In this document: piece after piece, positions 1-64,000 of the stretch
Layout: every line of letters begins with the position of its first letter
How positions within the stretch are numbered: the stretch's first letter is position 1
Assembly: GCA_947561395.2 (NCBI GenBank)
Contig: OX387185.1
Span: 42,790,602-42,854,601 of the forward strand
Origin: Buxus sempervirens
Lineage: Eukaryota > Streptophyta > Magnoliopsida > Buxales > Buxaceae
DNA: 64,000 bases
Direction: 5' to 3'
Notes under the pieces: generated by a model
Seen by the model: only the letters and a program-made list of their open reading frames with translations
Databases searched by the model: none
Told to the model about the DNA's origin: nothing
Made by a program: the position numbers and the translations under genes

Positions 1-613
1 CCGCACACACAGGGCGGTTCAGACCAAATTAACCAAAACCGCACATATACTGCGGTCAGCACATTTTTGGTTGGTTTTGAGCCTTAACTGCACAGGCCAG
101 GCTTATTTACATGTAATATCGTTTAAGTAAATGTCCTCGTATTGTTTAATCTCCATTTACTTAAGATATTACATGTAAATAAGCAAACACCCCTCATTTG
201 AATTCATTAAAAATAGTTCCAGACCCAAATTCCAAGTGAATAAAAAGTCAACTTTCCAGTTTCAGGCTAAATTCCGGTTTTTCAGGTTCGGCAAAAAAAT
301 TCAACATGTTAATACCAAGGTATTTGTCAAGATTTAAAATCTCAAAAAATATTGCTAAAACCTGATTACCGGGAAAAATTATCTTCAAATCTTGCTTTAA
401 AAAATATTTCATTTTCTGGGGTCAAAAGTCAACAAAATTCAACCCGAAAAAGTTTGACTTTGCATAAAATATTGAATTTGGGCCTTTTCCTTTGCGGCTT
501 TGGATTCAAATGGGTTAAGGATCTCAAACCCAATGCTAAGAATTGAAAATTCCAATAAAATATTTCTCTCCTTTAAGATTTATCAAAAATCGTGCAATTT
601 TGGGGTGTCTACA
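1..613 (+). mobile_element. Right end of an LTR (Tat/Ogre-like), cut by the window edge
   Basis: Bases from about 102 to 613 match the right-hand part of the LTR at 5155-7912 (its 7381-7912) almost base for base, ending in the same GGGGTGTCTACA. Bases 1-100 diverge from that LTR, so the two copies belong to related subfamilies. No primer-binding site follows the terminal ACA, so this is a solo LTR or a left-truncated remnant. The 5' end lies outside the window, so target duplication cannot be checked. Assignment to the Tat/Ogre lineage rests on the sister copy and is an inference. Confidence 0.75.
102..183. repeat. Conserved inverted repeat (hairpin) inside the LTR
   Basis: Arm 102-133 starts CTTATTTACATGTAATATC and arm 154-183 is its reverse complement, apart from two extra bases in the left arm. 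The loop is about 20 bases. The same hairpin recurs in the sister LTR at 7381-7462. Confidence 0.85.
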
Positions 614-2775
614 GTGTGGCTATATCATCTTTTCTTTAGTTTTAATTAGTTATTTTAGCCAATCAATCACATCCTTGCAACTGACAAGTTTGTTTGTTTA
701 TTCTGAATCCTTGTTTTAATCTTCAAATTTCTTAAGTACGTACATCTACCTGTCAAAGAATCCATTTTGTCTAAACTCAGACACAAAAATCACAACCGTA
801 CTTTTATATCACCATGTTAATTAATACATTTTGAGATTAGTAGGCAACAACAGAAGCATCAATGATATATCCTCTTGGTTGGTTAATCTTCCAAATCAGT
901 ACTCTTGCATCTTTAGCCTTTTTGTTGGCTATAAGAAAAGTTTGATATATTAGACCAACTAGTAGAAATTTTGGTTTGCGTATAGTCTTTACTACCATAT
1001 TTTAAAAGGTAGTCCTACAAATGGAGTTGCCTATATCACAAGAACGTTTTCAGCTAAAGTATGCTTTTCAATACACATAAAATGTCCTATCTAGTCTCTT
1101 CTACTTCAATTTAAAAATCTCTCAAACCATAAAAGTTCTAGATCCTTTGCTTTTGAGTTTGGAAAATAACGCCTCTTTAGTGGCAATATCTAGGGTGCTA
1201 TGCTATCAGGGGGTAGATCTGCTCAAATTCTAGTATAGGTTGATTAAGAAATTCAATTTCATTAGTTGTAAGGAATTGGCTACAATCCATTTTCTTATTT
1301 AAAAAACAAAGTTTAATTAGATAATGCAAAAAAAAAAAAAAAAAATTTTTCGCGATACATTATATAAGAAAGGTAGAAAGACAGAGATACTCGTATATGC
1401 AATAATGAATTTAAAATTTGAAATTTAAACAAGAAGAATACCTCTTTTGTGAAGCCTAAAGCTTGAACTATTTTTGCAGCTTTTGCTTCAATCTCCAGAC
1501 TCCACTTTCCATCTTTAATGATTAAAAAATTTTAATAAATAAAATATTAATTGAAAACTAGATAATTGTGGGCTTGAATACTTTAGAATATAAGAGAGAT
1601 GAGAACTGAGAAGGTTGGTGTTTTAGAATGGGAAGGGTTAAGGATGTTTAGATGGATTTTTAAGTGGCTTTTTTTTTACCACTTTTACCCTCAAAATATG
1701 ACTCTTATTTAATGATTGTAAGATTTAGAATTATATTTTACATAACCCTACACATATACCTCCAACTAGTTGTTATATGCCTGTTAGGAGTAAAATGTAC
1801 CACCACCAAAAAAAAAGGGCAGAAAAAAACTACTTTTTTGAAAGATGGTGTGCCATGCCATATCCAAACAGCCCAGCATTGCGCGGCTACATTGGTTGGG
1901 CCGCGCTGTGCCTTAGCGGCCCCCGTCCCGTTTAATATCCCTACTTATTCAAGAACCAAACGCATCTCTTGCTCCAAATTGATACTGACGTTCTAACATT
2001 TTCCTTTACTTTATTCTAATTTTAATGTTATACGGATTCTTCAAACAAGACTGCAGCAGCTAAAAATTCCTGTAATCATACTTGTTCCAAAAACAAACAA
2101 AGAAACCAAAAGAATCTCATCGTTGAACATGGATGGCATTATCAGTCTGGGAATAATTGTTAGATTAGAAGAGATGCCACCATCTCGGAGTTTCTTGATC
2201 TTGTGGGTTTAGTGAGTGGAGCTGTTGGCCTTACCTTTCTTGGTGGTACTCTTTGCGTTTCTCTGGCTTCTCTTTTAGTCCATCTCAGTCAATAGAATTC
2301 TTTGCTACAGATTTAAGAATGAAGAGAATTCTTATTCTTCCACCAAAAAATAAAAACTGCATGCAGAGAAATATATCTCTATGTGTAAATTCTTGTCTGG
2401 CTCAAAGGTCCAGGAATCTATAATCCTTGCTTGGTTAATCTTTCAAGTCATAACTCATGCTTGTGTCAACTGATTAATTGTTAGAACTTGCAAATTGTAA
2501 TTCACATTGCCTTGCTTTGTTTCCCCTTCATTTGGAGAATTCAACTTCTGTTAATTAAGAACCTGTTAAGAGCCATTCAATTCATTCAACATACTGAAAA
2601 AGAGGAAAGAGCTTATTAAGAACACCACATCGATCTTTAATATATATAAAACTATATATCATTAACGTAGATAGAGGCTAGTACCCCCATGACAGAGGTA
2701 GCTAATCACACCAAAAACTTCATAGCATCCCTAGATATTAAACAAACAACAACCACACATGACTTCAATTCTCAT
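614..2775. other. Intergenic DNA, no gene seen
   Basis: AT-rich DNA with a poly-A tract near 1327-1345 and no convincing coding frame. A 110-codon frame at 1664-1996 has no recognisable composition. Bases about 2120-2360 are a diverged copy of about 9220-9450; shared phrases include a TTGTGGGTTTAGT core and a GTTGGCCTTACCTT core. This places the segment inside the duplication that made the two glycine-rich genes. Confidence 0.6.
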
Positions 2776-3027
2776 CTACTCCCTGCCCTTTTCATTGCTA
2801 TGCAACCCTGAGAAGTAACCTTTTGGGTTATTCTCAAACTCGGACCTTTTGATGTAGCCCTCAGCCCCTGGTTTCTTCATCATATCATCACAGCCTCCAC
2901 CTTTCGCAGCGCCTCCAACCAGTTTCGCAGCGCCTCCAACCCCACCACCAGTTTTGCCGCACCCAGAATCAACTTTGCCTCCGCCGCCTTCACCTTTGCT
3001 AGCACCACCACCTGATTTGCCATCCAT
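2776..3027 (-). CDS. Small glycine-rich protein, copy 1
   Basis: Single-exon frame of 83 residues. The first half is Gly/Lys/Ser-rich low-complexity sequence. The C-terminus carries a conserved-looking block, DDMMKKPGAEGY, then SEFENNPKGYFSGLH. The paralogue at 11981-12268 repeats this block with few changes (DDMMKAPGGEGY, SEFESNPQGYFSGLH). Conservation of the C-terminal block against a drifting glycine tract supports a real protein. A TATA box lies about 85 bases upstream of the ATG. Similar short glycine-rich proteins of unknown function are known in dicots. There is no signal peptide or membrane segment, and no function is assigned. Confidence 0.75.
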   Translation of the reverse strand: MDGKSGGGASKGEGGGGKVDSGCGKTGGGVGGAAKLVGGAAKGGGCDDMMKKPGAEGYIKRSEFENNPKGYFSGLHSNEKGRE

Positions 3028-3107
3028 GCTTTTCGATCAAACTTCAGAGAAAGCTAATCCTGTCAGAGTTGGGAACTGGGACACAAAGGGCCGTAAGTTT
3101 GGTTCCT

Positions 3108-3115
3108 TATTTATA
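3108..3115 (-). promoter_or_regulatory. TATA box of glycine-rich gene copy 1
   Basis: The minus strand reads CCTCTATAAATAAGG, with TATAAATA about 81-88 bases upstream of the ATG at 3027. The paralogue has CTCTATAAAAC at the same distance. Confidence 0.65.
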
Positions 3116-3360
3116 GAGGGGGATATTAGCCATTCTCATTGAATGCTGTGAACCTATTCGATGTTAAACCATCAATTCATGCATGGTTACAATGCATGCA
3201 TGAGCTGAATGAACCCTTCATTTGCCAGTCTTCGATTCTTGAAAACATACAAGACTTCAAGTATATTTATGTCACACTGACGATTAAGGTCATTGATCCT
3301 TGGAAATATATCCGCTCTCTGGCTTTAATTAGGACTCTTGGGAAGGATTTCAGGATTTGA
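3116..3360 (-). promoter_or_regulatory. Conserved upstream region shared by the two glycine-rich genes
   Basis: From the TATA box outward this segment matches 12358-12636 over about 250 bases, including GATATTAGCC, TTCATGCAT and AAGACTTCAAGTATATTTAT. It is the duplicated promoter region of the gene pair. Frames predicted across it on the plus strand are not supported. Confidence 0.6.
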
Positions 3361-3490
3361 ATTCCAGATTTATGAGCCTTCAAGCACAGTTTCATTGATC
3401 CTTGGAAATATATCCGCTCTTTGGCTTTAGGACTCTTGGGAAGGATTTCAGGATTTGAATTCCAGATTTATGAGCCTTCAAGCACCGTTT
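3291..3490. repeat. Local tandem duplication, about 100-bp unit, two copies
   Basis: A block beginning CATTGATCCTTGGAAATATA at 3291 recurs at 3393, with 102-base spacing, and runs to 3490. The copies differ by a short AATT-type indel and a few substitutions. The paralogous region at 12560-12640 has only one copy, so this is a later local event. Confidence 0.9.
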
Positions 3491-4029
3491 GAAACAGAAT
3501 TGGTGAACTCACCCAAAAAGAAATGAGCCTGTAGATAAAAACTACGTCTATTATGACAGCTGCGGCTCATGCTCAAAACAAGACTTCCATATACATTTGT
3601 GGTCACTCAAAAATCAAAATAGCCTCCATTGTAAGCCCTAGTTAGTAATAACTTGACGGTTTTGAGGAGTATCTTTGGCTGTGAAGCTCTGATCATCTCC
3701 AATTACAAGAATTTCAATTCTATTATGAATATCGGAATTAGAATTAGAATTCTTAATTCTGATTCCAATTCATTGACCAAATCAGAGCCTAATGAGCGAA
3801 TAAAACACATCTAATTAACCGAATAATTTATTAGTAAAATAACAGGAAATTAACAACAACTAAAATTACTAGTGCCATGTAAATCTCTATTTGTTTAATT
3901 TTCTTTTTCTTTTTCTTTTTTTCTGATAAAATGAGCATTAAGAAAAGTACTTAGTTTGAAAATTATAATAAAAGCCTTGGAGTACTACTACTAATAAAAG
4001 CCTTGTGTATGATCAGAGCATAAAACTTA
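3491..4029. other. Intergenic DNA, nothing recognised
   Basis: AT-rich with short simple tracts near 3740-3770 and 3900-3925. No coding frame, RNA gene or repeat with boundaries was found. Confidence 0.5.
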
Positions 4030-4452
4030 CGGTATTCATTGCTTGAAAAATAGCCTTATAAAGTTCTATTCGTTATCAAAGCTTTTCATCTCCCCATTAA
4101 TGATTAAGCCGCGCGAACCGAATCTTCTATGTTATGTGTTTGCAAAACATATTTTTCTCGTGTTCATCTTAAATTATATGATACTTCGTTACACTTTTTT
4201 AAATTATATGTGTTTACAAGTGTTCCATTGCTTCGTGCGGGTTTGTTTTGGAAAACGAGTTGCTGCATCTTTGTTTGACTCAAATTCTATACTAAATTTC
4301 TTATAAAAGTTACTGTTACTTATCAAAATAAATACAATTCTAATTATATCTTTATGAAAATTTTGATATCAGTCAATACAAGAATGACTAAAACCATAGA
4401 TGCAAAAAATAGAGCTTCAGTTCCTATAGATGCAAAATTTTGGGCAAACTAT
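4030..4452. repeat. Dispersed duplicated segment, other copies at 16760-17000 and in part at 8280-8345 and 10022-10075
   Basis: Bases about 4215-4450 match 16760-17000 nearly continuously, including TTGGAAAACGAGTTGCTGCAT and the run up to GGGCAAACTAT. Bases 4060-4120 match 8285-8345, and 4150-4200 match 10022-10075. The short frame at 4043-4306 lies within this repeat and is not a supported gene. Confidence 0.8.
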
Positions 4453-4880
4453 GGCTCCGTTTGGTAACGTTTTTACTTTCTTGCTTTCAAAAGCAAAAAA
4501 GCAAAAAATTACTTTTCTGCTTTTCAAAAGATCTTTTGTTGAAGCAAAGCTGTTTGGTAAACTTTTGTTTTGCTGCTAAGAAGCAAAAAAACATGTTTGG
4601 TAACTACAGTAGTATATAAATTGCTTTTATGCTATCATATAAAACTACTATAAACAGCTGATGCATACTACTTAAAATTATATTTGACGTATATTGTAAC
4701 GGGTTGAGCAATAATCAGATTGGTTCAATTGTAATTTGTTTATTGGTGGGTTGGCAAAACCCAAAACCAAACCCAACTCGCCAATAATCGGGTTCAACCC
4801 ACCAACTCGATTAAAATTTTTTATTTTTTAATTATAAAAAATACACCAATAGAAATATAACATGAATTAATTATACAATT

Positions 4881-5125
4881 TAGGGTCAAACGGGTCATTA
4901 TCAGGTTAAACGGATTATTATCGAGTTAAATGGGCCATTACTAAGTTAAACGGGTCATTATCGGGTTAAACAGATCATTATTGGGTTAAGCGGGTCATTA
5001 TTGGGTAAAACGAGTCAATATCAGGTTAAATGGGCCATTATCGTGTAAAACGCGTCATTATCGGGTTAAACGGGCCATTCTCGGGTTAAACGGGTCATTA
5101 TCGGGTTAAAACGGATCATTATCGG
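4881..5125 (+). repeat. 20-bp minisatellite, about 12 copies
   Basis: Degenerate tandem copies of GGGTTAAACGGGTCATTATC fill this interval with single-base variation between copies. It ends just before the target duplication of the solo LTR. Confidence 0.9.
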
Positions 5126-5154
5126 TCTAGATTCGAGTTGACCCGAATACTAAT

Positions 5155-7912
5155 TGTGAGACATGGGAAAAAATCACCGGAGTGATCATCCCTCCGTCAA
5201 CACACGGGCTCAGCGCAAAAATTGGGAGAGTCGCCACCATTCATGATTTTGGGGTGAGAATAGACACCAAAGAGTTCAAGACAAGCAAAAATAGCCAAAA
5301 GACAAATTCTAGGGTAAAAATAACCCTACTTGAAAATAAAATCCAGAGATGGGTAAGGGGATTAGATTATGAACGGGGGAAGGTGTTAGGCACCCCCATT
5401 CATCCACACGAAGTGGTTGCCAAGTGTACGTTCATGCTAAAAAGAAAATAAGAAGCTTGCTAAAAATCATGAAAAAGCCTTGAAGAAGGAACAATGTATG
5501 ATATTTTCACATGAAGATCTAAATGGATTTTAAATCATCTCTTATGTCAATATCACTTCTGGAATATCTCAAAAGATGGAAATCAAAGCAAAAGTGGCAA
5601 AAACCAAGTTGAGGCAAATCCGGGAATTTTGGTAAAAAGTAAGATCCTTTGTCTTGAAATCATTCAAATCCAATTTCAAATTGATTCAAACCAACTCTAT
5701 TTGAAAGATTATGATAAATAAGGAACTCATGCAAAATCTCAAGTTAATCTGATAAAAATCCTAAGAGTTATGCTCCTTTGAAGTTGCTGCTGGGGATTTT
5801 TAAAAGTGATAAGTGGGCAACTTTGAAAAATTGTCTAGAAAAATCCACAACATAAAAATCCACGAAATTTGGTGTGATTGAAGTCTGTATGGCCATCTTT
5901 CAACAGACACTAGCCTCATACAAAAATCCCTTCGGACGTGCCTTGGGTGGTCTCCCGAACAGGCCCCGAAGATCACAGATTTACCCAGAAAAATGCAAAT
6001 GAGCAGTTCTGAGTAAATCGGCTACCAATAATTCAAATGGAATTCAAAAATCATGAAACCAACTGGATTTGAAAATATACTCATAAAGGAGTACTCAGAA
6101 ACAAAAATCACTCGAATCGGACTTAAAACGAACACATGGCGGTCCGTCGAAGTGACAAGTTCTGTACTTGGACCTGAACTGTCCACTCAACTTCGACAGA
6201 GAGGTGTCAAAAATCGGCTAGATAGAAAATCATGAAATTTGGTGGACATAAACTAGACAGCCTCACCTTTCCCATGGTTCTGGAATCGCCCCAAAATTCA
6301 TCCGGATGATAAAGTTACGGACGTCCAAAGTAAGGGTACAGGTGCTGTCAAGCTAAGCCATTTTTGAGTAAAAACCAAATCCGAAAATTGATAAAAAATG
6401 AAATTCGTGTAAGATGAACACAAATACTTCAAAATCATCCGAAAGGCATTCCAGAATTGATTGAGGCCATTTATTTGAGATTTATCACAATAAATGCAAT
6501 AAACCCCAAATATGAGCCTATCCCGCCAAAATAGTGATATGTGTGCAAAAGTGAAAAAAACCTAGCAAGATCCATACACATGCATATAGATTCAATAAAA
6601 TAGGTTCTAGCATAGCCTAGGGTTCCGTTCCATTATCGTTTCCCTCTGTTCTCTTTAAGATAATCAAGGGTACTTTGAATATGGAACGGTTTACAATCAA
6701 TCAAAAAGGCCTTACGCTACATAGGTTCTAGCACTAGGGTCAATCCCCAGTCTCGTTTCTCCTAGATCCGCCTTCACGTTTTACGGCTAGGGGAGTCTTG
6801 AGATACTTTGAGCCGGGGAAGGATTTCCACACATACAAACAAGGCTTTACACTACAGAAAGGTAGAAGAAGAGATCTAGATCTAGGAATGTAAAGACAGA
6901 AAATAAAAAGAAAAGTTGAGGCTTACCTGAGTGCTAGAGGCGATTCCACAGCGGTTTTCTTCTTCTCTTGGAGTTCTTCTTTGCGAGAATTCAAAACAAG
7001 AGTTGTGTGCCATTTGCTCAAGGAGGAGGCTCCTATTTATAGGCAAAGGCTAAGGTCATTGGTAGACACAACTTAATGTCTAGAACCCCTCCAACCTTAA
7101 CCCTAAGGTCATTTCCGAGATTTCCCCTCATTTAATGAGGGATATGATGGTAAAAGTGAAAAGCTCTCGGAAAACCCTAATTTTGAGCAAAACTTGCGTA
7201 TCCGGTATATCAGGCCGGATACACAAGGGCCTTAAGGTATCCGGTATATAATACCGGATACACTAAGCACTGCTTGTATCCGGTACTTGTCACCGGATCC
7301 AAAGAAATGTACTTGTATCCGGCCTGAGTTGCCGGATACAAGGAAAAAAGCCTTTTTTCCAAATTTTAACACAGGCAATACTTATTTACATGTAATATCG
7401 TTTAAGTAAATGTCCTCGTATTTTTTTAATCTCCATTTACTTAAGATATTACATGTAAATAAGCAAACACCCCCCCATTTGAATCCATTAAAAATAGTTC
7501 CAGACCCAAATTCCCAGTGAATAAAAAGTCAACTTTCCAGTTCTAGGCAAAATTCCGATTTTTCAGGTCTGGAAAAAAAGGTTCAATATGTTAAAACCAA
7601 GGTATTCGCCAAGATTTAAAATCTCAAAAAATTCTTTTATGCAATAACATGGCTAAAAACCTGATTACCGGGAAAAATTATCTTGAAATCTGGCTTTAAA
7701 AAATATTTCATTTTCTGGGGTCAAAAGTCAACAAAATTCAACCGGAAAAAGTTTGACTTTGCCCAAAAGATTGAATTCGGGCCTTTTCCTTTACGGCTTT
7801 GGATTCAAATGGGTTAAGTATCTCAAACTCAATGCAAAGAATTGAAAATTCCAATAAAATATTTCTCTCCTTCAAGATTTATCAAAAATCGTGCAATTTT
7901 GGGGTGTCTACA
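5155..7912 (+). mobile_element. Solo LTR, 2.76 kb, probably Ty3/gypsy Tat/Ogre lineage
   Basis: The sequence starts TGTGAGACATGG and ends GGTGTCTACA (TG...CA). It is flanked by a perfect 5-bp duplication CTAAT at 5150-5154 and 7913-7917. No internal retroelement domains lie beside it, so it is a solo LTR left by recombination between LTRs. The motifs GAGAGTCGCCACC near 5226 and GGTGTTAGGCACCCC near 5382 are, from memory, typical of long dicot Tat/Ogre LTRs. Bases 7190-7345 hold several copies of a GTATCCGG...CCGGATAC inverted motif. The frames at 5182-5451 and 6053-6235 lie inside the LTR and are not genes. Confidence 0.88.
7381..7462. repeat. Conserved hairpin inside the solo LTR
   Basis: The arms at 7381-7412 and 7433-7462 are identical to the arms at 102-133 and 154-183. 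Only the loop differs. Confidence 0.85.
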
Positions 7913-8237
7913 CTAATAGGTTACTAAATCCCCCACCCGAAGTCGCAACTATTACACAGGTCAACCCGAACCCGTTTATTCAGATTGGATTGGACATGAT
8001 GGGTCAATTTTTTTCCCGTTTAGTTTTGTGTCGAGGGTTTTAGAAGCAAGAAAGCAAATTTATGGTTAAAGTGAGAAGCAACATTTCTATGCTTCTCTTG
8101 AAAAGCAATGAAATTGCTTTTTTGCTTCTTATAAATTGCTTTATGTGTGCATAACCACACAGCACTTTTGTTTTCGAAAGCAATTTTTTGCTTTCAAAAG
8201 CAAAAAAACACTTCTGAAAAGCATTACCAAACGGTAC

Positions 8238-9219
8238 ATATATAAGGTTAAGCTCTACCGAACAATCCACAAAAACTAGAGCTTCGGTTCTTATTCGTTA
8301 GCGAAGCTTTTCATCTCCCCATTAACCATTAAGCCAAACTGAATCTTTTATATTTGTTAGTTTTATATTATTTACGTTGGTATTATCCGTGAACAAAAGA
8401 AGGTTAATATTGTCAATTCAAAATCAAATTAGTTATATCCTATTTTTTTCTCCTTTAAGAGATATCCTTCTTATCTCTTTTTGAAAAGGAATTAAAAAGG
8501 GGAGAAAAATCTGGAGATCTAGAGAGATTGGTAAAGATTTTTGGGTCTTTATTTTAAAGAAGAAAAGGATCTCTCATGTGATGGTTTTGTTGAGGATCAA
8601 TCGTCCAGATCTGTGAACCATTATTGTTTGTTTTCTTGTAACCTGAGAAATCCATCAGAGTTCTATTGGAGGTTACATCGCTGGAGTTCTAGTTGCTGAA
8701 CAAGGTTTCTTCATTTCCACAAGAAAGGATCCAGAAGTTCTAGAATTGCTAAAGCTTGCTAATCTGAAGAGGTTCTTTAGTGTAATCCATGGTGTCAGAG
8801 TCACCAAGAGTTCTTGTCTGGTCTGAACCATTGGTTGTAAGTTCTTCCTTTTTATAGTGGATGTTTTGGGCGGTGCCTATAGCTCGAAGGGTTTTTACTT
8901 TGAAGAGTTCTCCAAGAGTTTTTCCCGTCGTTAACAAAATTGATGTGTTTAAGCTTTAAACTATTTGCTAGTTATTTTGTTCACAGTATTCATCTAGATC
9001 TCTTTTCGACATTTGGTCGAAACACAAAATTCTTCAAATACACCTATTCAACCCCCTTTCTAGGTGTTTATAGGGTCTAAACATTTCTTTTAATATTATT
9101 TCTTGCTCTGCTCTATTCTTCGTTTCCTTTGCCATCTATTTTTTTCCCCACAACTGCAAATTTAAGCGTCAACAAAGGAAATTAGGATGAATGAGAGATT
9201 TAGAGAGGTTTTGCACACA
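8238..9219. mobile_element. Repeat-derived DNA, candidate degraded Copia LTR (right end near 9083)
   Basis: Bases 8240-8345 continue the duplicated segment interrupted by the insertion at 4453-8237. From about 8355 (TGTTAG) the sequence looks like a long untranslated LTR, ending with CACCTATTCAACCCC then CTTTCTAGG and GGTCTAAACA near 9045-9083. That is the style of Copia LTR right ends as I remember it. No primer-binding site or target duplication was found, so boundaries are tentative. The short minus-strand frame at 8749-8937 is not supported. Confidence 0.3.
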
Positions 9220-9450
9220 GGTGAAGATGGTTGGTATTATCAATATATGGGTATAATTGTAAACGTAGAAGAGATGTCAACATCTAACAGTTCTTTCATG
9301 TTGTGGGTTTAGTTTGTGGAACTATTGTTGGCCTTACCTTAATAGTGGGTACTCTTTGGCCTTTTCTAATTAACTTCCCTTTTAGTTAATCTGACACAAT
9401 AGATGGGATTATTAGAAATGAAAGAATGAAGACAATTATTCTCCCGCCAA

Positions 9451-11980
9451 AAATAAAAAATAAAAAATAATTGGAGATAAAGCAACAACAACAACACCAC
9501 CACCTCCCTTCCCCTCTTACAGAACACCATTACTACTAAAAGCTTAAGCTAATAGTAGAGATGAACTTTATATATTTAATTATATTCCTCACTCCCCTAA
9601 CTTGTGGTTCCAACTCGATCAAACCCATTTTAGGGACTTGGAAAAAAAATTTTCAACGGGTGGAGTGGAGGTTTGAACCCAGGACCTCGGCACTAGCCTA
9701 AGGCTCTGATACCATACAAATCCTCTTTTTTCTGATCTAGCTGTTGAAGGCATGAAAGGAAAAGTATCTTTTATTTATGAAAAAAATTATATCCATTTTA
9801 TACAATTTTCACTAATTATATATAAATAAAGATAAAAAAAAGAAGACTACTGATTTAGAAAGTAAGTGAATTAATTATGAATGTCAATATTATAAATTTC
9901 CTTATCTTAAATAATATATTTATTTTTTACTAAGAGGATATTTGTTAATTAAATAATAAATAAGTATAACAATAAAAGAAACTAAGGGATTATTTATATT
10001 ATTGACTAACAAAGTGGGACGAAAATTTTTCTCTTGTTCATCTTAATTTATATGATACTTCGTTACACTTTTTTATAACTCTATACAACGTTTTATTTAT
10101 GTTAACTTTTAGTAATAAAAAAAAAAAATCTATCCTTCTTGGAGTACTTAGAGCAAATTTTTTATTGATTGTGGGTTAAGGAATTCCTTTCAATCTATAA
10201 CTCATTTAGAAGGGCGCTTTGGTTCAATAATTAAAGGTGTCTTCCATGTTCAAATCCCTTAACCAACAATTAATGCTTGGATATAAATTTTATTGGCAAG
10301 AAACTTTTGGAAGAGATAAAGAAGAGAGAAAAATTCCACTATACAGATTTAATTTGCTAAAGACGACAAGAAAATTTGTGAACGTAAAATAATTATATGA
10401 CAAAAGAGCCAATTTGCTTTCACTTATCTCTTTGATAGAAGGTGAAAGAAGTTACTTGTATGTACTACCATCAACATTTGTTTACAAATCCATCTTCAAC
10501 GAGATACCAAAAATTTTGTAGTAAAATATGACAAAAGGAAAGGGAAGAGAACAAACCCCCAACAACAAGAAGCCACAGCAGGATAAAGGCAGCCAAAGAT
10601 TGACGCTGGTCATACTCCATCGAGCGATCGAGTGAGCAAGTGAGAAAATGAAGAAAGAGGGGCTTTTTGGTCAGAGCTTCACAGATTGACGCTGGTCCTA
10701 TTTGGGGCATGAGCAATGCACTGAATCAAGTTTAAGTTTATATACAAGAGTTAGGCTGTGTTTGGATTATACCTAAACACAATACTCCAATAAAAAGGAT
10801 TTTCCCTAAACCATATGATTCAATTAAGACTGATAAAAGTGAGGAGGAAGCAGAAAAAAAAAATGAAAAAAGAAAGAGGGGCTTTTTGGTCTTTTATTAG
10901 TATTTATATTCTTTTCCTAATCTTTTACATATGATAGTATCTCAAAGGTTGTCTTGGAATGCTAAAGTACGAATTTTGATTGGTTCAGATAAATGACAAT
11001 TGGTGAGTGGGCATGTACTGAATCATGAGTTCTGTTTATATAAAGGCATGAAATCAGGCTGGTGAGGGTTTTGTTATTAGAAAACACTCCATTCGGTTGA
11101 GAGCTCAAGAGGAAGAAGCTCTGAGAGAAAGAGAATAAGAGAAAAGGAGATATAAGTATATATCTCTGCTGAAAATTAGGAGGATTTCATAGCTCTGCTG
11201 AAAATAATTATTTTTTTCATCCTGCTATGAAAAAAATTATTTTATATTCTATTTATATATAAGTATATAAACATGGCCTTAAAATAAATTTAAACGTGTA
11301 CTAAAAATAGTTTTTAAGAAAAAAAACTTTTCTTTACAAGAAGTATAAAAACAACAAAATGTTTAATCCATGACTTTATAACAATATATGAGACACTCAG
11401 AATTTTTAAAACAAAAAGAAAATAAAAAATTACTTTTTGATGTACAAAATTAAAAATAAATTGCTAAAAAAAACACAAACTATAAAATCATGCTCAACGT
11501 GCAAGTGGTTGACCAAATAAAGTCAATTAATTCGTTCCCTTGTGACTCCAGTCTCATCCCTTCTTTCTAGATATTCTTGTCACCAGAATTGCTATTTTAC
11601 CTTCACTAGATGTTTGATGGTATCTTTTCCAAATTATCAATTGTTAGAACTTGTAACTTTGTTTGGGTTGCTTGTTTAAAGGGTTCTGTTTCCCTTTCAC
11701 TTGGAGAATCAAGTTACAGAGTTAACAAATTCAAAATTGTATATTAAGATGTACCAGGATTGTCACTAATCTATCATCAGTAACCATTCAAAATAATTAA
11801 AAAGAGAGGGGAAGAGCGAAGAACACCATATCTTTAATATTGAAGTATCATAGCTATAGATAAAGGGTACCCCATCACAGCCAAAAGGTTGCTAGTACAT
11901 AGAAACTTTGCAGAGTCGCTAAATTAGAAGCAAAAAACACAAGCCTGATAACAAACCCAGAAAACGACTCATATTCTCAT
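9451..11980. other. Intergenic repeat-rich DNA between the glycine-rich paralogues
   Basis: Contains a candidate SINE (9560-9720), a piece of the dispersed segment (10022-10075), two copies of a phrase with GAGGGGCTTTTTGGTC near 10655 and 10875, and a plausible plus-strand TATA (TTTATATAAAG near 11037) followed by purine-rich DNA. No coding frame after it is convincing. The minus-strand frame at 10471-10716 has no recognisable composition. Confidence 0.5.
9560..9722 (-). mobile_element. Candidate tRNA-derived SINE remnant
   Basis: The minus strand begins TATGGTATCAGAGCC, then has GGTCCTGGGTTCAAACC about 30 bases later. These resemble the A and B boxes of a pol III promoter in a tRNA-derived element. 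The remainder is a short unique tail. No poly-A or target duplication was identified. Confidence 0.35.
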
Positions 11981-12268
11981 CTAGTTACTGCCCTTTTCGC
12001 TGCCATGCAGACCTGAGAAGTAACCTTGTGGGTTACTCTCAAACTCGGACCTTGAGATGTAGCCTTCACCCCCTGGTGCCTTCATCATATCATCCCCTCC
12101 ACCGCTGCAACCTCCTTTGGCAGCACCTCCACCACAACCCTTCCCTCCGACCCCACCACCATCACTTTTCCCACCTCCACCTCCACTTTTGCTACCTCCA
12201 CCACCGCCTTCGCTACCTCCACCGCCACCGCCTTTGCTACCTCCACCGCTGCCACCTTTGCCACCCAT
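11981..12268 (-). CDS. Small glycine-rich protein, copy 2
   Basis: Single-exon frame of 95 residues, paralogous to 2776-3027. The N-terminal part is nearly pure Gly/Ser/Lys repeat (units like GGGGSKGG) and is longer than in copy 1. The C-terminal block DDMMKAPGGEGYISRSEF followed by NPQGYFSGLHG is conserved between copies. A TATA box lies about 83 bases upstream. The antisense 105-codon frame at 12028-12345 mirrors the glycine tract as a Pro/His-rich string and is discarded. Function unknown. Confidence 0.78.
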   Translation of the reverse strand: MGGKGGSGGGSKGGGGGGSEGGGGGSKSGGGGGKSDGGGVGGKGCGGGAAKGGCSGGGDDMMKAPGGEGYISRSEFESNPQGYFSGLHGSEKGSN

Positions 12269-12350
12269 TTCTTAGATCTTTAAAAACAGCTAAAAAGGCT
12301 CCGATTATTAGCGGATTAGAGAACTGGTGTGAAAAAGGACCGTGAGGCTG

Positions 12351-12357
12351 TTTTATA
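12351..12357 (-). promoter_or_regulatory. TATA box of glycine-rich gene copy 2
   Basis: The minus strand reads CCCCTCTATAAAACAG. Spacing to the ATG at 12268 equals that of copy 1 within a few bases. Confidence 0.65.
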
Positions 12358-12640
12358 GAGGGGATATTAGCCTTCTTTTTTTTTTTTTTGGTAAACAGGA
12401 TATTAGCCTTCCTCATTGAATGCTATATTATAAAACCATTAATTCATGCATTGGTACAATACATGCATAAGCTGAACGAGTCCTTCATGTGCCAGTTTTC
12501 TATTCTCGGTTACTTAAAAGACTTCAAGTATATTTATATCGCTGTGACGATTAAAGTCACTAAGCCTTGGAAACCAACCCTCTCTGGCTTTAGGACGCTT
12601 GGGAAGGATTCCAGGATTCGAATTCCAGATTTATGAGCCT
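12358..12640 (-). promoter_or_regulatory. Conserved upstream region of glycine-rich copy 2
   Basis: Matches 3116-3360 across about 250 bases, with an extra T-rich insertion near 12375-12392. It marks the duplicated promoter unit. Bases 12641-12897 beyond it hold nothing recognisable. Confidence 0.6.
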
Positions 12641-12897
12641 TTGAAACTAGAGCATATATTAAATGTGTAATAAGACTCATGGGATGTACATTAATAAGGC
12701 TACCTCCATGGTTTACCTGATTTCATAGCTCAAAGAAACTTCATTTTTCAGAGGTCAATAATTAACACAATATCCTTCCACTGAAGCATGATTTCAAGCA
12801 TAAAAAAAACACAACGCAAGAAACTTACCCAGATGTGATGCCCCAAAACCTACAGCCACAGCATATCATTTTCAGAGACACAAGGTTTATAAAAGTT

Positions 12898-15800
12898 TCA
12901 GTTTCTGCAAAATGCAACCGTCGCTACACGTGATCCTTCTGATCCTCCAAACATAAATGTTGGATATGATTGAACATGACTAAGGTATTGGAAGAGAGGA
13001 GGATCACTGGAGGCTTCTTGGTTCTTTGTGGTCTCCTGGTCCTGGGAGACACCAAGCCTTCTATGGTTGTAATTGTCCGCCTCTTGCACCAATTCATCTT
13101 TTGTACTGTGCATGATGTGATCACCTAAATGCAGAAGATGGGAAATGGAATCATTTGAAATGAATGCAGAAACTATGAGAGAGGGAAACTTTGGGGGTCG
13201 TTGGATCATTCTTTCCAAAAGAACAATCTACATAACTAAGAGAACAATAATAGCAAATTAGGACCCATCACTCAAAATGGCACAGTGAAGATGCTAACCA
13301 ATATGCCTCCAGGCGCGACCAGCCTCGAAACTGAATCCCAATACATGATCCTATAAAAAAAACATTAAACAGCAATTTATATTTTCTGAAAGGAATGAGA
13401 ATTATGAAATTCATAAGAAAATTGTGATTAAGAAACTATGGAAATTAAAAATTGTGAAAATAGATCATCTATGAGCCATGTCACTAAGATCACTAAAATT
13501 AACATGGCATCAAAAACAGTGAAACATGGACTAGTTTTCAATACGTGTTTCTCTAATCCAACTTCATGCAACTAATATATAGGAGGTGACAAAATAAAAA
13601 CATAAAATAGCACATCCAATGATTGTTGTAGCAACTACATGGAAATGCAGAGAATCAATCACGCCCTTACCTTCTGATAGGGCCATCAGGATGCAAACCA
13701 ATTGCATCTAAAGTTCCCTTATCCATAACAAGTCGGAACTGCCGTTCCAATTTGGTCTCAAGAACATCATCAACCTAGCAAAAATATATCAACAAGAGCA
13801 AGGGGGCCATCAAAGTTTTCAGAAACCTAAAAAGTATACATAGTTCACAAGGTATGTACATAGAAAATCCAAATCATCAAGATAAATTGAATACTGTGGA
13901 GTGTCAAACATGCTCCTCTGATTAGTCTCTAACCAATCTTCGGTGCAGGGAAGGGATTGCACAGACTATATAAGGTGCTGCATTTTGCAATTTGACAGAT
14001 GTGTTTGGGGCCATAAAGAGCAGTAATTTGGAAGGAGACTAGAAGACTTGGGTATCAACAACCTGCTGCCACGTGTAAAAATCTATTTGTACCAGGATTC
14101 TTGCTACAGATAACTCTAATAGCAAGCAATCATGCAAGATGCAACTTATGAACTACTAATGATATTAGGTTCAGCATTTTTTTCCTTCTTGAGTTAGCAT
14201 AAAAAGGCTTCATCATACTTCTCATGGATGAACTTTCGTTAAAAATTTTTACAGAAAATATAAATCATATCATTCTATGACAGAGACGTAGATTCTAATG
14301 TTCTTTTGAACTATCAAGTGTTGAGCTTGTAATTCATCAAATCAAAAAAGAAAAAAGTGTTGAGCTTACTGCTATTATTTATGGTTCAACCTGCTTTGAA
14401 ACTTTCCCCGTCTTTTAATGAATTTGCTTCAGACCTTACCAGAGTAAACAAGTCATTCATTGTCCACTTAATGGCTCAGAATTGGTTTACCCATAGGTCA
14501 CGGTGGCGAATGATGCTATAGTGAAACAAGGATTCCCACATCTAATGGTTATATTGGGGTGTATTATAAGGAAGAAAGAGAACTTGAACATTCCCCATGT
14601 ACAAGTTCTCATCATGAAGGACAAGAAGAAATTAGTTGGTTTCCTATACTCATAGAACACCATTTCTTACAAATGCAGGTTTATGACAACCATTTCTTCT
14701 GCATACAGCCCCTCCCCCCCACACACCTTTTTTATTTCTTAATACCCTTTTGTTTGAGTGCGGGGGTAAGACTGCATACATCAGACCCACTTGTGGGGGT
14801 AACACTGCGTACATCAGACCCTCCCCAGACCCCATGCAGTCGCAGGAGCCTTGCACACTGGGCTAGCCGTTTTTTTACCTTTTTTTTAGCCTCTTGACTT
14901 TTAGTAAAGGGAAATAACCCAGTGTAGATCCCACCAGTGTGAGAATGCTGGCAAACATAAATATTTTTAAGTTATCAATAATTAATAATATGCCTTATTC
15001 CAACCAGCCATGGTTGGCAACAAAAATCCTATTCTTCCACCATAATTTATCAAATACCGTCTATTCAATCAGATTATGAGTATTCAAATCCTTGCTAATT
15101 GACTCTATACAAGTTCTTTTTGGTCTTTCCTTCTCCCTCTTAAATAATTGAACAAGTTCTCCATCACACCTTATCACAAATACCATCTTAGGTATTTGCT
15201 TTACATGTCCAAACTACCCTAACCTACTTTTCTTTATCCCATCACTTATTTGAGCAAGAAATAGACACTCCCAAACTCATCATATCTTTTCTACTCCTTT
15301 CAGACATCCTCTCAACATGACATATCACTGAAGGTCATCTTCCATATATGTTGCTTCTTTCTCAACCAAAATTCTGATCTATACATCATATTAAGCCTAG
15401 TAAATGTCTTACAAAATTTTCGTCTTTCATTTAAATTGAACGTAACAATCACAAATCTCCACTTTTGGTATAACATCATCATCAATATCACTTCCTCTTT
15501 ATGTATAATTGATCCAGGATGAGGAAATTGATTGCTTTCAGGATTCTCTGGATTCATGAAACAATAAAATTTCTTTACCTCAAGAATTATTTGTTTTATG
15601 GTTACGCTTCATATACTTGGGGTCTTAACTTATTTTAAAACCTTTTAGTTACAAGGTATCCCTTTATAACTCATATTTTACATTGATTCTTTTGCTTGGT
15701 CCACCAGTTAATAGTTTACACCAAGCCAATTGAAAATAACTCATCATGTACTATATTAATATATATATGCTAAAATTTTTTAGGTTCAACAGATCACATT

Positions 15801-17685
15801 CTTTGCTTAAAATATATGCTAAGGTCAAATTCATTTCAATTTCACTAGCTTCATTGTGAAATCACTTGACCTTCATAGCATTCCGTCAAGTCCTACACAA
15901 ACATGACATCATTAGTTAATAGTTTCAAGATGTTACTTCACCAACAAAAAAAAAACAAAATGGTTCAAGATGTTGACTCAAGTTATAATGATACCGCAAT
16001 GGAATTTTGTGTGAGCTTCATTTGACAGGCCTCTCTTAAAAAACCTGCTCAATTGAATTGAAATTAATTTCTGAAATGGTTTTTAAATCAAAATAATCAC
16101 TCTAACTCTATTTGTCAAATGAAAATGACCCATTTCATCCTCTGATCAACCGATACAAGAATGAAACATTTAAGAAACATACCAAATTCCATTTCTTGGT
16201 CTATTTGTCCTTATGATTTTAGTATCCAGTCATCAAAACTTGTATAACCACACAAATTGAGTCACTTAATAAAACAAGACCTAAAAAAAATTTAGGTCTA
16301 ATTTTAAGTTGAATTATATCCATTAGGATGACTGTTAGGGTTGCCTATTCAATGAAAATTTTTTGTGGTTTCTTCTTTTTTGAATATTTCTTCTTTTTCT
16401 TTTTTCACCACATATTTCTCAACTCTACCTTGTTTGTAAGATGAACTTGATGAGTACTCCTAATTTGTTAATTTGTTGACAATTATGCACTGGATTTTAA
16501 AGAATTACTTGTAATCTAAAACATTTTTGTGAATCAATTTTTTATGAATTCAGAAAGCAACTGAAATAAATAAAAAAAAATATTGTAGCATGGGATCAGA
16601 GAGGAGCAGCATAGTCTTGAATGGGGTATGTCTGTGGTTAATTATGGGGTTGAAATCCTTGTGCCATGAATAACTCATTCTGTTAGGTGCTTTAGAAGTA
16701 GATGCAGATGGCTAGCTTTGTTAGGAGCTATTGTATTGGAATCATATAACTGTAACTGCTTTACAAGTGTTCCATTGCTTCATGGGTGTTTGTTTTGGAA
16801 AACGAGTTGCTGCATTTTTGTTTGACTCAAATTCTATGCTAAATTTCTAATAAAAGTTACTGTTACTTATCAAAATAAATACAATTCTAATTATATCTTT
16901 ATGAAAATTTTGATATCAGTCAATACAGGAATGACTAAAACCATAGATACAAAAATTAGAGCTTCAATTCCTATAGATGCAAAATTTTGGGCAAACTATA
17001 TAAGGTTCAGCTCTACCGAACAATCCACAAAACTGTTCCATTTTATTTAGCTGGAATCTATCCATTAACATGATGAAAAATACAAAACACATGAGCCTTT
17101 TTACAATAGAAAAGGACAAGCCTTAGAATTTCAGAATTGACATACCAAGAATTTAATATTGGAGAACCCATCACGAGCAGCAAGGTTTCGAGCAAGGTCA
17201 ATTGCCCCTTCACTATAATCAATCCCAGTCATATCAGAGAATCTGAAACAGAAAACAGCGCAAGTTGGAGCGCTATTAATATCAGTATAGAATGACGCGA
17301 GCACACTAAAAGAATACTTCTTTGTCAAGGTTGTTTTTTGTACAAACAAATTATTGCATCAAGCTAATTGCTAGCATACGAATTTATTGAGACAATAAAA
17401 ACATTTTGTACGTGCTTCTAGTAATTTTTTAAGAATAAGGTAGAGATGGGTGTTTTTATATGATCAAAACACAAGGCTAAAATCTCCAGGTATAAGATAT
17501 AAGCCTAAAACAGATGCCTTTAAATGAATAATGACATGCCAAACATCAGTATAAATAGAAAAATATAAAAATGGGGAGAGGAATCATGAAATGGATATTA
17601 CAAAAAAAAAATCATAAAACTTCCAAATGATTTAAGAACTCTAAATGCATTTAAGTTAATCATGAAGTTTTATTTTTAAATGTAG

Positions 17686-17759
<74 letters not shown>

Positions 17760-18055
17760 CGATCACTTCTAAAAATTTGTAGAAATAAACCTAATTTTGC
17801 TGAGGTTGAGTCACAACTAAATATGGAACAAAATATCATATCACATCAGTCAACATGGTCAATAAGTATCATGTATCGACTATGTCAACAAGTTAAATCC
17901 AGAACATTCATACTAGTCCATGCTTGTAACATGTCAACCCTATCAACCCACACATTGAATAGTTAACAATATTCAGAATGACATTCTCACAAAGAGCTTT
18001 TATATATCCCCAATTGAGAAAATGAGCACACAACCTACAGCCACACACACCACCC

Positions 18056-18086
<31 letters not shown>

Positions 18087-21000
18087 ATCCTTATCGCCCT
18101 AATACTCTTGTGGCAAGAATGCTATATTGTCTGTATCAAGTAATAAAACTTCTTCCTCTTTATTCTAAGATATTTGAATTCTTTCCTTCATTCTTTTAAG
18201 TATGGTTATACATCTTGACACTGATTATGTTTTATTTCTTACAGGTAATTACTTATTGTAGAGATAATTTTTTTAGTTTTCATGTGCTTGCACAATAGTT
18301 TGTTTGGCATTAATCTATACCATGCTAATAGGTGGATGATATGAGATTCAAATCAACTTATCATTTTTTTACGCTTATATTTTCATCTAAATGATTTTTA
18401 TTTTAATCATCCACTAGTTTCCATGATAAGTTTCAAATATTAAACATTTCCAAGCATACACATTTTTTTTTTTAGATATGGTACTTGTTTTCTGATTCAG
18501 CCTTTGGAGAAAGTCATAGTGACAAAATTTACAAGAGATTGAAATTAGAAAAATGTAGGAGGTTCATGAGAAAATTTGAGATAAAATAAAGTCAATAATA
18601 GATTGTGAAATATGGACTGTGGCGCCTACACACCTAAGCGACTAGCTTTCACCCAATGGCGAAAAGAAGAGCTAGAGCTTAGGTTTTCTTCTGGACCAAA
18701 CTTTTAAACATGAGAAAAGGGGAAAAAACATCTCTAAGATAAAACCACAAGAAAGGCTTTAAACATAACAGGATTTTGGCAAACAATTTTTATAGGAAGA
18801 CTGGAAAGGAAAAGATGCGAACATTCAACTGGAAAGATGAGCTTAGTAAGAGTGTCTATGATGAAGCAAGGCCCCAGTCATGCCGCCTTGATACCATATG
18901 ATTGATTTTTGTTGACAAGAGTTACATGGATTACATTGAACCCAACAGAGCTTTAATTTAATGAAATCCTGACAAACTATATTTCAACCTAAGGACACCA
19001 AATTGATCACAATCCAACATTGTTTTTATAGATTTTTCATAGTCTTTCACCTAAATAAGCACAAAAATACACACTTATGAATGAATATGTAGACAGACAG
19101 GCACTAGTGCTTAAAATGTGATGTAGAAGTAATTCCAATGCACAAAACCAATGCAACTGAACTTTCAAAGCAAATCAAAAATAGATTGCAATATAATTTT
19201 AATTAGTTCTATTACTTTGAAAATTGTTGAATGAATTATAAGACAGCTAATAATCACTCAAGAACATTATTACTGACATCACATGAACAAACAATGAGGG
19301 TCTAGGTTCACCAATTTATGAATTCCGTGCTAAAATTGTATTAAGATGAAAATTGGAACATGATGATAATAGTTGTCAATCCTGCTAAAAATTTTACATT
19401 ATCCATTTTCCTTAACCATCAAAAAAAAAAAAAAAAAATTGGATGATAAGGGTATCAAATTAGCATAAAAGACAATCTACATGGATCCCTCGAATAGGAT
19501 TCTCATTTAAACACAAACCTTTCCTAATTTTTTATTTACAGGTAATTGATAATTTATTTTTTGATAACTAGTAATTAAGAGTTTTCCTCATTATTCACCA
19601 AAAAAAACTAGTAATTAAGAAATTATTAAAAGTGAGTTCAGACTAACATAAAGGAATAAACTAACTTCTTATCTAATCGAACAAGTTCAGTTATAAAATC
19701 ATTTTTGAAAGATGTATTAAGATATTTTTTAAATTTTTGATATTAAAATAATAATTCTAAGCTGATAAATCCATGTATGCTATTCTAATGTTCTCCAACA
19801 CGTATACAAACCATATGTACACTACCACAAGAGCACAACAGATCTGTAAGATCGATGAAGAAGACAATATGATGAAATCGAAGTAAACACTAGCCCATGG
19901 ACAACTCAAATATTCTGTACAGTATAAAGGTCAAACAATATAAACAAAATGGTTTGATGGAAAAGCTCACACAATATAGACTAAAATTGCAATCAAACAT
20001 TAGTACAGTACCCCTGCTTAGCAAGTTCTTGAAGAAGCAGACCATTTCCAGTTCCTATGTCAAGTACACTCCAACTTGACAAATCCTTGTCCTCAGGTTC
20101 AATTGATTCAGATTTGACACCATCAGCAACATTAAGCATGTGACCTTGAGAAACATCGGTGCACAACTTTTGTGTCCAAGCTGAAATGGTGTCCATGACT
20201 TCAGCCCCAAACCTATAATAAAAAAAAAACTGATTAACAATATTCTAAAATTTTTACTTACTTCGGAGGTCGAGATTGCAGCTAAAATATGTTATATGAG
20301 CTCCCCTAAATGAAATAAAAGTACTCATTGAAAACATATCAGGTTCTGTTACTTCATGAATTCTGATCGGGTGTATTTCCTTTTCCCTATTTTGTAATAA
20401 AAACTAATCTCTGAAATATAATATCAATAAAATTTTGGTATAAAAACCTTCTCATTGTCGACAGTAGTTTCAAACACTTAGAGAACCTAGGCACTGAACT
20501 TGAAAGATTGCTTATGCATTCGTGCAGGCACGAAGACATTCACCCAATGATTGCCCTTGTATGTTAAGGATTTCATATAAAAACAAACCAATGCACCAAG
20601 AGTAAAAACCTATGTTAACTAATTGTGATCACATGCAATACAGTGTAATAGTAACTGTAATACATTTTCAACAATTACTATAACAATGCGCAGTGACATA
20701 GAGCTTGCTGCATTTCAAGCAACAAGAATATAAAATTAAACATCTTTAGAACAAATGAACTTCCGAAAAATTTGATCAAAAAGAAAACACAGTGACAGAT
20801 ATGAAGGTGAACAATAATAGTAATAACAATGATGACGACGGTAATGATGATAATGATAACTTTATCGCCTTTCCAATCTTGAAGCCAAAAGTCCCAACAC
20901 TAGTTGATTGACTAGCTATTCAAATAATATTTAGATTGAAAAAAAGATCAAGACTCTTATTGAAAGTCATATTTGTCCCCATCAATAAAAGCTCTATGAA

Positions 21001-23119
21001 AAAGGTACAAAACAAAACAAAAAAAAACTTAAGCACCACAAGTTTAAGTTATCACTTGGAAAGCACCTGGTAAAAAATTTATGTCTGAGGCTCTGAACAA
21101 GCACCTACCTTGGGCTTTCCTTTTTTTTTTTTTTTTGGGGGAGGGGAAGGGGGGGGAAGCAAGTTCTCTCGTCTCTTGGGGATGGTATAGAAGATAATAC
21201 TGATCACAGAATAGTGGCTGACGGATCTCACTGAGTCTTGGTTTATCTCATTGGGACTGCATTAAGGGCATTGGCCTATAAGGTGTCGTTGGCAGTAGCA
21301 TTTAACTATTCTCATAGTTTTAGTGTACAACAAGACAAACATTCCTAACTAATTGGGTTCAACCACACAAATCCTACTTCTCCATCCCAATTTGTCAAAA
21401 ATCATATATTAGGTTAGATCACATGCATTCAAATCCTCTCCAATTGACCCATCCAGCCTTTTTTTTTTTTGTCTTCCTCTCAACTTAGATCCTTCAGTAA
21501 GCATCACCTCTCACCTTCTTGCAATCGTCTACTTAGGCCTCCACTTTACACACCCAAGCAATTTTCACCTTACTTTCTTTTACCTTGTTTCCAATTGAGG
21601 CAACAGACACACACTCTTAAATATGTCTATTCCTTACGTTATCGTCACCATATTTCATGAACAAAATACCAAAAAAAGGAAGGATGGAAATTAAAGGAAA
21701 ATAATCCATTTGCAAGATTTTTCCAAGGTTCATATTTCCTGTAACTGTAAAATTTGATTGATGCTAGGCAGAAGAAAGCAAATTATGTGGATTTGAGATG
21801 TGATGAGATGCATAGGAGAATCAAAAAAACAAAAGGCTCTGCATTATTTGTGAAAAAGCGGGCAAGCTGCAAGACATTGCAAAATATTATCATTTTTCAT
21901 GTTTAGATTGTACAAATTGCTATCGGTATCATTCAATTTGGAGGGGCATATATAATACAACCATAAAAAGTAAGTATATAATAGCATACAACTATGAGTG
22001 AGAGAGAGAGAGTGAGAGAGAGATTTCAAATAGCTCCAATTAATATTACAAGAACATGAGCCAAGAAATGGTTAAATTCTGCCTCCAATATAGCTTAAAA
22101 TAATCTGGGAAAAATTACCAAACTTCTCCTGAGTGACCATGTTCATTGAAGTTCACCAGTTCATCCGCATATGTTGCATCCCAATAGCTTTGTAAGCCCA
22201 ACATTGATGTTTCCACCTCAGCATCCGGCTCCTCCTTATCAGAACTGCTTTCGAACAAAAACTTTCTGATCAATATGTTAACAACCTCAAAATGAATATC
22301 ACTCGATTACCAAACAAGGATCAACAACTTCATCATCACATATTCATTTATTTTCATTTGTGATATATATTTTCTGTGTTTTTTTTTCTTTTTCACTTTA
22401 TAGCACTAACATTTCACTAAAAGCTTTGGGCAACCCACAAAAAGAGTTGATAAGATTAGCATTCTCATCGCTTAGCTATGATTCCTGTCAATACGATTTC
22501 CATCAGTAACTCTAAAATTGACACTCTATCTACTGCCCATAATATAATATTTATACAGAAACGTAAAATAAATGAGACGCCAAAGTCAGATCCGTGCAGC
22601 TTCATAAATATAAATATTCACGAATTTGCGAGAAGCTAAATTCTCGTGTACCAATTCAATTCAAATGTTATGAACTCGAACACAACCTACTATGCCACGG
22701 AATTTCAAGCACACATACACGAAATAACAGAATCAAATTCAAATTTAGCGACCTAACCAAGGCCATCGGATTTCCCGCACCAAATTCCAAAAACAAACCC
22801 AAAAAGGAAAAGAATAAAACAAAGGAAAAACACTCACGCAAACTATTAAAAGCAAGAAAAAGGAAGAAGAACAATAACAACAACAACAACAACAAAAGAG
22901 ACACCTGTAATCGGAAGCAGCTCGAAAGGTGCCCGCAGAGAGTGCATCAGAGGCATCGGCGTGCCGCTGATCGTCGTCCAATGTGCTCCCATAATCGCTC
23001 TTTATAGACCACGAGTCTGCGGCGACCGAACGGTCATCGTCGGAAATCAGGTCCGTCGCGCTCGGCGCCCGAGCGTGCGAGAGCTCTGAATCTTCCGGCG
23101 GCCATCGAATCCCAGCCAT
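12898..23119 (-). CDS. EFM4: METTL10/Efm4-type lysine methyltransferase, 7 exons, last exon frameshifted
   Basis: Family role: SAM-dependent methylation of a lysine on elongation factor eEF1A in the cytosol. Coding exons on the minus strand, all with GT-AG junctions and matching phases: 22905-23119, 22119-22244, 20012-20212, 17146-17242, 13671-13774, 13299-13350, 12898-13124. The first six total 795 nt (265 codons). Visible motifs: SYWDATYADEL, the SAM-binding loop VLDIGTGNGLLL, GIDYSEGAI, LVMDKGTLDAIG and APGGILVITSC. The N-terminus is acidic and Ser-rich. In the last exon the frame breaks just after VITSC (about 13108-13110): one base is missing relative to the frame that gives STKDELVQE and ends VATVAF. 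Read literally, a foreign 60-residue tail ends at 12924. Either a recent null mutation or a sequence error. The introns are large because of repeats. Confidence 0.85.
14690..14940 (-). mobile_element. Candidate SINE remnant in intron 5 of the methyltransferase gene
   Basis: The minus strand has GGCTCCTGCGACTGCATGGG followed by two direct copies of a GGTCTGATGTAYGCAGT...TTACCCCC unit (near 14760-14820). This matches my memory of a widespread plant SINE family. The overlapping 112-codon and 68-codon frames are products of this repeat. Confidence 0.4.
14950..15560 (-). mobile_element. Degenerate LINE 3' region, probably RTE type
   Basis: Read on the minus strand, 15060-15220 gives a broken frame with a GKVK/RPK(R/K)T-type basic stretch followed by a short tail, resembling the C-terminal end of plant RTE-type LINE reverse transcriptases. 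Related stretches lie at 21290-21660 and 31870-32000. Frames are interrupted. Recognition is by composition and phrase similarity only. Confidence 0.35.
16760..17030. repeat. Third copy of the dispersed segment, with the empty site of the 4453-8237 insertion
   Basis: Matches 4215-4450 and then continues directly into GCTCTACCGAACAATCCAC, which in the first locus lies on the far side of the element at 8247. It therefore shows the uninterrupted order. Confidence 0.85.
17689..17759. repeat. (GA)n microsatellite
   Basis: About 35 GA units with one interruption (GAAAGA), in intron 4 of the methyltransferase gene. Confidence 0.97.
18057..18086. repeat. Poly-C tract, 30 bases
   Basis: An unbroken run of 30 C in intron 3 of the methyltransferase gene. 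Exact length is unreliable in most sequencing chemistries. Confidence 0.95.
21290..21660 (-). mobile_element. Degenerate LINE-like repeat in intron 2 of the methyltransferase gene
   Basis: Phrases such as CAAATCCTCTCCAATTGACC resemble the 14950-15560 repeat. No open frame, and boundaries are unclear. Confidence 0.3.
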
Positions 23120-25080
23120 AATTGAGGCTCAAACTAAAGAAATGCCAGAAAAAGAAAACTGGAACAAGTGAAGTAGATAACCCGAAGCGAAGAAGCGGTA
23201 CACACAATATAAAGAACAAATGAGGATTTGCAGAGATATCAGAGCATCGCCATGGCTCTCAAGACGACGACAACGGAAGGCGAATAAGCTTGATTTGGTG
23301 GGATCCGAACTCTGGTTTTCTCGTTTCTTTAAGCCCCTCCTTATGTTTAAAATTACGGTGGTTTTCTCAAAATGAGACAAACTTAACTCACAGAATTACA
23401 CTTTTACCGCTGACCCAATATATCAAAACCTGTTTGGTTGCAGCCATATCAAAACTTGTGGTGTTTGGTCGCAAGTACAAGAATTCAGCTTTGCGTTACA
23501 CAAATAAAAAATACATCTAAATTCTTGAAATTTTGTTACTAGAAATTAGTTGAACAAACCTAAGTTGTTAAATTATGTAGAGCCAATGAAAAATTAAATA
23601 TATGAATGTCAAATTAAATATTTTTTTTTTAATTTAAACAAGCCAATCACAACCCAGTTGCAGTATTTTTCTGCTGTAGACGATTTGCGTCCACAAGGCT
23701 ATGGCCAAAATTTAAAGTATATACATTGGGATAATTTTAATTGATAATAAACATGTATTTCTAAAGACCCTTTATTTTTCTAAATTATGGGTCATTGGTT
23801 CATTCGAATATATTAATAGCTAGCATGGCATGGTTGACTTTACTTTTCTTTTCTTTTTTTTAAAATATGTCATGGAGCAAATCCTCTCTTTGGGAAATTT
23901 CTTCTGATTTTTCCTTTGATGGTGTATTATGCAAATTCAAAAAGACCAATAATCTATATACCCCCATTTTGTTCAAAGGATTTCTTGCTTTGCTTGGATA
24001 AATTTTGTGACAAAGATTAGCAATGGTAAAGCAAGCTGGGCATAGAAATAATTTGAATCATTAGTCTGAGTAGTTTCCAACTAGCCAAGCATGGACACAA
24101 AGAGGACATGTTGTTTTTGTTTTATTCTGTGGGCCCTTGCTTGCCATGCTCAAATGTCATTAACATGTTTAGTACTTATCACAATCTTGTCTCCTTTTTA
24201 AGATGTCTATTTACTTAATCAGTTCACATCTTGTACGACCTTTATCTACAACCTTATTTGCAGTTTTTTACGGGATTGTTTAAAAATTTACAGATATGCC
24301 ATTAACATTACACATGGCATGACCCCAATGCAGGCTTCACATAAGGTTGTAGATAAAGGTCCCATAGGATCTCAATTGCTATTTAATACTATGAGTCTTT
24401 AATTGAACTGGATTCAACTATTCAAGTTATAAGCTATTTACACCACAATTTGAAATATATGTCAAGTTGGGGGTCACAAGACATGGAAGTCCAGATATAT
24501 GGAAACCAATCAAATCCAACAAGTGTTTAAATCTTAGGCATTGGGATGAAGGGTAGGATTAGAAAAGGTTGGTTTCCCCATTAATTCCCCCTCTTGTTTC
24601 TCATATAAACCCCCAATATATAGATTTCCCTACTTGTTGTTCCTGTAATTATCTGATTCATGTTTTGTTCTTTATTCCATGTACACCAAATGTGTGATCA
24701 CATTGATTTACATCAATAATCCATGAAAGTGGTTAAGTGTTTGAATGATCCAAGTATGTGAGAATGGCATAAATGTTGCTTTCAGGCTTAAAGTGTGCAA
24801 GGAATAAGAATAACATAAACTAAAACCAATGGGATGGCAAAGTATTATTAGTTCTTGAAGGCAAATGAAATTAAAACAACTTTTACAAGAAGAGAAGACA
24901 TCACCCAGTGAGCCCAGAAATAATTTGGCTGCCAGACTCTTTCTTCTGGTCTTTCTGAAAGTAATTCACCCTATATCACTGTGATTTCTTTGAAATCCTT
25001 TTCGCACAAGTTTCTTTATATTACAAGGCCAAAAGAGGGTAAGAATATAAGAAAAGGGTTACCTATGTTATAATCAAACA
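23120..25080. other. 5' region of the methyltransferase gene and intergenic DNA
   Basis: Bases 23120 to about 23300 are probably the 5' UTR and promoter of the methyltransferase gene. The rest is AT-rich with no convincing frame. The short frames around 23030-23520 overlap the gene's exon 1 or its promoter and are shadows. Confidence 0.5.
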
Positions 25081-25611
25081 TCATCTTAAGTAGACAGGCT
25101 CTTCTATTATGGTCTCTAGTAATGGCTTCTTGGCCCTACACATTGACAACCTGTGCTTGAACTCTGGCATAGAGAACTCTTCAATTGCATCCAAATTTAA
25201 TCTTGGCAATCCCACCTCACTTTCCCGGCAACTATTATCAGCAGACGACACCGGAGCCTCCGGCAAGGTCCTCACTTTCCCACCCATTCCTCGCTTAGCC
25301 GCCAAATTTGCAGTGATCAACAATGCACCCATATCAGCTGCTGTTACCACAGAATTCACTCTCTTCATTGGAAACATGACATATACATTACCCAATTCCA
25401 AGTCCTCATCGGCATTAAGCGCAGAAAATCTCCGTCCAATTTGCAACGATCGCGAATTCACTAAGAAAAAATTCGGAATCTCGAACATAAGCTCGGCCGC
25501 CTTGATTGGCTCATTGAATTCCCGGACTTCGCCGCCCGGGAAGATCACCTTTGCTCCTCTGGAATGTTTGCCTGGGGATGTAGAAAGAGTGCAAGAGACA
25601 TAGTTGCCCAT
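25081..25611 (-). CDS. PADRE/DUF4228 domain protein
   Basis: An intact single-exon protein of 176 residues when the ATG at 25611 is used. The open frame extends further to 25788, but the sequence before MGNYVSC has no family character, and a TATA box at 25713-25719 lies within that extension. The DUF4228/PADRE core is clear: KVIFPGGEVREFNEPIKAAE near residues 20-40, then IGRRFSALNADEDLELGNVY and MFPMKRV. The start MGNYVSC fits N-myristoylation with a nearby Cys. The family comprises small plant proteins often induced by stress or pathogens; biochemical function is not established. The antisense 164-codon frame is a shadow. Confidence 0.9.
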   Translation of the reverse strand: MGNYVSCTLSTSPGKHSRGAKVIFPGGEVREFNEPIKAAELMFEIPNFFLVNSRSLQIGRRFSALNADEDLELGNVYVMFPMKRVNSVVTAADMGALLITANLAAKRGMGGKVRTLPEAPVSSADNSCRESEVGLPRLNLDAIEEFSMPEFKHRLSMCRAKKPLLETIIEEPVYLR

Positions 25612-25712
25612 TTGGGATATAGAGAGGCTTGTGTTGTTGAGGCCTTGAAGGTGAAGAAGATAACAGAGAAGATTGGCTGCCTTTGTGTGTCTTAGAAATT
25701 TTCTTGAGATGC

Positions 25713-25719
25713 ATATATA
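25713..25719 (-). promoter_or_regulatory. Probable TATA box of the PADRE gene
   Basis: The minus strand reads AACTATATATGCATC, about 102 bases upstream of the chosen ATG. This argues against the longer frame start at 25788. Confidence 0.55.
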
Positions 25720-25799
25720 GTTTGTATGGGAGGATGGAAAGGTACTTGGAAGATTCAAAGCCAGTTGTAACTTGTAATGCTTTGACATTGTAGTTACAC

Positions 25800-28490
25800 G
25801 TTAGAGTCCGCGTTTGGGAAAGAGAAAGGGGAACAGAAAGAAACGCATTTCTCGTTGTGGGATATTTGCTGTTAATGCGTGTGGGACCAGATGCTTTGCC
25901 TTTGTTTTTCAATTTTAAGTGGTGAGGGCGCCATGAGATTATTTTTAAAATGTTTATTGAGTTTCTGGGAAGGTCGGAGAAAACCGAACTTCGGTTTTCC
26001 GTTCAGACCAAACTGACAGTCTTGACACATCTGTTCTAAATTTTGTTGACTGGAACATTTAATTGGGTAAATTATCACATACCTGAATTACTGACTTTAC
26101 AAGTGCAAAATAGCCTAATATTGTATTCATTGAGCAATCCTAGTTCATTTGGTAAAAAAGGTAATTATTACAATAAAAGAACCCTGAGGGAGTCAAATTT
26201 GCCTATGTAATAGGCCTAAGAGATTCTGACCCGATATTTGGATTTGTAAAAAAAATCCTTTGAAAGCATTTAAAGACTTCCAAATACCTAAGTAACTACT
26301 CGGTAAGTCACTCGCAGACTGGAACCGCCGGATCATAAACAATTGGGAACTTGGCTAGAGGTTTTTGTGAGTTCCCGTGGTTTATTCGAAGCATTGTCCC
26401 TTCTTCGTACATATATATAAAAATTTACTTACATTCAAAAAAAAAAAAACACCTCCTTCTGAAGATTTTGAAGACTCTCATATCTCCTAAATAACTACCT
26501 ATATATGGCTTATATAACAATTTGTGCAAGGGAAGGGTTTAAGTGTGCACATTCAAGGCTCATTGTGGCCACCCACTTAATTTTACAAAAACTCAAGGGA
26601 GGATTGTGTAATTTATAAGGATATTATATTAAAGAAGCTATTTGGATATTGGTAAATGAAAGTCTTTCCTTTATTTTTTATTTTTTATTTCTCTCTAATA
26701 AAAGTCTTCCCTAATAATGTATTCTTGAACATTGTTGATTTCCCCTCAGCTAGCTAGTACTAAACTGCTTTTTTGTGAATCTCATCTCATTCCCTTTCAA
26801 ATATGCCTAAGTCATCATATAATAAAGAAATTTCTCTGTATGGAGACGTGATCCACCGACACCCACTGATCGTGAGAGTTAAATCGGTTGACCATCTCTG
26901 GCATGAGTCGTAGTTTTGAATTACGTTCATTAACCATTATTGGACTGTTAAGATAGCGTGAGACGATTTCTACTTTTTTTTGGTTTAGTAAGAATGTGAT
27001 GAAAGTTTGGTTGTGTATCCCACTTTAAGCGGGATTACATCCCTTGACTAAACTTATTTGATTATTCTTGCTATCAAAAACTTGGATCTTGACTTCTGCT
27101 CATTAGGCAGTCCCGCACTTGTTTGATCAACATCATTTGTTCCAGCGATTGCACTTTATGAGATAATTAAGCCAAAAAATCGATGTTTTTAAAGAGATCA
27201 TATCAGCTAATCCCTCATGCTGGAACATCTGCTGATCCAACGGTGGAGAGGTGTACACATAGGTTTCATTCACATGTGTTGACACATATTTCACGGATTG
27301 AAATCGTCTGCCGGAGTGATTTTGCGATATAAAAATATTGCAATTACGGATGCTGTGAAACTCATAGGTTTCATATCGCAATTACGTCTGCCAGAGTCTA
27401 GCATCCCATGGATGCTGTGAAACTCACGTTTAAAAATGTGAAATGTCAATTACGGATGCTGCAGGGTCGTAGACAATTTCATTTGTTGGACCACCAATTC
27501 TTCCAACCAAGGGCTCCAGCAGATTTCAAGTCGTTATTAAGTACCAGCTGATGCATTAAAATGTAGATAATTCTTGATCAAATAATGAGAATAAGAGCAA
27601 TCATCTTTACAAGGAGCTCAACTAATTAAGTATTTGGTTCATCCAAATAAGCTAATTTTCTTTTTCAACCATATATGTCATACACGTAAGTCCTACTTAT
27701 TGCACAACTTCAACTAGAAAAATGATAAAACGGTCGCTTAACAAGATAATACTTGTAATTTTTTCTATTGTGGATATAGACCCGCTCGAGTAGTATTTAT
27801 GTTAGTTAATTTGAAACCAACCAGAAGTTGTCATTCAGCTAAAATTTTATACCATTTCTAGGCTAGCTAGTTGATTTATGCAATTAATATAATTTATTTT
27901 GAAATCTAATCAGCAAGCCTGAGAAGGTGAAATTTCTACTGATACAAGTTTTAATTAGTTTCACATTAACTAAGAGTAAGCCCAATCTATCGAGATGGTT
28001 TTGCCTAGTACATTTCATGGTGCCATCCATGAAATGTATCAACAGAAAGGGGATCCCACACCCCAATAATTTTAGCAGCGATTGGCTCTCAAGTCTTCCT
28101 ATATTCCTAGATGTTTAAATAAGTTCTTGCTTTTTAAAAACCATCCACAAAATCAAACACATCTAGTCATGTAAACAAACCTCTAACAACATATAAATAC
28201 ACATCAATACTATGAGAAACTATCTGGGCAACATTATATAAAACAATTGTATAAGGACCTGCAAGCAGATGAAAGACCCAGCCAAGAAGGTTTGCAAACA
28301 TCCGAGGTTATAGAACGACATGCCGGATAAAACAAATCCAGGATGCCGAAAATAGAATGAAGAATCCAAAAAACAATTCACAGCAAACAATCAATTAAAT
28401 TACTAAAAGGGTGGATGCTACATTACTGGGGATTATAATTGCAGTAGCGGATATCAGCTTGGAATTGTATAAGGTGGACGATGGGAGATA
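25800..28490. other. Intergenic DNA with minor repeats
   Basis: No gene seen. A candidate retroposon tail lies at about 26206-26448: GTGAGTTCCCGTGGTTTATT, then CATATATATAAAAATTTACT, ending in a poly-A run. Phrases with AATTACGGATGCTG repeat near 27341 and 27451. A short perfect hairpin is at 28009-28038. Predicted short frames here are unsupported. Confidence 0.45.
28009..28038. repeat. Short perfect hairpin, 12-bp arms
   Basis: TACATTTCATGG at 28009-28020 and its exact reverse complement at 28027-28038 flank a 6-base loop. Could be chance, or a small inverted-repeat scar. Confidence 0.8.
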
Positions 28491-31400
28491 GATTTCTACA
28501 CCTGCATATCTTAGTATTGGCCACGCCACCCAGGATAGGTAGGTTGTCCATACGTGTCGGCCAAGTTAGACTGCAGCTGGGTCTGTGTGGAGGGGTAGGA
28601 ACTACCAGCAGGTGGGACATGGTAAGGAGCAGGTCATTGATGCACAGAGACATATATATGAAGACGGGTGAAGGTAAGCATATCCAGCCACCACTGGCTG
28701 GTCTGAAGGTTGGTAGCAAGGCATCTGGGGACGTGAAGGATGTGATGAGCTATGGGGAACAGCATGCTGTTGAGAAGTTATTAGAGTTTATTGTTGTTGA
28801 CTAGCTGAAGGACAGACACTACCATCCTGGAAACTGAGACCCGCTACTTGTCTCTGTACATGTTGCATCTTCCCTTGACACTGGATATTTCTGATAGAAA
28901 CAAAATCACTGCATTGCTTCTTCACACTTGTGATTGCATCCTGTTTAATAGAACAAAAGGGGTTACTTATTAACCCAGATAACATGTAATATAAAGATTT
29001 ACAAAAATTTTCCCCAACCAATTTAAGATGGAAGAAGCACAAGGAGCTGATCTTTTAACTCTAGCACTCTACATGCTAGAGTTACTTTCATGAATTATGT
29101 ATTCTTTTCTAAGTCCTCACAGAAGGCAAGCTCATCAAAATATAGCTGTGTTTATGACAGAAAAAGGTGATACCTCAACATTTAACAGTAATAGCAATGA
29201 AATATATCTAATATACTTCATGTTATTTTTGAAGATCATTATAGCATTATAAAAGAGATTTAATCAGAAATGCAGATATCATGACATGGTGCCACCAAAA
29301 TCAGATAAAAAAATATATTTGGTATTTATTACCTAAACAGTAACATAGAACTTTAATCCCTCATTAATATTCTCCTTGATTTCTCGGAACTTTGATATTG
29401 CAGTGGCAATCTGCTTATTACTCTTCTCTCGGGATGCTCAAATAGAGATTTCAGAAAATAAAAGATGGCACAAGAACGTCCTTTACTTGCAGGAGGAAGA
29501 GAGTCTGTTTGGCCACAGCAAGAATTTATCCAGTTGTCATGGGGTTGGAAAGGAAGCTGCTTATCCACTTTTGATGGGGATTTTCTGCCCAGTGGTTTGA
29601 CATAGCAAATCCAAACCATACATGTGATCTGATAGGGGAACATGGAGTATGGACACTGACAGTGTCCATATTCATGTCATACAATACTAATCATCAGATA
29701 TTTTCCCATGTGATGAGTAGACAGTAAATGTTCCAATTTCCAGTCAAAACAGGCTAAAGAAAAAGGCAGTCCTTTAGAATCATATCACATGTAAGTTTCA
29801 CTTAACTTGCCAACTGAAGTGGCGGCATGTGACAGAAACAGGTAGGTTTCCTGCCATCTTAGCAGCCACATGAAAATAAACACATCAAGAAAAAAAATTC
29901 AATCCCCCTGCCTCTTCAAAAGGCTACCTTGGTTGCAGGCTGAAAGGATTAACAGAAACATGGTAGAACCCCATGTTCCTAACTTTTGGTAGTGACTTAA
30001 TTAGAGGAGCTTTTTTATTTAATCTTTGAAGATGATTCAGAAATTAAAGATATATTGATACCATTGTTATAGCAGAATAACGTATGAAGTATTACCAAAA
30101 AATAAAAAGAATAACGTATGAAAGCCATCAGATTTCAAATTCTATTTCATAATTATTAAGTAACGGACTTCATCCTGCAAGGTTAGCACCATCATTTTAC
30201 TGAACATGAAAAAATTATTTCAGGGTATAAAAAGTTCAGAATTTTTATGTAAAAGCTCATAATTTTCAAATTTTATAGCATATCAAAACAAATGGAAAGT
30301 AAAATTTTTGGAGGATACTGTACATGATAGCAGTTTTCTAATATAAATAGTTCTGCAACAACATAGCAGATGCAAGAAAACAGAACAAATAATTTGACCA
30401 CCAAACATAAACCCAGAACGAAATTGAATTAGTGAAGACAATTTTAAGAGAACTTGATTATATAAATAAGGTCAATTAAGAAAAAAGAATTGAACCAACA
30501 AACCCGAAATGCCATTCAGAGATGGTTTGTAGTAACATCAAATTAAACCCACCTTTGTAGTCTTCAAGATAAAAGGTAGCAGCGAATTCATCATTCCGAG
30601 CCTGCAAAAAGTTGAAATGATCAGTAGAAGGAGAACTAATCATCTGACAAGAAACTTTCCCATCATAACTCATCCCAGAAGTATAAAAAAAGTTACCCAA
30701 CCCAGAAGAACCATTAGTTCCTAGAATCATTATATTCAAGATTCTACCAACCTACAAGATTTTGAAAAATTGAAGTGGATAAACATAAATGCAGCTGAAA
30801 CAAAATATGCGATAATAGAAGGGAAACAAACTTAAGGGGGACAAAAAAATCCACATGCAGCATCCTTCCATGGAACAAAATTCATCAACAAAGTAAGAAT
30901 AATATCTCACCTGTCAAGAGTCCTAAAATAGATAAAGAGCTGCTTAACATTTAATCACCTCAATGAATATCATATTTGGGATAAACAGCCCTGATAAATA
31001 CTGCAGCCATACAAGCAGAGATTTGGAATGCCATTACCACCAACTCACAAATCCAGTAACATGAAAATCCTCTATATCCTGCTCAAACTACTAGGAGTAT
31101 ATTCCCTTGCCTTTCGTCCTATGTTTGGATGTGTTACCTGTCATATTTAACCAAAAAATAACAAAAGAAATTTACAACTACAAAAAAAATTGATAGAATT
31201 GGGTCTCCACTAACTCATCTGAGTATTCAAGATGATTGTATCCATCTTGTAAGCGTATCAACAGCAGAGGTAGAAAATTTTTTACATCACTTGAAGATTT
31301 TTCTCATATATGATGAAAGAATATTAATCTTAACAAAACTACAATTTGCTTTCTAAAAACATGGCAAGAAAACTTGCTAAGATCCTTTTAAGAACTCTTG

Positions 31401-31869
31401 AAATGACATACCTATCGAAAGAATATAAATGCTTAGGAGTAAAACTGATGACATGGAGAATTAAAACAAGAATTTCTTTTTTAACTTATTCACTGAAAAT
31501 CCTTTATTAAGGTTGGAGAAGCAATTTTTTTACCTTTGCAGGGAGAGCAACTGTAACAACTCAATTCTCTCTTCTTATTCCATAATATTTCTCATGTACA
31601 ATTTAAAGATTACTCATACACATGATAAATTGCAAAAAATGCGAAGAAACTTTCTATGGTATCACAGAAACAGTTAAGGAATTTCACATTGTTAGACGAA
31701 AAAGAATTTGTCTTCCTAGTGAGCATTAAATAACCTTATATTATAAAATACGGCCCTAGCCACCATGGAAAATATACTCTCTCCAGACTGTCCAAGCACA
31801 GAATCTTCAAGTTAATTACTGTAATAATCAAAATTTCTGAGGAGCCTACAACAATAATAAAGTGCCTGG

Positions 31870-32060
31870 GGTTGAAAAGTAGTAGCAAAATAAAATGCCT
31901 TGTCCAAACTAAATGGGGGTAGGCAATATTAAACCTATTCCTCCATCTCAATCTGTCAGTTTAGACAATGAGGATCCAAATCTCTTATGATCAACTCCAC
32001 ACAGATTAACTTTGGGATCCTCTTGTCCTCTTAAATACTCTAAAAGGGGACCCTCAAATT
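31870..32060 (-). mobile_element. LINE-like fragment inside the ALIX pseudogene
   Basis: Phrases shared with the repeats at 14950-15560 and 21290-21660 (vocabulary of CCTATTCCTCCATCTCAAT and AATCTCTTATGATCAACTCC). Short and without a frame. Bases 30740-33100 otherwise hold no recognisable ALIX exon. Confidence 0.3.
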
Positions 32061-32832
32061 GTCCCACACATTCCTTACACAACTAATTCGATTTGGAAAG
32101 GAATAGCCGCACATTCCTTAGTTGGAAAGAAATACTTACAGAAAAACACATTTTGCTTAGGTACGCCGAAACAGGGAAAATTTAGCTTGTGGAAAGGCAA
32201 CTGGGCAGATGATGGTCCTCTCAAATGGGCAAATGGGCAGTCCCAGCTTAAGACGCAATTCATATGTGTGGTCCTAATTCCTTGGTAGAAGATGATGAAA
32301 TTATTTGCTAAAAGAGAGAAGAAAGTGAACAAAGCATGAGATATATATATTAAAGAAAAAAAAGATCTTTTTTTTCAGTTATGGCTAGCAGTCTGCAGTC
32401 AATCAAAAAAAGAGATTATTTGATAAGAAAATTTTGAAGTTACAAGTTTGCTTTCAATTATGCCTAACAGTCAATCAAATTTCAACTGACAATATAGATA
32501 TCTATTACTATTGTAAAACGAACACGGAGTTTTCTAGCTGACATTTTGTATCAAAAATACCCTCCAAGTAATCCCGATATTACAGTTCTGTTACCTCGCA
32601 TCACCATTATAACCAACCGGATGAAATTGTATGCAATATGGGCCTAAATTGGCCCTTGCTTTTAATGTGGGATGTTTCGTGTGGAGCATCTCACGATTAT
32701 TGTTCTTCTAAGTTGGCCCTACATAAAAAAAACAATAACATTGAAGCATCTCACGTGAAAGCATCCCACTTAAAAAGCAAAGTTCTTTGTTTCTAATTTG
32801 CTATGCGTATAGAGCATGCATTCCCCTAGTGT

Positions 32833-32835
32833 ACA

Positions 32836-32933
<98 letters not shown>

Positions 32934-32953
32934 TGTATGTATATATATATATA
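32833..32953. repeat. Compound (CATA)n-(TA)n-(TGTA)n microsatellite, self-complementary
   Basis: A run of ACAT units is followed by a TA run and then by TGTA units, so the two flanks are reverse complements and can form a cruciform. Confidence 0.95.
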
Positions 32954-33761
32954 ATCTAGCAGACTTCAACTAAAATCCAGATTTTTGTTTTGTTTTTCCC
33001 AATCATGGAAAACAATAAAACAACTCATAAGATATTCATTCTTTATAACACAATCCAAACACAGCAATTCATCATCCGTAGAAGAAAAATCTAATACAAC
33101 AGAATTGAGGGATAGTACTGACCTGCCTAGAAATCTTGGCGCAAACACCAGGCGTGCTTCCCTTGGCGATTGTATTCTCGAAGACGCACTCTTGTGCTTG
33201 AGCAAGCATAAGTCTCTCGAGCATCCCGGTGCACTTGACAGGGACATCCAGATTCGTCGACTGCCCAATCGAAGCCTTCATCGATGCGTTATCCCTGAGA
33301 AAAGCAAAAACTCCAGCCGACGCGATAAATGAGTGAGACGCCTGTCATCGACCCTTAATCGAATCCCGATCAAAGGAAAGAGCAATCTGACTGTGAACAG
33401 CGCCGAGATTGAAGAGCACTGCAGCCTTCTCCAAGTGAATACTCTGTTGCGAAGCATTCTGTTTCTGTCTGAATGCATCGTACCATGTGAAGGTGATGGT
33501 GTTGATGTGATACTTCTGGAGATATCGGGAAGCGAGACTCCATCACGCAGAGAGCCTTGTAGTAACTGCGAAGGAGGTGAGGTCGGATCGCATCTGTTTG
33601 ACGGATTGGAGATCGTCCTCGAGGTTTTCGGCTTCGCGTCCTGAGTAGTGCGATGCGATGAATTGCCGGAAAGGACGGTAGATGTCGACTGATACGGTTT
33701 TCTTCTCGTTGATCGCCAGCATTACGTTGGTGGCCGGCGACGACGTCGCCGTAGCAGCCAT

Positions 33762-33900
33762 TGGCGGTGAATTAGCAGGCCGTGAATTGGCGCATGGTGA
33801 AACATCAGGGGTATTTTTGTAATTTAATATTATAATAAAATTTCCTTATGTTTCACATGTGATAGTCCATCCAGAAGAAGTCTCCCGATCCGATATAATG
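33762..33900. promoter_or_regulatory. Head-to-head intergenic region (ALIX pseudogene / charged-protein gene)
   Basis: Only about 140 bases separate the ALIX start codon from the likely first exon of the plus-strand gene, suggesting an ancestral shared promoter. No clear TATA box was identified. Confidence 0.4.
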
Positions 33901-34400
33901 CTAGAAGGGCCTTAGAGAGAAGAAAGTCGTCGTAGAGTTGGGGGAGAGAGAGAGAGGGAGGCTGGGTGAAATTTGCTCCGTTCTTCAAGCGAATCAAGCC
34001 CTTGGCCTCTTTTATCCATCTATACAGTGAGTGTCCAAACGCCTCTCGTTCTTTGTTTAGTCTGTTCTTTATAGTCTCTTTGCGTCGCATCTTTTTATGG
34101 GTTTCTAGGGTTTGAAAGATTTTGCCTTTTTTTTCATTTTTTCATCTTTTTTTTTTTGGTTTTCTTTTTGCATCATACCTAATATTTTGAAGTGAAAAGT
34201 TCTGACTTTTCACATCTGTTGTCGTGAGGCAGGTTTAATTTCTATTTGGGGTTTTATGTTACATTTTGTTTCTATCTTTTTTCCAGATTTATTTCGGAGG
34301 TAGAGAGAGAAAGGCTTGCTTAAGGTGAAGGGAGTCAAGGGGCAAAGAGCTTCCATCTTTGGGCGTTAAGGCAACATAATCCGGGCATTTGACTAATAAG
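33900..34400 (+). other. Non-coding 5' UTR exons of the charged-protein gene
   Basis: Exon 1 is purine-rich and ends at 34026 (donor GTGAGTG). Exon 2 is 34287-34400 (acceptor TTTTTTCCAG, donor GTAAGAAAT). The next acceptor is ATAATGCAG at 39680. Inferred from splice signals only; the transcription start is not defined. Confidence 0.5.
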
Positions 34401-37400
34401 GTAAGAAATCTGAATGGGTTTTACTTATTGTGATTTCATTTGGTTGAATGGATGATTTATGTAAAATGTCGTCCGATATCTCGAATTGATTAGGGTTACT
34501 GTTGTAATCTACTCTATAGATTCTTTTTGTATTACTAACACAGACAGACATGCTTATGGGTTTCACCTAGATTAGCCATATGCTTAGCGCTACTGTCGTC
34601 TGATATTTTAAATTGATTAGCCATCTGGTGGTTCTGGAAAATCAGTTCCCTGGGTTAGAGAAGAAGAAACCCATTTAAGGAGGTGTTTACGGAAACAACA
34701 TCAATGGGGTAGAAATTTTCCTGGTTAAACAGGTAAGTGGACAAACCCCAACCGTGGTGAAGGGGTTTGTTATGCAGGAAAGCCCAACACACTTAACTGT
34801 TCAAAGTGTGACTAAGAATCTATAATTTACAAAAATAAATTAAAAAAAAAAAGGAACTTTTTGTAGTGAGATCGATTAACCAGTTAGGAATTCAAAAATC
34901 TCATTAGAAGTTATCAGGAAGAGGTCATGTTGCTCTACCTTTCCTCCCATCAGGGTTATTGCAGAGCTTGTTTATGGTGGATTTTACAGGATGCAAGTAG
35001 GTTATATCAAAAGCAATATTGATCACAACCTCTGGGGGTCCAAATTGAGCCTTAACTTTGCCTTTGATGTTTTGACATTGTCTTGGAGTATAAAATGGGC
35101 TAGCATGCAACATTTAAGGACCAGAAGACTTTGGGATTTGACATCAGCTGGGAGAAGCTAAATTGTCATCGTGGGCCCAAGAAATGTGAAGCATACCCAA
35201 GCCCATCTTTGATTTTCAGGTGGAGCCTTGTTGAGATGTAATATCGGAAACACGTATTGGGGTGAGATCTAACCCATTTTAGCTATTGAAATAGGTTTCA
35301 TACCTTTCAAGCTCCTATTTTATGAAAATGAATAGCCATATACAGCTAAATTAATTGAAATTGAAACCCCTTTTTCTGTTTTATTGTTCATTAGAAAGTT
35401 GTGTAAATATTACATTATATAAAAATTCTAGCATTTTTAAAACCTTGAAGCCATTTATAATGTAATTATGGCCAGTTGGGCTAAAAAAGACTCAGGTTGG
35501 CTTATATGTAAATTGGGTCTTCAAATCAAGCCATTCCCGTTTTGGTAAACCTAAGTGGGAAGGCCAAGCATGGGCCCATGGTATGTTAGGCTTAAATGTC
35601 CACTGCCATTCCCCTAGCTCCTTAGACTTCTATGAATTGCATGGTATTATTTTTTTTATTTATTTTTTTTGAAGATTCTGGATTGGCATGTTAAGCAAAG
35701 TATTTCTACTTTTTTATTTTTAGCTCCAGTGGGTTAGCTGCTTTGTGTATCTACCACAAGATACAATAGAATACCCAAGAACCCTGAATTTTGTTAGGTA
35801 TGAATGATTACTGAAATGAGGATGAATAACAAGATTATTTGCTTTGTCATCATCTTTTGTTTGTGGTACTTAATGATATAAAATTGAAGTAATACGTGAG
35901 AGCTAAGTATGATGGTTGTTACCTTGAAAATCCTGAACGTGATAATTTATGACAAATGTTTGGAAATGTAAGTATGGGTGATGTTGGTGCATTTTTTTTT
36001 ACTGTAATGAAGTTATAGCAATTTTGTAGTCCTATTTTATGACACTGCGGCAGTATTCAATATAGTACTCAAGTTATGTTATGTGCAACTGAGCTTAAGT
36101 TTGTACAAGCGAGATCATTTGTGAAATACAAGCATTTATACCTGTATGTATATTTTTATTGATTCCATTGATCAACTTAACAAGCTTTCGAGTCTATTCC
36201 AGATTAATTTTGAAGAAAGAAGATTTTCTTATCATTCTTGTTTATCCAGTCAAAATTTTATTCTATGTTGCTCTTTTTTTCCTTTTTTTTTTTTTTTTTT
36301 TTTCCATTTTCTCCATCTTTGCATTAAAGTAGGATATGTTCCTCCTTGTTTTTAGTTATCTTTGAATTAATAACTTGTAGGATGGCTTGACCCTTTTCTA
36401 TACATTTTGCCTACGAACTGTGAATTTTATGGGGCTTGAGTAGGGGTGTTCATGGGCCAGGTGACCTGCGGGCCTGTTATTGGGTGGGCTTGGTCATCCA
36501 TCTTTTGACCACAGGGTCAGGCTGGGATTACTTTTGAGAAGCCCAGAAGAAGTTTGGACAGGCTTGGTCATTTATGAGCTGGCCCAGCTTGATGTTGTAT
36601 GCATAAGTTTAAAAACTTAAAATGTTTAATGATTTTTTTGCTATTTAAATGTTCAGTTTTTTTTTGAACTATCATAAAAAAGATATTAATGTGTTTTCCT
36701 CCTCCTTTAAGTGTAAAATTAGATGTTGAGGGGTCAAGCGGGCTTGGTCTTTTAGGTGTTTTTATTGGGTGGGCTTGGTCATAAAGTCACAAGACCAACC
36801 ATCGGGTCAGGCAGGCTTGATCAAAGATCATATAGCTTATATATGACCTTTGGCCCAGCCCAAGCCTACCCAATGATCAGCCCTAGGCTTGAGCACTGAT
36901 GTTACTTCAGTGTGGGGTGCCGAGTCCTTGGAGGTGTTCAATTATTTTCTCCTGGGAGATTAATGTGGCTTCAAAGACTGCTTATGTGTTGGTTGCTATG
37001 GTACACAGTTTGTGTACCTTCAGATCCAGCTAGTGGAAGCCTTGAGAGGGAGATAAACTAAACTGTACTGGTTGCTGTGGTACACAGTTTGTGTACCTGT
37101 AGCTCCTCTTTTTTTCCAGTATATAAAATCCCTTCATTTACTGATAAAAAAAAGAGAGTGCTTATGTATAGTGCAAGAGTACTCTACATATATCCTATTT
37201 GTAGTAGTCCTTGTAAAATGAAGTCTTTGGTAGTATTGGAAGATGACATACATATTTCTATGAAGAAATGCTCTAGTTGGGCACTAAAGTTTGGTAAACA
37301 TTGATTAATGAGAACTTCATTTCTTTCTTTCTTTGAACGTGGAAAGGATCCAACCATGTGTACTTGGAACAAACAAACATGCCAATTTAAAGAGATTAAC

Positions 37401-39680
37401 CTTTTCCCAATGTCATACTCCAACTATGGATGGAGGTTTTAAGATTATAATTCATAATAAAGTGAATCAAGTAACGGATGAATGTTCCTAGTTGCTCATG
37501 TAAGACCAGCTAGAGAACAATGCATAGAGAAGTTGGTCCTATGGTATTATTTGCTTGCTAGAGCTACTTAGATGTATAATGATCTAGATATGAATTCTAA
37601 GATAGATTTTTCTTATTAATGATCAACCTTTTTCCTCTCATGCTAGGTTGTTGGAAAAACTCCTGTTGCATTTCCATTTTATGTCATTATCACCTTCATT
37701 ATTTCTTATATCTGTGAAATTCAATGAATAATAATTTAATATGGCAGCTAATTGGCCTTATTTTTCTTAGAACATTACAAAGCCTCTGCTTTGCCTAGAT
37801 GGCATATACAAGCTTTGTGCCTTAACCTTGTTAGGTAAGTATTTAGAGGTTAATTGAAAATGGACCTGTGTAGAAAAGAGTGACATGAATTGGTGTTTAA
37901 ATTTGTCAACATCTGACACTGATTTCATTGTTGAACTGCTTGTGGCTTAGAACTTGGGCACTGGTATATATCCTGGCTCCTTCCTGAATTGTTGTTGAGC
38001 AAGGAAATCGCTAATGTTATTGGTTATGGATAGGATCAAGGTTGTAGGTTTGGGATCATAGGTTAGAAAATGTGGGAACTAGCGTGGCCATATGGAAAGT
38101 AGCAAAGGGAAATGTTGTAGAATAGTAGGATTTTGGATGGTATTGTTCCACCCTTTCCTATTTGTTATTTACTGCATTAAAGGCAATTCCTTCACTCCAG
38201 CCCTTTAGCCTTTTGAAAGTCAGTATTTCTTCTAAACTTGGATTTTGTATGAAATCTCCATGCTGTCATTTCGCTTTGGTCGTAGCTACCCCTTGTTCAG
38301 TAGCTTCATTGTTTTCTACTGCAACAGCACGTTCGACTTGCATGTGTAAAGCATATATCTAATGTGAAAACCATTTGGCTATCGCAGCTACGCTTCGCTT
38401 TGGTGGAAATAACTCATATTTTTTTATTTTAGTATGAGAAAATATTGTGCACTTTTCTAGTGGACCACTTGTTCCATGATGTGGCTCCAGAATTTTGGCT
38501 TTTAAACATTCAGCAGTGGATGCGGCTTGGGTAATGCTGAAAGTATTTGTTCTCTGCAGGGATAGTGGTGCTTCGCGGGAATGGGTAAGAGGGGAGATGT
38601 CATACCAATCTCTTTTCCATGTGGTACTTTGGATGAGTGAGAATAAAAAAATGTCTAAAATGACATCTCCGTTATTGGGGGACACCATTGATTCTATCCT
38701 AATTGTGGGTCACCGCTGGATTGTGATATTACCATAGTTCAAATGTATCTATATGATTGAGATCAGAAGATGTTGGGCTCTATTGCAATGCAACTTTGCA
38801 TTTTTTTTGGTGGCCTCTTTTGATGAACACATCAAAATCAATTTAATTGTATCCCTTTTGTGCAGTCCAAGTCTGTCTGAGATTGATGGCATTTTCAGAT
38901 GGAGCTAGCATTCATATGTTCTAAGGGCTTATAGGTGATGGAGATTCCACACAAGAAAATATGCACACTTGATTATAGCAGTGTTGGAGGTAGGCTAGAG
39001 AGCTTGGGTTCCAGATTGGAGGTGAAGTGCCATTCATTTTCTGTCATTTTATGGATGGTCCACTTTCAATGAGATGATGACCTTTGGAGATTTTTGCGTC
39101 TCATTTCATGGGCTCAGGCTCTGGGCAGTGGATTGAATAGCTGGTTTATCTTCCAAGAGTAATGAATACTTTATCTAATGGATTAGGAAGGGCAGTGCCA
39201 ATATGGAGCTTTTCAATTGTTACTATTGAATTAGATGCCAGGATGGGATGTTGAGGTCGCACTTTTTGGTCTCTGTAACAGTAAATGAGGTGTGGATCAA
39301 CTGCCTACAAATATTTGCTATTTGAGCTTGCAATTTTTTCATCTGATTAAGCAAACTATTCTCTGTGGATGTGATGGGTGCTTAGCAAGAGTTCTATGTA
39401 TTTTTTATTTTATTTTATTCTAACTTGCTGATCACTTGTTAGTTACCCATTGTTCTTGACGCGGTTGTGCTTCATATGTTCCATTTCTGATAATTATGTG
39501 ATTTCTAGTTGTTCATCTGTTGATCATTAAGCTTGTGATATGTTTTATACTAGTTTAAATGATATAGCTGCGGCTTTTCTTTTTCCTTTTTTCCTATATC
39601 AGTCTTGATGATTGAAAAACTAACATTGTTTCTTCTCTTCTGTGAGATGTACTCTTGGTCATCATCATACCATAATGCAG
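34401..39680 (+). other. Inferred 5.3-kb intron in the 5' UTR
   Basis: No convincing coding exon between the donor at 34401 and the acceptor at 39680. Contains a hAT element (36441-36885), T-rich tracts near 36277-36303, and a duplicated GGTACACAGTTTGTGTACCT phrase near 36998 and 37078. Short frames here are unsupported. Confidence 0.5.
36441..36885. mobile_element. Non-autonomous hAT element, 445 bp
   Basis: Left end TAGGGGTGTTCATGGG; reverse complement of right end TAGGGCTGATCATTGGG. Flanked by an exact 8-bp target duplication GGCTTGAG at 36433-36440 and 36886-36893, diagnostic of hAT. The inside is rich in GGGCTTGGTCA repeats and lacks a transposase. Confidence 0.9.
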
Positions 39681-39699
39681 GTATTGAGCTGGTTTTTAT

Positions 39700-40593
39700 A
39701 TGCAAATGGACAGCAAGAAGTTCATGCAGTTGGTTGAGGAGAAAAAGAAGAGAGCACTGGAGAAAAATGAAGCTTGCTCGAAATGGGAGCAGAAGCTGGA
39801 AGCTTCAGCCAAGGCGAAAGCTGATGCTGAAGCCAGAGAAAGGAAGCTTAAAGCTGCAAAGCACAAGAGAAAGTTGGTGTCAGACTCTGATGAAGACAGT
39901 GATACTGACCACAGTGATGCAGTGAGGAAGAGATCAAAAAGGGCTCACAAGAAGCACAGGAAACATGGCCATTCTGACTCTTCAGGTAACAATGAGAAGA
40001 GGAAGGAGAAGAAATCCAAGCGAAGGCTGAAGAAACGGTCATCAAGCTCTAGTGAGGATGTCAGTGACGAATCTCATGGTGGAAAGCGGGCCCACAGGAA
40101 GGGGCACAGGCATCACACTTCGACTTCAAGTGATGAGGATTACAGTGATGAATATGATAGTGACTCAGGCGTAGATATGAGGAAGAAGCGGATCCACAGG
40201 AGGAGACACAAACGACATGTCTCTACGAGGGATTCTAGTGCTTCGGATTCTTCAGGTGGTGAAGGCACAATCAACAGGGGAAAGCACCGAAAGCACCATC
40301 ACAGGTTGAGTGCAGATGATTCCACATCTGATACCGATGATCATGGAAGAAAGAGCAGATTGTTGGGAAAGTCATCAGATGACAACCACGAGGAGTCAAG
40401 TAAGCGGAAGAGGCACAAGAGAGGTCATCACCGACATGGTCACCATTTCCACCATCACAATCATGATCAAGATCACCAGAAGAACCGTCAGCAGCAACAT
40501 TCAGCAGAGTCAAATGAGAAGTCATTAGATCATGCAGACAAGAAGGGAAACATGAATGGTGATGATAACGTCCACGAGAATGGAAAAGCATAG
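39700..40593 (+). CDS. Lys/Ser/His-rich charged nuclear-type protein
   Basis: An intact 297-codon frame in one exon starting at an acceptor at 39680. A second ATG at 39706 gives MDSKKFMQLVEEKKKRALEK, the start I recall for a conserved plant family of unknown function, so that start is likely. Residues 1-60 form a charged helix (EKKKRALEK, AKAKADAEARERKLKAAKHK), probably coiled coil. The rest is low complexity: serine/acidic patches (SSSSSEDVSDESH, SDSDEDSDTD) alternate with basic His/Lys/Arg runs, ending in a His-rich stretch (GHHRHGHHFHHHNHDQDH). Many bipartite nuclear signals and SD/SE casein-kinase-type sites are visible. Function is not assigned; an RNA-processing or chromatin role is only a guess from composition. 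The stop at 40591 is followed by a 3'-UTR intron. Confidence 0.85.
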   Translation: MQMDSKKFMQLVEEKKKRALEKNEACSKWEQKLEASAKAKADAEARERKLKAAKHKRKLVSDSDEDSDTDHSDAVRKRSKRAHKKHRKHGHSDSSGNNEKRKEKKSKRRLKKRSSSSSEDVSDESHGGKRAHRKGHRHHTSTSSDEDYSDEYDSDSGVDMRKKRIHRRRHKRHVSTRDSSASDSSGGEGTINRGKHRKHHHRLSADDSTSDTDDHGRKSRLLGKSSDDNHEESSKRKRHKRGHHRHGHHFHHHNHDQDHQKNRQQQHSAESNEKSLDHADKKGNMNGDDNVHENGKA

Positions 40594-40900
40594 AAGGTAC
40601 CTACTGGAAATTGATTGATCAAGTTGCTTCACGCTTATTTTCCTTATTTCATTTTTCTTGCAGAGAGATTTGGAAACTTTCGACCAATGGGTCAAAACCT
40701 TCAATTGTTCCAAAGATTATGAAGATACTGACCATGGTTATAACTTCCAGTAGGTGAAACCTTTGTTTTGCTTCTAAAGCTGGATTTAGCGTGAGTTGCA
40801 GTTGTAGGTCTTACCCTCAGTTGATTTATTTTTGCTGTAAATCGTGGTAGGTCGGTGTATTAGATGACCGCAGTTGCTAGATTTTCCCGATAAAGGAAAA
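40594..40900 (+). other. 3' UTR with a short intron
   Basis: Donor AAGGTACCT at 40597 and acceptor TTTTTCTTGCAG at 40663 flank a 67-base intron three bases after the stop codon. If it is removed, the following UTR continues toward about 40900. Inferred from signals only. Confidence 0.4.
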
Positions 40901-41672
40901 AACCTTGTAGCCCCACGTTAAAGTGTCGAAAATAGCAAAATCAGATGGGGGCACAACGAATTGAAATTCCTTCAAGTGATCTATTTACAAATGTCTTAAA
41001 AAATTCCCACCAGGTAGTGTAACAAACCTCCACAAGGATTCCAAGCATGGAAATATTAGAACTCCAGTTCATTTACTGGAGCGACAAGCTTGGTAAAGAT
41101 CAATTAACCCTTAAGAAACTAATACAGAGCTTTCATGGAAAGAACCAATGTAAATCCAACCATGAAACGGATTGACTATACAATGAAAATCCAGAGATAT
41201 ATGATACATTCCTAGAATGAAGTTTTGTAAACACGTTACAATCCTCGTCTAGCAATCAACTTCCAGTTAAAAAAAAAAATGATTTTTCGGGTATTTGTTC
41301 CCAAGTAAAATATGTAAAACGGTTTTCCTAAAATAAAATGTAGTTATTTTCCGAAAAATGACTTTACCATCCAAGAGAACGCATGGAAAATGAATCACGC
41401 TAGATATCGAGGGTATCCCAATTCCTCTGTTTTGCCTCTGCTCTTCCAACTCCACTTCACTCCGATCCGATGACCTGGATTCCGACATCCACGAATTGAC
41501 ACTCTGAGGTACTTCTACAGTCTCGACGTCAATTTCAATACTAAGCACTAAGCAGACTCCAACTGCACCGGTACCTGCAACAAAACTCACCATCCTCTCG
41601 GTAAAACAAAAACGCATGTTGATCACTTCTTTGTGATGGCTAGTCCTGCTTAGGACTTCTCCTAGCCACTAC
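40901..41672. other. Intergenic DNA
   Basis: A minus-strand frame at 41267-41626 (119 codons) has no recognised domain. It may be a remnant linked to the LRR-kinase fragment just upstream on the same strand, but that cannot be shown. Confidence 0.35.
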
Positions 41673-41812
41673 CGTACCACGCAACTCGTTACCAGAAATC
41701 GTCAAATACTCCAGAAAATCCCGCCAACCGTACTCCGGCAGAATCATACCAGTAAAAATGTTCCCGCCGAGGTGCATATGCTGGATATTCGGCATTTCTG
41801 GCAGAAGAAGTT
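41673..41812 (-). pseudogene. Fragment of a BAM/CLV1-type LRR receptor kinase gene
   Basis: The minus strand encodes LPEMPNIQHMHLGGNIFTG followed by PEYGWRDFLEYLTISGNELR, matching the LRR region of CLE-peptide receptor kinases (typical LRHLHLGGNFFSG and YLAVSGNELGG). It covers about two repeats. Adjacent sequence loses the frame on both sides, and no kinase domain or other LRR is nearby. Interpreted as a gene fragment left by duplication or carried by a transposon. DNA from 41820 to 42289 is unassigned. Confidence 0.75.
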
Positions 41813-42349
41813 GACGCCTCCTTGGTCGGACACCATCAACAAAGTTTGAACTTCCTTTCCCCCGACAACCTTCCTCTGCTGGCGTTGCTGCCTTGAATCA
41901 TCCTTGACAAGCATCTAATCATAGGAAGAACGAAAGCCGCCATCACTGCCGCCAATCTGCTGCTCTCAGTCAATTGCAAATTTAGCTCTCTGTTTCTCAT
42001 ATCTAATGGGGGAGCCAGAACCGGTGGCTCTGGGACTATTTGAGCTGTTGGTAGTTTGAACTGCCCCCAATCTGCTGCTCCCCGTCAAAGAAAATGTTAG
42101 AATTTACATTCGCACACGGAAAGGGATTTAAATGAGAAATAGGTTTGAACTTCAAATTTGAAACACTACGCAACAGTGGATATTGAGTGACTGACAAAAA
42201 ACCATACCCCAAAACTTAGAACGACGGGCCTATTCTGAACAATGGAATGTCAGAGAAAAAAATGTTTCAAAATAGAGGGGTTTTGGAATGGGAAAATTAA
42301 TTTTTGATGATACTTTATAAAAATATTTAAATTCAGTTAGCTAGGTTTT

Positions 42350-42560
42350 GACTTATGTGTTTCAGCACACCTTTATCAAACTAATTAACATTTAGTAGCA
42401 TTCCACTGTTGCAAGCCAATTTATTCCAAGAATGCCTTCTACGTATGAAATGTAACAAGGTTTTCAGTAGTGTGTTTCAGTACACATTTACCAAACTAAT
42501 TAACTTTTAGTGACATTTTATTATTACAAGCAAAATGCTTCCAAGAATGCCCTTTTCTCA
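42350..42560. repeat. Tandem duplication in the left foldback arm, about 114-bp period
   Basis: TGTGTTTCAGCACACC...AAACTAATTAAC at about 42356 recurs with changes at about 42470. The right arm has a similar arrangement in inverted order near 50230-50400. Confidence 0.65.
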
Positions 42561-42637
42561 TTTTAAGTAAAATAGAAAATTAAATACATAGATTTCAAAG
42601 AATACCGTTATTATTAGAGATCATTGAATTAAATAAA

Positions 42638-42997
42638 GGGAAAATTGGATTTTAGTGATACTTTTTCAAAATTATTCAAATTCAATCGAGTAATTTTTTA
42701 AAATTGAGAATTAGTGATACCTTTCTTAAATAATTTGGAATCAGTGTCATTTTACTATTTGTAAAGAATTTCTTTCAAAAATACCTTCAAAAGAGTTACA
42801 AACCTCACTTGTACCTAAATGAGTGAAAAGCTTTCAAAGTATTTTGAGGGCATTGTCAGAAGAAAGTATTGATGAACAATAAAATGACATTGATTTGTAA
42901 TTATTTTAAAAAAAGTATTACTAATTCCTAATTTTCAAGAATTGGGCGACTGAATCTGAATTATTTTGAAAAAGTTACACTAAAAACCAATTTCCCC
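42638..42997. mobile_element. Mutator-like MITE, 360 bp, with 9-bp target duplication
   Basis: Terminal inverted repeats extend over much of the element: left GGGAAAATTGGATTTTAGTG; right, reverse complemented, GGGGAAATTGGTTTTTAGTG. Flanks are TTAAATAAA (42629-42637) and TTAACTAAA (42998-43006), a 9-bp duplication with one mismatch, the MULE signature. The right foldback arm reads through the site without it (reverse complement of about 50140-50175: AATTAAATAAATTTCTAAAA), confirming insertion. Confidence 0.88.
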
Positions 42998-43339
42998 TTA
43001 ACTAAATTTCTAAAAGTACCCTTTTGCCCCCAACATTCTTCTACATTTTTTTTATTTTTTTTCAGAAATCTACAATTTTTTAATTTTTTTTTAGAAAATA
43101 AAGAAAGAAAGGAGAGAGAGTGTGTATAAAACCCCGACCCGAATTATACCTTAATTATTGAGTTTAATTATCTAAAGTGTAATTATTAGACTAATTAAAC
43201 ACTTGTGTTATGAAGGTGAGGTGGAGGTGGATCATGCTTGAGGATTTGGGGGAAAACAAATTGAACTTTATTGAAAGTTATTAAGGTAAGATTTGTTAAT
43301 GTTAAATCTCAATTTTAATTGGCTAAGAATACCCAAGAT

Positions 43340-44040
43340 ACCTCTCAAATGTACCTAAAGTATCTTTTAAGAATACCCAAATAACCTCCTAAGTTACCTA
43401 AGATACCACCGAAGTACACTCATATATTACCCAAAGTACACCCATGTATTACTTAAGGTACACTCCCAAAGAGTACTAAAGTACACCCAAGTATTGCCCA
43501 AGGTACTTCCATTGTATGCCCAAAGTACCCCCAAGTAGTACACAAAGTATCACTGAAGTATTAGCTAAAGTACACATGTATTGCCTAAGGTACCCCACAT
43601 GTATACCTAAAGTACTCCCTTATATTACCTAAGGTACCCCACTTGAATACCAAAGGTACCCCATTGTTTTACCTAAGGTACCCTACTGTTTTACGTAAGG
43701 TACCCCACTGTTTTCCCTAAGGTACACCCCCTTATATAACTAAGGTACCCCCTTCTATTTAACTAAAGTACCCCTTACATAACTAAGGTACCTCTTCTTA
43801 TATAATTAAAGTACCCATCTTATATAAGTAAGGTACCCCCCTGTATAACTAAGATACACCCCTTCTATAACTAAGGTACCCCCTTTTGTATAACTAAGGT
43901 ACCCCCCCCCCCCCCCCCCCCCCTTCCTCCCCACCCAAAAGCATCCCTAAAGTATACTCTTTGAAATAACTAAGGTAAATCCCTTGAAACACCAAGGTAC
44001 CCCCCAGTTAACACTAAGGTACCCCCTAGTATGCCTTAGG
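43340..44040 (+). repeat. Degenerate 20-30-bp tandem repeat with GGTACC core
   Basis: About 30 irregular copies of TAACTAAGGTACCCC-like units, including a 22-base C run at 43902-43923. Lies inside the solo LTR. Confidence 0.85.
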
Positions 44041-45744
44041 TATATCCTAAGGGTTTTAGTTGAATAAAAACTTTGTTCAGGGGCATATTTGAAAGATCAA
44101 AAGTTGGGCATATAAAAAGATGCCCTAACTAATATTTTAAATGTTTTGAAAACCCTTCCCTTGTCTTGGACATATAGAACAAGAGAAGAAGTTGTAAGAG
44201 CTTGCTTGAAAGCCTCAAGAAGAAGGAGAAGAAGCAGAGAGCTTGAAGAGAAGTTGTGCTTCTCCATTACACAAATAAGTAGCAAACCCTTCAAAAAAAA
44301 AAATATATTACCAAAATTCGTATTCTCTCTATAGGGTTTGATTTATTTGAAGAAATGATCTTACATGTTGGTTTTTGCTTCAAACATTTGTAGGTTTTGG
44401 TTGTATAACACTATTGCTTTGTTTTCTATTGATTTGCTATGGGTTTGCAACCTAGATTGATCATATTTCAGATTTTAGTTTGAGTTTTATCTTTTGAATG
44501 AGGTTTCATGTGTTAGATTTGTGTTCATGTGGGTTTGGGATGAATCTTTGTTTTGGAAGGTGTTTTTAAGTATGTTGGGATGATTTATAATCATCTCATT
44601 TGGTGTTGGAAAGGATTGGAATGATTTGTATGAGTTTTGTGTTGAAAATAGCCAAAAATGTTCGAAAACTCAAGGTGGTGATTAATCCTAAGAAGTGGCT
44701 ATTAATCTTGAGCCAAAACCCCTCAAAAAATCAATATTAATCGCGAGCCTAAACGCGCGAACGTCCAAGAGGACGCGCGAACATCAGGCATGTTTGAACC
44801 TGGACGCGCGAATGTCCATCCTCAACACGCGAACGTCAAGACTAATTGCCCCTGGGCGATTAATCCAAGAACTAATCGTGGGTGCTGTTTTTGACAGTTC
44901 TTCACCCTTTTCTTCCCCAACCCTTTCCCAAACAACTTAAGTGTCATACACAGCACCCTTATTACATGAAATAAGTCTTTACATGTAAATAAGGTTTTAC
45001 CCCCCATTTGGAACCAATAAAAATATTCCCAAGGCCCAATTCCCAACCAATAAAAATTCAACTTTCCAGTTCATGCCTAAATTTCTAGTTTTGCCTGATT
45101 TTCATCAAAAACCACTTTTTGAGTTTGATATCCAAACGAATGATTTAGAAGCCCATAAAATTCCAGAAAATTTTTCTACCCTTCATTAGACTACAACCAG
45201 AAATTGAGACCGAAACTCCTTATAGATTTGTCTAGAAAAATCATATACCCGAAAAGTCAACATTTTTAACCAAACTTAGAATATTTTCAAGGTCCAAAAC
45301 TTTTTGTCTCCGAATCCATTGATTTTTGGTATGGTGTCTTTATTTGGAATCCTAAGATTATCCCATTCATCAAATATGTATTTTGAGGATTTTGTGACAT
45401 TCATTTTGATTGATTTGGATTTATGAAAACAAAGTTGAGAACTCTTCTGTGATTTGAATGATGGAGCTAAGGCTTCTTGTGGACTTGCAAAGGGGTTGAG
45501 AGCCCATGGTAACCCGAAAGGCAGTGAGGCCTAGGGATTTAAAGGAAAGTGAACATGAGGTTCACTTGATATGGTTTTGTACTTTAGGCAAGTGGTGCCT
45601 TTATGAGATTGGTTTTACAAAAATTGTTTTAATGGTTTAACATTAGTTTGTATTGAGTCTAGTGAGCATAAAGATGGTTATGGATTCACGATCAATCTAG
45701 TTAATGTATTAGTGATGGTTTGTTGAGATAACACCAAAGTCACA

Positions 45745-45935
45745 TTCGCGTACCATCGTGTGGGATCGGTGAGGCTTTCTTGTGGGATAGTGAGCTGCGA
45801 CAATCCGTACCGCCATGTGGGATCGGCGAGGTCTCCTTGTGTATGTGTGGGTGTTATGGTTGCCGTTGACCGAGCTGTCTCAACCCGTACCACCATGTGG
45901 GATCAGCGAGGTCTCCTTGTGTATGTATTGTGGTT
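45745..45935 (+). repeat. Three imperfect copies of a CGTACC...CTTGTG unit in the LTR
   Basis: CGTACC starts at 45749, 45806 and 45886, each followed by TGTGGGATC and by GAGG and CTTGTG. Spacing 57 and 80 bases. Confidence 0.75.
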
Positions 45936-46723
45936 GGATGGTTATAGTTGACTGGGTTGTTCTTGCCAGTCCATGCGTGGGTGCTCCACTTGGGGTGATG
46001 ACCGTACGCGGCTTCTACCTTTAAGGCGTGAGGTGGCAAATCGGCTAAGGGTGGTTATCTCGATTTACAAACACACCAACCCACGAGTCCTACCAAGACA
46101 GGCTTACAGTATTTGATTGCTTTTATAGAACTGATTTCATGCATTATTCGATTGAGATATTTTGACTTCAGATTTGTATTTTATGTTTGTGAATATTATC
46201 ATGATTTTATAAAATTGCATAAACTGTTTCTATACATGTATGTTTACTGCTTACTAGGACTTTAAGTCTCATGTGTGTTTTGTTTTACCGGTTTTGTTTT
46301 CAGATCCTCCGTGTGAGCACGATATCGGTGCAGAGCCAGGGGGAGAGCCTGAGTATAGGCCTGAGGATTACTATTATTACTCATAGTAGGACTTCTTTTG
46401 TTTGGGCATGTACTTATTCCTTTTTGGATTATAAACTTGAGAGTTACTTTTGTATATGATTGTATATAAGAAAGAGAGATAGTGAGCACCTTAGTTGCCT
46501 TTTTGTATCTAGATATCATATATTTTGGAGTTATTATACGGATGATATTTTGTTAGATGGAAAATTTTTATTCCATGCTTCTTTAACTTCTGCACTCTGA
46601 TGATTACATTGTAATTGCCCAGGAAATTGTGTTTATTAGGTTCTATTGGGCCCATAAGTAGGTCTAAGAGACAAATCGGTGCCGTGATAGGACAGACCCG
46701 GATCTGGGGCGCTACAAAGAGAG

Positions 46724-48305
46724 CATCTCATTAAAATTATTTGTAAAATACTTAAAACATTTTTACCCTTTATTAATTAACTTCTACAATAGCATGTATT
46801 GACTTATACAGCTATAAGGTGACCTATCCCACTTATTATAATGATTTTCACAATATTGTACCGACTTGTACGACTATTTACAACTTGACTCAATAAAATA
46901 ACTTGTACATTCTATCAATTGACTTGTATAAAAATATACACTAACTTGTATGCCTATGGTGATTTTATACATCTATGAGATGACTTGTACAATGTTATAT
47001 ACTAACTTATACAGCTATAAAGCGACTTACCACTCAACCAAATGATCTATACTTGTTATAAGTTGACTTGTACAACAGTATACATTAACTTGTATGCTTA
47101 TATAGACTTATACCTCTCTATCATTGACTTGTACAATGCTATATACTGACTTGTACATTTATAGGACGACCTGTACCACTCAATCAAATGACTTGTACCT
47201 TCTATCAATTAGCTTGTCCAACAATATACACTGACTTGTATGCATATAGAGACTTATACATCTCTGTCAAATGACTTGTACAATGCTGTGTACTGACTTG
47301 TACATTTATAGGGCAACCTATACCACTCAACCAAATGACTTGTACCTTCTATCAATCAACATGTACAAAATATACACTGACTTATATGCCTATAGTGACT
47401 TACATTTATCTATCAAATAACTTGTACAATGCTATATACTGACTTGTATATTTAAGACAACTTGTACTACTCAACCAAATGATTTGTACAACAATATACA
47501 CTGACTTGTATGCCTATAGAGACTTATACATCTTTGTCAGATGACTTGTACAATGTTGTGTACTGACTTGTACATTATAGGGCGACTTATACCATTCAAC
47601 CAAATGACTTGTACCTTCTATCAATTGATTTGTACAACAATATACACTAATTTATATGCCTACATAGACTTATATTTATTTATCAAATGACTTGTACAAT
47701 GCTATGTATTGATTTGTATATGTATAGGATGCCTTGTACGACTCAATAAAATGACTTGTACCCTTTATAAATTGACTTATACAATAATATATATTAACTT
47801 GTATGCTTATGGAGATTTTATAAATCTATGAGATGACTTGTACAATGCTATATACTAATCTGCACAGCTATAAGGCGACTTGTACCACTCAACCAAATGA
47901 CGTGTACCTGTTATCAATTGACTTGTACAACAATATACACTAACTTGTATGCCTATATAGACTTATATCTTTCTGTCAGATGACTTGTACAATGCTATGT
48001 ACTGACTTATATAGCTATAAGACAACTTGTACCATTCAACCAAATGACTTGTACATGTTATCAGTTGACTTGTACAATAGTATACACTAACTTGTATGTT
48101 TATATAGACTTATACCTCTCTATTAGATGAATTGTACAATGTTGTATACTGACTTGTACATTTATAAGACAACATTTACCAATCAACCAAATGACTTGTA
48201 ACTTCTATCAATTGCTTTATACAACAATATACACTGACTTGTATGCTTATAGAGATTTTATACATCTCCACCAAATGACTTATACAATACTAAGTACTGA
48301 CTTTG
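46724..48305 (+). repeat. Tandem array with GACTTGTAC core, left foldback arm
   Basis: Higher-order units of about 145-150 bases (for example from about 47124 to 47273), each built of several shorter degenerate pieces carrying GACTTGTAC, such as ATGACTTGTACAATGCTATA. Not coding. Confidence 0.9.
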
Positions 48306-48419
48306 CTGCTATAAGGCGAACGGAGAAGAAAGAAAGGGGGAGGAAGAAAGGGAGGGTATTAATCAAATGACTTGTAAAATCCTTGAGAGGGAGAGAGACA
48401 GAGAGGGGAGAAGGAGTGA

Positions 48420-50075
48420 GAGTACAAGTTATTTTATTAAGTGATATAGATCGTCCTATAAATATATAAGTCAGTGCATAGCATTGTAAAAGTCATTTGA
48501 TAGAGCGATATAAGCCTCTGTAAGCATACAAATCAGTGTATATTGTTGTCTAAGGCAATTGATGGAATGTACAAGTCATTTGATTGATTGGTAAATGTTG
48601 TCTTATAAATGTACAAGTCAGTACACAGCATTGTACAAGTCATTTGACAAAGATGTATAAGTCTCTGTAAGCATACAAGTCAATCGATAGAAGGTACAAG
48701 TCATTTGGTTGAGTGGTACAGGTTGTCCTATAAATGTACAAGTCAATACATAGCATTGTACAAATCGTCTGACAGAGGGATATAAGTCTATATAGGCATA
48801 AAAGTTAGTATACATTGTTGTACAAGTCAATTGATAACAGGTACAAGTCGCCTTATAGCTGTGCAGATTAGTATATAGTATTGTACAAGTCATCTCATAG
48901 ATTTATAAAATCTCCATAAGCATACAAGTTAGTGTATATTATTGTACGAGCCAATTTATAAAAGGTACAAGTCATTTTATTAAGTCGTACAAGTCATCCT
49001 ATACATATACAAATCAATATATAGCATTGTACAAGTCATTTGATAGATAAATATAAGTCTCTGTAGTCATACAAGTCAGTGTATGTTGTTGTACAAGTCG
49101 ATTGATAGAAGATACAAGTCATTTAGTTGAATGGTACATGTCATCCTATAAATGTACAAGTCAATACATAGCATTGTACAAGTCATCTTACAAAAATGTA
49201 TAAGTCTCTGTAGGCATACAAGTCAGTGTATATTATTGTACAAGTCAATTGATAAAAGGTAGAAATCATTTAGTTGAGTGGTACAGGTTGTCTTATAAAA
49301 ATACAAGTCAGTATATAACATTATACAAGTAATTTGATAGATAAATATGAGTCTCTGTAGGCATATAAGTCAGTGTATATTTTGAACATGTCGATTGATA
49401 GAAGGTACAAGTCATTTGATTTAGTGATATAGGTCACCCTACAAATATACAAGTCAGTACACAGCATTGTACAAGTTAGTACACAGCATTGTACAAGTCA
49501 TTTGACAGAGAGGTATAAGTCTTTGTAGGCGTACAATTTCAATGTATATTGTTATACAAGTCAATTGACAAAAAGTACAAGTCATTTGGTTGAATGATAC
49601 AGGTCCTCCCATAAATGTACAAGTCAGTACACAGCATTGTATAAGTCATCTGACAAAGAGGTATAAGTCTATATAAGCATTCAAGTTAGTGTATACTGTT
49701 GTACATGTCAACTTATAATAGGTACAAGTCATTTGGTTGAGTGGTACAAGTCGCCTTATAGCTGTATAAGTTAATATATAGCATTGTACAAGTCATCTCA
49801 TAGATGTATAAAATCTCCATATGCATACAAATTAGTGTATATTTTTATACAAGTCAATTAATAGAAGGTACAAGTTATTTTATTAAGTCGTACAAGTTGT
49901 AAATAATCGTACAAGTCGGTACAATATATATATTGTGAAAATCATTATAATAAGTGGAACAGGTCACCTTATAGCTTTATAAATCAATACATGCTATTGT
50001 AGAAGTTAATTAATAAAGGGTAAAAATGTTTTAAGTATTTTACAAATCATTTTATTGAGACGCTCTCTCTCTCTC
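48420..50075 (-). repeat. Tandem array with GTACAAGTC core, right foldback arm
   Basis: The same repeat in inverted orientation (AGCATTGTACAAGTCATTTG and similar), reverse complementary to 46724-48305 over its length. Confidence 0.9.
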
Positions 50076-50459
50076 CCCCCTTTCTTTCTTTATTTTCTAA
50101 AAATAAAAAAAAGACATAGAAGAATGTTGGGGGTAAAAGGGTACTTTTAGAAATTTATTTAATTTAATTGTTCTCCAATAACAACGGCATTCTTTGAAAT
50201 CTAAGTATTTAATTTTCTATTTACTTAAAATGAGAAAATGGCATTTTCGGAAGCATTCGACTCGTAATAATGAAATGTCACTAAAAGTTAATTAGTTTGG
50301 TAAAGGTGTATTGAAACACACTACTAGAAACCTTGGTACTTTTTGTACGAATCAAGTAAAATCAAGTAAAGGGCATTCATGGAATATTTTCATAGGTAAA
50401 AACCTAGCTGGCTGAATTTTAAATATTTTCATAAAGTATCATTAAAAATTAATTTTCCC

Positions 50460-51830
50460 ATAAATAAATTAATTAATTAAAATGAAGCCATTTTGATCCC
50501 CGTCCATTTTCATCTATACGCAAGGTCATCTTTCATGACAAGTTTTGCATTCCTAGCTCCTCTTGAAACCCATGTAGATCAGTTGGACCGTGGCTCATTC
50601 AAATGCGACAATGAGAAAAAGATATCAATCCAAATAATGCCAAAGAACATAGAAGGATAAAAAGTAATCTTCATAAAACGGAAAAAAGAATGGACCCACA
50701 TAAAATATGTATGAATACATCATGAAATAAATAGTGGGTCCCAAAAAAAAAAAGGGAAAACCAAACCTAAAAAAAATAACACATGAGAACGTGAACCTAA
50801 GCAAGAACTAAAATAAAACTTTCAGAAAACAAAGTCCATACTGAAAATGAACAATGCATAAAATCCAATGAACAAATAACAGAAATTTAAAAGAAAACCC
50901 AACTACCAGAGTTCGGTCATTGCTAACCCAACTCCACAAACGTAAGCCAACTGCAAGTTGTGGGACATGTTTTATCACATTGAGAAAATCACGTTTTCAA
51001 GAATCCTAAAGGAGAGACCATGATCCAAGATTCCAAAGAAAGCTGTTTTCAAATATCAAAAGAAAAAGTGCTGTTTTTGACTGTGGAACAGCGGATCAAA
51101 GTAACATGAACACTCGACCAGTCCTAAAAACTGAAGAGTTCTCTTATGGCAACCATGTAAGAATTTTTCTTTGTTTTTCCCCTTTTCCTTTTTTTTGTAT
51201 TCCTGATTCCTGACACTATGATAAGCCATACAAGGTAATTCTCTGTGTCTCAGAATTAATAAATAAATCGACTAATCTAGAAAATAGAGCATTTTCGGAT
51301 GCTCTGTTTTCTGAAAAATTTTACTTTAACAGTCACTTCTAAAAAACCAGCATATTTCCATGACAAAATGTTAATGATAATATGAGATCACACAAGGTTT
51401 GGTCAGATTCCATGAAAAGCATTTGTATTAAAGAGTATTATAAGCCAAAGGCTTGAACACGTAAAAACCCATCATCACATCCCACGTAATCCCAAGATGT
51501 AATCAGGCATTTATTTCATTCAAAGGAAGTGATCTAACTTTATGGAACACAGCGACGTTTAAATCATTTGTAAGTGGCTTCGACCATGCAAAACCTAATT
51601 CAGACGTCACAAACAGTAGCTGCCTATAACCTTGTTAGCAATTGAATATATCAAAATCCCAACATAATAAAAACCAGGCACAAATTTTTCCTAATACCTG
51701 TGATTCTCGCTTGATCTCGTGTGCTTGTGGCTCCTTTTGTCGCAGCTCCTTGAGATGACCTCCTTGACTAGTTCTATCTCCCAAAGACCTCTCCAGAAAC
51801 TCCTCCAAAAGAATCCCCCCTTCAACGTGG
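50460..51830. other. Intergenic DNA upstream of the HMG/Ulp1 gene
   Basis: No recognisable gene to 51634. A minus-strand frame at 51635-51874 (79 codons, Glu/Lys-rich, ending at a possible donor CACAGGTATTAG) overlaps a TATA palindrome at its start, so its ATG would lie upstream of any minus-strand transcript. Its status is doubtful. Confidence 0.4.
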
Positions 51831-51831
51831 G

Positions 51832-51859
51832 AACTCTCCTCTTTATAAAGAGGAGAGTT
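51832..51859. promoter_or_regulatory. 28-bp perfect palindrome centred on a TATA box
   Basis: Half-site AACTCTCCTCTTTA followed by its exact reverse complement, so TTTATAAA is at the dyad. A (TC)n tract follows at 51903-51920 and the candidate first exon of the HMG/Ulp1 gene ends at 52345. It could be the core promoter of that gene and may work in both directions. Confidence 0.5.
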
Positions 51860-51989
51860 TTCCATCTCTATCAAACTCTCCCTCTCTCATCCTAACGACC
51901 CCTCTCTCTCTCTCTCTCTCATTCTTATCTCTTAAACCACTCAACTCATCTCTTCAACCAACCGGACGATTTCCTCTACGGCATGCCTC

Positions 51990-52345
51990 TCTACGGCATT
52001 TTTACGGCTCCAATCGACCGTTGCCGCGTGGATGAGAAGGTCTCGTGCGCCTCACGAGACCTTCTTATCCTTTTTCACTGGTCTATTGGTCGAGCAATCC
52101 CCAAACCACCAACCGGCCCAAGACCACCAAACCACCAACCGGTTCGTCCAATTTCTCTATTCATCCGACCAATCCCCAAATCCTCTTCCAACGAGCGCGA
52201 GAGCGAGTATTTTCAAAAACCTTCAACGTTTGGCACTGTCACAACCTCTCTCACGCCATATCGCTGTTGCGGCTTCCATCTGGTCGGCTTCTTTCAATCT
52301 CTTATCAGTCTCTTTGTCGCAACACCGTCTCACTCGTCTGTCCAG
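51990..52345 (+). other. Candidate first exon (5' UTR or N-terminal extension) of the HMG/Ulp1 gene
   Basis: Ends at a strong donor CCAGGTAAGAAA. A frame from ATG 52032 is open to this donor, and its phase matches the next exon (starting 53673), adding about 111 residues rich in Ser, Arg and Leu before the downstream ATG at 53692. No domain is visible in it, so it may equally be UTR. Bases 52346-53672 would be the intron. Confidence 0.45.
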
Positions 52346-53691
52346 GTAAGAAAAGAAGATGCTTTAATTCTTTGCATATCTGAAACGTGAATGGAAGAGA
52401 AGTAGTTAACGTTTTTTGTTTTGATTAAATTTGGACGACTTTTTGCACTGTAGTTTCGAATGAATGTATGCAAACAATATGAATACATGGGCTTTAAAAT
52501 CGATTGTCATCTTCTGAAATGATGCTTTTGGGGTGATTGATTTTATGGATTGTTTTAGTCTCAGTGCGTATCTAAGCAGAAATAAAACCAAAGGGGTAAC
52601 ATGGATGATTCTGCTGCCTTTTGAAGCTAGGAACAAGAAGAAATTATTCTTGGTGTATATTTGGACGGTTTTGTTATACAAGCATAGAAATTGTAAGCAT
52701 AATTTCTTTTTGTACAAAATTTTTTTTTAAAATTGTTTTGGATTTCTGAATACACTTGCTCAAATATTTGGAACACCTTTATTTTATTTTATTTTAATTT
52801 TTGAATTGTAAGCATCATTGCACAGGGATGATTAGAAATGGAAGAACTGTCAACACACCTCTATTCTAGGACTCATATTGTAACTTTTAGTTGGAGTGTG
52901 TAAAATTTTTCAAAACACAAACGGCATAGAGAAGTACAATAATATGCCATCATTCTTTAAAAATTGACGTAGTTAACATTGTATACATATGAATGAAGTA
53001 TTGTTTTACAAGCAATATCATTACGACTGAGTGAAGTTAATTTCTGAGAAAAAAACTCCCTCCCTCACTTACAGACAGATGCCGCAATGTGAATGAATTT
53101 TTATCTTCAAATATAAACATGTATAATGTTTGAATGCACACAAGCTTGCATTTTTGTGCGATTACCTCGTGTTTGTGAGATGATATTTTATTTGACATCT
53201 AATTCTTCTGATCAATTTGTCTTTCAAAAAACCATTTTTCGTCCGTGAGGTGGCCGGGTAGTTAATTTTAAATGAATTTTCAAACATGTCCTATTCTAAA
53301 AGTTGGAGTAAACTGATCGAAACCTTTGTGTTTGAGATGAATTCATTTATATTCTGTTGAGACAACTTATCATTGTTAATAGCACTTCGTTAATTCCAAA
53401 ATATTAACTTAAAAGGTAGAATTAATTAAAAATCTAGGGCTTCAAAAATCTGTAGAGAAGTTGAAATTCACCCCGGTTCTCTAATCTTTTTGTCTTTCTA
53501 AATTATGCAAGTTGAACAATTGCCATCACTGTTCCGTCATGCCAGGTTGATCAAAATGAATGAGAATATTCAAGGTTTAAACTTCTGCAAGAAGGATTGT
53601 AACACTCTAGCCATATGGATTACAAATTTGAATTAAACAAGGAATTGTGACATTGGCTCTGATAATGTGCAGGAAAATTTTGACTACTGCA

Positions 53692-56600
53692 ATGGAAACT
53701 GTTGGATCATCGTCAACAAAAAGAAAACAGCCGCGCAACAGTTGGCTACATTTCAGGTAAAGTTTCCTTCACTTATTTATTTGTTTTGTTCTACAAGCAA
53801 GCATGGAAGCAATCCAATATTTTGGTTTAACTCTTCGTATAAGTTTGAGTATGGTTGTCAACATGCCGGTTACTTTAATTCCTTTTGCATCGTTGTAATT
53901 ATTAAGTTATTATTGGCCATGATTTTCCTATTGTTTTTTCAGGGACTACTATGTAAATGAAAGAACAAAGAGACTTATTGAAGGTGAACAAATCCGCACG
54001 AAGCAGCAGGTAGGAATTATCAATGGTAACGGTTAAGGAAATCATTTATTTTATTTATTTTGCACTTCTTCGATCTTATTCAAATGAATTTATCTATTTA
54101 GTTATTGCATTTCAGTTATTCGCGGATGCGGCTGAAGCATGGAGGGCAATGAATGAGGCTGAGAAAGAAGAATTTAAGAGAGCGTCACGGCTTGAGTGGG
54201 ACGAATACAGGAGGGCTCTGCCACAACCAGGGCCGCGAAAAACACAACAGGTTCGTGAAATGTCATATCTATAATTGAAATTATTGGGGATAATTAGTTG
54301 AGACTGATATATTCTTTCGTTTCACGTTTGTTTTGTGTAGGCTGAGCTACAGACACGTTGTTCACCTGGACGTTTCATTGCATTCATGCACGCTATTTCG
54401 TTCACCGATTCTCAGGAGCAATGCCTTAGAGAGAGTGGCTTTCAGTGCCTACTGAATTTACACGTGACAAAGCTTAATCGACGACTCTGTCATTGGATTG
54501 TTCCGAAAGTTGATACTAAGAATAGATGTATTAAAGTTGGGGAACTGAATATTTTCTTCGACACACACGATGTGGAGAGGATAATTGGGTTACCCGTACA
54601 AGGGATAGATGTTGATACATCTAAATCAGAAATCCCCGATGTCACAGAGTTGTATAGCTTGTACGGGGTACAAAATGGAATCATCCCTATTCAGAATGTT
54701 GAGGATAGCTTGAAGAGTCCAAAGAACAATCATGAGTGGATCCGTTCTTTTGTATTATATTCGTTGACGACCTTAATAAATCCATCTTCAAAGATTGACG
54801 TGAGTGCATCCTATCTTCCCTTGCTGGTCGATGTAGAGAGGATAGGAAGTTACAACTGGGGAAAGTATCTTTTAGACACATTGATGCATCACGTAGCTGA
54901 GTTTCAAATGGGCAAACGGAAATGCGTCAATGGGTGCTTATTATTTTTACAGGTACGTATAGTATTTACTAGATGCATTGGCTTGTTTACTGTAGCTTAT
55001 GATTCTGTTTGTGCGTCTACTGATAATTCGATTATTGCTTAGTTTTTGTATTACGATCGGCTGATCGTTGGTCAACCAACACCTTCCACTACTCCACGTA
55101 TGGCAGCGTGGACGGATACATTGATTTTCCAAAGGGAGAAAGATGAAACGGCGCTCGGTGGGTATGGGAAGGGGAAGGTATACATATATAAATTTGAGTT
55201 GAACTGCTTCGTCACTTGTAGATTTTGTTGTTAATTTTTCAAATAACGCAACATTTGTACGTACTCACTAATATTGTAGGTGGTTGAGCACCATGCCGAG
55301 AGCCGGGTGCAAGATGAGGCATCAGGCAATGCAGATGAACTAAATATCATTGATCCTGGGCAATTTCGTGGAGATCCAGATCCTGTAAGATTGGTTTATT
55401 TATTTTATTTTATTTTTGTCTTATACCGCACGTTTTCTTATTAAGAACACATCCGCATGTTTTATGATTGGGTGTTGTGTATTCCAGGTTATTCAGGGTC
55501 ATCTTACGAAGATATTGGACACGTATAGGGAGATGCTAAATCACGTGAAGTCAAGGGAAACTGTCGACCCCTCCGATATCCACATGCCACGTGAGAGCCC
55601 TGATCATATGGATGCTCCCGATTCTCCCATGCCCGATGTCCCTGATGAAGCAAGGATGTCACCCTCCCATCATACCACCCACGAGAGCGGGGATCATACC
55701 GATGCTCTCGACACAGCGGTGTTTGCGGAGGTCCAGACAGATAAAATGCAAGTGGATGAGGTGGAGATAGTTCCTGCTCGAAGCGTCACAGGGACCGAGG
55801 TCACCAAACCTCGAAGAGGGTCACGCAAGAAGTCACGTGGTAAACATTGTCGCACTCCATATATTGGCCATCGCCTCCGTCCTCGATTGGGCCCAGAAGA
55901 AAGCTCAATCCTACGATACGTTCGCAAAAACAAGAAGTCTGAGTAAGATAATATTTCGAAACTAACTTGTAAATGTAATTTATGTATTATAATTCGTAGT
56001 GAATAATTCCTCCTCGTTTTTGTCAGTCAAATTATATTCAAATTTGATTCCATCTATGCGTCGGCATCTGAATTGGCATGTTTGTTAGCCAACAATCATG
56101 TTAATAGTGTGGTATGCAAATCCTATCTTGTGAATTATATATTGGTTGTTCAATTATACATGTCATCGCTCAATGGTATTTTTTTATAGGCTATCAATGC
56201 TTTTGGAGCATGTCTTACAAAGAACCAACAATTGTCGACTACCCGCAAAGTCAACCGACATTATTGCCCCACATACGTTTGTGTAAGGACTTCTTTGTAT
56301 TTTATTTGTTTTTTGTTCAAGGCCAGACTAATGAATAAAATTTCCTTGCATGTATCATGCAGGAGTGGATAATGAATATTAATCGTGGTTCCACCGAATC
56401 CTTGCGTCCTCACTTCGATCCAGGGCGACTTGGATATTCTGTGGTTGCATGCGATCTTGTAAGTTTCTTGTGATGCAATGCAATGTGCCACCTTCATAAA
56501 TTATTTGTTTCAGATTTTTTATACTTTTATCCTTACTTAGCAGTCTGTAATCCGTTTTTTATTTATAAGGTTATCTTACTATACTGTAGATTTTTGTTCC

Positions 56601-57276
56601 CATGCATCGGCACAATCATTGGTTTCTTTTAGTTTTAAACCTAAAAGAGCGGAGAGTGGATGTGCTTGACTCAATGGATGGGGCGCGTCGTGCGGGACAT
56701 CAATCCAGAATTGAAACACAAGTAATTTTGATATTAATGAATTTTTCTCATACCATTTACAATACTTATTATATTGACACTCGCTTCGTCACTTTTAGAT
56801 CAAGATGTTGGATAAGATCTTACGTGACTGCGGAGGTGGTGATGAATTTCCACTTTTACAGTGGGAGTTGCGGCAAGTTACGGTCCCACACCAAACCAAC
56901 GGGTAAGCCGTTAGGTTTGTTTCGCGTCATACATATGCTAGTTTCTTACAAGTGATGTGCTGTTAGGTATGATTGTGGTGTTTTTTTGATGAAATTCATG
57001 GAGGTGTGGGATGGCAGCACCTTGTCTCCAGCATTTGATCAGGTGCGTATATGAGTTAAATGTTTTTTTATAATTATAGTTATCAATTACGTCGCTAGTA
57101 ACACACAAGTACGTCTTCTATGAATTCAGAGTAATATCGCACACTGTAGGGATAAGTTCCTTGTTCACTTCGTTAAGCACCCGTCAAACCAAGTACGGGA
57201 TATCATTGTTTCTAAGGCAGCAAACACAAGTGAAGAGGCACGTGAAGAGGAGAGTAGTGAAGGTGAAGAAGCCTAA
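53692..57276 (+). CDS. HMG-box / plant-mobile-like / Ulp1 (C48) cysteine protease, 14 exons
   Basis: Exons 53692-53756, 53943-54009, 54116-54250, 54341-54952, 55043-55177, 55280-55384, 55488-55942, 56027-56111, 56190-56282, 56363-56458, 56590-56721, 56799-56902, 56967-57042, 57130-57276; all GT-AG, phases consistent, 2307 nt, 768 residues, no internal stop. Residues 14-84 resemble an HMG-box (NSWLHFRDYYVNERTKR, then AEAWRAMNEAEKEEFKRAS). Residues 90-340 resemble the plant mobile/DUF1985-type region (VDTKNRCIKVGELNIFFD, RIIGLPVQGI). A linker with KPRRGSRKKSRGK follows. The C-terminal third is a Ulp1/SENP protease with His626 (HNHWFLLVLN), Asp643 (DVLDSMDG), Gln692 and Cys698 (GYDCGVFLM), so catalysis of SUMO-type cleavage is plausible. 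The tail is acidic. Such Ulp1 genes are known cargo of Mutator-like elements. Confidence 0.88.
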
Positions 57277-57792
57277 GAGGTAAGACCTATCTGTCACATG
57301 TTCAATAACAAGGTTATTTGAAACTAATAACACTCAGGTGCGTACTTTTCATTGTTTATTTGCAAGATTCACAACTCCGGCATTCGTGGCTTGATAGCAA
57401 GGTGAAGAAGCTGAAGGCCATCTTAAACATCAACGTACAGCGGACGATTGTACATTAAATTATTTGTACATTAAATTTGTACATACACATCAAATTGTAC
57501 AACGGAAGATGGTTGTAGAATTAAATTGTACATGAAATTGTTTGTGAGAGGAAGACAATTGTAAATTTACAATATTATCAATCCCTTTTTGAAGTTACTT
57601 CCTTCTACTGTGATGACAAGTCTTTTCTCCGTTTTTACAATTGTAAATTTTAATATTATCAATCTCTTTTTTAAAATTAAACTCTTAAGACATTTTAGAA
57701 AAGACCTACTTAATTAGTTACATCCACAATTGGTCGACCAATTTGCTCTTTTAATTTAGTCGAAAAAATAAATTATAGAAGAGATAATCGAT
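57277..57792 (+). other. 3' UTR and AT-rich spacer
   Basis: A 3'-UTR intron may begin at 57280 (GGTAAGACC) and end near 57366. From 57440 on, TTGTACATTAAAT-type phrases repeat irregularly. No gene. Confidence 0.45.
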
Positions 57793-58534
57793 GTCAAACC
57801 ATGCCTAGGTACAAGTCAAACCATGCGTAGTTACAAGTCAAACCATGCCTACGTACAAGTCAAACCATGCGTAGTTACAAGTCAAACCATGCCTACGTAC
57901 AAGTCAAACCATGCGTAGTTACAAGTCAAACCATGCCTAGGTACAAGTCCAACCATGCCTAGGTACAAGTCAAACCATGCGTAGTTACAAGTCAAACCAT
58001 GCCTACGTACAAGTCAAACCATGCGTAGTTACAAGTCCAACCATGCCTAGGTACAAGTCAAAGCATGCCTAGGTACAAGTCCAACCATGCCTAGGTACAA
58101 GTCAAACCATGCGTAGTTACAAGTCAAACCATGCCTACGTACAAGTCAAACCATGCGTAGTTACAAGTCCAACCATGCCTAGGTACAAGTCCATCCATGC
58201 CTAGGTACAAGTCAAACCATGCCTAGGTACAAGTCAAACCATGCATAGGTACAAGTCCAACCATGCCTAGGTACAAGTCCATCCATGCCTAGGTACAAGT
58301 CCATCCATGCCTAGGTACAAGTCAAACCATGCCTAGGTACAAGTCCATCCATGCCTAGGTACAAGTCAAACCATGCCTAGGTACAAGTCCAACCATGCAT
58401 GCATAGGTACAAGTCAAACCATGCCTAGGTACAAGTCCAACCATGCCTAGGTACAAGTCAAACCATGCATAGGTACAAGTCCAACCATGCCTAGGTACAA
58501 GTCAAACCATGCCTAGGTACAAGTCCATCCATGG
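57793..58534 (+). repeat. 22-bp satellite, about 34 copies, with higher-order variants
   Basis: The unit is GTCAAACCATGCCTAGGTACAA. Variants alternate: CCTAGGTAC, CCTACGTAC and GCGTAGTTAC forms in the first half, with GTCCAACC and GTCCATCC forms more common later. The spacing is regular except for one 4-base ATGC insertion near 58400. Confidence 0.97.
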
Positions 58535-58589
58535 TAGGGCCAATGAACGAGTCAAAAATTCGCTAAGTATGGCGCTTTAGGCGTGATTT

Positions 58590-58905
58590 CGCGCCGCTCG
58601 AGCGTCAAACGTGTCATGCGAGAACCCAGAAAAGTCCAAGTATGGCGCTTTCGGGGAGATTTCGGCCCGCTCGAGCGTCAAGGCGAAATTAAAAAACTCA
58701 GAGAACCCGAGAGCGACGCTCTGCGCGCGACTTGGGACCGCTCGAGCGTCAAGGCGAAATTGAAAAAAACACAGAGAACTCGAGAGCGACGCTCTGCGCG
58801 CGACTTGGGCCCGCTCGAGCGTCAAGGGGAAATTGAAAAAACCACGGAGAACCCTAGAGTGACGCTCTGCGCGCGACTTGGAGCCGCTCAAGCGTCAAGC
58901 CGTAA
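58590..58905 (+). repeat. GC-rich 71-bp tandem repeat, about 4.5 copies
   Basis: CCGCTCGAGCGTCAA (last copy CTCAAGCG) recurs at about 58597, 58668, 58738, 58809 and 58881. Each unit also carries GAGAGCGACGCTCTGCGCGC. It lies directly upstream of the 59418 gene. The frames predicted through it on both strands are repeat artefacts. Confidence 0.92.
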
Positions 58906-59417
58906 TTTTAAAAAAACTAAAACCCGAGCTTAAAAACCCTGCGATCCCTTCTTCTTCGTATTCTCTCCTTGTTGCGACCATCACCACCCCTTCCACTACT
59001 CCAAGTCGATTCGCCAGGCATTTGCAACGTTGTCCTTCAGATTGAATCCAGGGCAATATTTCGTTAGCCCAAGGTACGTGGGGACAATATTTCACATTTC
59101 TCTTCACACAATATTTCGTTCGCCCAATATTTCGTTCACATTTCCATGTTTTAGGATTTCATTTAGGATGGTTTATACATTGAAGACAATGACTCTTGTT
59201 GTTGTTTCATCACACTTCTGAACCGATTTCATCTTATTTAACCAATGACGCTTGTCGTTCATGCATTGGGTGTATCTTTTCGTTGGTTTTTAAACGATTT
59301 CATATATATATATATATATATATTTTGTTATATTTCCTTTCTCCTTCTTCCATTGCTTGAATATGTGCATCTCAACCTTTCTTTTCATCGCGATCTAATA
59401 CTATACTGTTAATGCAG
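58906..59417 (+). other. Promoter/5' UTR of the plant-transposon-protein gene
   Basis: A donor at 59073 (CCCAAGGTACGTGG) and an acceptor GTTAATGCAG at 59417 suggest a 5'-UTR intron ending immediately before the ATG. A (TA)n run lies at about 59302-59322. Confidence 0.45.
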
Positions 59418-60551
59418 ATGCCTAAAAAACGCAGCCGAGGGTCTACGTCTAACGTACAACCTCATGATTTTGATACCGAATATTTTATTGACCGCCATGC
59501 GTAAATGAGGTTTCGTCAATACTTGCACAACCGGAGTCTCCTGTTAGAGCGGGAGGTAATAATCCGCGAGCTTGATCCCGACATTACTTCAGTTTTTACT
59601 TCTAGGGGTTGGGAGCCTTTGCTCACAAATCTTCCTGCACCCCAAGCCATCCTTGTTCGGGAGTTCTATGCAAACGTGCATGATTGGTCCCTTAGCCCTC
59701 CCAGATTCAAAGTGTATTTTCGTGGTCGAACAATTTCCATCACCCCTGGTATCATCTCTGAGATATTAGGGATACCAAGAGTGCCTGAGCCTCGATATCC
59801 TTACCATGAGACAGACACCCCTTCACCTACTATTATGGCATCATTTGTGTTAGGCAGTACTACCCCTTTCTATGGAACACATCTAGTGATTGATAATATT
59901 CCAACTCTTCGGTCGGTTGTTCTTCGGATTATGAGCACCAACATATGCCCAGTGGCTCATTTACATACCCTCCCACTCCAGAGACTTAGCTTCTTTTATG
60001 CATTACTCCAAGGTCATTCAATAGACCTTCCTTCTCAAATGATTCGTTCCATGCTACACATTATAATGCACTTCAAACGGAAGCGGAAACTTATATTCTC
60101 TTGCCTCATTACCCGACTCATGCAAGGACTTGACGTAGTAATCCCAGAAATTGAGCGACCTCTAGTGCTTCCACCGCTTATTGGGCCTACGACCGTAGCA
60201 CAGAGTGTTGCGCATGCTAATACTGCTACTCGGGCTGGTGCTCTTCGTCCACGGCGTCAATTATCTTCCCAGGCTGGAACCTCTCATTCTGGTTCATCTT
60301 CGGCATCTTCGGCTGCTCCTTCATTTGATCCACCTGCCGTTATGGATTATTTGTCAAGGATTTATGAAGTCCAGCAACAATCGCGCGCAGAAGTGGCGCT
60401 GATCCGGTCGACCCAAGAGACGCAAAGCCGGCAACTTGCAGAGATACAGGGAGCAGTGTCGCAACTTCAACTGCACTTTAACCAGGAGCAAGAGGACGAA
60501 GAGGGGGAGGATGACGAGGATGATGACGATGAAGAACGTGAGGCAGACTGA
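59418..60551 (+). pseudogene. 'Putative plant transposon protein' domain gene with one nonsense codon
   Basis: Starts MPKKRSRGSTSN (a likely nuclear signal) at 59418 right after a splice acceptor, reads 28 codons, hits TAA at 59502-59504, and continues in the same frame from ATG 59505 for 348 residues. The body (SRGWEPLLTNLPAPQAILVR, EFYANVHDW, VYFRGRTISITPGIISEILG, LPLQRLSFFYALLQGHSIDL) matches the plant-specific domain found in many transposon-derived proteins. After it come a Ser/Ala/Pro linker, a Gln-rich coiled coil (QQQSRAEVALI, ETQSRQLAEIQGAVSQLQL) and an acidic tail of Glu/Asp. The molecular role is unknown. One substitution would separate this from an open gene of 377 codons, or the second ATG may be used. 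Confidence 0.75.
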
Positions 60552-60955
60552 AGCAAGGAGGGGAGCTGAAATTTTAGTATTTTGTCGTAGCCTTGAACTA
60601 TATTTTGTGTACAAACGTTGTATTTGTTTTATATGTATTTAAGGTTGTACCCAATAGTGGCTTGAACTCTTCAAAATTTAGCACACTAATTGTGCTCCTT
60701 ATTCCAATGTTTTGGAGTTACGATTTTTATTTTGCTTACTTTCTTCGGAATGCATATGGTGTTTCATTTAACATACGTTCACTTAGGGAAATTAGCGGTT
60801 CTTCTTGGCAAGACATTGATTTGTAATATTCGGGAGTATTAATCAATTGCTATAACTATTCACTTCGAATTTTAAATGAATCACAACCTATTTTAAAACA
60901 AAGATTCAATACATAATTCCACAAATTTGAAGTAAATAATTAAGTATCCCAACAA
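60552..60955. other. Spacer between convergent genes
   Basis: 3' flanks of the 59418 gene (plus) and the FAR1-related gene (minus). No other feature seen. Confidence 0.5.
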
Positions 60956-63900
60956 TCAAGGAGCCTTGTTTGCAGCTTTTGCTGCTGCTTTCTCTGCTTC
61001 GAGCTCAGTAACAGTTGCATCAATTGCCGCCTCATCAAGCTGTTGCAGTCCCTTATCTTTTGTCATCACAGCAATTTCTATGTGTTTTCCCCCACTCTCA
61101 ACAACCTAAATGCAATATAACAAAATCATGTTCAAAATATAGATTAGACACTGTGCATTGGGAACAAATCATGTCTTCTGGATCAATAAGTTAGCAAGCA
61201 TTCCTTTAGTTTAAAATATAGATTAAACAATTTGCACGTGAAATAATTTCTAATAAAACAATTCAATTACCTGTTTGCGACCTTCAAACGTTTCTATATG
61301 GTTGAGATCCAACAGGAGATAAATACGTCTGAAGGAAAAAAGTGTTGCGTTAAATACATGTGATATTATGAAAAAAACTCAACAACTTACAGTATTCGCA
61401 CCTGCAACAATTGAGTAAAAGGTTGATCACATTGGCAAAGGGAATCCCGGCTGCATTGAGATGAGTCATACGTGCTTGGTGTCGAGCCATTAGTGTGTTC
61501 ATCCACACTGCTTTCTACCCCACGCGTATATCGTAACGGTTGCTGTACAACGCACAAACTATCCAACATAAATAATCCGCCACAATTGTAGAAAGTGAAT
61601 CAAAAATTAAAGACAACAAATACCTGAATGCAAAGAGTATATGGATTCAAATGGACATCGGATGGGATCATCAATAGCTCATTTCCAAATGGAGCCGATG
61701 GAACAGTATGATTGACAATAGGAGTTGCATTGGAACAGGTACCAACTTCAAAGTTTGAACGTTTACCCTTTGTTCCGCTTTTATGGTTCTGTTTGATAGC
61801 ATCTATATGCAACGGGCTCCCAGAATATTCTGATCTTTTGGATCTCTTCCTGATGGCTTTATTGAGTGCTCCTGGAATTCGACGCACACTTGTTCCTGCA
61901 CGACCACCCTTATCCTTCTTCCGAATACGTTTCACTTTAGAAAGTACATCTTCTATCAAAGCTCCGTCATTAGAAGTATGATTGTCAGTCGCACCGCCCG
62001 TGCTTACTCCCTCAGTGCCGCCTACAACGTAGTCAGCCGCTGTATTTTGGGAGCCGGCTGTACTATATGTTGCGGTGGGATGGTTTTGAGATTGATTTTC
62101 CAATGTTTTTCCAATTGCAATTGTACGGACTCCGTCTTTTAACTTATTTGCCAATTCCACAGCATGCTCATACGACTCCCGGTATTGTGCAGCTTGCTTT
62201 ATAATCTGCATATACATATAACATAGATCTTTGTATCTTTTGGTTGTTTCGACTTTAGGATCATTCTCCTCCATTGATCCCTCGGTTCGTGGCAAAATAT
62301 CCAAGTTCTTCGCATCCCTTGTCCATCACTTCATGATGTAATGCTTTGGGATATGTGTGATTCCATTTACTAGCAACACAATAAGGACATGGCAACACAG
62401 TATTCCCGCGTACTCATATTTCTTGCAACTACACTTGACGGTGACAGTCGAAGATTCAAATGTAACTGTGTGCTCTCTACGCCGATGCTCAAGATTATTA
62501 ACAACCTTATACTCTGAAAGTGTGCCAATCTCACCACATTTGCAGGGGACACAGTTCATGACATTGTATGCCTCTTTCTTAACCTTCTCAAAAATTGACA
62601 TTGTGTATATCATCTTGACACCATCTAACATCATACTTGGAGCCTCAATAACTGGAACAGTAGTAAGCATTTTGCAATCTGCTTTCAACTCCTCATACCT
62701 TCTATCCTCTAGTAGTCTGTCAAAATGCCACAGGAACCGCATAAATTCTTTCTGACTTTGCAAATGCTTCTTCAAGTTTGCATTCATGCTTTCAGACATT
62801 TGTGTGGTGCTCATCTCAGCAGAAAACATATTCCTACCGTATGCCAATGACCATTTCTCTCTCTCATCAAATCTTGCCTGCAACCAACTATTATCAGACA
62901 GATTATATTTGGTAATCATCGCATTCCACGCATCCACAAACTCATCTTCATTCTCATACTCGTACACACATCGTGAAAATTCATTTGCAAAAGATTTCTC
63001 ACGATTAAACACATCACTTAGATGTTTTGCCGCGTTCTGAAACATGTGCCACACACAAAAACGATGATACGTTCTTGGTAATACACAAGCAATTGCACTT
63101 GTCATTGCTTGATCATGATCAGTGAGAAGTGTTCTTGGTTCTTTCCCAGACATAGCTGTTACAAATGTTTTGAAGAGCCAGCAAAACGTCGGTATTGTTT
63201 CATCATAAAGTAAGGCTGCTCCAAAGACAATACTTTGTCTATGATGATTTACCCCAACAAATAATCCAAAAATACGGCCCTCCTTATTCGTCTTATACGT
63301 TGTATCGAAACATACAACGTCACCGAAAGCCTTATAATCCTCTATCATTCCTCCATCCGCCCAAAAAAGACTTGTTATCAAATCTTCAGTGTCGAGCTCA
63401 ATAGAATAGAAAAATGATTGATCCTCTACCTGCCTCTTAACAAAATATTGAATCAAGGCCCCTGCCTGCCCAGCTTCTATGGCAGTCGTGCGTTTCGAAC
63501 GCAAATAGTTTTGACAATCCGCATGCATAAATCCAAGAGTATCAACACCCCCAGCTTCTCTTTGCATAAGTTCTACAATTGCTTTCGGCGCAATTCCTGT
63601 TTTATCTGCTAAATCGATTTTCGTAGCCTGGATCTCACTTACTTGCCTATGAGATCTTAACATATGAGCCATCTTAGGCAAAAGTAACTGATGATTATGC
63701 TTTGGTTCAAATTGCGACACCACAAATTTTCCCTCGCCATTCATCAAAATCCTCAATCGTGCCATACAACCAATCCTGGTCTCAGCACGGTGCTTTTGAA
63801 CTTCCGTATCTCTTTTATCATGTCGCCGATGACCTTCTCTTGAACAGCAAAAAATTCTATCAAAAATGACCCCTGTATCCTTTCTTCTGTGAACCGTATC

Positions 63901-64000
63901 TCTTCTAATACCAAACCCAGTGCTTCTGGCATATTCCTTATAAAATCTAAAACCGTCCTCTTCAGTGGCAAAAACCATGCCAACCAACGGTATCAACTCA
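60956..64000 (-). pseudogene. FAR1-related / MULE transposase gene, one nonsense codon, 5' end outside window
   Basis: Exons on the minus strand: 61624 to beyond 64000, 61391-61542, 61271-61328, 60956-61105 (ends KAAAKAANKAP, stop). The large exon shows the FAR1 zinc-binding region (visible residues 5-105: VFATEEDGFRFYKEYARSTG, ending EPKHNHQ), a MULE-type DDE domain (VVCFDTTYK, Asp231; LLTDHDQAM, Asp293; Glu402 in MSESMN is a candidate third acidic residue) and a SWIM zinc finger (VKCSCKKYEYAGILCCHV). Directly after YIMK the frame has TGA at 62326-62328, where the family usually has Arg (KRWT), then continues in frame with WTRDAKNLDILPR for 230 more codons with basic clusters. One transition explains the stop. 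It could be an immobile transposase or a decayed regulator; the transposase origin is clear either way. Confidence 0.85.

Follow-up and report, generated by a model that had tools for sequence, protein, structure and literature searches.

A multicopy MULE gene of Buxus sempervirens that joins an HMG-box-like region, a plant mobile domain and a Ulp1 protease and is followed by a tandem motif array

A 14-exon gene of Buxus sempervirens encodes an HMG-box-like region, a plant mobile domain and a Ulp1 protease in a single frame, which raises the question of what such a protein would do, and on what DNA. The gene lies in a stretch of 64,000 nucleotides (assembly GCA_947561395.2, contig OX387185.1, positions 42,790,602-42,854,601 of the forward strand, or C6:42790602-42854601 in the 676.5 Mb of genome that was searched), referred to here as the window, whose own numbering is used below. 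We propose, at roughly even probability, that it is an accessory gene of a Jittery/FAR1-type MULE, the product of which would act as a VANC/KIU-like, sequence-specific anti-silencing factor and putative deSUMOylase.

The gene, its copies and its carrier element

The gene occupies positions 53692-57276 of the plus strand and encodes 768 amino acids comprising the HMG-box-like domain, the plant mobile domain, a linker and a Ulp1 C48 protease. Its exons, all on the plus strand, were independently re-derived as 53692-53756, 53943-54009, 54116-54250, 54341-54952, 55043-55177, 55280-55384 and 55488-55942 (exons 1-7) and 56027-56111, 56190-56282, 56363-56458, 56590-56721, 56799-56902, 56967-57042 and 57130-57276 (exons 8-14). 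When rebuilt from the DNA, all 13 introns were found to be bounded by GT and AG, and splicing gave a frame of 768 amino acids followed by a stop codon, in exact agreement with the preliminary description of this DNA, which had joined 14 exons into a 768-residue frame.

A genome search returned at least 150 matches to HMG exon 3 (178 candidates, 150 scored), among them subfamilies at 59-70% identity, and at least 144 to C48 (509 candidates, 150 scored). At 107 of the 144 C48 places listed, the HMG exon was found no more than 8 kb upstream and in the same orientation, in 99 of these at a distance of 2.0-3.2 kb; on the wrong strand or side, which served as a control, it was found at 0 of the 144. 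The other 37 C48 places include different Ulp1 genes (L001, L025) and truncated copies (L016), and some are possibly copies whose HMG exon lay outside the 150 scored. L001 and L025 are C48 loci outside this gene family. HMG and C48 matches with equal scores also occur about 104 kb apart (G000:C8:48226391/48330371 and 48245082/48349064), a probable segmental duplication.

Twenty C48 places were taken as 10-kb stretches, of which 19 hold the gene and one (L025) does not; recent copies are over-represented among them, as ten of the 20 were taken from a group with similar scores. Among the resulting 20 genes (19 fetched copies and that of the window), all 14 exons are present in 16, and an uninterrupted 768-codon frame with every GT and AG is found in seven, the window included. 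One further gene has an open frame and has lost the exon-9 acceptor, eight are broken and four are incomplete. Given this recurrence across gene copies, the 14-exon chain exceeds chance.

The gene sits inside a complete MULE of 12,846 bp, which extends from position 51963 to 808 bp past the end of the window; its ends were set by a comparison to which one copy contributed both of its flanks, another its left flank and the window its right flank. The left terminal inverted repeat (TIR; 113 bp, 51963-52075) is 96.5% identical to the right one, which lies beyond the window (in L032), and it is preceded by a 9-bp target site duplication (TSD), TCAACCAAC (51954-51962), a perfect right copy of which follows the element outside the window. 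As the right end is beyond the window, a TIR search inside the window alone returned none. A second copy read end to end measures 12.9 kb and has TIRs that are 87% identical; no matching TSD was seen for it.

The element contains three genes: the Ulp1-fusion gene and a Transposase_32 gene on the plus strand, and a FAR1-MULE-SWIM transposase on the minus strand. The Transposase_32 gene (PF20167; 59418-60551) has an in-frame stop at 59502-59504 and is present, within the stretch read, in 18 of the 20 gene copies. The transposase (60961-64000, its start outside the window and its final exons, as far as 60961, assigned by eye) has an in-frame stop at 62326-62328 and matches PF03101 (FAR1; 1.8e-25), PF10551 (MULE core; 1.5e-25) and PF04434 (SWIM; 1.4e-5). 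By its predicted transposase, the carrier agrees with the features tabulated for the Jittery clade in the part of PMC6446971 that was consulted. The Mutator-type carrier that the preliminary description had suggested was thus found, with its TIRs, TSD and transposase. The description had also contrasted the open frame with neighbours that carry stops; each neighbour does carry one stop in the window, but these neighbours are genes of the same element, and the other end-to-end copy has no interruption in either the Transposase_32 frame or the main transposase frame.

An intact frame beside two neighbouring genes with stops might also be expected if the host had domesticated the gene from a transposon and retained it for a role in chromatin. 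This we regard as highly improbable: TIRs and a perfect TSD flank the locus, the neighbours are parts of the same element, and the genome holds the numerous matches to the HMG exon and to C48 given above. Copy number, TIRs and TSD likewise speak against a lone gene.

The whole gene is under purifying selection, with a dN/dS of 0.41-0.48, and these values are themselves raised by the decay of dead copies. Between two subfamilies that are about 80% alike (12 x 6 sequences, 72 pairs, or 60 for the HMG part, with stops and gaps skipped), dN/dS was 0.35 for the HMG part, 0.48 for the plant mobile domain, 0.52 for the linker, 0.46 for Ulp1 and 0.48 overall; it was 0.42 among the seven intact copies and 0.41 within the second subfamily. 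A codon bootstrap of the window against L028 gave a pN/pS of 0.44 (0.35-0.56) for the whole gene and of 0.36 (0.18-0.69) for the HMG part. In one of five pairs (L010-L021), the linker and Ulp1 were indistinguishable from 1, and in the window-L020 pair the interval for Ulp1 reached up to 1.00. Selection, at which the open frame had been taken to hint, is therefore borne out by values below 1, although interruptions are present in eight of the 16 copies that have all exons; it acts on the transposon lineage and not evidently on the host.

Domains of the encoded protein

With regard to the C-terminal part (exons 8-14, 56027-57276, plus strand), Peptidase_C48 scored 67.7 bits in the window protein, above the curated Pfam cut-off of 20.7, and the Ulp1 piece matched SENP2 in the PDB at 3.1e-9, as well as SENP1, Ulp1 and a Ulp1-like SUMO protease. 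The catalytic residues H626, D643, Q692 and C698 are all present in the rebuilt protein, as the preliminary description had stated of a complete Ulp1 set. The plant mobile-like domain that it named was likewise recovered as PMD (exons 4-5, residues 146-319, 54341-55177, plus strand), with 48.9 bits against a cut-off of 34.9, and 51.9 bits for exons 4-6 alone. DUF1985, the VANC domain, overlaps the same stretch at 19.7-22.1 bits, below its cut-off of 35.1, and PMD wins there.

The N-terminal domain (exons 1-3, residues 12-80, 53692-54250, plus strand) was described earlier as an HMG box. HMG_box scored 20.1 bits in the whole protein (E 9e-4) and 24.1 bits in the N-terminal 89 amino acids (E 4.8e-5), below the Pfam cut-off of 25.4. 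HMG_box and HMG_box_2 were listed at E<=1 in the N-termini of 10 of 10 different copies, at best with 1.7e-5 and 0.003; as these N-termini are 79-99% identical to the first, they attest consistency and are not independent tests. After shuffling, HMG_box was listed at E<=10 in 0 of 9 N-termini. Against the PDB, the best nine matches of the single sequence were all TFAM HMG chains, at E 0.08-0.17, and a profile of the ten members matched no HMG protein. The earlier assignment thus stands as regards its consistency among copies and its absence from shuffled sequences, and falls short of the Pfam threshold. Given the sub-threshold score, the close kinship of the copies, the weak TFAM matches and the profile without an HMG protein in the PDB, we call this domain HMG-box-like rather than an HMG box.

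The same score and the same profile search would also fit another charged three-helix stretch that is no HMG box, in which case any DNA recognition would rest on the PMD part. We consider this unlikely, since both HMG families recur in all ten copies and HMG_box in none of the nine shuffles, since TFAM HMG proteins head the PDB matches of the single sequence, weak as these are, and since the HMG part has the lowest dN/dS between subfamilies among the four parts. Two leads bear on an HMG-box-like reader. Asn16 falls on a profile position at which sequence-specific HMG boxes have Asn, whereas Ser is found there in the non-specific boxes. The TACAAG core of the arrays described below is reminiscent of the ACAA of SOX/TCF sites.

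Further searches of the protein gave no match among the NCBIfam families, and an AlphaFold model of exon 4 alone had a mean pLDDT of 33 and was of no use. Bacterial and archaeal genome contigs gave 24 pattern matches with no relative among them, and in viral contigs one relative was counted, without a locus.

Tandem arrays with a common core

The most specific clue to function is the array behind the gene, which the preliminary description had overlooked, along with the TIRs, the TSD and the copy number. In the window, a tandem repeat search with TRF found 33.5 copies of a 22-bp unit with the core TACAAGTC at 57793-58533, on the same strand as the gene and beginning 517 bp past its stop codon; we treat this array, array B, as a candidate docking array. 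Each of the 19 fetched copies, like the gene of the window, is followed on its own strand by a 22-bp tandem array, which makes 20 of 20. Among 18 fetched copies, the distance from the start of exon 14 to the first core of the array is 522-687 bp in 17 and 1,056 bp in one; the nineteenth, L016, in which the array is about 3 kb further off, was excluded from this measure. In L016, the approximately 3 kb between exon 14 and the array appear to be a nested insertion. In 200 kb, 643 cores were found inside arrays, two outside and none on the opposite strand, and the genome contains 1,423 pairs of the GTACAAGTC core at a spacing of exactly 22 bp, as against 0 for the reversed control. Two other features adjoin the array in the window: six of the 38 non-array TTGTAC/GTACAA sites cluster directly past the Ulp1 stop codon (57448-57531), and 73-bp tandem repeats, found by a tandem repeat search, lie on the plus strand between array B and the next gene (58667-58917).

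The same core is also found in an unrelated element. Array A (46718-50068, no strand assigned) is a non-coding fold-back element, separate from the MULE, with arms at 46718-48303 and 48468-50068 that are about 1.6 kb each and 84% alike and that bear the core every 20-22 bp; it is a candidate target in trans. Its 147-bp unit is made up of seven monomers that have the core in common and not the spacer. The 9-mer GACTTGTAC, with the core GTACAAGTC, occurs 44 times in array A and 26 times in array B and is absent from the remainder of the window, as against 0.3 occurrences expected. No coding frame of note was seen in the pieces of the fold-back element that were read. A pattern listing indicates that it, too, is multicopy in the genome.

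The arrays could be minisatellites that evolve neutrally, or they could serve the next gene as an enhancer or a source of siRNA, with a core that is common through repeat descent and not through recognition. RNA-directed methylation can act on tandem repeats, according to the part of PMC10398659 that was consulted, and within one array conservation of the core exceeds that of the spacer only slightly: in monomers chosen by spacer alone (n=688), core agreement was 0.90-0.98, against a spacer mean of about 0.90. Against this, TRF consensus units, obtained with no anchoring and then rotated, contain exactly TACAAGTC in 20 of 20 cases despite spacer bases that vary between subfamilies; the same core and the 22-bp pitch recur with unlike spacers in other elements; and after permutation the unit of array B has an abundant 8-mer in common with array A in 130 of 20,000 trials. 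We therefore hold this reading of the arrays to be rather improbable.

The arrays might instead be binding sites of the element's FAR1-type transposase or of its Transposase_32 protein, the Ulp1 protein acting elsewhere, for example in deSUMOylating the transposase. FAR1 is a DNA-binding domain, subterminal repeats serve as such sites in some DNA transposons, and the core fills the fold-back arms, which are the usual location of transposase sites. In the MULE, however, the array has an internal position, separated by about 5.8 kb from the left end and by about 6.3 kb from the right; it stands behind the Ulp1-fusion gene in every one of the 20 copies, and no TACAAGTC is present in the TIR stretches inspected. 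This makes transposase sites improbable, and we continue with recognition of the core by the Ulp1-fusion protein itself.

A putative anti-silencing role

VANC proteins of VANDAL MULEs bind or act on short motifs, with a consequent loss of methylation, and an element unrelated to VANDAL that carries VANC6 motifs is also affected (consulted part of PMC5735166). The motifs (YAGTATTAY for VANC21; AGTTGTCC and AGTTGTAC for VANC6) occur at high density and in one orientation as tandem repeats in the non-coding DNA of the element (PMC5735166, same part). The Buxus gene resembles Arabidopsis VANC21 and VANC6 in being an accessory MULE gene with a DUF1985/PMD-type region and in its association, in 20 of 20 copies here, with a short motif that is repeated in tandem and in a single orientation within non-coding parts of the element. 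The VANC6 motif AGTTGTAC (PMC5735166) differs by a single base from ACTTGTAC, a likeness that could be due to chance, for which a hand estimate gives about 2%. In contrast to the Buxus gene, VANC21 and VANC6 have no HMG-like part or Ulp1 mentioned in the consulted part of PMC5735166; conversely, DUF1985 is below its cut-off in the Buxus gene, the carrier of which has a FAR1-type transposase.

Some VANC genes include a Ulp1 and are known as KIU (consulted part of PMC13317346). As in KIU and KAONASHI, which occur in VANDALs or KI-MULEs, Ulp1 is fused here to an accessory protein, and the gene is antisense to the transposase and one of three genes of the element. However, KI-MULEs are called non-TIR (PMC13317346 and PMC2528002, parts consulted), whereas the Buxus element has 113-bp TIRs and FAR1, and the Buxus gene has an HMG-like part in addition. 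Ulp1 in a Jittery-type MULE is likewise found in ULP-bearing Jittery-like MULEs of melon and grapevine, for which, unlike here, the consulted part of PMC2528002 mentions neither a motif array nor an HMG-like or PMD part. The plant mobile domain is common to the Buxus gene and to MAIN/MAIL1, which are host genes needed for the silencing of elements, whereas the Buxus gene is a multicopy element gene; fusions of PMD to protease, kinase or phosphatase domains are mentioned as well (consulted part of PMC7156037). Ulp1 in Jittery-like MULEs and Ulp1-bearing VANC genes in VANDALs are thus already known (PMC2528002 and PMC13317346, respectively, as far as consulted).

The anti-silencing reading is based on a carrier of the same kind, a domain of PMD/DUF1985 type, Ulp1, the array, and a core that differs from a VANC6 motif by one base. 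By analogy, the Buxus protein most likely works like VANC/KIU; as DUF1985 fails its cut-off and the function is putative, we do not class it as a VANC. In the literature covered, Sasaki 2022 (EMBO J), reportedly cited for VANC evolution in eudicots, being outside its scope, we recognised no description of an HMG-like domain on a Ulp1 MULE protein, nor was a gene-linked array described in a Jittery-type element.

In the mechanism that we propose, the N-terminal half of the protein (the HMG-box-like region and the plant mobile domain) would dock on the TACAAGTC core in the array downstream of the gene, where a pitch of 22 bp, about two helical turns, would allow many molecules to be loaded along the same face of the double helix. 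The Ulp1 domain at the C-terminus would strip SUMO, or a related modifier, off silencing proteins held on the element; upon SUMO removal, methylation would fall and the transposase would be expressed. Non-coding fold-back elements with the same core could be acted on in trans. Binding, the identity of the core-reading domain, the protease activity and its substrate, the loss of methylation and the action in trans are all steps that we infer. The preliminary description had suggested a DNA-binding deSUMOylase linked to transposition; the MULE carrier and the Ulp1 residues agree with this, the HMG box is sub-threshold, and DNA binding and protease activity are putative.

A broader and more tentative reading, about which we are doubtful, is that Jittery/FAR1 elements would be a second lineage of plant MULEs with an anti-silencing machine of its own, in which an HMG box that reads sequence is combined with a PMD and a deSUMOylase and with a built-in TACAAGTC docking array every two helical turns, and that at least one unrelated non-coding fold-back family, its arms filled with the same core, would live off this machine. 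If true, this would extend transposon-encoded anti-silencing to Jittery-type elements, and SUMO removal would be a missing step between binding and the loss of methylation. The cassette bears on the question of how silencing is removed after VANC proteins have bound DNA, which is named as an important remaining question in the consulted part of PMC5735166. A candidate reader (HMG/PMD), a candidate eraser (Ulp1) and a candidate docking site are united in one cassette, intact copies of which are repeated in one genome, and with a second candidate target family beside it, binding, the enzymatic step and the action in trans are directly testable.

Several other repeats were observed in the window and the genome. 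A third array with a 22-bp period (43404-43906) has another core, CTAAGGTACCCC, and is without TACAAGTC; it is perhaps the docking array of another system. Around array A lie an inverted pair (42288-42637 and 50154-50461) and a nested palindrome (42627-43008) with GGGAAAATT ends, with no target site duplication seen for them. A 20-bp tandem array, GGGTTAAACGGGTCATTATC (12 copies, 4883-5125), has no abundant 8-mer in common with the motif arrays. Finally, the core dimers listed, all from contig C1 and sorted by eye, fall into a MULE type, a fold-back type and a third with the spacer AATAAATTAGCTT or similar. Recurring single motif dimers with the spacer AATAAATTAGCTT or AATAAAGTGACTT, as at G000:C1 8456640 and 22267351, may represent a third type of element with the same core.
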